Shown: piece by piece, positions 1 to 64,000 of the stretch
How the letters are laid out: the number at the start of each line of letters is the position of its first letter
Numbering within the stretch: position 1 is the first letter of the stretch
Source: Capsaspora owczarzaki ATCC 30864
Taxonomy: Eukaryota > Opisthokonta > Filasterea
DNA length: 64,000 nt
Assembly (NCBI RefSeq): GCF_000151315.2
Contig: NW_011887305.1
Span: 516,458 to 580,457, forward strand
Direction of reading: 5' to 3'
The notes under the pieces: model-generated
Database searches by the model: none
The model's input: only the letters and a program-made list of their open reading frames with translations
Told to the model about the DNA's origin: nothing
Position numbers and translations under genes: made by a program

Positions 1-2258
1 TACGCAGGTGTGATCAGCGACTACATCCAGTCTCGCCGAACATCACCTTCCTCAATGTGCGACCACAGCTCGAGCCCTGGTCATCAAAAGCGTCGCTCTT
101 CGCCGATGACACCACAATCTTTGTCCGCAACGACAGGGACGTGATGGCTCTCTTCAAGCACTACGAAACCGTCGGCAGAGCCAGCAACCTCGCCATCAAC
201 CAAGAGAAACCCACAATTGTCCCACTTGGTCCCCGCAGGAACGACGAGATCCCTGAGGTCTTCAAAAGCCTCGGCGTCGAATGGATTGACCGAAGCAAGA
301 CGACCAGAGTACTGGGAGTCATGCTAGGCTACGGAGACATCATCAAAGACATCTACGAGCCTGCACTTGCCAAAGCCGAGCGCGCACTTCATCGCTGGAG
401 CAGCCGCGGACTGTCGCACCCAGCACGAGTCCTCATTGCCAACACTATCGGTCTCTCGAGAGTTTGGTACCAAGCTAGGTTCGTCCCAGTCGACCAACGC
501 CAGCTAGAGAAAATCAAGAACATGATACAACGCTTCATCTGGCGCAAAAGGTGGCCCACAAGAAACCTCGCCACACTGACCGCCCCGACCATCTCAAAGC
601 ATTTTGGCCTTGGCCTCCTCGACCCAGCTACGAGCTCCAAAGCCTACCTGTGTCAAGCACTTGTCAACCTATGCACCGGCCCAAAAAGCGATTGGCAGAT
701 GGTTGCGAACGAAATTTTCCGAACAGCCGACCTGAGCCGCAGGCGAGAGGTGCAAAGATACTTCGGCCTTCAACGGCTGGTAGGCGCTGGCCCTCCGCTA
801 CCCGCAACCACGTCACTATTCTGGCACAAGGCACTGAGTGCCTGGGCAAAGCTGCAACCCACGCTCGCCCAACCACGGACTCGCGACCAAGCGAGCACGA
901 CGCCCCTCTGGGTGTCAACAGTCGGCGGCGAATACAACGAAACGAAAAACAGAAAAATCCTCGCCAACTCGGGCTACTGCTACGTTCACCATCTCAGGAC
1001 AATTGATGGGGACGAAGAGCGATACCGGACAAAGCCCGAAATCGAGAGCGGCATCAATCACCGAAACGCTGGCAAGGCCGCCCAATGGGCCCACGCGAAG
1101 CTCATCCCACGGTTGCAGCTCGACCAACTGCTGGAGCACGAAGGCCCTGAACCGGCACTACGCTGGGGAAAGACGCCGGACGGAGTCCTCCGCAGCTTCC
1201 ATCTCGAGCTCACCCAGGACGGCACGAAAGAACTTTTAGGGCAACCGCACCACGTCCACGAGGACGGCTCCATCGACCAAATGCCTGAACATGCCAGAGT
1301 CGTAGACCCACTCGAAATTCAAGAAGCCGTCGTCATCAAGCGAAACAAACAGCACTGGCTCATCGGCCTGCTGACCGAACTCGACATCGATCCAACGCGC
1401 ATCATCCTGCAGGGCCGAAAAGGAGCCAACCACACGCCCATGCTCGTGTCGGCGCCAGGACTGCGGATCAAGAAGCTCCGCAAGCTACTCACCAAAGCGA
1501 GGCATGAGCCCAAACAACTCGCTAGCTGGAGAAGGCTCCCGGAGCAATGGGTCGACATTGCCAAACTGTCTTGCTCCCCGCTGGTGGAGCGCAAACAAAG
1601 CGCTCTGCTATGGAGAATCGCACATGACACGGAGTGGCTGGGCTGCCACGCCGCCCAGTACCTCCGCCGAAAAGACCCCGAAGCAGCAGAAAGCAAACTC
1701 AACTCAGGCGAGCTCGACTGCCCACACTGCCGAAGACCAGACAAAGAGGAGACCTGGCCTCACATGATCGTGGAATGCCCTCTCGCGGAAGCAGTGTGGG
1801 GCGAAGCAGAGACGATCTTCAAGCGGGCTCACGGCTTTTGGTTCCCTAGGCACGACGACTTCAAAATGCTCGGACCCTGGCGCACACACCGATACGAACT
1901 ACTCATTGCGGACAAGAAGGACGACCACTCCCGCTCGTGTCTCACCATCTTGTTCCACCTGGCCAGATGGTCACTCTGGACGTTGCGGTGCCGAGCTCGC
2001 TTCGATCACACAATCATCCACCCGACTCATGCCGTCGCGCACTTCCGAAGCCTTGTTCTCAATCGTGCGAGACAAGACACCTTCACGTGCCGCAAAAACA
2101 AAGAACTCAAGAGAAGCCCAGGCTTCCATAAGCTCTGGGGCAACGCACTCGCAATCGAGCCCGACTCGACTCTCCAAAAGATGATTCTCGTCCTCTGTGA
2201 CGACCAAAATGTTGTTAGCACCCCAGACATCATATCTGGGCTGCAGATGTTTGACTAG
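1..2258 (+). mobile_element. LINE-type non-LTR retrotransposon, 3' part (reverse transcriptase C-terminal half)
   Basis: An uninterrupted reading frame enters from the left edge and runs to a TAG at 2256-2258, 733 codons beyond the GTG at 57. Near its start it holds the reverse transcriptase catalytic motif LFADDT (about 93-110). The thumb and connection region follows, and a CCHC knuckle (CPHC, then H and C, about 1718-1776) matches the zf-RVT finger at the C-terminus of L1/Tad-like LINEs. No RNase H motif was recognised. The endonuclease and most RT fingers lie outside the window. The tail after the stop is AT-rich (AAATAC-like units near 2325-2340) with no clear poly-A, so the 3' end is not fixed. 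The long open frame suggests a young insertion. LINE assignment is confident; the clade is not determined. Confidence 0.9.
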
Positions 2259-2892
2259 AGCTGCGTACGCCAATGCCAGCGGCGCAGCTCAGCGAACTTT
2301 TGTTGTTACGACGGTGTGAGTACTGATAAATACAAATACACATCGGTTTGAAAACAAAATTTTTGGTGGGGCTTTTTTGCAAATCCGATGTGTGCGGGTC
2401 GTACTGTATACGTTTGCGACTCAGACTAGACCTGAGATGTTGGCGCAAAACAAGCCAGAGTTTTGGAAACTGAAGCGAAAATCTGTGAAGGACTTTGAGA
2501 AAACAATCGTTGATCTTTCGGTTTCAAATCCAAGCCTTCACTTCTTTCTGTGTTTTCTTTTTTCGTTTGGTGCTTTTCCTTCATTACGTGTTTCAATTGG
2601 TCATCCGAACTTTCCATTAGCGTCTCTGCCTTTGTTTTTGCGTTGTTCAGTCTTCATTACAGTTTGTTGGAATATCTTGGATAGCTTTCTTTTTTTTTTT
2701 TTTTTTTGTTTTTCATTGTCGCTGCACTTCCCGTGCGTTGGGTACCATCCTGGCTCTTCGCTCTGAGATGATCTTGTGAAATGAGCAGAAAGAGGCGAAG
2801 GGAAAGTTACTGACTGGACCAAACAAAACAAAACAAAACAAAACAAAACAAACAAAACAAACAAACAAAAAAACAAACAAAAAACACCGGCA
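2259..2892. other. Intergenic: LINE 3' flank, T-tract and AAAAC repeat
   Basis: No gene was recognised. The stretch holds the presumed LINE 3' untranslated tail, a T run at about 2690-2707 and a CAAAA pentanucleotide repeat at about 2819-2880, directly before the LRR gene start at 2893. Confidence 0.6.
2819..2880. repeat. CAAAA microsatellite
   Basis: Imperfect tandem copies of CAAAA/CAAA cover about 60 bp and end 13 bp before the LRR gene ATG, so the repeat probably lies in its leader. Confidence 0.85.
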
Positions 2893-4873
2893 ATGCTGTC
2901 GTATCAGAGTATGACCCAGAGCCCGCAGGATTTATATGACACTGTCAAGAATGCGAGTGGACAACTCAGGTAAGAGAAAGCCGAATTCTGGTAATGTGTG
3001 GCTGCATGTGTTCAGACGAATTGGAGGACAGTCTGCTCAATAGGCAGATTGGCGAGGTTGGTGCGCGGGCGATTGCTGAGACACTCAAGGTGAACAAGAC
3101 ACTGAAATATCTCGAGTAAGGCATCTCGCTTTGAGTGATGAATGTGAGAGAAAGTGATCCTGCCGAGTATGAAGAACACTCACAGATGGAGGGGGGATGA
3201 ACAGTCTGGACAACAATCTGATTGGAGATGCTGGAGCGCAGTCCATTGCTGAGGCACTCAAGGTAAACACGACCTTGAAAGCGCTCAGGTAAGTCATCTA
3301 AGATTGTTGATGCAAACGACTTTCAATGGAGAGGACGGACAGTCTGGCTAAAAATCAGATTGGCGATGTTGGAGCGAACGCGATTGCTGAAGCACTCAAA
3401 GTGAACAAGACCCTGACTTGGCTCGAGTAAAGCATCGTTCTTTGACTGAAGCATACGAGTGGGTGATGCAGCAGATGACATTCAAATGCTCACTGATGGA
3501 AGGGAAAGGACAGTTTGGGCAAGAGTCGGATTGGCAATGCGGGAGCGCAGGCCATTGCTGAGGCACTCAAAATGAACGCGATGGTGACTGAGATCGGGTA
3601 AAGCATCTCTCTTCAAGGATGCTTGTGTATGTGCGATCCAGCAAACGAATTCAGAGTGCTCACGAATGGAGAGAATTCACAGGCTCAAGCAGAATCAGAT
3701 CGGCAATGTTGGAGCGAACGCGATTGCTGAAGCACTCAAAGTGAACAAGACCCTGACTTGGCTCGAGTAAAGCATCGTTCTTTGACTGAAGCATACGAGT
3801 GGGTGATGCAGCAGATGACATTCAAATGCTCACTGATGGAAGGGAAAGGACAGTTTGGGCAAGAGTCGGATTGGCAATGCGGGAGCGCAGGCGATTGCTG
3901 AGGCTCTCAAAGTGAACACGACGCTGATTGTGCTCTTGTACGGCCGCTATCCCTCATAGTTCCACTTGGAGCAGAGAGCTAACTGATGGATGGAACGCAC
4001 AGTTTGGAAGACAATCAGATGTTGGAGCCCAGGCGATTGCCGAAGCGTTCAAGGTGGACCCGAAGCCGAGGCTTACAACGTATGGTGTCGTGCACTTTAA
4101 CTTTGCCAGGGTCATCCATATCACTCACTTGCATTGCTCAACAGTCTGAAGCGGAATTGCATTAGCAATGCTCGTTCTCAAGCAATCAATTTATATAGGA
4201 GCTATGATGGACGGGGCCTTTAGTAAGTTGTCCTTGCCAACTGAAGCCATTGAAGCTCACGCGAGCTGTCCAACCAATGGAGTGTGCCTTCCGATTGCTC
4301 ATTTACGGTGCTTTTTCGTTGCACAGCATTTACGAGCAGGTTAACCCTCGTGCATTCTCCTTACTTCCACGCGTAGCAACCGCTGACGACCTTCAGACCG
4401 TGTTTTGCTTGCTGACCAGCGGACCGGAGCTGAAAGATCAGTCCACATTTCTGCCAGCATTACCAGCCGAGATTGCCGACATCATTATGGACGAAGCGCA
4501 ATACTGGCAAGGCGAGCAGCATACCAAACGAGACCCGTACGATGACCGTCCTGTCAAGGTCACAGTGCCACAAAGCATCAATGGAAACTCGACCCGTGTG
4601 AAAGCAATTCAAGTGGTTCGGGACACGGGGAAACTTTACCACCGCATCGGTGACAACGTCTTTGGCTTGATTGTTCGAGATGAGCAAGGTACTGTTCAAT
4701 ATGAGCATGAGGCGAAAGCGACTTTTGTCGATTCTACACTCGTATCCGCGACGCTCTGGCCAGCGAGCACTCCTATCATCAGGCAAATCCGCGTGGGTTG
4801 GGAAGTTCAGGTTCAACCCAGCAAGTCTGCCCGAGATGTGCTGTTTGAATCGCTCGTTGTTAGATGTATGTAG
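2893..4873 (+). CDS. LRR protein with F-box-like C-terminal domain (copy A)
   Basis: Exon 1 (2893-2969) opens with ATG. Six exons of exactly 84 nt follow (3032-3115, 3205-3288, 3343-3426, 3514-3597, 3683-3766, 3854-3937), each encoding one 28-residue ribonuclease-inhibitor-type leucine-rich repeat of the kind IGDAGAQAIAEALKVN, all in phase 2. Two degenerate repeat exons come next (about 4003-4079, 77 nt; 4145-4222, 78 nt), then a terminal exon (4327-4873) with a domain of about 180 residues beginning near LPALPAEIADIIMDEA, which resembles an F-box-like helix. The 77-nt exon has lost 7 nt and breaks the frame; if it is skipped, the other exons sum to 1206 nt in one frame. The gene at 58546-60207 is a clear paralogue with the same layout. 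Function is unknown; LRRs of this type bind proteins. Expression of copy A is uncertain. Confidence 0.75.
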
Positions 4874-5400
4874 AGTACCTGTGTCATACTGTCAGGACTC
4901 GGTCGTTCTTTGCGAAGAAGACTCGGCGTTGATGTCTTTGTATTGTTTGCATGCATTTGGAATTGCAGTTCAGCCTGCAAAGTGAAATAAAACACACTTT
5001 TCTACAACAGCATTGCCTGGCTAACCCTACCAAGGTCTTACATCAAGTGGAGCGGAGGCGCTGCGACACGTTGTTTGTGTGTCATGTAATGCTTTGTGAA
5101 AATTGGGCAACATGCTGTTTTGTTTTTTTGAATTTTCATTTTCGTCTGTTCTCGCTTCGAATCTTCTCCCCCAGCTCGCTGCTTCATTCTCAAATGTGTC
5201 TGGTACACTGTACCACGAATGCAGATGTCGCGGGCGAGACGGAAATCAACACAGGTCCCAGGGATGGCGAAAAAGTGAAAAAAAGAGGGGGTGTCGAAAA
5301 TTAAAGATCGGGATGGTAACATTAAACTCCAAAATTTTCTGCATTAGCTCTATATTCAAAACACGCAGCTAGCACAACTGCACTGTGAGCAACAACCGCT
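4874..5400. other. Intergenic, converging 3' ends
   Basis: The stretch lies between the stop codons of the LRR gene (+) and the unknown gene (-). Apart from the AATAAA near 4986 and T-rich DNA, nothing was recognised. Confidence 0.5.
4986..4991 (+). terminator. Candidate polyadenylation signal AATAAA for LRR copy A
   Basis: A canonical AATAAA lies 113 nt after the stop codon at 4873 on the same strand. Confidence 0.5.
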
Positions 5401-6266
5401 TCATCCCCGTGCCGCAACTGAGGCAGCAGCGACCGGAGCCGGGTTCAGCAAGCGAGTCATAATCTCCAAAGGCGCCAATGACGCGCTCAGAGCTCCATCC
5501 ATGCACAACATCATGTTACTGCCAATGTGATACAGTCGAATGTGCTTGGGGGTCGTCTCCATTAGCTTTGCGGCGGCATTCTGCAGCTCCGGACTCGCGG
5601 GATCGGACTGGAACGGAACGGCGACAAAGCCCCAATTCTGATCGAGAGCCGCAGCGAGGCGTCGAGGGCAAACCCAAAGCTCGTCAGTACCAAACGTAGT
5701 TGCGGTGGCCTGCTCCTTTTTGCGCGTCGGCTTCTCCGAGTCTTGAAGGGACGCGTCGGCAGCAGTTTCGGCCTCATCCAGCGCTTCCTGCTTCCTGGTA
5801 ATCTCTTCGGCGAGCTTCACCGAAAGCAGACCGGCCTTTGGTCGGCATGCAACCAAGACTGTGACAATACATGTGAGTCAGCAGTGACGAAAAGGAACAA
5901 ACAAACAAATTCAAACAGCAAACATGCAAAAAAAAAAAAAAAAAAAAAAACGCCTCCCGCTTTTGCTGTTTTGATTTTTTTTCCCCCCTGGTTGGCCTTT
6001 CAGCAATTGACTGTTCATTCTCACATACAAGTCCAGCTCTGCTTTGTATCAGGATGCTGCAGCGAGACACCAACGGGGGTCTTGAGCGTGCGCTTGCCAT
6101 CCGGAGCAGACACCACGCGCACTGGCGGCTCATTGTTTTCGATTTGCCGAATGATGCATTGCGCCCGAGGCAGGTTGGTTGCCAGAGGCGCGTTTCGAAG
6201 CGTCTCTAAGGAGACACCCTCAAATTTTTTGTCGTGGTAGAATTCAGGCTCTTCGTTGCGCGACAT
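5401..6266 (-). CDS. Unrecognised two-exon protein, 231 aa
   Basis: Exon 1 is 6266-6029, ending in a strong GTATGT donor. Exon 2 is 5858-5401, after a CACAG acceptor, with TGA at 5401-5403. Together they give 696 nt (231 residues) in one frame. The intron (5859-6028) carries a long T run on the coding strand. The N-terminus starts MSRNEEPEFYHDKKFEG; the middle is charged and helical (ITRKQEALDEAETAAD); the C-terminal half has hydrophobic strands (NWGFVAVPFQ, HIRLYHIGSNMMLC). There is no signal peptide, membrane segment or catalytic motif. I do not recognise the family. Consistent phase, a clean intron and even amino-acid use support a real gene. Confidence 0.7.
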
Positions 6267-6597
6267 TGCTTGTGGCGGTTGGTGATTGTGGACTGAGGGG
6301 GGTAATCAGGACTGAGTCAGGTTTTGGGTTTTGGAAATCGGCTTTAAGTGGCATCGAAAAACGCTACGCGAAGAGTTTGCGCAAAATCGAGACGTCTGCT
6401 TCTGGCACATGCGCGACATGCATTGCGAGTTGGCCAACCAGTTGTAAAGTGTGTCAGTTCGAACGCGAATGCATCACTGGGCAACAACAACAACAACAAC
6501 AACAACAACAAAAAAAAAAAACGAAAAAAAAGCAAACCACTCTTGCTATCAAATCCCCTGTCAAGATGCGCTTCACAGCTCAGCTAAAACTAATACA
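6267..6597. other. Intergenic: upstream region of the unknown gene
   Basis: Contains a CAA repeat run (about 6481-6509) next to A-rich DNA. It separates the minus-strand unknown gene from the 3' end of YIPF4. No gene seen. Confidence 0.5.
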
Positions 6598-8554
<1,957 letters not shown>

Positions 8555-9052
8555 TCACATCATCCGGCCTTGCCGCAGCGCAGCATCGAGCTGCTCCGCT
8601 CTGAGTTCGCCTTGCAGCGGCTCGCAGTTCTTGTTAAACACCGAGTACGCGCTCTTTGCATGCGGATCGCGTCTCCGTCGTTCGGCAGCCGACTCGCCCG
8701 AGCCCAGGTTGGTGAAGATCAGCCACGGCGTGGACAGAATGACAAACACGGTGCCAAACTCGAGCTCGGCAAAGATCAGCAGAAGCAAAACCCACAGCAC
8801 TGCCTTCAGTGCCGTAGCCAGCGCAACATTGCGCGTAATCCAGTCCCACGCTGCAACAAGCACGTCCGTCTCGGCGGCAGCTGGCGTGGCTGCAGCGGGT
8901 GCACCATTGCTCGGTGGTGATGACGGGTCGCTGCTCTCCTGCTTCTGCTCTCGTCGCCTGAGTGCGGCCATGGCCATCGGCGTCCCTCGGCTTGGATCAG
9001 GCTTGCTTGCAATAGGCGCCATTCTGCTTTGAGTGCTTGGTTTTGTTTGCAA
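8555..9052 (-). CDS. SAYSD1: SAYSVFN-domain protein (SAYSD1)
   Basis: Single exon of 165 aa if ATG 9052 is used, or 155 from ATG 9022; the second (MAPIAS) is equally plausible. A disordered N-terminus is followed by a long hydrophobic segment (about residues 77-115, LKAVLWVLLLLIFAELEFG). The family-defining SAYSVFN signature follows (AKSAYSVFNKNCEPLQGEL), then a short C-terminal helix (AEQLDAALRQ). SAYSD1 is an ER membrane protein that in animals recognises UFMylated ribosomes at the translocon in quality control of stalled translocation. The length fits the family (human about 180 aa). An A run at 9087-9106 (T on the coding strand) sits just upstream of the start. Confidence 0.93.
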   Translation of the reverse strand: MQTKPSTQSRMAPIASKPDPSRGTPMAMAALRRREQKQESSDPSSPPSNGAPAAATPAAAETDVLVAAWDWITRNVALATALKAVLWVLLLLIFAELEFGTVFVILSTPWLIFTNLGSGESAAERRRRDPHAKSAYSVFNKNCEPLQGELRAEQLDAALRQGRMM

Positions 9053-9519
9053 CGCGACTGTTCAGAGAAAGGAGGGACAAAAAGGCAAAAAAAAAAAAAA
9101 AAAAAATTGCGCGCGAATTTCGCGGTTTTTTTTTTTTTCGTTCGTTTGTTTCTGTTTGTTTCCGAACAGAAGACTGCATTGTTGGTCTTCCTTGGGCCAA
9201 AGCAACAATGACACCGAATGTGTGTGTTTTCGTTTCAACAACGTCATTGGTCATCATGCCGACGTCGACAACCACACAGTCAAAACCAAAGCCCGCTGCT
9301 CTGTCTGCGTTCTTGCTGTACGAGCCCGCATTGTCATATCCCACACACACACACACACGCACAGTTCACTCATCAGCATCTTCATCATCATCGCACTGCC
9401 AGCGATTCTCTAACAACGCAATGCCATTTTTCAGCCTTCTCAGTCCTTTTTTTTTTTTTTTTTTTTTTTTTTCCATTGCTTTCCATTGCTTTCTGGATTC
9501 GTTTCCTGATTCCACAAGC
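9053..9519. promoter_or_regulatory. Head-to-head intergenic region, SAYSD1(-) / RRM gene(+)
   Basis: 467 bp between divergent start codons. It carries an A run (9087-9106) next to SAYSD1 and a T run (9447-9472) next to the RRM gene, so each gene has a T-tract on its own coding strand upstream of the ATG, plus a short CA repeat near 9342-9360. A shared bidirectional promoter is inferred from the spacing only. Confidence 0.5.
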
Positions 9520-10982
9520 ATGAGCAGTCCTTCACCGCCGCCGCCGCCGCCGCCGTTGTCGAGCGACGCGGCGCATCTGCACAGCGCCAGCACTGAAGGG
9601 AGCGACGGAGGCACAGGAGCACCAGCAGCAGACCAGCAGCAGCAGCAGCAGCAGCAGCAGGCCAGCGATCGCACTGGCCGCGAGCCCGACCGCGACCGAG
9701 CCGAGAACTACTACGCAATGCCGTTCGGCATCTTTCTCCCTTACGGATCGCACCTCTCGAGTGAGGACCTGCACGCGTTTGGCGAGACGTTCGGACCCGT
9801 GCACTCGGTCGATCGGCGCGGCCCTCATGCTCGAATTGTAAGCTCAGATTGCACTTGTACTTGTTGTGCTATTGATCAACTCACTAACATGACCAACAAA
9901 ACACAACACACAAACACACATTCAAAAAACCCCGCTGGTGACAGGAGTTCAAAGACAAGCGATCAGTCGCCGCGGCGTTGCGAACCAAGGATCCGATCTT
10001 CAACGGATCTGTGGTCCGAGTCACGGTAATGAACACACAGGAATTGGATTGGATGCAACATCAAGGCGTTTTTACTATTTGCATGCATTGTTGCTCGGCG
10101 GGCGAGTGACACTTGTGTTTTCATGCTCACCCGATTTTCACGTTCTTTTTGTTTTATTGGCTTGGCGCCCTTATCAAACAACAAATTGTCTGGATCTGGT
10201 CTGTAACACAGCCTTACTTTGAATGTGCTCCGTGCAGGCGTTCATTCAGGTCAAGTGGTCGCAAGTGCCCGTGAGTTTCGAAATGACCGCGATCTTTCCC
10301 CCTTTTTTGTGCTTTTCTGCAACAACCGTTCTGATTCCGGGTTTGCTCTAGGATACATCGCAGGAGGTCCTCTACATCGAGGGATCGGAGCGCTAGCCGC
10401 AGTCCGACACGTCCTATGCACCTGCGACTCGAAGCGTATCTCCCACGAGAGCAAGATCGTCGATCGGAAGGCCAACATCGCGACTCTGCTTCAGATTCCC
10501 GAAACCCCCGCGACTATCGAGATCAACGAGATCAACGAGACCAACGCGACACTCGAGAGCAACGCGACACTCGAGAGCAGCAAGACCAGCGCGATTCCCG
10601 AGATCACCGAGATCACCGAGAGCAACGCGATTCCCGAGAACACCGAGACCAGCGCGATTCCCGAGACCACCGAGACTATCGAGAGCAACGAGACCGAAAC
10701 CATCTGGACCGAGGCCGAGACCGAGGCAACGAGTCGCGCACTCGAGATCAGCTCTCAGATCGCGACTCAAGAGACCAACGAGACCAAAGCGACCAACCTC
10801 GAGATCGTCGTGACCATGAGCGAGACAGAGACCAAACCCGGGACCGTGATCGAGGTCGCGATCGAGAGCGGGATCGCTCCTTCGACAGCCGCTCGGACCG
10901 GATCCGCGATAGCAATGGCCGGTCGTGGGATCATACCCAAGGTGCGGATGTTGCGCAGCAGCATCATCATCATCAACAACAC

Positions 10983-11013
<31 letters not shown>

Positions 11014-11056
11014 CGCAACAACTACAGCAGCACTTTCCACCCCCTTCGGCGTATCC

Positions 11057-11102
<46 letters not shown>

Positions 11103-11711
11103 CAGCAGCAGCAGCCTGGCTACCCGAGCTACCCGGGCTACCCACAACCAGGACCGTATGCTGGCGCTCCGTTTGGGGATCCTTCAATGCATCAGTTCTC
11201 GCAAGTACCGGGCGGAGCGCCGTACAACCCGTATCAAGGCTTCCCCTCGATGTTCCCTGGATATGGCGCTCCTCCGCCGACTGGCGGCGCTTTCGATGCC
11301 GCTGCCGCAGCGCCCGCCACCGGCGCGCTCTCGCAACTCGACCTCAACTCCATTGCGCTCCTCGCCAGCAACCCGCAGCTTGTTGCCTCTTTGGCCCAGC
11401 TGCTTCAAGCGCCTGCAGGCTTTCAAGCGCTGACCAGTCCGCAGCCCACTCCGTTCGCGGCTCAGGGGTACAATCCCAGTGCACCATCACTGCCAGCCCA
11501 GCTCCCATCCTCGCTCCCATCTTCGCTCACAGCAGCGCAGCTCCCCACTCAGCTACCGACCTCATTGACCCAATTTACCTCTCAGTTTTCGACGCACGTC
11601 TCTCAGCTTCCTGCTCAGCTGTCTCCAGCGACTACCTCGACCTCCGGTAGTTCAGTCGAAGACCCTCGCAACAGGGCCTCTCGAAGCTCCTATCCTTCTC
11701 AGCAGCGCTAG
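9520..11711 (+). CDS. RRM protein with RS/RD-repeat and Q-rich tail (SR-like splicing factor)
   Basis: Exon 1 (9520-9837) encodes polyP, polyQ and the first half of an RNA-recognition motif (MPFGIFLPYGSHLSSEDLHA). Exon 2 (9945-10025) finishes it (EFKDKRSVAAAL, NGSVVRVT). The last exon (10352-11711) encodes an RS stretch (RRRSSTSRDRSASRSPTRP), about 130 residues of RD/RE/DR repeats, histidine and glutamine tracts and a Y/P/G-rich end, stopping at TAG 11709-11711. The linking exon is unresolved. Using 10238-10270 enters the last exon in a frame that stops after 14 codons. Starting it at 10212 restores the long frame (605 aa total) but changes its peptide. An SR-like role in pre-mRNA splicing is inferred from domains only. 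Confidence 0.75.
11045..11115 (+). repeat. CAG/polyQ coding microsatellite
   Basis: A CAG-type trinucleotide run inside the last exon of the RRM/RS gene encodes more than ten consecutive glutamines, next to further CAT/CAG tracts at 10960-11030. Confidence 0.85.
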
Positions 11712-11860
11712 CCTGTTTCTTTATTTTGCCCCCCCCTTTTTTTTTTGGCGAGCGCACGCAAGCACACGCTTCTCGAGCAGGAGTTGCAGGACCAGTGATT
11801 AAAATTTAATGTGACAATGCTTCCATAATACAAGGATCAAATTTACAAACGATAGGACTT

Positions 11861-12712
11861 TCACTGTTGCGCCTGCAATCGCTTTTGCAACTCGAGGAAT
11901 GCCTTCATGCCAGCATCCACTTCTGGTCGCAGGGGTGGCGGTGAGGGCGCGGGAGGTGTTGCTGCAGCAGCGTCGGAAGTGGCAGACCCGGGTTGGGATT
12001 GCTCCACGGCAGCGGCGGTGGCAGATCCGGGCAATCCGTGCTCGACGATTCTGTCGGTCAGGTTGCTCTGCTGCTGCGTCGAGTCGGAGGACGTCGATGC
12101 ACCCGAATCAAGGTAATGATCCCACACGCAATTTGCGCAACCCGACATGCAGCAATAGTTCGGAGGACTCTGCAATGACGACTCGTCCTGGGCGGGTTGC
12201 GTTGGTGCGCTCGTGGACTGGCTTGCGATCGGCATGACTGCGACGGACGTCCGACCAGCAGCAGCCCATCGCAGCGACGCGCCACTGTCCATACTGCTGG
12301 CAACATCCATCCGAGGCAGCAGGGTCGTCAGACTCGCGCGGCTCTGTGACGCAGCGGTGGTTGCAGCAGCGCGCCATGCTGCTTGGAGATGCATCATCCG
12401 TCGCGCACCCGCGCCCAGCACTGAATGCACGCTTGCTGCTGCTATTGCTGTGCTTGTTGTTGTCGCAGTCGCCATTGCAGATGCTCGTCCATGGCCCGTC
12501 TGCACTTGGCGCAGTTCACCCGGTCGCTGTGCCCATCGCGGCGCTTTGGTCTCTCTTGGCTGGTTCGCAGTTGGTTGCGCACTCGACGCCGCCCTTGCTT
12601 GAGCACATCCCGCGAGTGTGTAAAATTGCTTGGCGTCTATTGAACTCGTGCACCGCACTGCTAATAATCCTTGTCGCCGCAGCAGGATTGGCCATGCGCG
12701 GCCAGTCAGCAT
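11861..12712 (-). CDS. OXLD1: Oxidoreductase-like domain protein OXLD1 (mitochondrial)
   Basis: Single exon ending in TGA at 11861-11863, 283 aa from ATG 12712. An in-frame ATG at 12763 is also possible. The start at 12712 gives MLTGRAWPILLRRQG, a basic amphipathic N-terminus typical of a mitochondrial presequence. The only ordered part is the short cysteine motif NYCCMSGCANCVWDHY (about 12118-12165), diagnostic for the oxidoreductase-like domain family. Flanks are low-complexity A/S/T/Q/P. The C-terminus is a short helix (AFLELQKRLQ). Human OXLD1 is shorter (about 150 aa), so the linkers are expanded here. The biochemical function of the family is not known. Confidence 0.88.
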   Translation of the reverse strand: MLTGRAWPILLRRQGLLAVRCTSSIDAKQFYTLAGCAQARAASSAQPTANQPRETKAPRWAQRPGELRQVQTGHGRASAMATATTTSTAIAAASVHSVLGAGARRMMHLQAAWRAAATTAASQSRASLTTLLPRMDVASSMDSGASLRWAAAGRTSVAVMPIASQSTSAPTQPAQDESSLQSPPNYCCMSGCANCVWDHYLDSGASTSSDSTQQQSNLTDRIVEHGLPGSATAAAVEQSQPGSATSDAAAATPPAPSPPPLRPEVDAGMKAFLELQKRLQAQQ

Positions 12713-13017
12713 GTTTTTGTGTTGGGTTTGGCTGCAGCAGATAGACTGGTTCACGCCATTCACAAAGCAAAAGCTCTGAACAAACCATTCAATGGTTTAG
12801 CAACACAATTCACAATCCATCTGCCAAACTGCACCACTTTCGTCATTCATTACAACTTTTTTTTTTTGATTCAGTCTCTGTTTCAAATCATCTTCGTTTC
12901 ACTTCTTGTTTCGTGTTTCGCGTTTTTTTTTTTTTCCTTTTTGTTTTTCCCCTTCTTGAGACCTGAGCTCACAATCCCACCATATAACAACACCTCCTCG
13001 AATCAAGCTCACTAACC
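12713..13017. promoter_or_regulatory. Head-to-head intergenic region, OXLD1(-) / PRR11-like(+)
   Basis: 305 bp of pyrimidine-rich DNA on the plus strand with T runs at 12857-12866 and 12923-12935. It probably contains both promoters and the PRR11-like leader. No defined motif was recognised. Confidence 0.45.
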
Positions 13018-15073
13018 ATGGGTCGCCACGCCAAGCATTCGCACACCAAGCGCCAGCACCAGCAGCAGCAGTATTACTCGGCGTCGCGCCAGCCACCGAT
13101 CACGCCAAACATGCCCCGCAAGCACCTGAACTTTACCCCCGCGTCTGCATTCGCCCCTCTGGGTTCGAGTCCGCTGTTCACGCCTGCTTCGTCGGTGGCC
13201 AGCGAGCGGATTGCGCCAGTGTCTGCGTCGTTGTCGTCGCGAGTGGAGAAGGCCAAATCCGGCTCGACCTCGACAAAGCTCAACAATCGCAAGAAGCGGG
13301 CCGCTGCTGCCGCCGCTGCTGCCGCAACTGCTGCTGCCATGGCGGCCGAGTTTGGCACTATTGATGGCGAGTTTTCGGGAGGGGAAGGCGGCGTGTCGGC
13401 GGGCGCAGACATGGCGAGCAGCCACCACGCCGTTTCTGAAACTGTTTCAACTGTTGCGGCGGCGGCCGACCGTTTCGCGTTTCATGCATCCGGTGGTGGG
13501 GCGTCTCTGCTCCCGCCAATCACGCCTGGCACTGCCAACAGCGTCGACAGCATCAACGGCGACGGCGAGTTCTTTGCCGACCTGGACCTGGGCGTTGCGG
13601 CATCCGTCCGATTGCAACGCTCGCGCAGCCGCGAATTTGAATCCGACTCGCGCAACCGCTCCCCGACCAAGTCTCCGCTCCCCATCCGCGTGAGCAGAGC
13701 GTCCGCCTCCAGCAGTTGGTCCATCACCGGCGTTGTTAGCAAGGTAAGCGGTGTTTCTCGTCGACTGCGTTTGTGTGTGGGTGCATCAGCGATATTTTGT
13801 TTGGTGTTTTTTGAAAACGGTCCGAGAACCCCCTTTTTTAGGAAATGGGCTGGATTTCAATGCTTTTTGATCGCTTTTGATCGTGATGCGCTTGCGTGGG
13901 TTTTTTTTGGCATCTCAAACAGCAGCAACAACAAGCAAACTCATTTTTGGAATGGCTGCCACCCACCACAGGGATTGCGCGCCGTTGGTGACTTTTTGCT
14001 CGCGCGCACCGATGCTCCGTCCGGTGGCTCGCCCAAGCGTCACTTTACCGTATCGGAGCTGACTGAGCGCATTCTGCAACTCGAGAGCGAAATGTCCATC
14101 TTGAGGAAGCGAGTTGCTGATCAGGTAGTTGAGCTCGGGCCTTTTTTTTTTTTTTTTTTTTTGTTTGGTTTCTGCGTCGCGAGACGTAGCTCATCCTGGT
14201 TTTCCTTCATACTCGTGTCTTCCATCTTGGATTGATTGTTCTTTGATGCGCCATCAACTTCCACAGCCATTGCAGGACCACGCACCTTCCATGTCGAATG
14301 ATGCCTTTGTGCCACCTCCGCCACCCATGCCACCCATGTGCATGGGTGCTCCTCCACCGCCGCCACCGCCGCTTCCTCCGCTGATGATGCCGAAGGAATA
14401 CAAGATTGTGCTGGGTCGAGCATCGCAAAAGGTACCAGCTCGCATGCTCGTGCTCGACGAAAATACACAACCGAAAAACAATGGCAAACGCTCAACATTG
14501 TGCACACTAGACACAGCGCGACGAGAACGACGGTGAGGCTTCCGGGAAGAAGAAGGCCAAGGGATTCTCTGTTAGCTTGGAGGACATCCAGCGCGTGGCT
14601 TTGCGCCGAGTCAGCTCCAACCAAAGCGTCACCACTCCTGGATCCGCCCCCGCCAGCGCCAAGGACATTACGTCCGCTCTTGCAATGGAAGCAAAGGCCT
14701 TCCAGCTGAAGCGCAATGATTCCATTCGGTTCGTTGTTACTGGCGCACTCTCTGCGACAGCATGCTTGGTTTTGGTTGATAAAAACTAATCTGCCTGCTT
14801 CTCCATTCAGATCCCCCGGAGGTACGCCCATGCGGCCACGCAAGGCGACAAATGCCAGCCTCTTGGAAAATGCTGGCTCGGATGCTTCACACGGTGTTCG
14901 CACCCTTCTCCGTCGAGCTCGGGTAAGCGCGCTTGAGTCTGATTGAAATTGAGCCGAGTTACGTTCCGATATCTAACGCGCTGCGCCATTCTTTGAATTT
15001 TCAGACGGAATCAATTTCCTCTCCCGTACGCCACAGTCCGTTTGGTTCACCCTCCGCGGCGGTTCGTGCATAA
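13018..15073 (+). CDS. PRR11-like proline-rich protein
   Basis: Six exons in phase: 13018-13743, 13972-14124, 14267-14431, 14517-14728, 14811-14922 and 15005-15073 (TAA), giving 478 aa. The N-terminus is basic and disordered with a polyA tract. Exon 2 has a coiled-coil segment (ELTERILQLESEMSILRKRV). Exon 3 is a polyproline block (PPPPPMPPM...PPPPPPPLPP). Exon 4 has SVSLEDIQRVALRRVS and TTPGSAP. Exons 4-5 join to give SIRSPGGTPM, and the end has SSPVRHSPFGSP. The order of polyP, SDLQ-VTL-like strand, TPG, SPGGTP and terminal SP motifs matches vertebrate PRR11, a cell-cycle protein. MTFR-family proteins share the SPGGTP motif and are the alternative. Identity is by motif order, hence moderate confidence. 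Confidence 0.6.
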
Positions 15074-15401
15074 CTTAGACTACAGTATTGCTCTGAGCCT
15101 TGCTGGCGAGGATTTGGTCCAGCAAAGTTCCAGCTCTTCCCTCTGTCGATACCACCCCCCAACTTCCCCCATCCACCACTTGCAATAACACATCGAGTTA
15201 GGTTGACTGTCGTTGCGTGATTGCTTCACCCTATTTTATTGAACAAAACCAACCAAAAAACCAACAACAACAACAACCCCCCCCCCCAAACGTAAAAGTA
15301 CTCTTCAGCCTGCCACTATACTTCTTGTTCACTACAAGCCTCAAGCAGGTCGGCAAGCCTTTGTTTTCAACCCTATTTATGTTTGACGAGTGGAAACAAA
15401 A
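15074..15401. other. Intergenic, converging 3' ends
   Basis: Lies between the PRR11-like stop (+) and the AAA_28/CYTH protein stop (-). C-rich and A-rich runs occur near 15255-15290. No gene recognised. Confidence 0.5.
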
Positions 15402-16158
15402 TCATGAGCTTGCTGCTTGCGGGTCGGCGGAAAGATAGTGCATGGAGAAATGCGGATCATCGGTGACCTCGCGGTCAATCTTGAGGAATGGAGGCAGATT
15501 GGGCTCTGCGCCAAAGCGAACAAACGTCTCGAGAAGCACAAGACCACCAGCACACCGCGGAGGGTAAGGAGCGCGATAAATGTCGAGCGAGTAGCTATAG
15601 CCATCCAACATAAAGTTACGACGCAGCTTGTGCACAGTGCAGTGGTGTGGCTCACGTTGCGCACGGAGAGCCTGTCGGAAGGCAGACGGAAGCAACATAC
15701 ATCAACAGTGAGTGGCGGCGACGCTCTGGTAGCACACGATACAAAAGCGAAAACTATCTTGGGAAACGCACAACATAGTCGCGGCCAGTGACTGATCGTC
15801 GGACCTCCACCCGCTGACCATCAATAACGGGACGACGCACAGTGTGCGTATAAGTGAATTGATCTGAGAAGCGAGGCGAGGCGTGAGCAACGGGTAGTGG
15901 AAACGAAACGGCCCCCCAAAACTTTCCCCGAGACGATTTTTGAGAGTTCTCACTGTTTTGTCCTCGTCGGCGGATACGCGCTTGAGTGCCGTCGGCAGTC
16001 ACCAAGTAGTCGTGTTCAACATCAAAGTCTTGCACCTTGACTGGCAATTCCTGATTATTGCAAAAAAGGAGAAAAAAAAAAACAAAAACAAATGCATGCA
16101 GGAATCGGCTTGATGTGAGTTCCACAACAGCCATGTCCACGACAGCCAACCACGCACG

Positions 16159-16249
<91 letters not shown>

Positions 16250-17993
16250 CATCTCAACACACAGCTCTCTTACATCAGGGACGGCCGAAACCAGGAACTT
16301 GCGTTTGCGACCCTTGCTCGGAACTTCGTCTTCCAATCCGATGCGCTTGCACACGGCACTGACCACACGTTGCAGCTTCTCCTTGAACCCGGTCGAGTTG
16401 TCAATAATATCGAGGTAGGGATGGCCCAGCCATGCATCGGCGACACGCGCATCCAATTGGCGTGCGAGCTCAATGCCCTCCTTTCGCACAGAGTTGTTTT
16501 CTGTCGTGTAGAACTGCTCGGCGCCATTGGCGGCCGTCACAAGATGCAAAACGAGGTCATAGCGACCATCGCGCAGCTCGACGGTTGTGAAATTGTTATC
16601 AGCAAGAATTTGGGACCAGAGTTCCGGCTCCGTGTCTGCATGCGATTGTGTGAGAGAGAAAGAAAAAGAGAGAGAGAGCGCGCGCCCACCCCCCGGGCAG
16701 TGAGTTGCGCAACATCGACGCTTCATTCGAGAAGATATCCACATTTCGTAAATTCCCCCCCCCTTCCTCCCCCAAGATCAGGGGAAAACCCCCAAAAAGG
16801 CATGCGCTTACAAGCCGAAGCATCCATCGCGCCACGATCGCAAATCAACACTTGGCTCTGAGTAGCTCCGGCTGCAATAGCACCGCGCGCAAGGTCATGG
16901 TACGTATCCTCCAAGCGCAGCATGACGTTCAGCAGGTTGTTTTGGAATTGTGCGGCTGTTGTTGGGGTTTCCGGTTCAGTACGAGCAAAAATGGATGAGC
17001 ACCAAACAAGGAGCAAAGTATGCCTAGATCCACACAAGCAACGTCATACCCATTCTGGCGTCGAGCTCGGCGAATGAAACACCTCCGCTGTCCGAGTCGA
17101 TCGTGTGCAAATAAAATGTCCAACAAGGTGAGACACAAAGGTGAGCATCCAGTGACTATGAGTCGTTCGATCTCTGCGCAACCAACACTTTTCCGGTTTA
17201 CTGCAGAAACGTGGTCCTCTCGCACATCTTTGCAAGTAGTTCGATGCGCATCATCCATGTCATCGCAGGGGGTGCAAGTCCAATGGTAAGTCCAGCCACA
17301 CTGCGCACTGCGCTGTGACCCCCCATTTTCTCTCCCTCCTCTCGCCTTTTCGCGCCTTCTGCTCGCAGCCGTCCACTGCGCAGACTTCACCAACGCGCAT
17401 TCCAGCCATCCGCTCGTTCGACCAGCAAACACGCTTTTGCTTCGTCCCTTGACGCTCGTCGAGCGAGGGAGGGAGGCGCGATTCGTGGCTCCGATAAGAA
17501 GCGACCAGACAAAGGCTGCTGGCGACTGAAGAGCGACAATCAGCGCACGTTTGCAGGAGAAACAACAACAACAACAAAGCACCACGAAGCGACGCATCGA
17601 CGGCACAGCTTTGAATGGAAGCGCGCCACAATGGAAAACAAGACAAAAAAGCGCGGGAAACAAACGAGAACCAAAAATCGCGTGTTGTTGTTGCGGTTTT
17701 TTTTTTTTTTTGTTTTTATACCTCAGAAGGACGGTCGCAGCTTCAGGGACGCGGTAGACCTTCCATCCGCGACGCTCAAAGAACTCGCTGAGCACGGAGA
17801 GCACGGTCGTCTTGCCGGCGCAGGGGCCTGTGGAGCGAGGCGAGGGGAGAAAGCGAAGGAAAAAGCGAGAAAGAAGAGATTCCGAGGTAAAAAGCATGAC
17901 CATTCGTTACTCAAAAGTTCACTGGCAGGGCAAGACAAGGGTAGGTGCAGCAGGCTTACCACCAGTGAGCACGATTTTCAGCACTTCCGCCAT
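15402..17993 (-). CDS. AAA_28 P-loop kinase-like plus CYTH-like protein (TRPL translocation defect 14 family)
   Basis: Eight exons in phase: 17993-17960, 17827-17722, 17087-17050, 16955-16812, 16635-16274, 16050-15954, 15863-15772 and 15671-15402 (TGA), giving 380 aa. The N-terminal half is a P-loop domain with Walker A split by intron 1 ([10 protein letters not shown]), a VPEAAT motif and [10 protein letters not shown]. The C-terminal half has the alternating charged strands of a CYTH/triphosphate-tunnel fold ([36 protein letters not shown]). This arrangement matches eukaryotic proteins annotated as TRPL translocation defect protein 14. The P-loop half is related to NadR-type kinases. Substrate and role here are unknown. 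Intron 2 is long (634 bp); intron 5 contains a CA repeat. Confidence 0.82.
16158..16250. repeat. CA dinucleotide microsatellite (intronic)
   Basis: More than 40 uninterrupted CA units lie in the intron between 16051 and 16273 of the AAA_28/CYTH gene, making up roughly 40 percent of it. Confidence 0.95.
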
Positions 17994-18269
17994 TATTGTT
18001 TGTATTGCAAAGCTCAAAAAGAGTGACAAGCGCTCTGGCTTTGGATCTGGATTCATGTGTCAGCAGCAGCTGCATTCATGTTGAATGCCGACCTCTGAGT
18101 GCAGCGTTCTTCTTTGACGATATGCGTCTTAGCGTCTGCTCAGATAATTTTGTTTCACTTTTTCCCTTCAATTTTTGTTTCAACTTTCCAACAGAGTTTT
18201 TCAAACTCCCTCCTTCTCACCATCACTTCTCCTTTTTTGTTCTTTTTGAATTCCCCTACGTTTCCTTCT

Positions 18270-20630
18270 ATGAATGTCTGGACGACTGAGGAAGGCGGCG
18301 TGATGCACAATGTTGGTCCATTGCTGCCGCCACTCAATCTGCCAGACCAACCAGCGACGACCGAGGGGTTGTCCAGTCGACGACTCCTCGTGAATACGTC
18401 CATCACGACTACCACTACTGATACTGATACTGCCGATACTACCGATACTGCCGATGCTGACGATACTGCTGCAGCGCCGCGCGGAATCGACGCCCTGCCA
18501 AACGAACTCTTCCTGACAATCTTTGCCTACCTCGACGCAGTGACCTTGTTCAGCTGCAGCCAAGTCTGCTCGCGTTGGCGCGGTCTCATGTCGTCGGCCG
18601 TCATGCTGCGCTCGATGGACCTCTCGCGGGACTTTGGCTCGGTGGCCTTGCTGACCCTCGTCGAATCGGCTGCTCCTGCTGCTGCAGACCTCCTTGCGTC
18701 ATCAGCACTGCAGAGCGCCCCGTCGGATGCCGCCACCACTCGACTGGCAGCTGCGGCTGCCAATAGTACTAGCAATGCCTCGAATGCACCGAGCCATGAC
18801 AGGGCAGCAGCAGGCACGGCACGCAGCCCCAAATTTCGCATCGCCTGGCGAAACTCGACCCGTTTGACACCGTTACCAGATCTCACCGGTCAAGTCGCCA
18901 CAACTATTGCGCAGACTGTGGAAGCAGACTCGACACTGGCAAATAAGACCCCTGAGACTGCTACTGACGCTTTACCGCGGGATGCACACGATGAAGAACC
19001 ACCCATCAAGATTGTACTCGCAAGACGATCTTCCAGTTCCCTGCCGTCGCAGTCGGGTTCGTCGACAGCGGTGCCTCCTGTTGAAGGCGTGCGCAATTCT
19101 ACTGCTGCTGCTGCTGTCCCCACTGCTACCACTGCTGCTACTGCTGCTACTGCTGCTACTGCTGCTACGGCCCTTGTGGAGATGGCTCGCGCGCCTGAAC
19201 TTTCCTCAAAACTCGCATCCATGCTCCTGGAAGCGGCTGCTGCGACGTCCTCGACGGCCATTTCGTCCGCTGCTCCTTCCTCTTCTAGCCTTGCCGTTAT
19301 TGATGCTGCTTCAGGACCCTCAGCCAGGGTACCGTTGCACCACCGACCAGAGGGCGACATTGTCACCCAGCTATCTCGCTGGCTACTGCGGAGACACCTG
19401 CGACTCTTCTCCTCCCACCTGCGGTACCTTGACTTTTCGCATTCGCCGGCTTTCATCTCAGAGTCCGTTCTCTGTGCATCGCTGAGTGTCGCTACCGGGC
19501 TAGTGTCGCTGAACGTGCAAGGATGCACCATCACCAATCGAACCCTGTTTTGCTTGCCGCCTTCGTTGACACACCTGGACATTTCGTACTGCATGGGAAT
19601 ATCCGCCGCTGGAATCAACCACATTGCCCATGCGTGTCCCCAATTGCGCGTGCTCAAGTGCAAGCACGTGAGTGAGATGCAGGACTTTTCCCTGACCCAC
19701 CTCGCCCTGTCTGGCCTTCGACTTTCGCATCTGGATCTTGAAGGATGTGGCCAAATCACCAATGCTGGACTCAGCGCCTTGCTCGTCGCGAGCGGTGGTG
19801 ATCTCATTGATTTGTCGTTGCGGGCCTGCGATGGACTCGATGGGAGCGCCGCTCGCGCAGTGGCTCAGAACTGTCCCTTGCTCAAACGCATCGACTTGTC
19901 CTACTTGCCGCTGGTTGACTACGACGTGACTGTTCTGGCTTGCTCATGCCCTCGTTTGACCAGCGTTCGGCTCTGGCGCTGCAACCAGCTAACGGATCTC
20001 GCCGTGACCGACCTTGCCAACTTTTGCCCCTCCATCACCGAACTCGATTTGATGCACTGCAACAGAGGATTGATCAATCCGAGCATTCACCGGTTTCCAA
20101 AGCTTCGCAAGCTCGTTCTGTATGGCTGTTCGTCGGTGACTCCCGCCACCCTCGCTCTGTGCCTCGCAATGCCTGGGTTGGAAAACATCAATCTTGCCCA
20201 TACGGCTGTCGATGACGACGCAATCGAGCAAGCAGCGCAAGTGATCAAGCAACAGTCCCACACTGACCAGGCAGACGAGAGTGTGTCAACGGTTGGCTCT
20301 GGCCAGTCGCTGCATTCGCTCACTCTGACAGACACAACGGTCGGAGATCGTGGCATTGCCGCATTGGTGCAATTTGCACACAAACTGCAAGTGCTCGTTC
20401 TCCGACGGAGCCCAGTCACGGATGCGTCTACAACGCTTCTTGCCTCTGGCTTTCCGCTTTTGCGCCAACTGTTCTTGAACGATTGCCGTGGCATCACCGA
20501 TGAGTTTGCCAATCGATGGCCATCCGGCAGCCCCGTGCGCGAGCTCCACACCCGGGGCACGAACCTGAGCAAGCGCGGTGTTGCGTTGTTGTCCCATCAC
20601 GCACAAGATGACAGATTGGAATTGAGTTGA
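18270..20630 (+). CDS. F-box/LRR protein (FBXL-type SCF substrate receptor)
   Basis: Single exon, 786 aa, TGA at 20628-20630. The frame stays open upstream to 18099, but that part is hydrophobic T-rich leader, so the start was placed at MNVWTTEEGG (18270). An F-box lies at about residues 73-118 (IDALPNELFLTIFAYLDAV, CSQVCSRWRGL). A long low-complexity A/S/T linker (about 130-360) follows, then 12-14 leucine-rich repeats of the cysteine-containing FBXL/AMN1 type (for example LTHLDISYCMGISAAGINHI and LDLEGCGQITNAGL) to the end. FBXL proteins bind Skp1 through the F-box and choose targets with the LRR solenoid. The target cannot be read from sequence. The exact orthologue among FBXL2/20/AMN1-like genes was not resolved. 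Confidence 0.88.
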   Translation: MNVWTTEEGGVMHNVGPLLPPLNLPDQPATTEGLSSRRLLVNTSITTTTTDTDTADTTDTADADDTAAAPRGIDALPNELFLTIFAYLDAVTLFSCSQVCSRWRGLMSSAVMLRSMDLSRDFGSVALLTLVESAAPAAADLLASSALQSAPSDAATTRLAAAAANSTSNASNAPSHDRAAAGTARSPKFRIAWRNSTRLTPLPDLTGQVATTIAQTVEADSTLANKTPETATDALPRDAHDEEPPIKIVLARRSSSSLPSQSGSSTAVPPVEGVRNSTAAAAVPTATTAATAATAATAATALVEMARAPELSSKLASMLLEAAAATSSTAISSAAPSSSSLAVIDAASGPSARVPLHHRPEGDIVTQLSRWLLRRHLRLFSSHLRYLDFSHSPAFISESVLCASLSVATGLVSLNVQGCTITNRTLFCLPPSLTHLDISYCMGISAAGINHIAHACPQLRVLKCKHVSEMQDFSLTHLALSGLRLSHLDLEGCGQITNAGLSALLVASGGDLIDLSLRACDGLDGSAARAVAQNCPLLKRIDLSYLPLVDYDVTVLACSCPRLTSVRLWRCNQLTDLAVTDLANFCPSITELDLMHCNRGLINPSIHRFPKLRKLVLYGCSSVTPATLALCLAMPGLENINLAHTAVDDDAIEQAAQVIKQQSHTDQADESVSTVGSGQSLHSLTLTDTTVGDRGIAALVQFAHKLQVLVLRRSPVTDASTTLLASGFPLLRQLFLNDCRGITDEFANRWPSGSPVRELHTRGTNLSKRGVALLSHHAQDDRLELS

Positions 20631-20734
20631 GCGTTTAAGTGTCGTCTTCTTTGAGACTCTTGTGCACAATGTTTTTTTTTTGTTTTGTCAGTTAATACAA
20701 TTGTTATTTCGAAGGTACAACCCTACACCATCGG

Positions 20735-22947
20735 TTAATCAAAATAATCTTCAACGTCTACGTCGGGATCGAGCAACATGTCCTTGAATGCAGACACATC
20801 CAGCTGATTCAAAATGAGATTTTCAAACGTTTCCTGAACAACAGAGAGTTGCGCAGTTTCCATCAGTCTTCCAGGTTCGTTTCAAGTTTCGCTATTGCGA
20901 CAACAACAACAACAGCCACACAAGCTCCTGCATACCTCTAGATCTGTCTCGCCAATCAGGACGGCACCTTGAACGCACCCATTGGCAAGCACAAGCTTGA
21001 TATACTCGTGCCCTCGTGTCACCCGCAGCAGAACCTCGTAGTCCCCAACGGCGAGTCCTTGCGCATTGTACAGCCCCAATAGCACTACCTTGAAGCCGAA
21101 AAACCGGGTGACGTGTGCAAATGCCTCAAAACAAAAGTCCAACAAGGCCAGCTCGTGTTTGGCCGCAGCTTGGATGCAACGCGCAGCATAGGCGCCCATT
21201 TGACGCGCCTGTGTCCACAATCGCAGCTGAAACCAGTGACTCGATGTCGGCCACTGCACTGTGCACACATCGCCCGCCGCAAAAACATCGGGCAGATTGG
21301 TTTGCATTTGGTCGTTCACTGCAATCCCGCCGTCCGACGCTCGCAGAATCTGTACAGCAAGGAAACCAAGCACCAACCTCCAAAATTCAGCGGCGCCGTG
21401 CAAATGACACAAAACCAGCCCACCACACGCGATCATACACACACCTCAGGACCAATAAAATCAGCGCACGGAACTACTCCGGTGGCCGAAACAACGACGT
21501 CGCAGCCGTAAACTCGATTGTTGCTCAGCACAACAATGGCAGGCCAGTCGAGGATGTCTGTGTCATTGTGCACAATAGCTGGGTGCTGCTGTCGGTATGC
21601 GACAAACTCTGCCGGAGACAGTACGGCACTAACACTTGTCGAGAGCTCGACCACTCGACGCGGGGTATCGATGCGCTCTCCGATTGGATGCAAGCGAGCC
21701 TGGTCTTGCCACCGTGGACCGAGCGCAGCCCCAGAATAGACTTCCATAGCAGGAGCTGTTTGGTTTGGCTCTGGAGGAGCCTGTGAGGAAGGAATATCGG
21801 AGACGCCGGCACGAGCGCTGGCCAGAGCGGCCTTGGCAGCGCGCTGTTGGAGTGTGTGCGGAGTGAAAATGGCGACACCATTCTCGGTTTCCTCAGGTTC
21901 TTCCGGCAGTCCATGTCGAAGTGTTGCCGTTGACTCGTTCTCGCTCATGCCCGCTGATTCCAGCTTGACATCCGACATGAAAAACGTAGCGGCACCCGCA
22001 TCGAAAAAGCTTGTGCCAATGTGCTCATCGCGCACCGCCCAAACGACGTCGCAGAATTGGACTTCATGTCTGCAGCAATCCAAGGCAAAAAACAAATTTC
22101 AATCAGAATGAGCGATTGGTTGGGGGGGGGGCTGTCAAATCGATGACATGATGCAAACACGAGGCGATTACACAAGCTCCAGCGCAATGCCTCCATTGCC
22201 GACAACGACAACGCGCCGCGCACTTCCCAGCCGCGCTTGCAAATCCTGCATCAGAGAGATCCATACATTCGCACAGCTCAGTGCATTCGAAACCCCCCGA
22301 TCAAAGGCACCACTTCCGGCATGACTGTACCTTGACGCTCTCCGTGTCGCGAATCCCGATGACGTGCTCGGGATGGGCGGTCGCGATCAGGTTGGGTCTC
22401 GCTCCAGCGCAGACACAGAGCTTGTCATACGCATGGCGCCGACCTGCCGTGTCCAGGACGGACTTGGCGCGTGTGTCGACGGAGGCCACAGTCGCGTGCA
22501 CGATGCTCAGATTGGGATACTGCAGCGCGTCATCCAGCCAGCGCTCGACAATCTCGAACGTCTCGAGCGTCCGCGACAGCTGCGAAAAAACAAGCAAGGT
22601 CGAGAGTGTGCACAAGGCGCATGGAGATTGTCAGAGTCGTTGAAATGGAGCGATTGCGATCAGTGAGCATGCTGTTGGTTTCAGATGCGAATCTTTCGTA
22701 TTCGCGTTGTCTCTCTGCTCATGCATGGGAAGAGTAGACGACGCACTGCTTGACTGCTTGGATGAGAGCAAGCAAACAAAAAGAAAGCTGCCCTTTTCCG
22801 TACCTGGTGAAAGTTGGCGACCGTTTTGAGCATTGGGGAGGCCGACAAGAGCGTAATTCGGTGTTCCGGTTGGTTTCGCCAGGCTACTGCGAGCGACTCT
22901 GCACATGTAGCACCTGCAATGCCGGATCCAATCACTACAACATGCAT
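20735..22947 (-). CDS. PYROXD1: PYROXD1, pyridine nucleotide-disulfide oxidoreductase
   Basis: Six exons in phase: 22947-22804, 22579-22331, 22245-22172, 22069-21445, 21349-20936 and 20833-20735 (TAA), giving 534 aa. The N-terminus has the FAD-binding motif [17 protein letters not shown] central motif [13 protein letters not shown] (split by intron 3) is the NADH-binding site. [13 protein letters not shown] is the second FAD contact. [19 protein letters not shown] and the end [20 protein letters not shown] are strongly PYROXD1-like. Exon 4 also carries the family's inserted segment between the NADH-binding lobes. Like other family members it lacks a redox CxxC. The enzyme is a cytosolic/nuclear oxidoreductase. 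An A run at 23008-23025 lies about 60 bp upstream of the start. Confidence 0.95.
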
Positions 22948-23234
22948 GTTTTGATTCTTGGAGTTTGAAACGCGCGAAATTTTCAACGAGATGGTCGAAA
23001 AGGAGGGAAAAAAAAAAAAAAAAAAGTAGACTGCAAACTCGCAAGCACGTCAAGTAGGACTGCATTCATTGTGCAGATTTGGCTGGGTTGTGACCACTTG
23101 TTCGGCAATCTTGATAGGATGGATGGTAGTTGAAGACGGGTCTTGGTTTTCGTCTGAATTTTGGAGCTGAAGTTTCGAATCCAACGACCAGGCCAATATC
23201 AAAACCGATTGTGCCCAGCAACATCAACATCTAA

Positions 23235-23307
23235 GGGCTTGTAGCTCATTTGGTAGAGCGCATCGTTAGCATCGATGAGGTCAGCGGTTCGACTCCGTTC
23301 AAGTCCA
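23235..23307 (+). tRNA. tRNA-Ala (anticodon AGC)
   Basis: A 73-nt cloverleaf with no intron. The acceptor stem GGGCTTG pairs with CAAGTCC and includes the G3:U70 wobble that defines tRNA-Ala. The D arm is GCTC-loop-GAGC. The anticodon stem is CATCG/CGATG with loop TTAGCAT, giving AGC. The T arm is AGCGG-TTCGACT-CCGTT. The discriminator base is A and no CCA is encoded. T runs beginning at 23308 provide an RNA polymerase III terminator. The internal A box (TAGCTCATTTGG) and B box (GGTTCGACTCC) fit the consensus. Confidence 0.97.
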
Positions 23308-23322
23308 TTTTTTTTGCTTTGG

Positions 23323-23345
<23 letters not shown>
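23308..23345 (+). terminator. Pol III T-tract terminator after tRNA-Ala
   Basis: A short T run immediately after the tRNA and a much longer one (from about 23327 into the 23350s) on the coding strand are the expected Pol III stop signals. Confidence 0.7.
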
Positions 23346-23359
<14 letters not shown>

Positions 23360-23452
23360 CGTTTCGCTGGTTTGCAACTACGCGAGTGTCTCTTGCACTA
23401 CTCGCACAATCTCAATCTTTATCAAGCTGATACTCTGCGCTTCATACGGTAG

Positions 23453-24046
23453 CTGTCAAACGCCGGCATCACGGATGGAACCATCACAGAAGACAGCGAC
23501 GTGTTTCTGTTCGGTGCGCGTCGCGTGTATCGAAACTTTTTCAACCCGAACAAGTACGCCGAGTTTTACGCGAGTTCTGCAATCGAGAGTTACCTCGCGC
23601 TCGATAGAGAAAAGCTGATCGATCTTGCGCTGCTGCTCGGCTCCGACTACACTTCTGGTGTGGAGCGCATTGGTCCCGTCCTCGCCATGGAAATTCTCGG
23701 CGACTTTCCATCTCTCCAGGAGTTTGCGACGTTTCTTCATCAGTACAAGTTTGCGACCTCTGATTTGGACTTGGACGCTGTTTCGCCACTTCGTCGAAAG
23801 TTGGTAAGAAGGCTCCAGAACGACGAGGGGACGAGGGGGTCTAGGGGATGTGTTTCCGTGAAGTTTTTTCTCAACCCTTTCATCAAACACGAGATTCCGC
23901 AAATGTTTCAGCTCGTTGGGTTTTCCCGTCCCTGGTGCAGCAAATCCTCCATACTCTGCGTCACAATCATGCAAAGCAACACAGGCGACTGTTTGATGCC
24001 TGAAAGCAATTCTTCATTGATCTTGAATTTCTTTCACGCAAAGTAG
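23453..24046 (+). pseudogene. XPG/ERCC5 nuclease fragment (internal I-region only)
   Basis: An exon-like block 23453-23803 (117 codons), bounded by a TAG acceptor and a GTAAGA donor, encodes the core of an XPG-family nuclease: GTITEDSDVFLFGARRVYRN, then LDREKLIDLALLLGSDYTSG, then GPVLAMEIL. It includes the metal-binding EDSD and GSDYT residues and is closest to XPG (ERCC5) rather than FEN1 or EXO1. A possible second exon (23912-24046) ends in TAG and does not resemble the family. The N-region (MGVxGLW) and the C-terminal PCNA/TFIIH parts are absent. The left flank is occupied by the tRNA and PYROXD1, so no upstream exons fit. It is best read as a truncated copy; a small expressed protein cannot be excluded. 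Confidence 0.65.
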
Positions 24047-24966
24047 ATTGTGGATTTTGTAAGATCGTAGAGCTACCATCAACCGTTGCACATACATGTA
24101 CAAAGCGTGCGCACTCCCCCCCTCCCCCAAGTCGAGGGATCGGGAAACACTTCATGCTGCACACTGGATCTAGCGGGTTGCGGGTTGAGCTGTCCATACG
24201 CAAGTGCGAAATCAGAGCCAAGTTTCGCCGAGACCCGTTTCCTTACTGTATCGCTGTTCGTTCGCGACCAGTTCCTCCGCCGCCAGCCACTCTGCTCGTC
24301 TGGATCCCCACACGCTTCATCCTCAACCCCCATCCAACACGATCGCATCTCACACTTTGTTCCGTTGCGGTGCTTTTTCTCTTTCTCATGGCAACATCGC
24401 AACATCACCCGACGTCCGTTTTTTTTTTTTTTTTTTTTGTCGGCGTTTTGTCACCATGCGCCGCACACACGCTTTGAGCTCCCGTCCTCTTCCCATCCTT
24501 CTTCATCTCGCGTTACGTCCTTCCGTGTGCGTTTGCTCCTTGCGTCTCTTTCCCCTTCCGTCATCTCTTGCTGTTGTGTTCTGATATCTCGGCGATTTTT
24601 TTGTGCCATTCCTTGCCGCTCTTTTTTTTTTTTTTTTTTTATCATTTTCCACGTGCGCGGCATTTTTGGCGCCTTTTTTTTTTTTTTTTATCTCTCTCTT
24701 TTCGTCCGGCTTTTGCAAGCATGACAACAAGCAACGAGCCACACACCCTATTTGTCCATTTGTCGACATGCACCGTCTTCAACCCTGACGCCTGCTTTGG
24801 CTTTTTTGGATGTTTGAGTCGCTCTCGATTCGCAATGCGAGATTTTCCATTTTGTTCGCTTTTTTTTTTTTTTACTCTATTTTTTTCTCCCAACATTTGC
24901 ACACCTCTTTTTTTTTTTTTTTTTTTTTTTAATCTTGTTTTTGTGTGAAAGCGGGAAAAGGACAAC
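24047..24966. other. Long T-rich intergenic region before the MARCH gene
   Basis: 920 bp with many T runs of 10-23 nt (24419-24438, 24621-24640, 24677-24690, 24860-24873, 24908-24930). Frames open on the plus strand here are phenylalanine-rich artefacts of these runs. It probably contains the MARCH promoter and leader. Confidence 0.6.
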
Positions 24967-25025
24967 ATGCATTCACCAAAGCGTGGATCGACAAGCACAA
25001 GAATGACGACAGTCGCTGGTGATGG

Positions 25026-25057
<32 letters not shown>

Positions 25058-26718
25058 ATGCGTCAGCGAGCACGACTCAGCCGCGTTTCGCACAGCCGTC
25101 GCTCCATCCCCACATGCCGTGTCATCGGCCGACCACCACCTCTACAACCACAGCCCCTGCCACCACAACTGCCACCACAACCGCAATGATGATTGAGCAT
25201 TCACAAGCAGCGGCAGCAGCAGCAGCGACCGGGTCGTCGTCCACTACTGGCAACGAGGGAACAGAGTCTGTTGACATGCAGCGACTCACGCCGGCTGTTT
25301 CACCCGCAGCCAGTTGTTGCACATCACAACCGCACCCATCGCCCATCTCCCCTCATCCTAACAATAATAATCATCAACATCATCATCAACATCTGCAGCA
25401 TCTGCAGCAGCAACAACATACCGCTGTGAGCATTGCTGAAAGACCTCCCGCGGCGGATGCGGATAACGTCAGCTGCGCGTCCGCCGTCACTTGCCGCATC
25501 TGCAAGCTGACCGAGGACGAGAGCGAGCTCCCGCTCATCCAGCCGTGCCTGTGCAAAGGATCCGTCGGGTTTGTGCACGCAGAGTGCCTCAGGGTCTGGT
25601 TTGGCATGGCAAACTGCTCGGCGCGAATCACGCCGCCAGAGCAGCAGCAGGAACAAGAGCCGGAGCACGAGGACGACGACGACGACCGCTCAGCAACAAG
25701 CCATGCTGCTGCTGCTGCTGCTGCTGCGAACGCCACGCCGTCAACCTCGTCGTCGGCATCTACATCGACGTACGTCTCCCCGTCGCAGTCCACGGAGCAG
25801 CTGCACCGCGTTTCAGACCACCACGTTACGGTCGTGATCGAGTCTGCCGCTGGCACACCTGCCCCATTGCCGAATAATTCGCATTTTGGCTCGGACAGCG
25901 ACAGTGCTAGCGTGGACTCTGATTTTTCGTCAGACAGCTCGCTCGATCTCCCCGACGCGGTCGTCTGGGACCTCGACGAGGAGGAGGAGGAAATTGATCC
26001 GCTCGTCTTGCTGCAATCGCAAGAGTTTCGCTGCGAAATCTGCCACTTCCGCTTTGGCCTCGAGTTCCACCAACGAAAGTTCAAGCAGGTACAGATTGCT
26101 TTTTGTTTGTTTGCGAGATTTGCAATGAAGGGATGTATTTGGGATGATGGAGCTCAAAAGCAACACCAAAACAAAAACCGCTCACTTCTTTCTCTCTGTC
26201 CGTCTGCATCTTTTCAGTGGGACAAGCTCAAATTCACAAAAGGCGAAAAGCGACAGCTCAAGGCTAACGTGGCCTGCTACGCTTTGGCTGGCTTGACCAT
26301 TGGCTGGACGACAAACACCTTCCTGCTGCCGCTCATCTCGGACGCGGCTGAAGGCTTCAACTACTACTTTATGGCCCTGCTTCTCATCGTCAGCTGGATT
26401 ATCTGGCTTACTCTCTTCATCGTTCATCTCCGCTTTTACATTCGCGTCTACCGCCGATGGAAGTTGGCCAATCGCGACATGCACGTTCTGTCGTACGAGG
26501 AGGCCATCCGCTCGCGGGAAGCCCCTGCAGACGATTCGACGGCCTGCCCTAGTATGAACCCAACCGGCGACTCTTGCAAGAAGATGCGGCGAGCCAGTCG
26601 CGTGAGCTGCTCGCCATCCGAAGGCGCTGGTGTCGCATCCAGCTCGAGCTCCTCCGCCACTCCATACACCGCGGAGTGCGATTCCAGTGTCATTCCCATG
26701 CGAGTGCTTGGTCAATGA
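24967..26718 (+). CDS. MARCH-type RING-CH membrane E3 ubiquitin ligase
   Basis: Two exons: 24967-26088 and 26218-26718, giving 540 aa. A long low-complexity N-terminus (polyA, T, H/N, Q) precedes the RING-CH finger: CRICKLTEDESELPLIQPC, CKGSVGFVHAECLRVWF, and only about 148 residues later the closing pair CEIC (about 26033). Two transmembrane helices follow (YALAGLTIGWTTNTFLLPLI; MALLLIVSWIIWLTLFIVHL), then a cytosolic tail with RRWKLANRDMHVLSYEEA. MARCH ligases ubiquitinate membrane proteins in the endocytic and secretory system. The insertion between the sixth and seventh zinc ligands is acidic, S- and A-rich and far longer than the usual 10-30 residues. The 129-nt intron keeps the frame open if retained. 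Confidence 0.9.
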
Positions 26719-27092
26719 AAGTGCCAAGATGGATACTGCTGGCAATCACGCCCTCCTTCTCCAAAAACACACACACGCACTCTCTCTTTTCTTGTTAGCT
26801 GGATGTTCTTTTTGTCTCGTTCGTTATTGTATTGGATTCTGGTCTGTGCCTGGTTTCTAGTTGTTTCTGCTTGTTGGCATCTGGTATGCTTGCACAAGTT
26901 GTCATTGATGTTGTTAACACCCTCTTCAACAAAACGGTTTTTTTTTTTTCTCTCTCTCTTTAAACCGCGTCCATCGAACGCTGATCGGCGTCCATCGAAC
27001 TTTGATAGAATCAAGCGTTTTCGATATTTAGAGACAATAGCGGTCAATTCGAAGCACAAAAACAATGCTCAGCATCAACAACTCAAAGCAAG
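26719..27092. other. Intergenic, converging 3' ends
   Basis: Lies between the MARCH stop (+) and the TIM50 stop (-). Contains a CACACACG stretch near 26766-26778 and a short near-repeat (gcgtccatcgaac) at 26967-27000. No gene seen. Confidence 0.5.
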
Positions 27093-29037
27093 TTAAGCAG
27101 ACGAGGGTGCGCTTCCAAACCAGCGCTGCCAAAACCATGGCTGAGGGGCAGCCTCGCTGGCAGGCTCGACTGCTGGTGCAGTAGTAGATTGTTGGGGTGC
27201 TTCGGCTGCTGGCTTGGCCTATACAAAGGAAGGAGGAAACGAAAATGAGACTCGAGCGAGACACAAAAACAAACCAACGAGCAAAAACAAAACAAACAAA
27301 AAACTGCCGTAGCAAGCCCTCTCTCAGCCACTACGCTGCAAAGCCAGATCTTACAGATTCAGCAGAACGACCGAGATAACCGAGGCCAGGTAGCCGACCC
27401 GCTCGCTCTTGCGCGGCCTGCTGTCGGCGACGATTCTCGTCAATAATTCGCTTTTGGTTTTCCCGGAAGGTGGCAATCAGGTCTTTGCCTTCATACGCCT
27501 TGATGACTGTTCGGACGTCTGCAACGTTGTTGGTGGCAATCAGCTCGAGGAAGGGCAAAAGCTCGAACAGAGCGCGGTCGTTCGCCTCGCCCTGGAATGG
27601 CTTGATTTTGATGCCATTGTGCGGCTGCATCGAAAAGGCCTCCGCTTCGTCATCGATCAAAATGACACGCGCAAGGTCGCGGTTGAGCTTGGACAAGTCC
27701 TACATTGAGGTAGAGGCATCACCAATCGATACGTTAGTGTTGGGAGTTGTGGCTTACAGAGTCATCGAGCACCAACAAACTCGCCTTAATGTGCTTGCCG
27801 CCAGAGTAGCGAGTAGAGTCCTTGTACAAGCGATACAAGATATACCCTTGGGGATCCAGCTTGTCGAGAATGGGGTTGGCGTACTGCAAGGAAGGCAGAA
27901 AAACAAAGAGTCAATGTCCAATTCGCCTAGCAGGTGCGCGGCAAGATGACGGCCGCGATGATGTAACACTGCTGGAACACATACCGGAGGGTAGGCAGAG
28001 CTGAACACGATAATCTCGTACCAAGGCGCGAGGTGAGCGAACAGCAAATCGATGCCGGGGCGTTTCACAGTCTTCCAGCCACTAACACGCTGTGGGACGA
28101 AGGAGAATCCAACAGTCATAGAAGATTAGTAACCGACATCGATGGAGACAGCCCCCTCCCACCCCCCGCGCAAACCAAACGAAAACACAACGACAAAAAC
28201 TAAAACCAAAAACAAAGCAAGCCGCAAAAGGACTCACATTCCACGACGAGTGAACAAGCGTGTCATCCAAGTCGAGAACCAGCGTGTAGGGACGGTTGTA
28301 TGGAACGGGGAGCGGATCGGGCAGGAGCTTTTCCTCCTGGGATTCATTGAAGGTTTCAAAGAAGGCACGGAAGCGATCGGCCGAGCGCTTCAAGTAGGCG
28401 ATCGGGACCCAGTCATCGGCGTAGACGTTCTTGGTGATTTCAGCCTGACGGAGACGGGCGTCTTCCGGATAGAGTGCCTGGAACAGGTCGTGGTGGCCCT
28501 CCACGCCGCCCATCATCCACGAGCCCAGCGCGGTGAGCAGCGTGCCGCCGGCGAGGGCGACCACCCGCGCGCCCGTGAGCACACGGCCAGAGCCAAACGC
28601 AGCCGTGCTCATGAAGCGGTTGCCACTCGTCCATAGGTCCAGCCCTGTGATGAGGACGAGGACGAGGACGAGCGGTTGAAACGGGCGCCAGTGGACGAGG
28701 CCCAGAGCGAGTACATTCGCACCGGTGCAGCAGCGGCAGAGACGCGAGCAGTGGCGTTGACAGCACTAGCAGCACTAGCAGCACTAGCAGCAGTGACGGG
28801 AGTGGCGCGAGTGGTGGCGCGAGCGGAAGTGGCGGATGCAGTCGCTGCCATGTGGACAGTGTTGCTGAACGCCGAGACAGGACGACGACCAGCAGCAGCA
28901 GCAGCGGCGGCGAACGACGAGAGGCCAGCCGCAGTCATCAGCGAGGCACCGGCATTCGTCAGTCGGAAGGACGATGGTGATGATGACGAGGTCAATGCAG
29001 TCGAAACGGCAGCACGCGCGACAAGCAGACGACGCAT
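27093..29037 (-). CDS. TIMM50: TIM50, mitochondrial inner membrane import receptor
   Basis: Clear exons: 28612-28238 (or further upstream), 28089-27985, 27883-27758, 27699-27355 and 27218-27093 (TAA). The FCP1/NIF-like domain has [63 protein letters not shown] and [20 protein letters not shown], aligning with Tim50 throughout. Upstream, an open frame from ATG 29037 ([18 protein letters not shown]) is an ideal mitochondrial presequence but is out of frame with 28612 by 2 nt modulo 3. The shift falls in or near a TCGTCC repeat (about 28650-28670), so either a short intron or an indel is involved. A transmembrane-like segment ([15 protein letters not shown]) precedes the intermembrane-space domain. 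Unlike most opisthokont Tim50 proteins, the DxDxT motif is intact. Confidence 0.92.
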
Positions 29038-29509
29038 TTGCCGAAAAGACAAGAGAAGAGAGAATAAGATGGAGAACAATGACTGGGATGGGGAGGATCT
29101 CATCATAGAGAGATTGGAAGTGGAAATCATCAAAGTTTGTTTGTCTGAATTAAAGTGCGAGCCGGAAGAAGAGGAGGAGGAGGAGGACGGAGAGCGAGTT
29201 GAATTGGGAGTTTCTGGCTGCAAGTCCATTGAATCAAGGAGAGGATGGATGGATGAACGATCGTATGACTTGTCACTGCTGATGAATTCGTGCAGTTCGT
29301 AGCAGTAGCCCATGTAGTAAGTAGGTCACAGTCGTACAGAAGATCTCGAACCAGGAGTTCGTTGTTCGTGACCAAATCTGCCCCCGTTCAAGCTTCAAAT
29401 CTCTGCTTTCATGCATCGTCACTCGTTTTTCCTCGTTTTTCTCTTTTTTTCTCTTCCAACATTTTGTCTGAACTTTTGGAAAATTTTCTCAGTTTTTTCG
29501 CTCTTTTTC

Positions 29510-29550
<41 letters not shown>

Positions 29551-29726
29551 CGCTTTTTGTCAATTTTTTTTTTAATCCTTTTTTTTTTTTTTTTGTTTTT
29601 TTCCAATCCAAATTTTCACTTCAATCAAACACAAAAACAAAGCAAAATCCAACTTTGAAACTCAGCGAAGGTTTTGTCTTTCACTTCAAAGTCTGCATTT
29701 TCAACAAAACAAAACACAAAAAACCG
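29038..29726. promoter_or_regulatory. Head-to-head intergenic region, TIM50(-) / PPM phosphatase(+)
   Basis: 689 bp. The right part has very long T runs (29513-29550, 29564-29572, 29579-29594) just upstream of the plus-strand gene. A GAG-rich segment near 29160-29200 lies on the TIM50 side. No gene recognised. Confidence 0.5.
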
Positions 29727-29920
29727 ATGTCGAGCGCGGCGCCGTACTCTGGCGGCAGCGGCAGTGGCAGCGCAGGAGGAGGCAATCTGGACGCGTCGGT
29801 CGCTGCCGTCGTTGGCGGGCTGATGGTCCCTGCTCCCGTCGGTTCAGCCGACAACAGCAACAGCAGCAACAGCAGCAGCATCAGGCGCGACGACGGCGGT
29901 CGAACGACCTGCGCGGGGAC

Positions 29921-32218
29921 ATGCTCACCAAGCACAAAGAGTTTCTCAAGAAGATGACGATGGGCGACACGGGCCTTCCCGCCAGCATCCCCGTCGCAGA
30001 CGCCATCTCGGCAGCAGAGCTCGAGGCTGAAGCGCTCTACATTGCCGCAGAGTACCTCAAATTCAGGCAAGTGGCGCGCTCGCTCGCTCGGTCTCACCTC
30101 ATTCTCATTCTCAATCTCGCTTCAACAATCTGGTAGCAATTCTCAATTCTCATTCACTCACCGTTGGTTTTTGTTTCACCCCCCCCCACACACACACACA
30201 CTCTTGTTTTGAATCGGTCGCTCGCTCAATTTCACAGAGTATCGACGCTCTCAGGTGTGCTGCCAGACGCGTACAATGACACGCTCAACTCGCATCGAGC
30301 AGGCTCATCATCATCATCATCCTCGTCTTCTTCATCCGCGTCCTCATCCTCGTCGTCGCGGGACAGTCGCAAGCACCAGTCCATGTACACTCCGCCAGTG
30401 GCGTCGATCGAGCAGGTTGCTGTTGATCGTCCTGCAGGGAGGTCTTCAAGTATGATTGGTGCCGTTGGACCGGCGTTCAATTCGCTGCCGGCAGGATTCC
30501 GACCGAGCTCATCCTTCCCTGGAAGTTCGGCTCCGTTCAGCAGGTCGAACAGCAATTCAACCAGCTTGGAAACGTTCGGCAACTCGCCGCTCCCAGGAAC
30601 GCCAGAGGTCGGTGAAAGCCCGCGCGCCTCGTTCACCTCGATCTCTAGCGTCCAGCTCGAGCCGTCGCACTGGATTGTGAATGCCAGCACGTTCCCGAGT
30701 CTAAGCCGGCTAGTCGTGGATCAGCTCGAGCAAGCCGACCTGTCGCAGTTCAAACTAGAAGATTCGAGTGAGCCTTGTTGCTGCTGCAGTTCTGTTCGTT
30801 GTGCCTTGTGCGTTGCTGGACTCTAACGTGTTGCCAACTTTCTTTGACAGAGAACGACAACATGTTAGACGGCCGAGCGATCGCGCGCTGGGTTGTAGAT
30901 AGTATTGAAAATGCCCTCAAAGCCAGCGAGCCCTCTTCGCGTCGCGGCTCCATTCCATTGTATGTTGTGTTTTTGCTTTTTTTTATATATAATTTGTGGT
31001 TGATGTTGTAGCCTGTAATTCTCACATTGCGCTCCATCTTTTGCTGTGCTTGCGGCAGACCACCCTTCAAGTTTGACACGCATTCTTTTGCGGCTCAGGG
31101 CAAACGGTCGACCATGGAGGATCGTCATGTCGTGATTGAAGATCTTAACACACTAATGGGCTTGGATGTACGTGCGGTTCGTTTGGGGATTTATTTCTGA
31201 CGGTAACAAGAACTCATCCGCTTACTTGGTGTACACCTCTCCAATTGCGACAGACCCACCCAATGCAAGCCTACTTTGCCGTGTACGACGGACACGGTGG
31301 TGTCGATGCGGCTGCATATGCAAAAAATCACGTTCATGTCCAAATTGTTCGAGATGCCGCGTTTGCTGCCAAGCCCGAAGACGCTGTCAAGAGTGGCTTT
31401 GAGCGCACCGACGCGCTGTTTCTTGAGCGAGCCAATCGCGAGGTAGTAGAGGCATTCCCCCCCCCCCTTCCTTTTTGAACATGTTTTCCGATTCTGTGTG
31501 GGTGCGTTGGTGCATTGCTAACCTTGGACTTTGACTTGCCAAAATTCAGAACTGGTCCAGTGGTGCCACATGCGTGGGCGCCTTGGTTCGGGGGACCGAT
31601 CTCTATGTCGGCTGGCTGGGAGACTCGCAGGCTGTGCTCGCACGCAACGGCGCCGGGATTTTGCTGACAAAACCGCACAAACCCAACGACGAGGTTAGTT
31701 TTTGCTCGCAGTGCTGTGAACAACCTTCTTCTCTCGCGTGCAAAATCCATGTTCATTTTGACGCGCGCTCCGTCCCACAGGCTGAAAAGGCTCGCATTGA
31801 AGAATCCGGTGGCATGGTCTTGTTTTACGGCGGATGGCGTGTTAACGGCACGTTGGCGGTCGCCAGAGCCATTGGCGACAAGCAACTGAAGGAGCACGTC
31901 ATTGGCACTCCAGATGTTGTGCACGAGGTTCTTCAGCCCGGTCGCGACGAATTCCTCATCCTGGCGTGCGACGGACTGTGGGACGTGATGGATGCCAACG
32001 GCGCCGTCCATTTTGTCAGCGAGTATCGCGCTCGAACGGGCTTTGGCGATGGTGTTGCCGAGGCTCTGGTGGAAAAGGCTTTGCAGCTCGGCTCGACCGA
32101 CAATGTCTCGATTGTTGTTGTGTTTTTCGACACGCCGACGCAACGCGCCGCCTCCCTGAGTTCGCTGAACAAGGAACCTGCACGACATGCGCAAGTGACT
32201 CAAGCCATGAATATGTAA
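29921..32218 (+). CDS. PPM-type Ser/Thr phosphatase, PPM1E/PPM1F (POPX)-like
   Basis: Seven exons in phase from ATG 29921: to 30066, 30238-30767, 30851-30959, 31059-31167, 31254-31442, 31550-31693 and 31781-32218 (TAA), giving 554 aa. Intron 1 uses a GC donor (AG|GCAAGT). The catalytic PP2C core has KRSTMEDRHVVIEDLN, AYFAVYDGHGGVDAAAYA, GATCVGALVRGTDLYVGWLGD, NGTLAVARAIGDKQLK, FLILACDGLWDVMDANGAV and STDNVSIVVVFF, with the metal-binding Asp residues present. The YDGHGGVDAA and VHV context is closest to PPM1E/F, which dephosphorylate PAK and CaMK in animals. A serine-rich insert (residues 70-200) precedes the core. Another ATG at 29727 opens a G/S/A-rich frame offset by 2 nt that may be the true N-terminus through a short intron in the CAG-rich tract (29860-29885). 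Confidence 0.9.
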
Positions 32219-32422
32219 CAACTTTTGGTTGTTGCTGTAGCTGTTGATTGTCCGTTTTTCTTTTTGTTTTGTTTTTTTGTTTCTTTGGTGGATGTTGGAT
32301 TTTGTGCGTTCGTTCTTCCATACCTCGTTTCTATGTAGCCGCGAACTTGTGTGATTTTGTTGTATCATTTTTTCGTTACTTGTGTTTTTTGGTCTTAAGA
32401 TGTCATAAATGATTGTGATTAA

Positions 32423-34267
32423 CTAGTCGTAGTCGGGAATTTCATCTTGTTCAGCTGGTGCCGGCGGTTTCCACACTTTGATCAGCCCGTCCACTGCAGA
32501 AGTAAGCACGCTAGGTTCGAAAGGGTGGTGCGAGACGCCTTGAACAGCTCCTTTGTGCGCGGCGATGGTCTGAATAATTTTGGCCTGCCATCGTCAAAAT
32601 AACGCACAAGTTGGAGCCAAGGGTTCTCCACACGATTGAATACTAGGCCAGATATGTTGTAGACAATCTTCTTGCACGGCGTTCGATAATTACCTCAACA
32701 AGGCTCCAAACGAAAAGCTTGCCATCCTCGGATCCGCTCAGGACATGCGAATCGTTGAGAGCAAACGTACTGTCCAGCTTATAGGACTCGTTAACGTGGC
32801 CGGAATATCTATCAAGAATCGAGCGAGAATCGAACATTAGCATCCGCGCACAAGTTCCAATCAAATCATTGTAGGAGGCTTACGTTCCGAGCAGCTTTCC
32901 GAGGTCTTTGTCTAGAAGCCGCACAGCGCTATCAAGAGTCGAGGCAAGAATGCAGTTTCCATCGCTCGAGAACCGCACGGAAGTAACAGGAGCTGCAAAA
33001 ACGCGCAGAGGTGAGTGCAATGACAATGACGGCATGGGCAAGCCACCACGCATATTTACATCCAATGGTATCAGTTGTCACTCTCCCAACTCGGACGTCG
33101 TAGATTCGAATAGATCCATCAACCGATCTGGCATGTAAACTCCAAAGTCAGAAAATCGCTGCCAAAGCACCATCCTGAATTTTCATGACTCTTCGTTCCT
33201 ACCCGACAACCATTTCATGATTCATGATATGAATGCTACATATGCTATCCTTGGCTTCTTTCATGGTTTGTACGGGATCGCGCATATTGGATCTGCAGCG
33301 AAAACAAACAAAAAACAAACACCAAATCAGCGAGGACTCATGGTGCCCTACAAGCTCATTCAAGTGTGAGATACGACACTTACTTCAAGTCCCAGATGCG
33401 AACTGTAGCATCATATGATCCTGCAGACAAAAAAAACCCCGGCAATCACAAATGTGCAAAAGTGAGAAACAGCCAAAACTGACACAAGTCGAAGAAACCC
33501 AGAGATGGCGCGACATCCACAAACCTGATACAACTACCGTATTATCTGCATTCAACCCTAAACAATTGACACGCTGCAGGAGCACACGGTGTTGAGTTTT
33601 CAGCCAAAGTTTGACTCGCTCTCGTTTCGCATCGAATGAGCACGTACCGCAAGATGCCCACGTAACTTGCGCAGTATGTTTCCACTCGCTACATCCCATT
33701 GAATGACGGTCTTGTCGCCGCCGCATGAAACAATCCACTCGTTGTTGGACGCTCTGCGATGATTTGAAACACAAAAAAACCAAATCCAGTAGTGAAAAGT
33801 TAGATTTCCCATCAGATCGGCCGATTCTCCGTGGTCACAGGCTCCATAGGTTCACAAGAGATTGATTTCGATTCATTCCACACAGAATAGTCATGCAGTG
33901 GAAAGGTTCTGAGCATTTTTGTGATCTTGTCTCAGAATTCCTTACGTTGCGAGGTCGAGCACTTCGTGGCCATGTCCAATGTACGTCTTGAGCAGCATGC
34001 CAGAGTGTGGATTCCACAGATTGACTGTCTTATCTGCACCGCCCGACACGCAGTACGTTCCAGCCGCTGTGTGCCTCATGAAACCGATGTGAATGAGTGG
34101 ACTCGTCCATGACCAACCCCCAACCCCCGCCCCCTCAACTCATTCAAAGATCAGAGTCTGATCGCCAAGTTCAACATCAATGCAACGGTCGAGTTACGGT
34201 TGAAGCGGACGGCTGTCACGGCGCCTTGGTGGCCCTTCAGCGTTCGTGCTGGAGTCGGATCGAACAT
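32423..34267 (-). CDS. WDR83: WDR83 (MORG1), seven-bladed WD40 scaffold
   Basis: Ten exons in consistent phase: 34267-34198, 34066-33946, 33753-33648, 33573-33525, 33420-33384, 33292-33203, 33127-33060, 32992-32884, 32808-32694 and 32584-32423 (TAG), giving 308 aa (human 315). WD repeats are visible as TLKGHQGAVTAVRFN, GGADKTVNLWNP, SCGGDKTVIQWDV, SGSYDATVRIWD, SVDGSIRIYDV, STLDSAVRLLDKDLGKLLG and SGSEDGKLFVWSL, and the last blade is TSAVDGLIKVWKP. The sequence SGHVNESYKLDSTF is a family signature. WDR83 is both a MAPK scaffold and a spliceosome-associated protein. The protein is short and domain-only, with no extensions. Confidence 0.94.
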
Positions 34268-34534
34268 GCGCGTCGTGCGAACGTCACTCCAAACGTAGAC
34301 TGAGACTGAAATCCTCATTCTCAAATTAAGCATGGAAAAAGAAAACAAATTGGCTCGACAAGAACAACTGGGGAGAACAGAGATGGAACATAAATTTTTC
34401 GAAAACACGCACGGAAGCATTCACACAGAAGACGCATGGTGCAAAGCAAGAAACACAAACAAATGCAACACAAAATCATGCAGAAAGCAAAAAGACAAGT
34501 ACGCCACGCGAAAAGTCGGCTTTGAGTTTTGGTC

Positions 34535-37281
<2,747 letters not shown>

Positions 37282-37296
37282 GCTCGGCGACCGCGG

Positions 37297-37390
37297 AACA
37301 AGCCCGCCGCGGCCAGTCGGCTGGTGCAGCTCAGTGCCGACAGAACAAGCCCGCCGCGGCCAGTCGGCTGGTGCAGCTCAGTGCCGACAG
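37297..37390. repeat. 47-bp perfect tandem duplication
   Basis: The unit beginning aacaagcccgccgcgg and ending gtgccgacag occurs twice head to tail (37297-37343 and 37344-37390). It lies immediately upstream of the UGP2 start. Confidence 0.9.
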
Positions 37391-37887
37391 CGCGCTGGTG
37401 CAGCGGGTGCAGCGGGTGCGGCTCGCCACCACCATGAGCGGCGGTCGACGAGGAGGGCGAAGACGAGGAGGGCGGGTTGGACATTAAAAAAATAAAAAAA
37501 AAATAAAAATAAAAAATAAAAAAAGAACAGTGGGTTTGCATTGGGATTGTTTGGGGATTTTTGTGGATTTTTGTGGATTTTTGAGAGCAGAATAACTCGC
37601 TGCGTCCTGTTGAGCGGTTGGAGCAGTAGGGACGAGCTGCTTTTTGAAAAGTGTGAATGGAGGGGGTTGGGGGGAGGGAGGGGAAAAGATCTCCAATTGA
37701 AAGCCGGAAAAAAGTGTGCGAGAGCATCTGTGCTGCTGAGATGAAGGGGTTGGAAGGACAACCAAACTCCGTTTGTTAACACAGTGAAAGCGTTCGATAG
37801 AACGCTGAATGGAGCGATGCACATGAACAGTCGGGTGAAAGTTCTATTAACGAAAGAAACAATGCAAAACAAAAAGAGCACGCAGTC
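37391..37887. other. Intergenic between UGP2 5' end and ABITRAM 3' end
   Basis: Holds the serine/proline-rich open frame upstream of UGP2 (ATG 37484), A/T-rich DNA at 37484-37522 that is T-rich on the UGP2 coding strand, and a G-rich stretch near 37660-37690. No separate gene seen. Confidence 0.5.
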
Positions 37888-38820
37888 TCAGTGTTCCATC
37901 GGGGTGGTGTCGACGTCTACTGCTGCTGCTGCTGCTGCTGATGATGATGATGAAGACTCTGACACAGGGACAGAAGCTGCAGCTCGGGCAGAGGTCGACG
38001 CACCACTGGCTGCTAGCCTCTCCAAGTACTCTGCCTCGCTCAGCAGGGCAATTGCCTTGTCGCCCTCTTGGCGCTTTGGCGGATACTTTGGTGGAATGAC
38101 GAGCGCTAGGTATCCGGCTGTGGTGGGATGCGTTCTTAGCAAGTCTGGCTGAGCAAGAAGCCGTTCGTTAAACTCGACAATCGCGCCGTAGATACAAATA
38201 CGAGGTCGGAAGACGCGCCCGTCGCTCATGGTCACTTCGGCCAACGTGGTCAATGGCTGCTGCGCATGTCGCGACTCCATCTTCTTTGGCCGGATGAGCG
38301 GCAGCGCTGCAAATTTGACAGAAACGACCGTTGATGCTTCGGCTCCCTCCGCGAGAGTTCCGGTTACTATCGCGTGTGATGGCGCTATGCCCACCAGCTG
38401 GAGCTTGTTATAATGCTCAAACACGTACTGGTGGCATCCTTGGCCCTGCACATCCATTGCGTACTTGCGCGTTTCAAACGCCTTGTCCGCGTGCCTCGTC
38501 TCCGGGGTTGTTCGGAGCCCCTCGTTTTCATGATTCAGCGCTCCAGTCGCATCAGCCGTTGTAGTAGTCGCAGTAGTAGTAGTAGTAGCGGTTGTCCGAG
38601 CGACGTTCGGGCAGTCCTGCCAGATCGACGGGGACACGAGGATCAGTCCCTGCTTTTGCGCTGCGTCGTGGAGCTGCTCGATCGACCATCCCAGCAACGC
38701 CTGGTCTGTTGAGTATGCGTGGAGTGCATCTGCGTGGTGGCTTGACGGCGTCGCTTGAGTGAGCTCGACTGGACTGTGCTCGCGTCCGTCCTTGTCCAGC
38801 AGAAACACAATCTGATCCAT
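37888..38820 (-). CDS. ABITRAM: ABITRAM (FAM206A / Simiate) family protein
   Basis: Single exon, 310 aa, TGA at 37888-37890. The conserved core is YVFEHYNKLQLVGIAPSHAI, then VVSVKFAALPLIRPKKMESR, then MSDGRVFRPRICIYGAIVEF and NERLLAQPDLLRTHPTTAGY, then LALVIPPKYPP. These match Abitram, a small protein with a lipoyl/H-protein-like fold described in animals as an actin-binding and transcription-modulating factor. The N-terminal 125 residues and the S/A-rich tail are extra; human Abitram is about 180 aa. A TCATCA/CAG-type repeat near 37920-37955 encodes polyS and polyA in the tail. The role in a protist is not known. Confidence 0.87.
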   Translation of the reverse strand: MDQIVFLLDKDGREHSPVELTQATPSSHHADALHAYSTDQALLGWSIEQLHDAAQKQGLILVSPSIWQDCPNVARTTATTTTTATTTTADATGALNHENEGLRTTPETRHADKAFETRKYAMDVQGQGCHQYVFEHYNKLQLVGIAPSHAIVTGTLAEGAEASTVVSVKFAALPLIRPKKMESRHAQQPLTTLAEVTMSDGRVFRPRICIYGAIVEFNERLLAQPDLLRTHPTTAGYLALVIPPKYPPKRQEGDKAIALLSEAEYLERLAASGASTSARAAASVPVSESSSSSSAAAAAAVDVDTTPMEH

Positions 38821-39221
38821 ATGTTCTCAGCGTTTCAGTCAAAACTTCACAAGTCGACAAACAAAAAAATACAATAACGACTGATTTCATTTTCAGATTT
38901 GTCGTTTTTCTGAGATGTTGAAGTTTGGTCTGACATGCTCAGTTTCATTCATTCGTTCGGCGCACCGCTCAGATCCACTCATGCTTGCCTGCGTTTTGCT
39001 GTACCACGAGTTCACACACTTTGGTCAATCAAAGCAACGACTTCCAGTACAACCATTTGTGTGTGGGACGACTCGTCTTCTCAGTTTCTCAGACGCTGCT
39101 TTCCCGTTTCTTTTCAATCCCCTTCTGCTTCCTCTACTCCTCAGTAATTTTGTTTCCCCCACCCCACCCACCTTCACACAAATCCTTTTATTCAATTCTT
39201 CAGTCCCTCTTCCGCTGCTGG
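38821..39221. promoter_or_regulatory. Head-to-head intergenic region, ABITRAM(-) / LYSET(+)
   Basis: 401 bp between divergent starts, pyrimidine-rich on the plus strand close to LYSET. No motif beyond composition recognised. Confidence 0.45.
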
Positions 39222-39733
39222 ATGCCCCCCAGTCTCCTGTTGTCCATCCCAAAGCGCGGCCACATGAACTTCCGACAGCGTTTCGCGTTTGTGTTTCTGA
39301 TACTGAGCTTCATTGTGTGGCTCTATCTCCTGAGCTACATCTTTGACTGGCATGCAGTCTACACGGATCTCTCCAAGAGCCAGCTCGACGAGTACCAGCA
39401 AGCGATCGACAGGCAAGCTCAGGTACAAACGCGCACAGTGCAGTGTGAAGCAACCCAAACGGTTTGACGATGGGAGTAGCGGGGTCGCCTTCTCCACCGC
39501 AACCTCAACCTCACTCTGTATTGCATCGCATTGACTTGCATTGACTTTGGATTGAACTGGCTTTTTTTGCGCTTGTTCGGCAGCTGTCGTGGTCGTTGTC
39601 CACTCGCGCTTGGCTCTCGTCGATTCCATTCTGGGGCTGGTGCCTCATCATCGGCATCCCGTTCCTCCAGCTCATGATCTTCTTGTGGGTCCTCACACGG
39701 CCAAACCCAATGATGCCGTTCGCACGAGGATGA
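39222..39733 (+). CDS. LYSET: LYSET / TMEM251 (GCAF), Golgi membrane protein
   Basis: Two exons: 39222-39422 and 39584-39733 (TGA), giving 116 aa. The in-frame ATG at 39264 (MNFRQRF) could also start it. The order MNFRQR, first transmembrane helix (FVFLILSFIVWLYLLSYIF), short luminal helical loop, then LSSIPFWGWCLIIGIPFLQL, a second helix and TRPNP closely follows animal TMEM251/LYSET (MNFRQR..., LLSLPFWVW, P-LQ, CTRADP). In animals this protein stabilises and retains GlcNAc-1-phosphotransferase in the Golgi and so supports mannose-6-phosphate tagging of lysosomal enzymes. The role here is inferred from homology. The protein is shorter at the C-terminus than the human one. Confidence 0.85.
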
Positions 39734-40337
39734 GGATTTTGCGACGACGTGTTCATTGTTAACGTTTTCGGTGGTTCCATTACAAAATTTTCAGACTTAC
39801 TTTTTGACTTGACTTGCGTTACTGGGAATTCAGCAAATGGGTATCAACATATCACGTAGTTTGATGTCGAACTACCGTGAGATTCGCATTTGATGTGGTA
39901 TTGGGTTTTGCTGGGCGGAACCGATCGGATTGAGCTGTTCCCTCGGTCTTCCGTCTGTTTGGCACTCAAACACGCTCTTTCCAGCAAAAGGTGCAAAACT
40001 TCATGCTGTCGGCAAAAGAAAGAAACCAGAAAACGGGTCTGTGTTGAAAACACGTCACAACGAGAACAACAAAAGCGCGGCACAGCACGCCGAAAAAAAA
40101 AAATGGCAAACACGAAACACTGCAACAAAACTACATGCCATCCAACGTCAAGCGGAAGAATACACACGCGCCGACAAGAGATGGCAAAGGTAGAACGTAG
40201 GCAAAAAACAAAACACAGAAAAGAGACTACATCGACAACAACAACACATCGACGAAAAAGAGGAAGCAAATGGCAATCAGATTAATAAGGGAGGAAAAGA
40301 GCATCAGGATAGTGGGGAAAAAAGAACTCGTGTGCAC
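39734..40337. other. Intergenic, converging 3' ends
   Basis: 604 bp between the LYSET stop (+) and the kinase-Sel1-RhoGAP stop (-). A-rich on the plus strand from 40010 on. Open frames here are lysine/glutamine-rich and unlike any family. No gene supported. Confidence 0.5.
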
Positions 40338-43300
40338 TTAGAACAGCGAGTCCTTGTTCTGCACCAGCACGAGCACAAGCTCGGCTTGCTGCGGGAGCTT
40401 GGACTGGTCCAACAGATCGGCTCCACGCAAAATCAGCGGCCCAAAGATGTTAGCCAGCGTTTGCAGAGCATTTTGCGGAGACTCGATGCTCGCCGAAAGA
40501 CTGGCAAAGCAGCAGAACAAAAACAACATGCATAGAGGCAAGTCAGAGTCTGCCCATGCTCACACAACGTAAACAGCAGATTAAAGTTGAACACTTACAC
40601 GGCACAATGCTGGACGCAACGCTTGAGCGCTGCGATATGCTCAGCAGGGAGTTTTGAAATCAGTCCCGACAAAGCAGCCACGCGATCAGAGGTACGACCT
40701 AACAACAAACAAATTCCCCCTCCCCAGAAAAGTCAGTCAAAAGCACGAGACAGAACATAAACCTCAGCACCATTCAGCACGCCAACGTACGCGCAGCATC
40801 GTAGAAAGACGACTGGAAGGCAAGCGGAATCACGGCGTCGGGCAGCTTCTGCAAGAAGCGGCGAAGCAGCCAGCAAACAGCATTAATGTCCGCGGTGCTC
40901 AGCGTTGTTTGAAGCAGCGCTGCAAGTAGTAGGATTCAAGCGAGTCGGTCAGCCATCAAAATCCAAAAATCAATCGCACGAATCGCAAGATGCAAAGTTG
41001 CTGGCCTCACCAGGCTGGAATCCGTTCTTGGTCACTTCATCCTTGAGCAGAGTGTTGGCAGTTGGAGCAGCTGCAACTTTGTGCACACTCTCACGGCCGA
41101 GCGCTACATGGAACAGACAACACATGCATCGGAAGAACCAGTTAGAATCAGTAGCGTGTCTTGCATTCGACTGTAACATAAAAAGGTACATACCGCGAAT
41201 CTCAATCTGGGTGGCAGCGAGATCAAGGAAACGAGAGAGCGGGACTCGCTCGGCCTTTGCAATGTCCTTGAGCGACATCTCCAAGTAGGAAGCGGCGGGC
41301 ACTACATCGGGAAAAAAATAAACAGCAACGAGGTCAACATCATGCATCAAAATTAGCTGCAAAGCAACAAACACTTAAACGGATCCCTACGTGGCGCAGC
41401 GTTCAGGCCTTTAGGAAGGGAAGGTTTGGGTGGTGCAACAGTGGAGATGGTTTGTCGAAGCGGCTCCTGTGTCACGACCAAATCGAACAAACCATTGTCA
41501 GGCCCGACAAACCTATCAAACTATTTTTTTGTTTCGTTGCAACGCAGAGCGAACGATACGTACGGGTTGACTGTCAAAGTCACCGTCTTTCATCTTCTCC
41601 AGTTGTGTGATGGCATCCTTGCTGCCATTGTCACGCGCGCGTTCAAACCATGAGCGTGCAGTTGGAACATCACGAGCCACGCCGTCGCCATGAAGGTAAA
41701 ACCAGCCCAAACAGAATTGGGCATGGCCATCGTTCTGCTCGGCACTTCGCGAGTACCTGTGGAAGGAAGTACAAATACCCAAACCAGTGAGCACGGTTTG
41801 CACACACAAACAAACGCACACACACAAAAACACAAAAAACCATGTTGTTCACACTCACCACTTGATCGCTTGTGCCACATCCCGCTTAATCACATTGCCG
41901 TTGGCATAGTACCAGCCAAGATTTCGCTGCGCACGACTGCTGTTGCCAACCTCGGCAGCTCGCAAAAACCACTTGACGGCCGCTTGGTGATCGACAGGGA
42001 CGCCCCAAGTGCCGTCACGGTAGACAGCACCGAGTTTGACCATGGACTCGACGTCGTTGTTGAGAGCGGCAGCTTGATACCACTCGAGACAAGTGGTGAC
42101 ATCGGCGGCGGGGTGCTGCGAGTCTGGCGAATAGTACCATGCCAGGAATGTCTGTGCTGTGAGTTCGTTCTGCGCAGCCGCGCGGAAGTACCACTTGAGC
42201 GCCTGCTCCTTGTTGACTGCAGTGCCATGTCCTTCGTACAGGCACCAGCCGAGGTTGCGCTGGGCGCGCGCATGTCCGCGCAGCGCAGCGTTTTCATAGC
42301 ACTTGAAGGCGTGCGCCATTGACTTTTCCACACCAACACCATCACGGTAGCAAGCGCCGAGCCAGCACAAGCCCTCCAAGGAATCGTGTTTGACGGACTC
42401 GATGAACATTCGGAACGCAGCGGGTTGATCGCGCGGGAAGCCAAAGCTTCCGTCCATGTGGCACTGCGCAATGCGCGAGATTGAATCTCCGTGGTTTTGT
42501 GCACGCGCGGCAGTGTAGTACTCCAAAGCACGGGCGGGGTCCTTGGTGACGCCGCACAGGCCCAGCTCGTGGCACTGACCAAGCTCATACAGGGCGCCCG
42601 CATCGCCGAGCTCGGCGCCCTCGCTAAAGAGGCGCAGCGCCTCAGCCACATTCTCCTTGACGCCTGTGCCAGTCTTGTAGCAATGGCCAACCCAGCGCAA
42701 GCTCGACATGTTTCCGGCGCGAGCAGCGCGGAAAAAGTAGCGGAATGCATTGTTTCCGTTCGCAGGCATGTCGATGCCATGCAGGTTGCGCATGGCCAGC
42801 TCATACAAGGCAATGGGGTGGTTGCCGTCGCGGGCTGCTCGCTTGAGCCAGTTCAGTGACTCGGTCAGGTTTTTGGTCGCGCCACCCGAGCCAGTCAAGT
42901 GGCGAAGCGCCATTTGGTACTGGGCCTCGGGATCGTTGTCCTCTGCCAAGTCCTGCAAGTGTGCAAGGTTTGCGTCGAGGTAGAGCTTTGGAACAGTGTG
43001 AGGGGCAGCCTCGCCCAGGACCAACGTCTCTGGAATCGGAGGAGAGACGTTTGGCGCGGGTGTGGCTCCGCGAGGCGTAGGTGCCAACGCGGCCGAGGCA
43101 CCCGCTGCCATCGATACCGGTTGCTGGCCAGGCTTGTTGGCAGTCGGGCGCGAGGGAGCAGCCAAGGGCGCCTCAATCAGCATGGAAGGCGACCTCGGCG
43201 CAGCTGGTTCCGCGAGTTTCTGGACGGCTGGGACGCGGACACCAGGACCAGGAGAAGCCGGCAGTGGCCCATTGGGCACGGCAGAGCTCAAACGTGATGC

Positions 43301-46078
43301 GAGCGCAGCAGGCTTGGCAGGCACCGGAGGCAGGGCAGCGCTGTCCGGCAAGCTGGCAGCCAGCTCGTAAATGGCAGCCTCCTTCTCGTTGGGCAGCGTC
43401 GCTGCGGGCCGGTTGGGCAGCAGCATCACCTTCTTCCTGGGTGCAGTGGCGGGCCCTTGTCCTCCAGTGGTCTGCGCCGCCTTTTGTTGCTGCTGCTGCT
43501 GCTGGGGCTGTTGAGCTGCTGCAGGATTCAAATTGGACCGCGGAGGAAGCGCTGGTGATTGCTGCTGTTGTTGTTGCTGATGCGGTGTGGGCCCAACAAA
43601 GTTTCGCTCGAACGCGACCTGTGCGCTTTGCACCGAAGGCAGCGCGTCCAGGATTTCGTAACCACCAGAGTCGCGGGACGCAATCTTGCGCTCCGAGGCG
43701 CGCAGGCTGAGCTGATGGCGGGAAAGGGGTGCCGCCTGGTCTTGACGGTAGGCATCAAAGCGTTGAGGCAAGGGTTCGGGGTGGATGGAATCGCCCTTCT
43801 TGTTGATTTCCTGGCAGTACTCGACGCTTGCAAGCTTGGTCTCGAGCTGCGTGAGCTCGCCGACAAGCTCGGAAAACTTGGGGCGCTTGGAAGGGTTGAC
43901 ATCGCAGCAGCGCTCAATCAGCTCCTTGAACTTTGGCGGGCAGTTCTGAATGTGGGGCTCGACCGTGATGGCCACGCCAGACTTTTTCAGGCGCGTAATC
44001 TCCATGATGGCCGTTTCCTGGTCGGGAACGACCTGCATGGTGGCCAAGTCGCAGAAGAGCAAATCACGGTGCACGACTTCCCAGATGATGCAGCCGAATG
44101 CATAAACGTCGCAGGCCTCGTTGACCGGGGCGTTGCTGGCAAACCACTCGCCAGCCGAGCGGCTTTGGGAAACCAGCAGCTCTGGGGCGGCGTACAGGAC
44201 GCGGCCGAGCGCAGCATTGATCATGCCGAGGTCACGCTGGTGCTGCAGCTTGTCATTGGCTGCCGAGGCCTTGTTTGACGCGCTGCCCGCACCGGGGCCG
44301 GGGCTCGTGGGAGCCTGCTGACGGAAGCGCGACAGGCCAAAGTCCGACACTTTGACGTGCAAGTCCTGGTCGAGGAGCAGGTTGGAGGTCTTGAGATCGT
44401 TGTGGATGATTGGCGGAGAGTGCTTGTACAGCGCGGCCATGCCGAGAGCAGCCTCCTTGATGAAGCGGGCTCGGAGCTTCCACGGCACGTCGAGAATGTT
44501 GTCGCGTTGGGTGACCATGTAATCATACAGGCTGCCTCCGGCGCAGTTTTCCATAATCAAGCAGCGGTTGCCCTTCTCTGCGCAGACAGCGTACAGCATG
44601 ACAACGTTCTTGTGGGAGAGACGCTCCATCACCGAGACTTCATGCTCAAACTCTTGCAGAGCAAGCTTCATGCCCTCGCGGCGCTGCCGTGCCTCCTCCG
44701 AGTCGTCGTCGGCCTCAACAAAGCCCGCATTGTGGCCGGCACCAGCGCCACCACCTGCGCCGAGCTGGTGGTTGAGATGGTTTGCGCGGTGGATGAGATC
44801 CTTGATGGCGAGCTTCATGCCCGCGTCGCCGGAAGGGATGCCGGGCGAATTGAGCATCTTGACGGCGACTTCGTCGCCTTGCCAGATGGCGCGCCAGACG
44901 GAGGCGTAGCCGCCTGCGCCGAGCGGCTTTGGGTCGGGGAAATCGAGCTCAAAGAAGGGGACGCGCGGGCATCGCAGGACGGTCTGCTGCTGGCTGCTCT
45001 TGCCCTGCTTGTTGCCAGCATGGTAGAAGCTGCTTGGAGCGGACGGCGGGGCGGACGTGAGACTGCTGCTGCCGTTCGACGAGGACGACGAGGACGACGA
45101 GGACTGAGGCGAGCCCTTGAGATGGCGATCAAACATTGCGACGAGCGAGCGCAGCAGATTCGCGTGCAGCGCGGGTGCAGTCTTTGGCTGGAGCTGCAGC
45201 AGCATGTACTGGACAATGTCGGTGAGCATGAACTTGAGTGCAGTGACGTCCGCCGCGTCGTCGTCGTCAAAGTGAAGCCCGCAGAAGAGCATTGCGCGCT
45301 GACCCCGCAGCCCGGCGTTCGCCAGCTCGTCCGGCGACTTTTGCGCAATGTTGGTTGCAGCAGCAATGGTAGCCGCCGCCGCTGCAGCCGGGGACAGCGA
45401 GGACCCATTGTTGTTGTTGGTGTTGTTGTTGTTGTTGGGCTTTTGGTTTGCTGCTGGGCTTCGCTGCTGGGTGAGGACGGTCGCGTTGCCATAGAGCGCG
45501 TCCGCGGCGGCGGGCTTGGTGCTGCTAGTTGCTGCAGCAATCATGGAGATGGAGCCCGTGGCCGCGAGCGCAATGGCCTGCTGCTGGATCTCCTGCGGCA
45601 AGAGCGCGGTGACTGTTTGGGAACATTCGAGGAACTGTGTCCGCATTGCGCCCTCACGGAACGCGACTGCCTTCCACGCGTCCTGCGGCAACGGCTGCGG
45701 TGGTGGTGGTGCTTGTTGCTGCTGATGCTGCTGGTGCTGCTGCTTTGGAAGTGGCGCCGCCGAGGAGAGGAGCGCAAGCAGAACGCGGCAGCCCGCAAAC
45801 GCATTGACGAAATCCTGCTGGGTGCCAAACCGGGAAAGCAGCGAGCCAGATCTCTGCTGCTGCTGGGGGTTGCGTGTCTGAAGCTGCTGCTGCTGCTGCT
45901 GCTGCTGTTGCTGTTGCTGTTGAGGGAGGTTGGCGCGCTCGAGCTCGTCGAGGACGGCGCTGGCGAGGGCGACCAGGCGCGCTGCCTTGACGTTGGCAAA
46001 TTGAGCGGCGGAGGCGAGCGAACGGAGCTCGGCAAGCGCCTGCCGCAGCGACCCGGTGTCGGTCGCAGGAACGTCCAT
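40338..46078 (-). CDS. Protein kinase - Sel1 repeats - RhoGAP fusion protein, 1693 aa
   Basis: Eight exons in phase: 46078-41859, 41756-41564, 41466-41391, 41301-41194, 41103-41011, 40919-40791, 40698-40599 and 40500-40338 (TAA). The N-terminal 370 residues are helical with polyQ and N tracts. A TKL/tyrosine-like kinase domain follows (about 380-680): PLGAGGYASVWRAIW, VAVKML, a 60-residue insert before helix C, IIHNDLKTSNLLL (HND in place of HRD), VSDFGLSRF, VLYAAPELL and CDVYAFGCIIWEV. A linker with polyQ leads to 11 Sel1-like repeats (about 1036-1465; for example ARAQRNLGWCLYEGHG). Exons 3-8 encode a RhoGAP-like domain: VPLSRFLDLAATQIE, INAVCWLLRRFLQKLPDAVI, ALSGLISKLPAEHIAALKRC and NALQTLANIFGPLILRGAD. 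The kinase residues Lys, Glu, Asp and DFG are present. The GAP arginine is not. Confidence 0.88.
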
Positions 46079-47140
46079 CGTTGGATTGTTTGGATTGTTT
46101 GGATTGTTGGATGTTTGATGTTGGATGGATGTTGGATGCCAAAAATTGAAATGTGTGGAAAGCTGAAAGAAAAAAAAAAAAAAAAAACAAGCAAAATGTG
46201 TGTGAAAAGAAGATTTGAAAAAAACTAGAAAAAAGAAAAAAAAAAAAAACACAAAAACAGAAAAAAAGACAAAGAAAAGGAGAAAAAAAAAAAGTGGGTT
46301 TGATTTGTTTTTGGATTTTGGAAAAGAAAAAGAAGAAGAAAAGAAAGAAGAAGAAAAGGAAGAAAGAAAGAAAAAACAATCGAAAGTGAGTTCAAAACGA
46401 AAGAAAGAAAAAGGAAAAAAAAAAAACACAAAGAAAAGGACGAAACTTTGAAGAAAGATCAAAAAAAGAGAAAAGGAAACAAAAAAGACGAAAATCGCCA
46501 AAATTGGGAGCCACGCAGCAAGAAACGCACACACCCTGCGAATTTGCGAACTGGATCAACAAGACGGATGGACGGTGAAGAGGGAGAAACAAGGACGCTA
46601 TGAGAGGAGAGGAGAGAGAGAGAGAGTATGATGGGGAAATCCCGCGAACGAACGAACGAACGGAAGCAAACAAGTCCTTGTGGCGCGACGTTTGTGCTCC
46701 CAAAAAAGGGACTCTGATGGATGACGCACTCCCGACCAAAAGCCGACCAGAGCTACACGGTCAATTCGGGAGGCAGGGGGGAGCGGTGGGGGGAAAAGGG
46801 GTTTGACAGAACAGAACTGACAAGGTTTAGCTTCTCAGAAAAACCAAAGAGATGAAATGCGCAGAATTCCAACAGCAACTCAACGCGCTTACCAACACCC
46901 ATCAAAAGTGCATGCATCGAAACGCGCCGTTTCGTCTGAATCTGAGGCAACGAAGCAACGAGCCGGTTCTCTTTTCAAACAAGCGGTCTTGTTTCTCAGA
47001 CACCGAGTATTTTTCATTTGTTCCTCATCCAACCTCCACTATTGCCATTTATTATTTACTACTACAGTATCAATGCAACATGCTCACTCTCTTCTCTCTC
47101 AGCTTTTCAGACTTTTTTTTTTTCCATTTGTGTTTCAAGC
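46079..47140. promoter_or_regulatory. Head-to-head intergenic region, kinase fusion(-) / PSMD5(+)
   Basis: 1062 bp. The left part (46165-46500) is almost pure A/G on the plus strand, i.e. a T/C polypyrimidine leader for the kinase gene, with an A run at 46170-46187. The right part has a T run at 47113-47123 close to the PSMD5 ATG. A GAGA stretch sits at 46608-46626. No gene seen. Confidence 0.55.
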
Positions 47141-50100
47141 ATGAGTTTCGCGAATTCTGAATCGACTGCGACGACGTTGGCGGCAGTTCGCGCTGTGCTT
47201 GTCAATCCCGCGATCGCCGTGGCTGGCTCGGAGGACATTCTGCGCGACGACGACTCATCCGCAGCAACAACGGCAGCAACAGCAGGCGGCCCGCAGCAGC
47301 AGCAGCAGCAGCAGCAGGACGGAGCATTCGCTGCTGAGAGCGGCAATTCGAGAGCCATGCTGCGCGCTGCTCAAGGTCGCCTCGTTCCAGACCGAGATCA
47401 AGAGGAACACGAAGACGAAAACGACTTGTACAACCATGAGGATCCAGCGGTGGCAGCCGCTGCGCCAGCCATCGACCGGCAGCGCAGAGCCGTGGAAAAC
47501 GCGTTGGCGTTGCTAAACACGTACTGCGAAGGTGAGGAAGAGCCGCGGACATGCCGTGACATCCTCAAGCCAGATAGGGGCTCGAGATGGCGAATTATAC
47601 CATGACGTGTGATCGTGGAAGCGGCGGCGGCGGGGGGAGGAGAGAGAGAGATTGGTTGCACTTGCGCCAAATGTCGCTCGACTTCTGAGAACTCTCGCAG
47701 CCGCTCTGCTGCTAATCCTGAGGTTTCTCACATTGCTTGGATGGATGCCTTTTGTTATTATGATTATTTTCAACAGCATTGCTTCATGCTCAGCCGACAA
47801 GTGTTCGCCAGGCCCAGTTCGACGATCTCCTGCGCAACCATTTCCCTCTGTCACTGCTTTTGAACTACCTCAACCCGGGAAATCCAGAGTCGGTGTGGGA
47901 GCTGACTGTGCAAGTGCTTAAAAAGGTTGGACTCCATGCAAGCTTTATTTTTGCCGCCGGGGTTTGGGACTGGAAAGAGTAATTTTGGCTGACTGCAGGG
48001 TGGTTTGTTTGTTTGCTTGTTTCCTACGACGGGCAGGTTTTTGTTGGATGGGCGCCAGATGCGGAGACTGCAGCTTGGGTCAAGGTATGTTGCCCCGCCA
48101 GCTTGATTTGGCAACACCACGAGAACTGCTTTGCATTCAAGATTGCGTGTCTCTGACATTTTTCTGCGCCATTTTGTTTTTTGGCCAGCCGTTTGTCATT
48201 CAAGGTTTCCACCATCCTTACGTCGGAGTCCGCACTCTGAGTATTTTGCAGCTGTCCAGAATTGCGCGCGTTCATTCAAACTTTGTAAGACTGGAGACCG
48301 GAAATTTTGCTACACTGTAGTCTTGTTGCGCTGAGACCTGCATTTCGTTGTCGTTGTTGTTTGTTGCTGCATTCGCTGTTCAGTTGGACGACGAGCTCAT
48401 CACCCTCACTATGGGGCTTCTTGCCGATCCTTTGCTGCCGGTTGCTCAGCAAGCAACTGCCATGCTGCTTGATGTAAAGTTTGGAGCCTCGCAAGCTGCC
48501 ACGTTATTTTGTTTTTCACTGTAACCTCCCCATTCCCTCCCGCTTTTGCTTTTGTCAGGCACTTGGCCATGAGCAATCTGGTGGTCCTCTACTTTCTCCT
48601 CGGTTTCAACAAACCTTGCTTGCATTATTTGCCAAGTATGTGTGGTTGCGAGCTTTGTGTTGTTGGGGGGGGGGTTGCATCAAGGTTCGTGCTGCCTCGC
48701 TCTGGCTCACTTTTCTGGGTGGTGTAACGTTGTAGAGACGCTGTCGTCAAGATGCGTTGCTATGAAGCCATCATGCAAGCAGGTCTGCAATCAGAGCAAA
48801 CAGCGCTCAGCCCGGCATTGCAGCCTTTCACCGACGCACTCGTTCGTGACCTGACGCAGTCGTCGGATATTCTCTTGCAAGTCAACCTAGTTGAACTAGC
48901 TGGCGAGGTACGCGACTGCTGCCTCTGGTTTGTGTTTGCACTTTTAATTGCCGTTAACGCTTCCCATCCCAAACAAACAAAAAATGCGACTTGATTCAAC
49001 AGTTGTTGATCACTCCTGCCGGCAACCGACTTGCCGAGAAGCTCTACATTCACCGACACATTATTGCGCTTTTGCAAAAAAGCAGCGAAGATCCTTTCCT
49101 GTCTTTCCTTGTACCGTCGGGACTCAAGTATCTCGCCAAGGTGGCCGCAGTTCCCGTACGTGCTTCACTTGCTTGTGCTTGCTTTAGCAGCGGCTTGTTA
49201 ATGGTGACGTTGGTGTTTGGTATCTTGTCGAATGTGCGCAGTCGCTGGACTTTCCCAAGTTCCTCGACGAACACCCCCAGATTTTCCCCTTGCTTTTCCA
49301 GTTCATGACCGGCACCGACATGGTCAGCAAGGTACCACCTCGTTTTTTTCTTTTGAAGCATTGGCATGACGTCCGTCCTCTCATTCTCAATGTGGGCCTT
49401 TGATGCTGGTGCTGTCGGTTGTTTCTCCACAGCAAGCTGCCATTGATACCCTGGGATGCATTGGATCGACGAGTTCCGGCTTTGAACTGATTCGTCGCGC
49501 TGATTCGACTGCCGAGGGCCGGAGCTTGCTCAAAGCAGCGTTCGGCGACCTTCTCACCCCGTCCCCGGACTTGCACAATTGCGTGATGAATGCTTTTGCT
49601 TCTGTTATTCTTGGCGGCGAGCGCGTGCTGAAAACTGGCGGTCTTTCCCACGACCAGATGCGAGCGCAATCTGCCTTGTTGAGCCGTTTGTTCAAGGCAC
49701 TGCCAGGCAAGTGTATTAGTTTTGCAACATCCGCGATGTCCCTTCGGTTTCTTTTTTGTTTGTTTTTTGTGGGTTTTTTTGTTGTTGTTGCTTCTCATGC
49801 GTTTGGGTTACGTCCCCTCCCCCCTTTGTGTGTTTGCGTGTGTGTTCTGGCAAAGCAGGCGTTCCGTCTCTGTCAGCCACGAAAGCGATTTTTGATTACG
49901 CTCGTCAGCCATTCCAAGATGTTCGATTCGCCGCGTTCAACGTCCTCTACGCAATCGCTGCGCATTCTTGGGGTCAACAGGCGAGTCTGGGGTCACGTAT
50001 CCGGGTGTGCATGAGTGTGTGCGGATTTCACTTTTTTGCTTCGAGCTAATCATGTCTGCTGTTTTCAACGCGTGACAGGAATTGGCAACTTGTCCTGGTC

Positions 50101-50324
50101 TGCTTGAGCACTTGCTCAACCGTGCCACTGAAACAAGCAAAGAAGGCTCAGAGTGGAAGTTTAACATCATCCAGCGACTCGCACGGCCGGTTGTTATTCC
50201 TGGAGACCCGTTCAGCGCAACCACCTTGTTTGGCGGCGCCGTCTACCAACGAATTCACGACTACATTGCGCAAGGGCCGTTCGCGGCTCAAGGCACAATG
50301 GCTGTATCTACTCTTGAAGCGTAA
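47141..50324 (+). CDS. PSMD5: PSMD5 (S5b), 26S proteasome assembly chaperone
   Basis: Twelve exons in phase: 47141-47531, 47777-47925, 48037-48084, 48189-48269, 48384-48473, 48559-48635, 48736-48907, 49003-49155, 49242-49331, 49433-49706, 49859-49980 and 50079-50324 (TAA), giving 630 aa. Introns 10 and 11 use GC donors (AG|GCAAGT and AG|GCGAGT). The protein is an armadillo/HEAT-type helical repeat protein: LLNYLNPGNPESVWELTVQV, PFVIQGFHHPYVGVRTLSIL, VNLVELAGELLITPAGNRLA, AAIDTLGCIGSTSSGFELI and DVRFAAFNVLYAIAAHSWGQ, ending LLNRATETSKEGSEWKF. This matches PSMD5, which escorts the Rpt1-Rpt2-Rpn1 base module. An N-terminal extension with polyQ (residues 1-130) is absent from the human protein (504 aa). 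Confidence 0.9.
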
Positions 50325-50456
50325 TTTTTGTGTCATTTGTTGCAATGGAAGAACAACAAAAAGGATTCATTCGACATTGACATTCACGTCACACAAAGAC
50401 ACATTGCAACTCAACGTCACCACGACATACACACACACACATACGAGGCAGAGGTG

Positions 50457-52122
50457 TTACAACTGCGTTGACGACGGAGGGCCAACAAACCAGGCTCCGC
50501 CAGACGGGGCAGATTGTTGATCAGCCTGCGGACCGGCAGAGTACATGAAGGGATCGACCATTGCTGCAGCGGACGCGTTGGAAGCAGCATGAGAGGTCTC
50601 GGCTTGGTGTTGAACCGGCTGCAGCAACATGGCGGGAAGGTCGTTTCCATGACTGCGGGTGTTTGAGCCCGTGCTGTTCTGCATGGCCATGCGGCGCTGG
50701 CGCGCCTCAGCTTGTGCCGACAACTGGCGCGCAGGTGGTTGCGCTGCTGCGACAGGAGCTGGGGCAGCCAACGTGGCAGGGTTGTAGACGTCTTGCGGAC
50801 TGAAAGCGGGCTGCTCGACTGGCGGTTGTGCGTGTGGCTGCAGGTGTTGCTGCTGTTGCTGCGGTTGCTGCTGGTACTGGTAGCCCGCTTCGGGTTGGTA
50901 GTGCTGCGATGAGCTGAGCGACGCATTGTGCTGAGGCTGCTGCTGCGGCTGGGCGTATTGATCATACGTGGTTGCCTGATCAAACTGTTGGGGTGGCTGG
51001 TGGAACTGATTCGTGTACTGGTCCACATGGTGTTGGGAATGCTGTTGGGAATGCTGTTGGGAATGCTGTTGTTGCGGCTGCTGCTGCTGCTGTTGCTGCT
51101 GATGCTGATGCTGGAAATCATACTGCTGCTGCTGAGGCTGAGATTCAGCAGCCGGAACATGAGATCCACCAGCACCGCGGCGATTGGTGAACATGTCGTT
51201 CGCATAGGCGTCATCGTCGAGCACGTCACGGTCGTCGTAACGAGGCTGTGCGTTTTGAGCAGGCTGCTCGTGGTAGTCGTCCCATGTTGACGCCGCAACA
51301 GCCCCGCCGTCGTGTGGCTGGAGGTGTTGGTGCACTCCTTGTGATGCCTCGAAATCGCCCGCAGGGTCAAAGTGCGGGTCATAACCTGCCACGCGAGCAT
51401 CCGCTGCAGGAGCGAACGTGCTGGTGGTCTGAGGCTGGAAAGCGGGAGGTTGCCAAGACGCCTGTTGCACCTGCCCTTGATGGTCACCCTGGTGGTGGTG
51501 GTGTTGTGGCGGCGACGGCTGCTGCTGCTGCGGCTGTTGCAAGGAAATCGAGCGAGGCTGTTGCCGAGGCGAGCCGACGGGTGCGCCAGCTTCACGTGCT
51601 GCTGCTGGTGGTTGGCGGGGAGAGTGGGGCGCTGCCTGCGGCGAGTGCTGCGAAGACTGGTGGCCACCAAACGCGTCACCAGAAGGGCTGCCGTGGTGCT
51701 CAAACGTCGATCGAGGGGCATTGTACAAGTCGTGCCCAAAGTCGGCACGCTGCGAGCTGGCCATCGATGGCGCCATCGAGAAGGACGAGATCCCATAGTC
51801 TTGCATCGTTGAAGTTGTTGCCTGCGGTGGGACTGAAGTAGCACGCTGAGACCCGGGCTGCTGGCCAATGTCGTGAGCGCCGTACTCGGGAATCGGCGCG
51901 CCAACATTGTGTGAGGCGACACCAAGCGAGGCAAGTCCGCCAGCTGCCCCTGAGACGGATCGAGCTGCTGCTGGCTGCTGGTTGTAAGCGGGCGGCTGGT
52001 TGGAAGAGACGCCAGCGACTTGACGGCCAGAAGCAGCAAACTGCTGATGCTGGGGTTGATGCTGATGCTGCTGATGGTGCTGGTGGTGTTGCTGGTGGTG
52101 TTGCTGTTGCTGGTGTTGCTGT

Positions 52123-52154
<32 letters not shown>

Positions 52155-55100
52155 CTGTTGTTGTTGGACAAACTGGCGCTGACGAGAGTCGGCAAGGATT
52201 TGACGAAGCTTCTTGTTGGCAGTCTGGCACTCGGCCATCTTGTACTTGAGCTGGTTAAGTTGCTCGGTGCGCTGCGAGTCGGTAAACTCCAAATCGCTAA
52301 TCTTGCCGAGCAAGGTGGCCTCCTGGTCGCGCATGGAGGCAGCCAGCGTATCGTAATCCGCAAAGGAACGGGCGAGCTCGGCCTCCTTGTTTCCAAGCTG
52401 GGATTGCAGATTGGTCAGGCTCTGCTGAAGCATGCCGGCATCGCTGGTCAGCGAGACAATTCTGTGCTGCAAGGACGCAGAGTCGGACTCGAGTTCCTGC
52501 ACTCGCGCATCGGAAGCGGCCAGCTGGTCCTTGGCAGTGTTGTTGGCGCGAATGTACTCTTTAATCTCGGACTCGTACTCGGCCTTCTTGTCCTCAATCA
52601 CCTCGGTAAGCGTGGCGACTTGGCGCTTGAGCTTTTCGTTCTCGGCGGTCGCTGGGCGGGCCACCTTTTGCTTTTCCATCTGGCCATGCAGCGCCTGGAT
52701 TTCATCTTGCAGCCCGCGCAGTTTGGCTTCGCTGTCCTGGGCTCGCTGCTGGAGCGCGGCCTCCTGCTCCTTGTACCGCAAAAGCTCTGCTTCGATTTCG
52801 GCCTGTCGCTTGATTGCGTGGTGTCGCGTGGAAGATGCGACCCCAGAACGAGTGGAGGACGCCAGACCGCTCTCGCCAGCCCCGCCGTCGACGCTGGCCG
52901 TCTGTCCAGCATCATCCTCCAGGCCGTCATCGGCGTGGGACGGATGAGCGGCCAACTCGTCCATGCTGCGCTTGAGATGCTCCAGCTCTGCTTTGGCAGC
53001 ATTGCAGGCCGTCTCGCTCGCCCTCAGCTCCTTTGAGAGGGCGTCGATCCGACGGTCGCGATCCTGTTCGGCCTCGCGGAGTCGTTGCTTGCTAGAAACG
53101 AGCTCGTTGCTGACAGCAACGTGAGCTGCTCCGCTCTCCTCGAGCGTGGTCTGAAGCTGGGCCACTTGGCGATCGAGCGTGTTGCGAACGCGCTCGAGGT
53201 TGAGAGCTTCGTCGGTCTTCTTGGCAAGGGCGTCCTTCAGCTGCATAATGTTTTGGTACTCGGCAGCCTGGTGCTGAAGCTGCTGCACGGCCTCCGTGTG
53301 CTTGGTGCGCATCACGTTCAGCTGGTCTTCGACCGCCGTGCGCCTTTGAACCTCGCCTTGGTAGGCACGCTGAAGGTCGCCAACGCGGCTATCGCTGGCC
53401 TGCAATGATTGCTGGAATTGCATGAGCTGGAGTTGGTCCTCGTGTTGGCGAGTCATAAAGGTCTGGACTTGCTCCTTGAGACGAGTGGCTTCGGCTGTGG
53501 CAATCTGCGACTGACGCTGTGCGTCGCCAATCTTTTGTGCTTGCAGATCCAGCTCACTGGCCAGCTGCTTGCAGCGTGAGTCGGCCTGGCTGGCGGCAGC
53601 AGTCGCTGCAGCCAACTGTCGCTCCACTTCGGCAACGCGAGCATTGGCGGCGGCGCCAGAGGGACCAGGTGTGCTGGGAGTGCTGCGGACAATCCACACA
53701 ATGGCAACAATGGCGAGCCCAATGGCAGACGAGATGCCGATTTGCCAGTAAATGTTGCTGGAAAGCTCACTCCAGAAGGCGGTGGAAGCCTTGGCCGGTG
53801 GTGCTGCGGCGGCTTCGTCTTGCTGCTGCTGTTGTTGCTGCTGCTGCTGCGGGGGCGAGATTGAGGGTCGAGAGTCGGCAGCGCGATGGCGATTGCCGGG
53901 AACGTGTCGGTGGGGCGGAACTGGAGGTTCAAACGGCTCCAGATTTTGGAGACGTTCGGCTTCAGCTTGTTGCTCGCGCTCAATGCGATCGCGCTCAGCC
54001 TGCTGCTCAAACTCGAGCTTGACTGCCTGTGCGCGCTCGGCTTGTGCGACAATTTCAGCTTCAATAGCTGCCTGGCGGGCTCGCTCGGCTTCGAGGCGCG
54101 CTTGCTCGGCTTCCTGGTGAGCTCGTTCGGCTTCCTGGCGCGCTTGTTCGGCTTGCTCGGCCTCAAACAGTTTCTGGAGACGCTGCTGCTCTTCAATGGC
54201 TGCAGCGTCGGCTGCTTCTTGAGCTGCAGCAGCTTCTTGAGCTTGAATCCGCAGCTGCTCTGCTTGGTCTTGCAGCAGCTGGTCTGCGTCCATCTCGCTG
54301 TTTTCGATGCGCTCTACACTGTCAGTCGCATCGTGGTAGGTAGGCTCGACAGTCACCACAGTTGTTTCCTCAGCAGCGGACTCGGTTGCAGACGGCACAG
54401 CAGCGGTTGAGGCATCGGCCACTGCAGGAGCAGAGTCGGCTTGGGTAGAAGCCAGCGCAACTTCCATGTCATGGTGAGCGGCTTCCATCTCGCGGAGGTG
54501 GTCGGCACGCTCCAGATCAGCCAGCATCTGCTCGACGTCCTCGTCGGCGAGAGCTTGCTCGGATTGCTCGACTTCTTTGGCAACAATGGATGGCGTCTCC
54601 TCCGCAACCGACACCACGTCGGTGGGCTCTGGGGCATGGCCCACACTGGAGTCGCTGGCAGCGTCTGCGACGGCAGCAGTTTCAACCGAGACGAGCTCCT
54701 CGGCGGCGAGCTCGGGCGTTTCGAGCTCGAGCAGCTCTGGGGTCTCGAGCGCAAGCAGCTCGGGGGTTTCGATGGCTTGCTGCACGCCAGGCGTCGTCTC
54801 GGCCGAGTTTGCAAGTAAAGTGGCAGTGGCACTCTCGGCTTCAGCAGTGGGTCCGGCAGCCGAGGCCTGGCTGAGAATGTCCACCGTTTCAGTCGCAACA
54901 AGGGCAGGAGCTGTGGCTGTCGACGAAGAAGGAGCAGCCACGACGGTCGTCGTAGGAATCGCAAGCCTGGTAGCAGTGCCACTCAGTTGCTCAAACAGCT
55001 GTTCGGCGGGATGGACAATCTCTTCCAGGAAAATGGCGAGCGCCGGAGGGTGCTTGAACGTGTTGGTGTCGAGCAGATTCGCGCAACGCGCCACCAGTGA

Positions 55101-56267
55101 CTTGACGAGCTGTGCAGCACGCTGCCCGAACGCCGCACCCCCGCGCTTCAAGCTGCTGTTGGCGATCGACTTGATCTTGCCAAGCTCGCGCTGCAACGTG
55201 TCAAACTGGTTTCGCTCCGTCAAGGACGCCCCGGCGAACGGGTCTGTCGACGGCGCTTGTTGCTCATCAGGTGGATTGCTCGCGGCCGCACCTTCTTCAA
55301 CAGGAGCAACATAGTACGGCGCAAACCCGGTGACAAGAAACGTGGCGTCAGAGAACACCGAGCTCTCCAGGACATACTCGGGGCTAAAGCGGCCACGAAC
55401 GCCGTTCTTTTCTGCTCCAATTGCGTTTACACAAAATGCATGTGTTGAGATTCAGGTGGGATTGACCGTGAATTTCGTGTCACAAAAAACAGAACCAGAG
55501 TGAGTTGCTGCGTTTCACTTCGAACCAGTGTCAACACCCCGCCGTGTGAGAGCGACTGAGCACCACACCAACAGAACAACCAGCATAACAACGTTCAGCA
55601 AAAAAACACAAAACTTGCCTCCGATCCAGACTTCCAGCTCCTCGCTCTTGGCAAAGACGGTCATCGTGTCCCCCGGATCAAAGCGCAGCAGCGGACCCCA
55701 GGACGCGAGTGCTTCGGCGGGGTCTTCCGCGACGCTGCTGGGACTGCCATCCTGCTGCTGTTGTTCTTGTTGTCGTGGTGCGTTCTGCTTGTTGGCCATC
55801 TGGGACGCGTGCTGCAACTGTGGTCGCGGAGCTCGCCGCGCAAAGACTCGCGAGATCGCTTCTATTGAAACAACCAAACGAAGTGAGTGAGTGCACCATC
55901 AGACGTGCTCCGATCGACGCCTTGGACAGCGGAATCGGGAATGAGCAACGCAAAGCACAGACATGCAAAATGAGGAGGAGCCGGAGCTGGAGCTTGGGTG
56001 GGGGAGGAGAAGTCGAGCTGGAGTGGTCTTCTTACTTGTGCACGTCTCGTCGGCGCAGGCAAAGGTCGGCATCGACGTCAGACCCGATGGACTGTCTGCT
56101 GCGTTGGGCTGCGCAGAGACGAGCATCGAGGCAGCGAGCGCGATCGCAGCAGCCAGGGCAACCGCGAGCAACCGCAGCGATGATGAGCTGGCAGCAGCAG
56201 CCGTTGTCGTTCTGCGTCGCCCAGCAGCAGCAGCGTCGTCTCGCCGGCGCTGCTGAAGTGTCGCCAT
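50457..56267 (-). CDS. TANGO1/MIA3-like ER exit-site protein, 1809 aa
   Basis: Three exons: 56267-56036, 55861-55619 and 55411-50457 (TAA). Intron 2 has a GC donor (GGAG|GCAAGT). Residues 30-51 are a signal peptide (LRLLAVALAAAIALAASMLV). A MIA-type SH3-like luminal domain follows: FACADETCTKAISRVF, a Q-rich insert, LRFDPGDTMTVFAK, EVWIGG and GVRGRFSPEYVLES. The C-x4-C pair of the family is kept; the second disulfide is not seen. Then come an E/A/Q-rich helical luminal region, a single transmembrane helix (about 713-735, IGISSAIGLAIVAIVWIV), long cytosolic coiled coils (about 745-1190) and a P/Q/H-rich disordered C-terminus, the arrangement of TANGO1, whose proline-rich tail binds Sec23 to export bulky cargo. 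Sequence conservation outside the SH3 is weak, so orthology is inferred from architecture. Confidence 0.8.
52080..52165 (-). repeat. CAG/CAA polyQ coding microsatellite in the TANGO1-like gene
   Basis: Dense GCTGTTGCTG-type runs encode glutamine/histidine tracts at the start of the disordered C-terminal region. A further cluster lies at 51040-51135. Confidence 0.85.
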
Positions 56268-56546
56268 GGTTTTGTTGTTTGTGTTCAACGCAACGTCGCA
56301 GCCGTCTTTCGCAAGCAGGATCTTCTTGGACGGGAATGAAAAAAAAAAAAAAAGGCGCCAAAAACAATCTGGCTGAAGGAGAACTGCAATGCACTTGCTT
56401 TTGTACTTACAACCACACAGTAGTGTACTTAGTATGCTTGGAGCGTAAACGGGCAAACATCAGAAACGTAAGACAAACGAAAATTATCGGATTGTATTTT
56501 GTTTTTTTCTATTCAAATTTGGTGTCTATGTGCTGGGTGTCTGTGT

Positions 56547-58264
<1,718 letters not shown>

Positions 58265-58545
58265 GACGGAAGAAATTAAAACTGGAGTGAAATGGAGTGA
58301 AAGGTGAAATGAATGTCAAGGTAGAAGACGACCGTGCCGTTGGGTCGTGATAATGGCAGGTCGAAGTCACAATTGGAGGAGGAAGGGGAAATTGCTCGAG
58401 ATGCCGCGAGATGCCGAGTCCACAAGATGGGCCTGTCTTTCGAAGGCTGATTTGTCCATGCAAAACTTGGCTGAACGCTGGAAGAAACTTTCAATTGGGT
58501 GGAAAATTGTCTACGGTTTGCATCCAAGCACTTCAACGATTGGCG

Positions 58546-60207
58546 TTAGACATAGCCAACATAAAGCGATTCAAACTGCACATCTCGAGAAGACTTGCTG
58601 GCTCGAACTTGAACCTGCCAACCGGCGCGCATTTGTCGGATGACAGGATGATTGGCTGGCAGGATTGTCACAAGCTCGAGGCTCGAATTGACAAAAGTCG
58701 GTTTTGCTGAAAATTCGTATTGAACAGCGCCTTGCTCATTTCGGATAATCAAATCAAAGCCGCTGCTGCCGTTGCTGTCGAAACGGTTTCCCATGTCACG
58801 AAACACTTGAATTGCTTTCACACGAACCGAACCTCCATCAATCCTTTGAGGTAGTGTGACTTTCAGAATACGCTCGGGGGAATCATAAAAATGCGATCGC
58901 TTGGTGTGCTGCACGCCTTGCCAGTAGTGCGCTTCGTCCATAATGAGCTCGGCAATCTCGGCTGGCAGTGCTGGTAGAGATGTGGGTTGATCCTCCAGCG
59001 CCAGTCCACTGCTCAGCAAGTGAAACACGTTCTGAAGGTCTTCAGCAGTTGCCAATCGTGGACGCGAGGAGAATACAAGAGGGTTGATCTGCGTGTCGAT
59101 CCTGCGCACGAACAAGCAAAGTGAATGAGCACTCAGCGGGGCAACTCCTTTGGTTGGAGCACAAATCGTTCGGACAAACAACGAACAAAAGTCTATTCAG
59201 AGTTCGGTTGACTTGACGCGCTTCACCAATCGCTTGAAGACCAGCCTTGCCAATGAAATTGAATCGTATACTATCGCTTAAAGAGTGAGCAAGGTATGTC
59301 TGAGCCTCGCCCAACGACCGAGACCAGCAAGCAAAGCGCACAGCAACTTACTCGAGCCACCACAGCTGTTTGTTCACCATGAGTGCCCCAGCGATTGCCT
59401 GCGCTCCAATGTCACCAATCTGATTGTCACCAAGACTGTCCATCCCTCCATCAGTGAGCACTCTGTGTCATCTGTGAATCATTCACACACATGCATCAGT
59501 CAAAGTGAGATGTCTTACTGGAGAGAACTCAGCGTCGTGTTCACTTTGAGTGCCTCGGCAATCGCCTGCGCTCCAGCATCGCCAATTTGATTCTTATTCA
59601 GACTGTCCATCCCACCCTCCGTCGGTGAGCACTCCTAGTACATTTGACTTGACCCACTCACAAGCACCAGTAGATGCGAAATGACATACTTGAGCCAATC
59701 CAGCGTCTTGTTCACTTTGAGAGCTTCAGCGATTGCGTGCGCTCCAGCATCGCCAAGCCGATTCTCTTCCAGACTGTCCATCTCCTCCATGAATGAGCAC
59801 TCGTCTGAATCACCCACTCTCATGCGCCGACAAGAGTGAGATGCCTCACTCAAGAGAAGTCAGCGTCGTGTTCACTTTGAGTGCCTCAGCAACGGCCTGC
59901 AATCCAGCATCGCCAATCTGATTCTGGTACAGACTGTTCATCTCCTCCGTCAGTGAGCCACTCTTATCGCTCTGTGCTGCATCACCCGCTCACGTGCATC
60001 AGTCAAAAGAAGCTGCCTTACTCGAGCTCCTTCAGCGTCGTGTTCACTTTGAATGCTTCAGCAATCGCTCGCGCTCCAGCATCGTCAATCTGCTTTTTGT
60101 GCAGACTGTCCCTCCATTTCGTCAGTAGCACCTCGGCTTTTATCTTACACGAGCTTTTCACTCGCATTGTTGACTTGGTCGTACAGCTCTCGCTGTCTTT
60201 CAGTCAT
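58546..60207 (-). CDS. LRR protein with F-box-like C-terminal domain (copy B, intact)
   Basis: Eight exons: 60207-60149, five repeat exons of exactly 84 nt (60105-60022, 59933-59850, 59773-59690, 59602-59519, 59435-59352), one 90-nt divergent repeat exon (59276-59187) and a terminal exon 59101-58546 (TAA). They sum to 1125 nt, 374 aa. Each repeat exon encodes a ribonuclease-inhibitor-type LRR (QIGDAGAQAIAEALKVNTTL). The last exon begins IDTQINPLVFSSRPRLATAE, then LPALPAEIAELIMDEAHYW and a beta-rich region (RVKAIQVFRDMGN, FDLIIRNEQGAVQYEF, IRQMRAGWQVQVRASKSSRD). It is paralogous to 2893-4873 in exon phase, repeat sequence and terminal domain. The LPxLPAEI helix resembles an F-box or fungal F-box-like start (inference). 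Function is unknown. Confidence 0.85.
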
Positions 60208-60560
60208 GCTCTCGCTGTCTTTCAGTCATGCTCTGATACGAATGCATTGGAAGCACTCAGAACAACGAAACAAAAAAAAGGTTGTAACTTGGAAGTGACT
60301 CGACGTCAGTGTCTTCTCTCCAGATTTTGTGCTCGACATTCACATCGCTGGTGAGCAAAAGTAGCTGGGAACATGAATCAGATTCTCGTGAGCCAGAAGT
60401 TGAAGATGTCAAAACAATAGGGAGGATATTGTAGATTTATCAGATTCAGTGACACCGTCTCTCCTCCCTTCGACCCTCAGTGCACAAAGTCATTTTACTT
60501 TTCTTTTTGCTTGGTTGCTCAGACAGAGGAGGTCAGTCCTTTCCAACGCAAAACTCAATC
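60208..60560. promoter_or_regulatory. Head-to-head intergenic region, LRR copy B(-) / SH3BGRL-like(+)
   Basis: 353 bp between divergent starts. A 22-bp direct duplication (ctctcgctgtctttcagtcatg) at the left edge duplicates the LRR gene's start codon context. No other motif recognised. Confidence 0.45.
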
Positions 60561-61195
60561 ATGTCCGACATTGTCGTCTACTACTCTGAAGTCTCTGGCA
60601 ACCAGCAGGTGAGTCTCCCGCCGCCGCCGCCACTCCCATCGGCAGCACTCCGTGTACTCTGTGCTTTTGGGGGTTCCTTCTTGCATCCTGTTGCGCGGAT
60701 GGCCCAGTGTTTCAACGTCAGATTGTGCACAGATTGAAATTTTTTCCTTTTTTTTCTTTTTTTCTTTTTTTTTTCAGTTTGAGAGGTTGTTGCCCCGCCG
60801 CGTTGCGACTCAACCACCCGCGCCTTTGTCCCGATGCTCTTCTCCTTGCTTTCTCTTCCTTCAACGCTGCTCGCTGTCAAAACGCAACCCCAAAACGGCG
60901 AAACGATGACGCGTCAAACAGAAATAAAAAAAATGCGATGTCAAATTTTTTGTATTTTTCGTGACTTTTTTTTTTTTTTTTTTTGTTTGGTTTCTTTATT
61001 CCAACGTTGATCGCTTTGATGACGGCGGTTTTTTTTTCCCCCTCCATTTGACTGTCGCTGCGTGAATGCGAGTTTGTGTTTCTGTCTTTTGCGTGTGGCG
61101 TTCATTTTGTGCACGACAAAAGAACAAAAAGAACGACTTTTTGCAAAAAAAAAAAAAAAAAAAATCTTGTTGAATGAACATTAAAAAAATTCGCT

Positions 61196-61230
<35 letters not shown>

Positions 61231-61757
61231 TAAAGATCGCTTTTCGGCCAGATTTGGAATTGAAAATGTTTGTTTCGTTTGCGTTGATTTTTTTTTTTTT
61301 TTCAACTTTGCGTTTCAAAAAGTCAGACTTTGTTTAAGTTGTAATTTTGTGATCAACATTTGCTGATACCAAAAAAATATGAACTGATGGATTGCTGTTT
61401 GAATGAATGAATGAATGAATGAATCAGGTCAAGAAGAACACCCAGTCGCTCTTCTTCATGTTCGACGGCAAGAAGATTGCCTACAAGAAGGTCGACGTCT
61501 CGATCGACGACGCTGGCAAGAACTACATGCAGTCCAAGAGCCACAAGCGCGACCTTCCCCAGGTCTTTGTCAACGGCGAGTTCAAGGGCGTACGTATTCG
61601 TTTTGGTTGTTGTGAAGGGTTTGATCGGCGAGGATTCGAGTCGCTGACGCTCGTGTGTTTGGCTTTTGCTTTGTTTGTTTGTTTTTTTCCACTTCAGGTT
61701 TACGACGACGTCGTCGAGGCTAACGAGTCTGGCGAGCTTGAGAAGTTCCTGTCGTAA
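60561..61757 (+). CDS. SH3BGRL-family thioredoxin-fold protein
   Basis: Three exons in phase: 60561-60608, 61428-61589 and 61698-61757 (TAA), giving 89 aa, the normal size for SH3BGRL/SH3BGRL3. The protein reads MSDIVVYYSEVSGNQQ, VKKNTQSLFFMFDGKKIAYK, KVDVSIDDAGKNYM, LPQVFVNGEFKG and YDDVVEANESGELEKFLS. This is the glutaredoxin-like fold with the cis-proline loop (LPQVFVNG) but without the CPxC redox motif at the N-terminus, as in SH3BGRL proteins. Intron 1 (60609-61427, 819 bp) is crowded with A and T runs (to about 30 nt) and ends in a GAAT repeat; it is larger than the whole coding sequence. The exact paralogue (L, L2, L3) is not resolved. Confidence 0.88.
60970..61230. repeat. Homopolymer A/T runs in SH3BGRL-like intron 1
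   Basis: T runs at about 60967-60984 and 61199-61229 and an A run at 61145-61164 occupy the intron, followed by a GAAT tetranucleotide repeat at about 61400-61424 next to the acceptor. Confidence 0.8.
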
Positions 61758-61893
61758 AGCACCTTCCCTTCTGTTTCTTTTTCTTTTTTTTTTTGCGATT
61801 GTGCTGTTCGATTGTAAATCCTTGCCGCTTGAATTTATGATCAATGAAGGAAGCAATTTCGCAATCAACAACGAACGGAACATTGGCCATGCT

Positions 61894-63284
61894 TCACTTC
61901 CGACACCGAGCTTCAACCAAACGCACGACATGCTCTGGAACATTCGGCATTCCCACGTAGCCTGGAAAATAGTTGACATCAATCACGACATTCTCGCCCG
62001 TATCAGAGTCAATCACAACATCGATTCCAAACAGGGAGAGTTGCTATTTTCGAGGCGACGGTGTGAGACTGGTGAGTTTTTGGGGCGGGAAATAGTTGGC
62101 AAAAGTCAACCAGAGGAATCTTACCAGACAGTCGCCCACTTCTTGCGCAAGACGCTGTAAGGTATTGACAGAGATTGAGCGCGCAGTTGTTGTTGCTGTT
62201 GTTGTTGCTGCTGCTGCGGCCGCTTGGTGCAGAGGCGATGTTGACGTTGCTTTCGAAATGGTACTGCTATCGAAGCGAACGAGTCCAGTCTCAGTGTCTG
62301 AGGTGTTCAAATTCCCAGCAGAGACATGAGCACAAGCAGATCACACCATGCACCAACCCCTCCTTGACGACCACGCTCAGCCAAACCTTTGTCAGACAAG
62401 TCGCGAATCGACTTGCGCTGCACGTCGTGAACGGCAGATCCAATCACAAAGATCTTGTGCAAAACACCACCGTGGTTGACAAACTGCTGCGCTACAATCG
62501 TGCTGCCAACGGGTGCTTCGGCTACAAACTCTGCGAGGCCGGCTACGGTCGACGCGATGGCCATTTGATGCGCATCGGTTGTGAGACCGACGAATTTGCA
62601 AACTGTGCAAGCAGCCCATCAAATCAATCAGTCACAACGCTCCCCTTATGCATAGAACCACACCTTGCCATCCATCAAAGAACACAACCCAAAAACCATA
62701 CCAACAGGCAACTTGACATGCGAACTCGCCAATTGCACTCGCAGCGCATCAACGTTGTCAGCCTTCGGTGTACCAGCAGTTTTGATTGTTGCAGAATTCG
62801 GAATGGTCCACTGGCATGTCCCAGGATGATGATTCTCGATTGCTTCACTGAGCCTTGCAAAGTAGCGCTCGCGATGGAGCAGCGAATCAGCGGCTTCAAT
62901 CGGATCGATCACTGGAATAGCCGGGCATCCAGGCGCAGCCAGCATCTGCTCAAATACCAATGCCAATTCCCCAAAGCATAAGCCATGCATGCTTTTTCAA
63001 TGTCCATTGATTCATAGAATTCAGAGCCGCTAAGAAATGGCTGCGTCATCACTGTAAAACACTCTGCGTACTTGCTGCAGCCACTCGCGCATCTCGACTG
63101 CCGATGGATCCGGGCCATACGCCCTGTGGAGTATGCAATCGAGAGACTGGAACTCTTCCACCGTGGTCGTCTTTGCATCGAGCTTGACTTGGCTGATTTT
63201 GTGCGCTGCGAACGCATCCAAGACTGCTGGCCAGTCAAACTTGCGCTGCTTGGCCTCTGACAACCACCACCCGATCTTGATCAT
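61894..63284 (-). CDS. ITPK1: Inositol-tetrakisphosphate 1-kinase (ITPK1)
   Basis: Five exons in phase: 63284-63072, 62945-62702, 62602-62387, 62297-62125 and 62043-61894 (TGA), giving 331 aa. The ATP-grasp inositol kinase family is recognised by MIKIGWWLSEAKQRKFDW, the short PVIDPIEAADSLLHRERY, CKFVGLTTDAHQMAIAST, VAQQFVNHGGVLHKIFVIG, VQRKSIRDLSD and the metal-binding SLFGIDVVIDSDTGENVVID with VNYFPGYVG. It phosphorylates inositol 3,4,5,6-tetrakisphosphate and related isomers in the pathway to InsP6. A disordered A/T/Q-rich insert of about 25 residues (62190-62240) sits before LQRLAQEVGDCL. ATG 63284 is the first ATG in the conserved frame. Confidence 0.94.
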
Positions 63285-63526
63285 GACAATCAAAACAAAG
63301 GGAGTGATACCACGTTGGTAGTGCTTGGGATTTCTGAGACTGTTCGAGCTCCTATTCCAATTCGCTCAGATTTCAGGACTGAGCCTTCTTATTCAATTGC
63401 ATACACCATCCCCCTCTTCTCCTGTGACTTCCAGCTCCCTTAATGCCACTGACACTCAATGGTAGAGTGTTTCCAGTCCCTCACTCTTTTTGTTTTTGCT
63501 GAGCAGAGCCATTCAACAAGCAAGCA
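63285..63526. promoter_or_regulatory. Head-to-head intergenic region, ITPK1(-) / STX5(+)
   Basis: 242 bp between divergent starts, the shortest divergent gap in the window. A bidirectional promoter is inferred from spacing only. Confidence 0.45.
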
Positions 63527-63845
63527 ATGGCGCTGATCTCGGCCAAGGACCGAACCAAAGAGTTCCTGTCTGCCGTCGCGACTGCCCAGCGCACCTCCGC
63601 CGCGGCCTCCGCATTGCCCGGCAGCAGCAGCAGCAGCAGCAGCACCTCCAGCAGTAGTAGCATGGCGGGCGGCGGCAGGCTCGGCAGTCGCGACGACCCC
63701 GGCGTTCCCCTCCTCACTTCGCCTGGCTCGTCGTCGTCCTCGTCCTCGTCCTCGTCCATGCCGCGCACTCAGTTTGCGCTCATCGCCAAGCAGATCGCAA
63801 TGGACATTAACAGCACGTTCGGCAAACTCGAGCGCTTGTCTGCTT
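63527..63845 (+). CDS. STX5: Syntaxin-5 (Sed5-like) N-terminus, first exon
   Basis: First exon, 106 codons plus one base, ending at a GTAAGC donor (63846). Later exons lie beyond the window. It begins with AKDRTKEFLSAVATAQ, the conserved syntaxin-5 N-peptide (DRTxEF), which binds Sly1/SCFD1. Serine-rich filler follows, and then RTQFALIAKQIAMDINSTFG and KLERLS, the start of the Habc helix (TLMAKRIGKDLSNTFAKLEKL in animals). STX5 is the Q-SNARE for ER-Golgi and intra-Golgi fusion. The SNARE motif and membrane anchor are not visible here. CAG/AGC and TCGTCC runs encode polyS. Confidence 0.88.
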
Positions 63846-64000
63846 GTAAGCCGCGCTCTGCTCGCCGCTGCCGTCGTGGCGCTTTGCTTGGCTCGCTTGT
63901 ACTCTCTTACTCTGAGTATACTCAGACGAGCCTACTATTTGCCAACCTTCACTCTGATGAAGAACACAAACCCCGTGATTGATGACGTTGATCAGTCGAA

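What the first reader, a model, noticed from the sequence alone, without database searches (positions are those of the whole stretch)
58546..60207. Inverted paralogous LRR gene family with one LRR per 84-nt exon and a conserved F-box-like C-terminal domain
Two genes near opposite ends of the window, in opposite orientation, share exon phase (always 2), repeat consensus, N-terminus (ELYDQVNNAS vs DLYDTVKNAS) and a terminal domain of about 180 residues (LPALPAEIAxxIMDEA, then a beta-rich part). Symmetrical single-repeat exons allow repeats to be gained, lost or skipped without breaking frame, a design suited to diversification of a recognition surface. The combination of RI-type LRRs with an F-box-like, fungal-looking terminal domain is not one I can name, so this is the best candidate for an undescribed system here.
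Basis: partly seen in the sequence, partly recalled or inferred. Interest (0 to 1): 0.7.

Follow-up and report, generated by a model that had tools for sequence, protein, structure and literature searches.

The report
Shuffled LRR receptor-like gene repertoire
The two genes belong to a family of about a hundred in this single-celled eukaryote, each a string of interchangeable one-repeat exons whose variability sits mostly on the likely binding surface, joined to an undescribed end domain, while similar repeat strings lie beside protein kinases; it looks like an immune-type recognition repertoire, though no function was shown.

Summary
Both genes are real: exon 1, six 84-nt single-LRR exons split in phase 2, and a terminal exon. 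The terminal domain matches 133 places in the genome, 97 of them at least 480 nt, on 17 contigs. It has no convincing Pfam, NCBIfam or PDB relative. The F-box reading is weak: 12 columns, probability 5%.

(2) Near-identical introns sit beside different exons, within and between genes, so modules recombine with breaks inside exons. (3) The same module core lies upstream of TKL-type kinases, 11 loci so far; one kinase-side intron is 95% identical to one in a terminal-domain gene.

Best explanation: a cytosolic recognition repertoire with exchangeable outputs, evolving like fungal HNWD receptors. Positive selection is suggested, not proven. Function, expression and the terminal fold were not shown, and both window copies carry damage. 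The species is probably Capsaspora owczarzaki, by inference. Gene models cover 30 of 133 matches.

The parts
60149..60207 (-). copy B exon 1, MTERQRELYDQVNNASEKL(V)
   Evidence: a similar exon found by a simple search in 18 of 30 family loci
60022..60105 (-). copy B LRR exon 1 (84 nt)
59850..59933 (-). copy B LRR exon 2 (84 nt)
59690..59773 (-). copy B LRR exon 3 (84 nt)
59519..59602 (-). copy B LRR exon 4 (84 nt)
59352..59435 (-). copy B LRR exon 5 (84 nt)
59187..59270 (-). copy B last LRR (cap) exon (84 nt)
58546..59101 (-). copy B terminal exon: 'LPALP' domain and stop
   Evidence: 133 genome matches
60186..60229 (-). 22-nt tandem duplication over the start of copy B; the upstream ATGs run out of frame into a stop
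   Evidence: (repeat D3), sequence
2893..2969 (+). copy A exon 1, MLSYQSMTQSPQDLYDTVKNASGQL
3032..3937 (+). copy A six intact LRR exons: 3032-3115, 3205-3288, 3343-3426, 3514-3597, 3683-3766, 3854-3937
3325..3951 (+). copy A internal duplication of a two-exon unit: 3325-3611 and 3665-3951, 287 nt, 90% identical
   Evidence: D2
4010..4250 (+). copy A degenerate region (limits approximate): frame-shifted 7th module (match at 4019-4069) and a broken last module, left out of the open model
   Evidence: (D3), sequence printed
4327..4873 (+). copy A terminal exon, 'LPALP' domain and stop

Best explanation
These are two members of a germline-diversified family of intracellular LRR receptors. Each protein has a short conserved head, a variable number of RI-type LRRs (one per 84-nt phase-2 exon) and a conserved output domain. 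Ligands would bind the concave face, where the five exposed residues of each strand (xxLxLxx) vary strongly while the scaffold is held. Modules, with their introns, are copied within and between genes. The intron sits inside the strand codon at position 28, so exchanges can re-pair the two halves of a binding strand and any number of modules keeps frame. The same LRR stock appears to feed at least two outputs: the undescribed 'LPALP' domain (the window genes) and a TKL-type kinase, in one of three loci read with a RING finger. Shown: architecture of the window genes, family size, concentration of variation, intron sharing across modules, and LRR modules of the same kind upstream of kinases. 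Inferred: that LRRs and kinase are one gene, ligand binding, cytosolic location (no hydrophobic leader seen in exon 1), a role in non-self or microbe recognition, and that the LPALP domain signals.
For: Entropies: positions 2, 3, 25, 26 have 3.66, 3.40, 2.66, 3.53 bits in 118 unique internal modules and the split codon 28 has 3.42 over 148 junctions; other positions at most 2.07. The module finder scored 13 conserved positions, which biases those downward; among the 14 positions it did not score the other ten are still at most 2.07. dN at the four whole hypervariable codons over exon-wide dS is 2.0-2.9, bootstrap limits above 1 in 4 of 4 overlapping identity classes, against 0.37-0.47 for the scaffold. 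Exchange: 10 independent intron pairs at >=0.95, 4 within one gene, only 4 at the same index. Two outputs: of the first 100 of 258 module places (contigs C1-C9), 61 lie within 4.5 kb upstream, same strand, of an LPALP match, and 27 of the other 39 of a kinase match, at 11 distinct kinases; by my arithmetic chance gives about 1 and 0.25, though places cluster. Kinase by Pfam in L059, L060, L061, RING in L059. L059 intron 1 is 94.7% identical to an intron of LPALP gene L044. None of 97 matches of >=480 nt shows an internal stop.
Against: Against local dS of the same hypervariable codons the ratio is 0.93-2.18 and the bootstrap interval includes 1 in 3 of 4 classes; in 30 intron-chosen pairs dN and dS at those codons are about equal (0.61 and 0.64). 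So fast turnover without positive selection is not excluded. The codons tested were picked from the same modules' variability, though they are also the structurally expected ones. The two ends of an exon show no association across genes (r 0.007, p 0.37), nor do strand halves across an intron (r -0.056, p 0.97), which exchange predicts but saturation also gives. Sharing does not clearly fall off on the downstream side of the intron. Only 1 of 3 kinase-side introns was >=0.9 identical to an LPALP intron. 12 of 100 module places have neither partner. The terminal domain itself evolves fast (omega 0.25-1.43 in 15 independent pairs, median 0.47 of 435). No polymorphism, expression or ligand data. 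Both window copies carry damage.
Confidence: 0.58

Rival explanations
1. Substrate adaptors of SCF ubiquitin ligases: the LPALP helix acts as an F-box that binds Skp1, and the LRRs choose substrates.
For: The motif LPALPxEIAExIMDEA resembles the start of an F-box; hhalign to 8 F-boxes of this genome aligns LPxEIxxxI. A locus with the same kind of LRRs carries a RING finger (L059), another ubiquitin-ligase part.
Against: Only 12 columns, probability 5%. No F-box model among the Pfam matches of 30 members, while the same genome has 37 PF12937 matches, none at either terminal exon of the window. In F-box-LRR proteins as I recall them the F-box precedes the LRRs.
Confidence: 0.13
2. A family kept busy by concerted evolution alone: repeats recombine because they are repeats, and the strand positions vary because they are unconstrained, not because variation is selected.
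For: Hypervariable codons also have raised synonymous divergence, and in random pairs they are about as different as intron interiors. Copy A has an internal 287-nt duplication and decaying modules.
Against: Terminal-domain matches of >=480 nt show no stop (97 of 97) and the scaffold is under constraint (dN/dS 0.37-0.47). Strand residues facing the concave side are where LRR proteins commonly bind (general knowledge), and dN over exon-wide dS exceeds 1.
Confidence: 0.22
3. Ordinary signalling scaffolds: LRRs hold different cellular partners and the family expanded for division of labour, not for recognition of foreign molecules.
For: RI-type LRRs match several housekeeping proteins in the PDB (LRRC34, RanGAP, dynein regulatory complex).
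Against: Here about a hundred copies share interchangeable modules and vary at the binding face.
Confidence: 0.12

Closest known systems
HNWD (het-d, het-e, het-r) NLR family of Podospora anserina
   Same: High-identity repeats exchanged within and between family members, with four interaction-surface codons under diversifying selection while the rest is homogenised (PMC1805685, abstract and passages seen; PMC2873952, abstract and outline).
   Different: There WD40 repeats in NACHT proteins, 10 genes; here LRRs, one per exon, no NACHT in the window models, far more genes and apparently at least two unrelated outputs.
Variable lymphocyte receptors (VLR) of jawless vertebrates
   Same: [quoted passage not shown] that it lies on the concave strand surface is from general knowledge.
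   Different: VLRs are assembled somatically and act outside the cell (general knowledge); here the variation is in the genome sequence and no leader or anchor is seen in exon 1.
NLRP/NLRC and ribonuclease inhibitor LRRs
   Same: RI-type LRR of 28 residues; best PDB match ribonuclease inhibitor, E 5.2e-48, and NLRPs among the hits.
   Different: No NACHT in the models; output domain lies after, not before, the LRRs; one LRR per exon.
Plant LRR receptor kinases
   Same: LRR array next to a TKL-type kinase in the kinase loci.
   Different: Different LRR class as I recall it; no membrane anchor between LRR and kinase noticed in L059-L061 (not tested by a predictor); the window genes have no kinase.

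Membership tests
RI-type LRR proteins (PF13516 LRR_6) | 28-29-residue repeats matching LRR_6 and the ribonuclease inhibitor | tested here: met
   PF13516 E 1.2e-9 on three joined modules, junction residues approximated; 1dfj E 5.2e-48
F-box / F-box-like (PF00646, PF12937) | match to the F-box motif | tested here: not met
   no F-box among the Pfam matches of 30 members; hhalign 12 columns, probability 5%
F-box / F-box-like (PF00646, PF12937) | binding to Skp1 | not testable with these tools
   needs a pull-down
NLR (NACHT or NB-ARC with repeats) | nucleotide-binding domain in the same gene | tested here: not met
   the two spliced window models hold only exon 1, LRRs and the terminal exon; Pfam on the terminal exon finds none
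Diversified repeat receptor repertoire (HNWD-like mode) | variation concentrated on the interaction surface of otherwise uniform repeats | tested here: met
   surface assigned from the LRR consensus, no structure made
Diversified repeat receptor repertoire (HNWD-like mode) | repeat exchange within and between genes | tested here: met
   across output types 1 of 3 introns
Diversified repeat receptor repertoire (HNWD-like mode) | positive selection at surface codons | tested here: inconclusive
   above 1 against exon-wide dS, not clearly against local dS
Diversified repeat receptor repertoire (HNWD-like mode) | role in self/non-self recognition | not testable with these tools
   needs strains and assays

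The most novel reading that the evidence does not exclude
A unicellular relative of animals carries a VLR/HNWD-like recognition system made of one stock of LRR exon cassettes, shared and exchanged between genes with different outputs: a new domain in about a hundred genes, and kinase or kinase-RING outputs in at least eleven loci seen so far. The intron inside each binding strand makes the strand itself the unit that is re-paired.
Probability: 0.4. Interest if true: 0.87.

Novelty: new variant of a known kind. Interest (0 to 1): 0.72.

Why it matters
Repertoires of diversified intracellular receptors are known from plants, fungi and animals. If this is one in a close unicellular relative of animals, with a single LRR stock feeding unrelated output domains, it would give a single-celled model for how recognition repertoires arise, and point to a new, widely copied output domain. 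The claim is directly testable with a second strain and RNA-seq.

Tried and rejected
F-box membership: rejected. Prokaryote and viral relatives of the terminal domain: 0 confirmed of 20 and of 106 pattern matches. PDB profile: three hits, all short LPxLP stretches of bacterial LRR proteins, E 0.077-3.1, rejected as chance. Structure of the terminal domain from the two window copies: pLDDT 38.8, two helices then seven strands; too poor, so no fold search was run. LRR_6 over the genome found only 7 places at E<=0.01, 150 of 562 candidates scored, probably because single repeats score low; replaced by a DNA pattern. Association between the two ends of an exon and across introns: no overall signal; among 20 pairs with identical 3' ends the next 5' ends agree at 0.63 against 0.38 on average. 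Module pairs chosen by scaffold identity gave higher ratios (4.2-9.7 against exon-wide dS, 1.5-3.0 against local dS); not used as evidence because that choice lowers the denominator. Species: T-box genes and integrin-beta matches at four loci fit Capsaspora owczarzaki as I recall it; the Rel domain was not found. The main genome paper of that species is not held, so an earlier description there cannot be excluded. Ten paper searches, eight of them with Capsaspora as a term, listed no paper that I recognised as describing this family; full lists were seen only, the others were cut to their best rows, and I judged by titles, abstract starts and passages of three papers.

Full report
What is there. 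Copy B lies on the minus strand, 60207-58546, and copy A on the plus strand, 2893-4873. In both models exon 1 is followed by six exons of exactly 84 nt and a terminal exon; every junction is GT-AG and splits a codon after its second base. The repeat reads LxxNQIGDAGAQAIAEALKVNTTLxxL plus one split codon, 28 residues. Three joined modules match Pfam LRR_6 (1.2e-9) and the spliced LRR part matches ribonuclease inhibitor in the PDB (5.2e-48). The two terminal domains are 61% identical.

Damage in the two window copies. In copy B a 22-nt tandem duplication covers the start: the upstream ATG codons, which correspond to the MLSYxSMTERQRE start of several relatives, now run into a stop, and the open frame begins at the inner ATG (sequence). 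In copy A a seventh module is frame-shifted and the last one is degenerate; the frame is open only in a model without them.

Family size. A search of the window's own genome (27.46 Mb, 29 contigs) with the terminal domain gives 133 matches, identity 100% down to 34%. Of the 111 rows taken further, 97 are at least 480 nt long; they lie on 17 contigs, most densely on the window's contig C14 (12, 13 per Mb; density worked out for the 13 contigs whose length I had), with 9 neighbouring pairs within 10 kb. Six of the 133 rows show an internal stop, all in matches of 399 nt or less. Gene models were made for 30 of the 133. In 29 of 30 loci at least three upstream 84-nt LRR exons were found, in L056 one (the spacing filter missed copy A, whose six exons are). 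Exon 1 was found by a simple search in 18 of 30; some of the others have short flanks. The genome has T-box genes and integrin-beta matches at four loci, which with its size suggests Capsaspora owczarzaki; this is inference from recalled facts, and a Rel-domain search was negative.

The terminal domain. Thirty members align well (66% mean column identity). No Pfam family reaches a convincing score in any of the 30 (best 0.005), nor NCBIfam for two (best 0.16), nor the PDB by profile. Prokaryote and viral collections gave none. The F-box idea rests on LPxEIxxxI: against 8 F-boxes from the same genome hhalign aligns 12 columns at probability 5%, E 0.0077. AlphaFold2 with two sequences is unusable (pLDDT 38.8); its secondary structure, two helices then seven strands, is only a hint. 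The domain evolves fast but mostly under constraint: 15 independent pairs have omega 0.25-1.43, median of all 435 pairs 0.47, 2 above 1.

Where the LRRs vary. The module statistics use 177 modules of 29 loci, copy A not among them. In 118 unique internal modules, positions 2, 3, 25 and 26 carry 3.66, 3.40, 2.66 and 3.53 bits; the split codon 28, over 148 junctions, 3.42; the other positions 2.07 or less. The finder demanded conserved residues at 13 positions, so those are biased low; but of the 14 positions it ignored the ten besides 2, 3, 25, 26 are also at most 2.07. These five are the exposed residues of the xxLxLxx strand, the concave face, as known for LRR proteins in general; no structure was made here. 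For independent module pairs, dN at the four whole hypervariable codons over exon-wide dS is 2.67, 2.93, 2.39 and 2.02 in four overlapping identity classes (17, 32, 40, 49 pairs), all with bootstrap limits above 1; for the scaffold it is 0.44, 0.47, 0.37 and 0.39. Measured against dS of the same codons it is 1.42, 2.18, 1.04 and 0.93, and only the second interval excludes 1. In 30 intron-chosen pairs dN and dS at these codons are 0.61 and 0.64. In random pairs they differ about as much as intron interiors do. Positive selection is therefore suggested but not proven.

Exchange. Between modules of different genes and positions the intron is often better conserved than the exon beside it. In 30 independent pairs with intron identity of 0.9 or more, intron divergence is 0.05, scaffold dS 0.26 and hypervariable dN 0.61; choosing pairs by intron inflates this contrast. 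In 10 independent pairs at 0.95 or more, 4 lie within one gene and only 4 at the same index; residues 25 and 26 before the intron agree in 0.9 and 0.8 of pairs and residues 2 and 3 after it in 0.8 and 0.8, but residues 2 and 3 at the far end of the first exon in only 0.4 and 0.5; at 25 and 26 of the second exon the figures are 0.8 and 0.6. In 26 pairs at 0.85 or more the far end of the first exon is again low (0.23, 0.23 against 0.42-0.54 next to the intron) while the second exon shows no fall (0.5, 0.42). Random pairs give 0.07-0.30. So the copied tract tends to start inside the upstream exon; the numbers are small. Over all modules the ends of an exon are not associated, which fits exchange but also saturation. 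Copy A holds a recent case: 287 nt with two exons, duplicated at 90% identity.

A second output. The module core pattern occurs 258 times in the genome, 0 times reversed. Of the first 100 places listed (contigs C1 to C9), 61 lie within 4.5 kb upstream, same strand, of one of 132 terminal-domain matches. Of the other 39, 27 lie likewise upstream of one of 78 matches to a kinase (92 rows at E<=1e-15, 14 weaker or fragmentary rows dropped), at 11 distinct kinases; 12 have neither. Chance would give about 1 and 0.25 by my arithmetic, though places cluster in arrays. The kinase was found by reading L059 (kinase 6.1e-42 and RING 6.6e-10); L060 and L061 also hold kinases, without a RING match. The LRR exons read in L059 (two) and L060 (three) have the same 84-nt phase-2 form; in L061 only the cap module lay in the stretch. 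That LRRs and kinase are one gene is inferred, not shown. In L060 the usual DFG reads NFG and the catalytic loop lacks its lysine, so it may be a pseudokinase (sequence). Of three kinase-side introns compared with 145 introns of terminal-domain genes, one is 94.7% identical to an intron in L044, the others at most 0.82; for comparison, introns of terminal-domain genes have a median best match of 0.85 in another such gene. L062 was a further array whose continuation I could not name.

Mechanism. The best reading is a recognition repertoire: variable LRR faces as sensors, exchange of cassettes as the source of new faces, and conserved C-terminal domains as outputs, with the kinase-RING locus pointing to signalling or ubiquitin. 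The closest model is the fungal HNWD family, where repeats are exchanged within and between ten genes and four surface codons are positively selected (PMC1805685, passages). What is recognised, and what the LPALP domain does, is unknown here.

Novelty. The searches named in Tried and rejected listed no description that I recognised, but most lists were cut and the main genome paper of the presumed species is not held, so the claim of novelty is limited to those searches.

Noticed in passing
L059 (G000:C5:1126400-1129400): LRR modules of the same type upstream of a TKL-type kinase with a C-terminal RING finger; 92 related kinase matches in the genome.
   Followed up: partly
L060, reverse strand: The kinase of this LRR-kinase locus has NFG for DFG and an altered catalytic loop, perhaps a pseudokinase.
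   Followed up: no
G000:C11:381074-381619 and 382948-383739: A terminal-domain match and a kinase match of the LRR-kinase type lie 1.3 kb apart on the same strand; could be neighbours or one gene.
   Followed up: no
window 18486-18596: An F-box-like match (PF12937, 1.9e-11, over the cut-off) in another open frame of the window.
   Followed up: no
window 60186-60229: 22-nt tandem duplication at the start of copy B puts upstream ATGs out of frame.
   Followed up: partly
G000:C8:471664-472197 and 490475-491008; G000:C12:45568-46101 and 93714-94247: Pairs of terminal-domain matches with identical scores in opposite orientation about 18 and 48 kb apart, as from inverted duplications.
   Followed up: no
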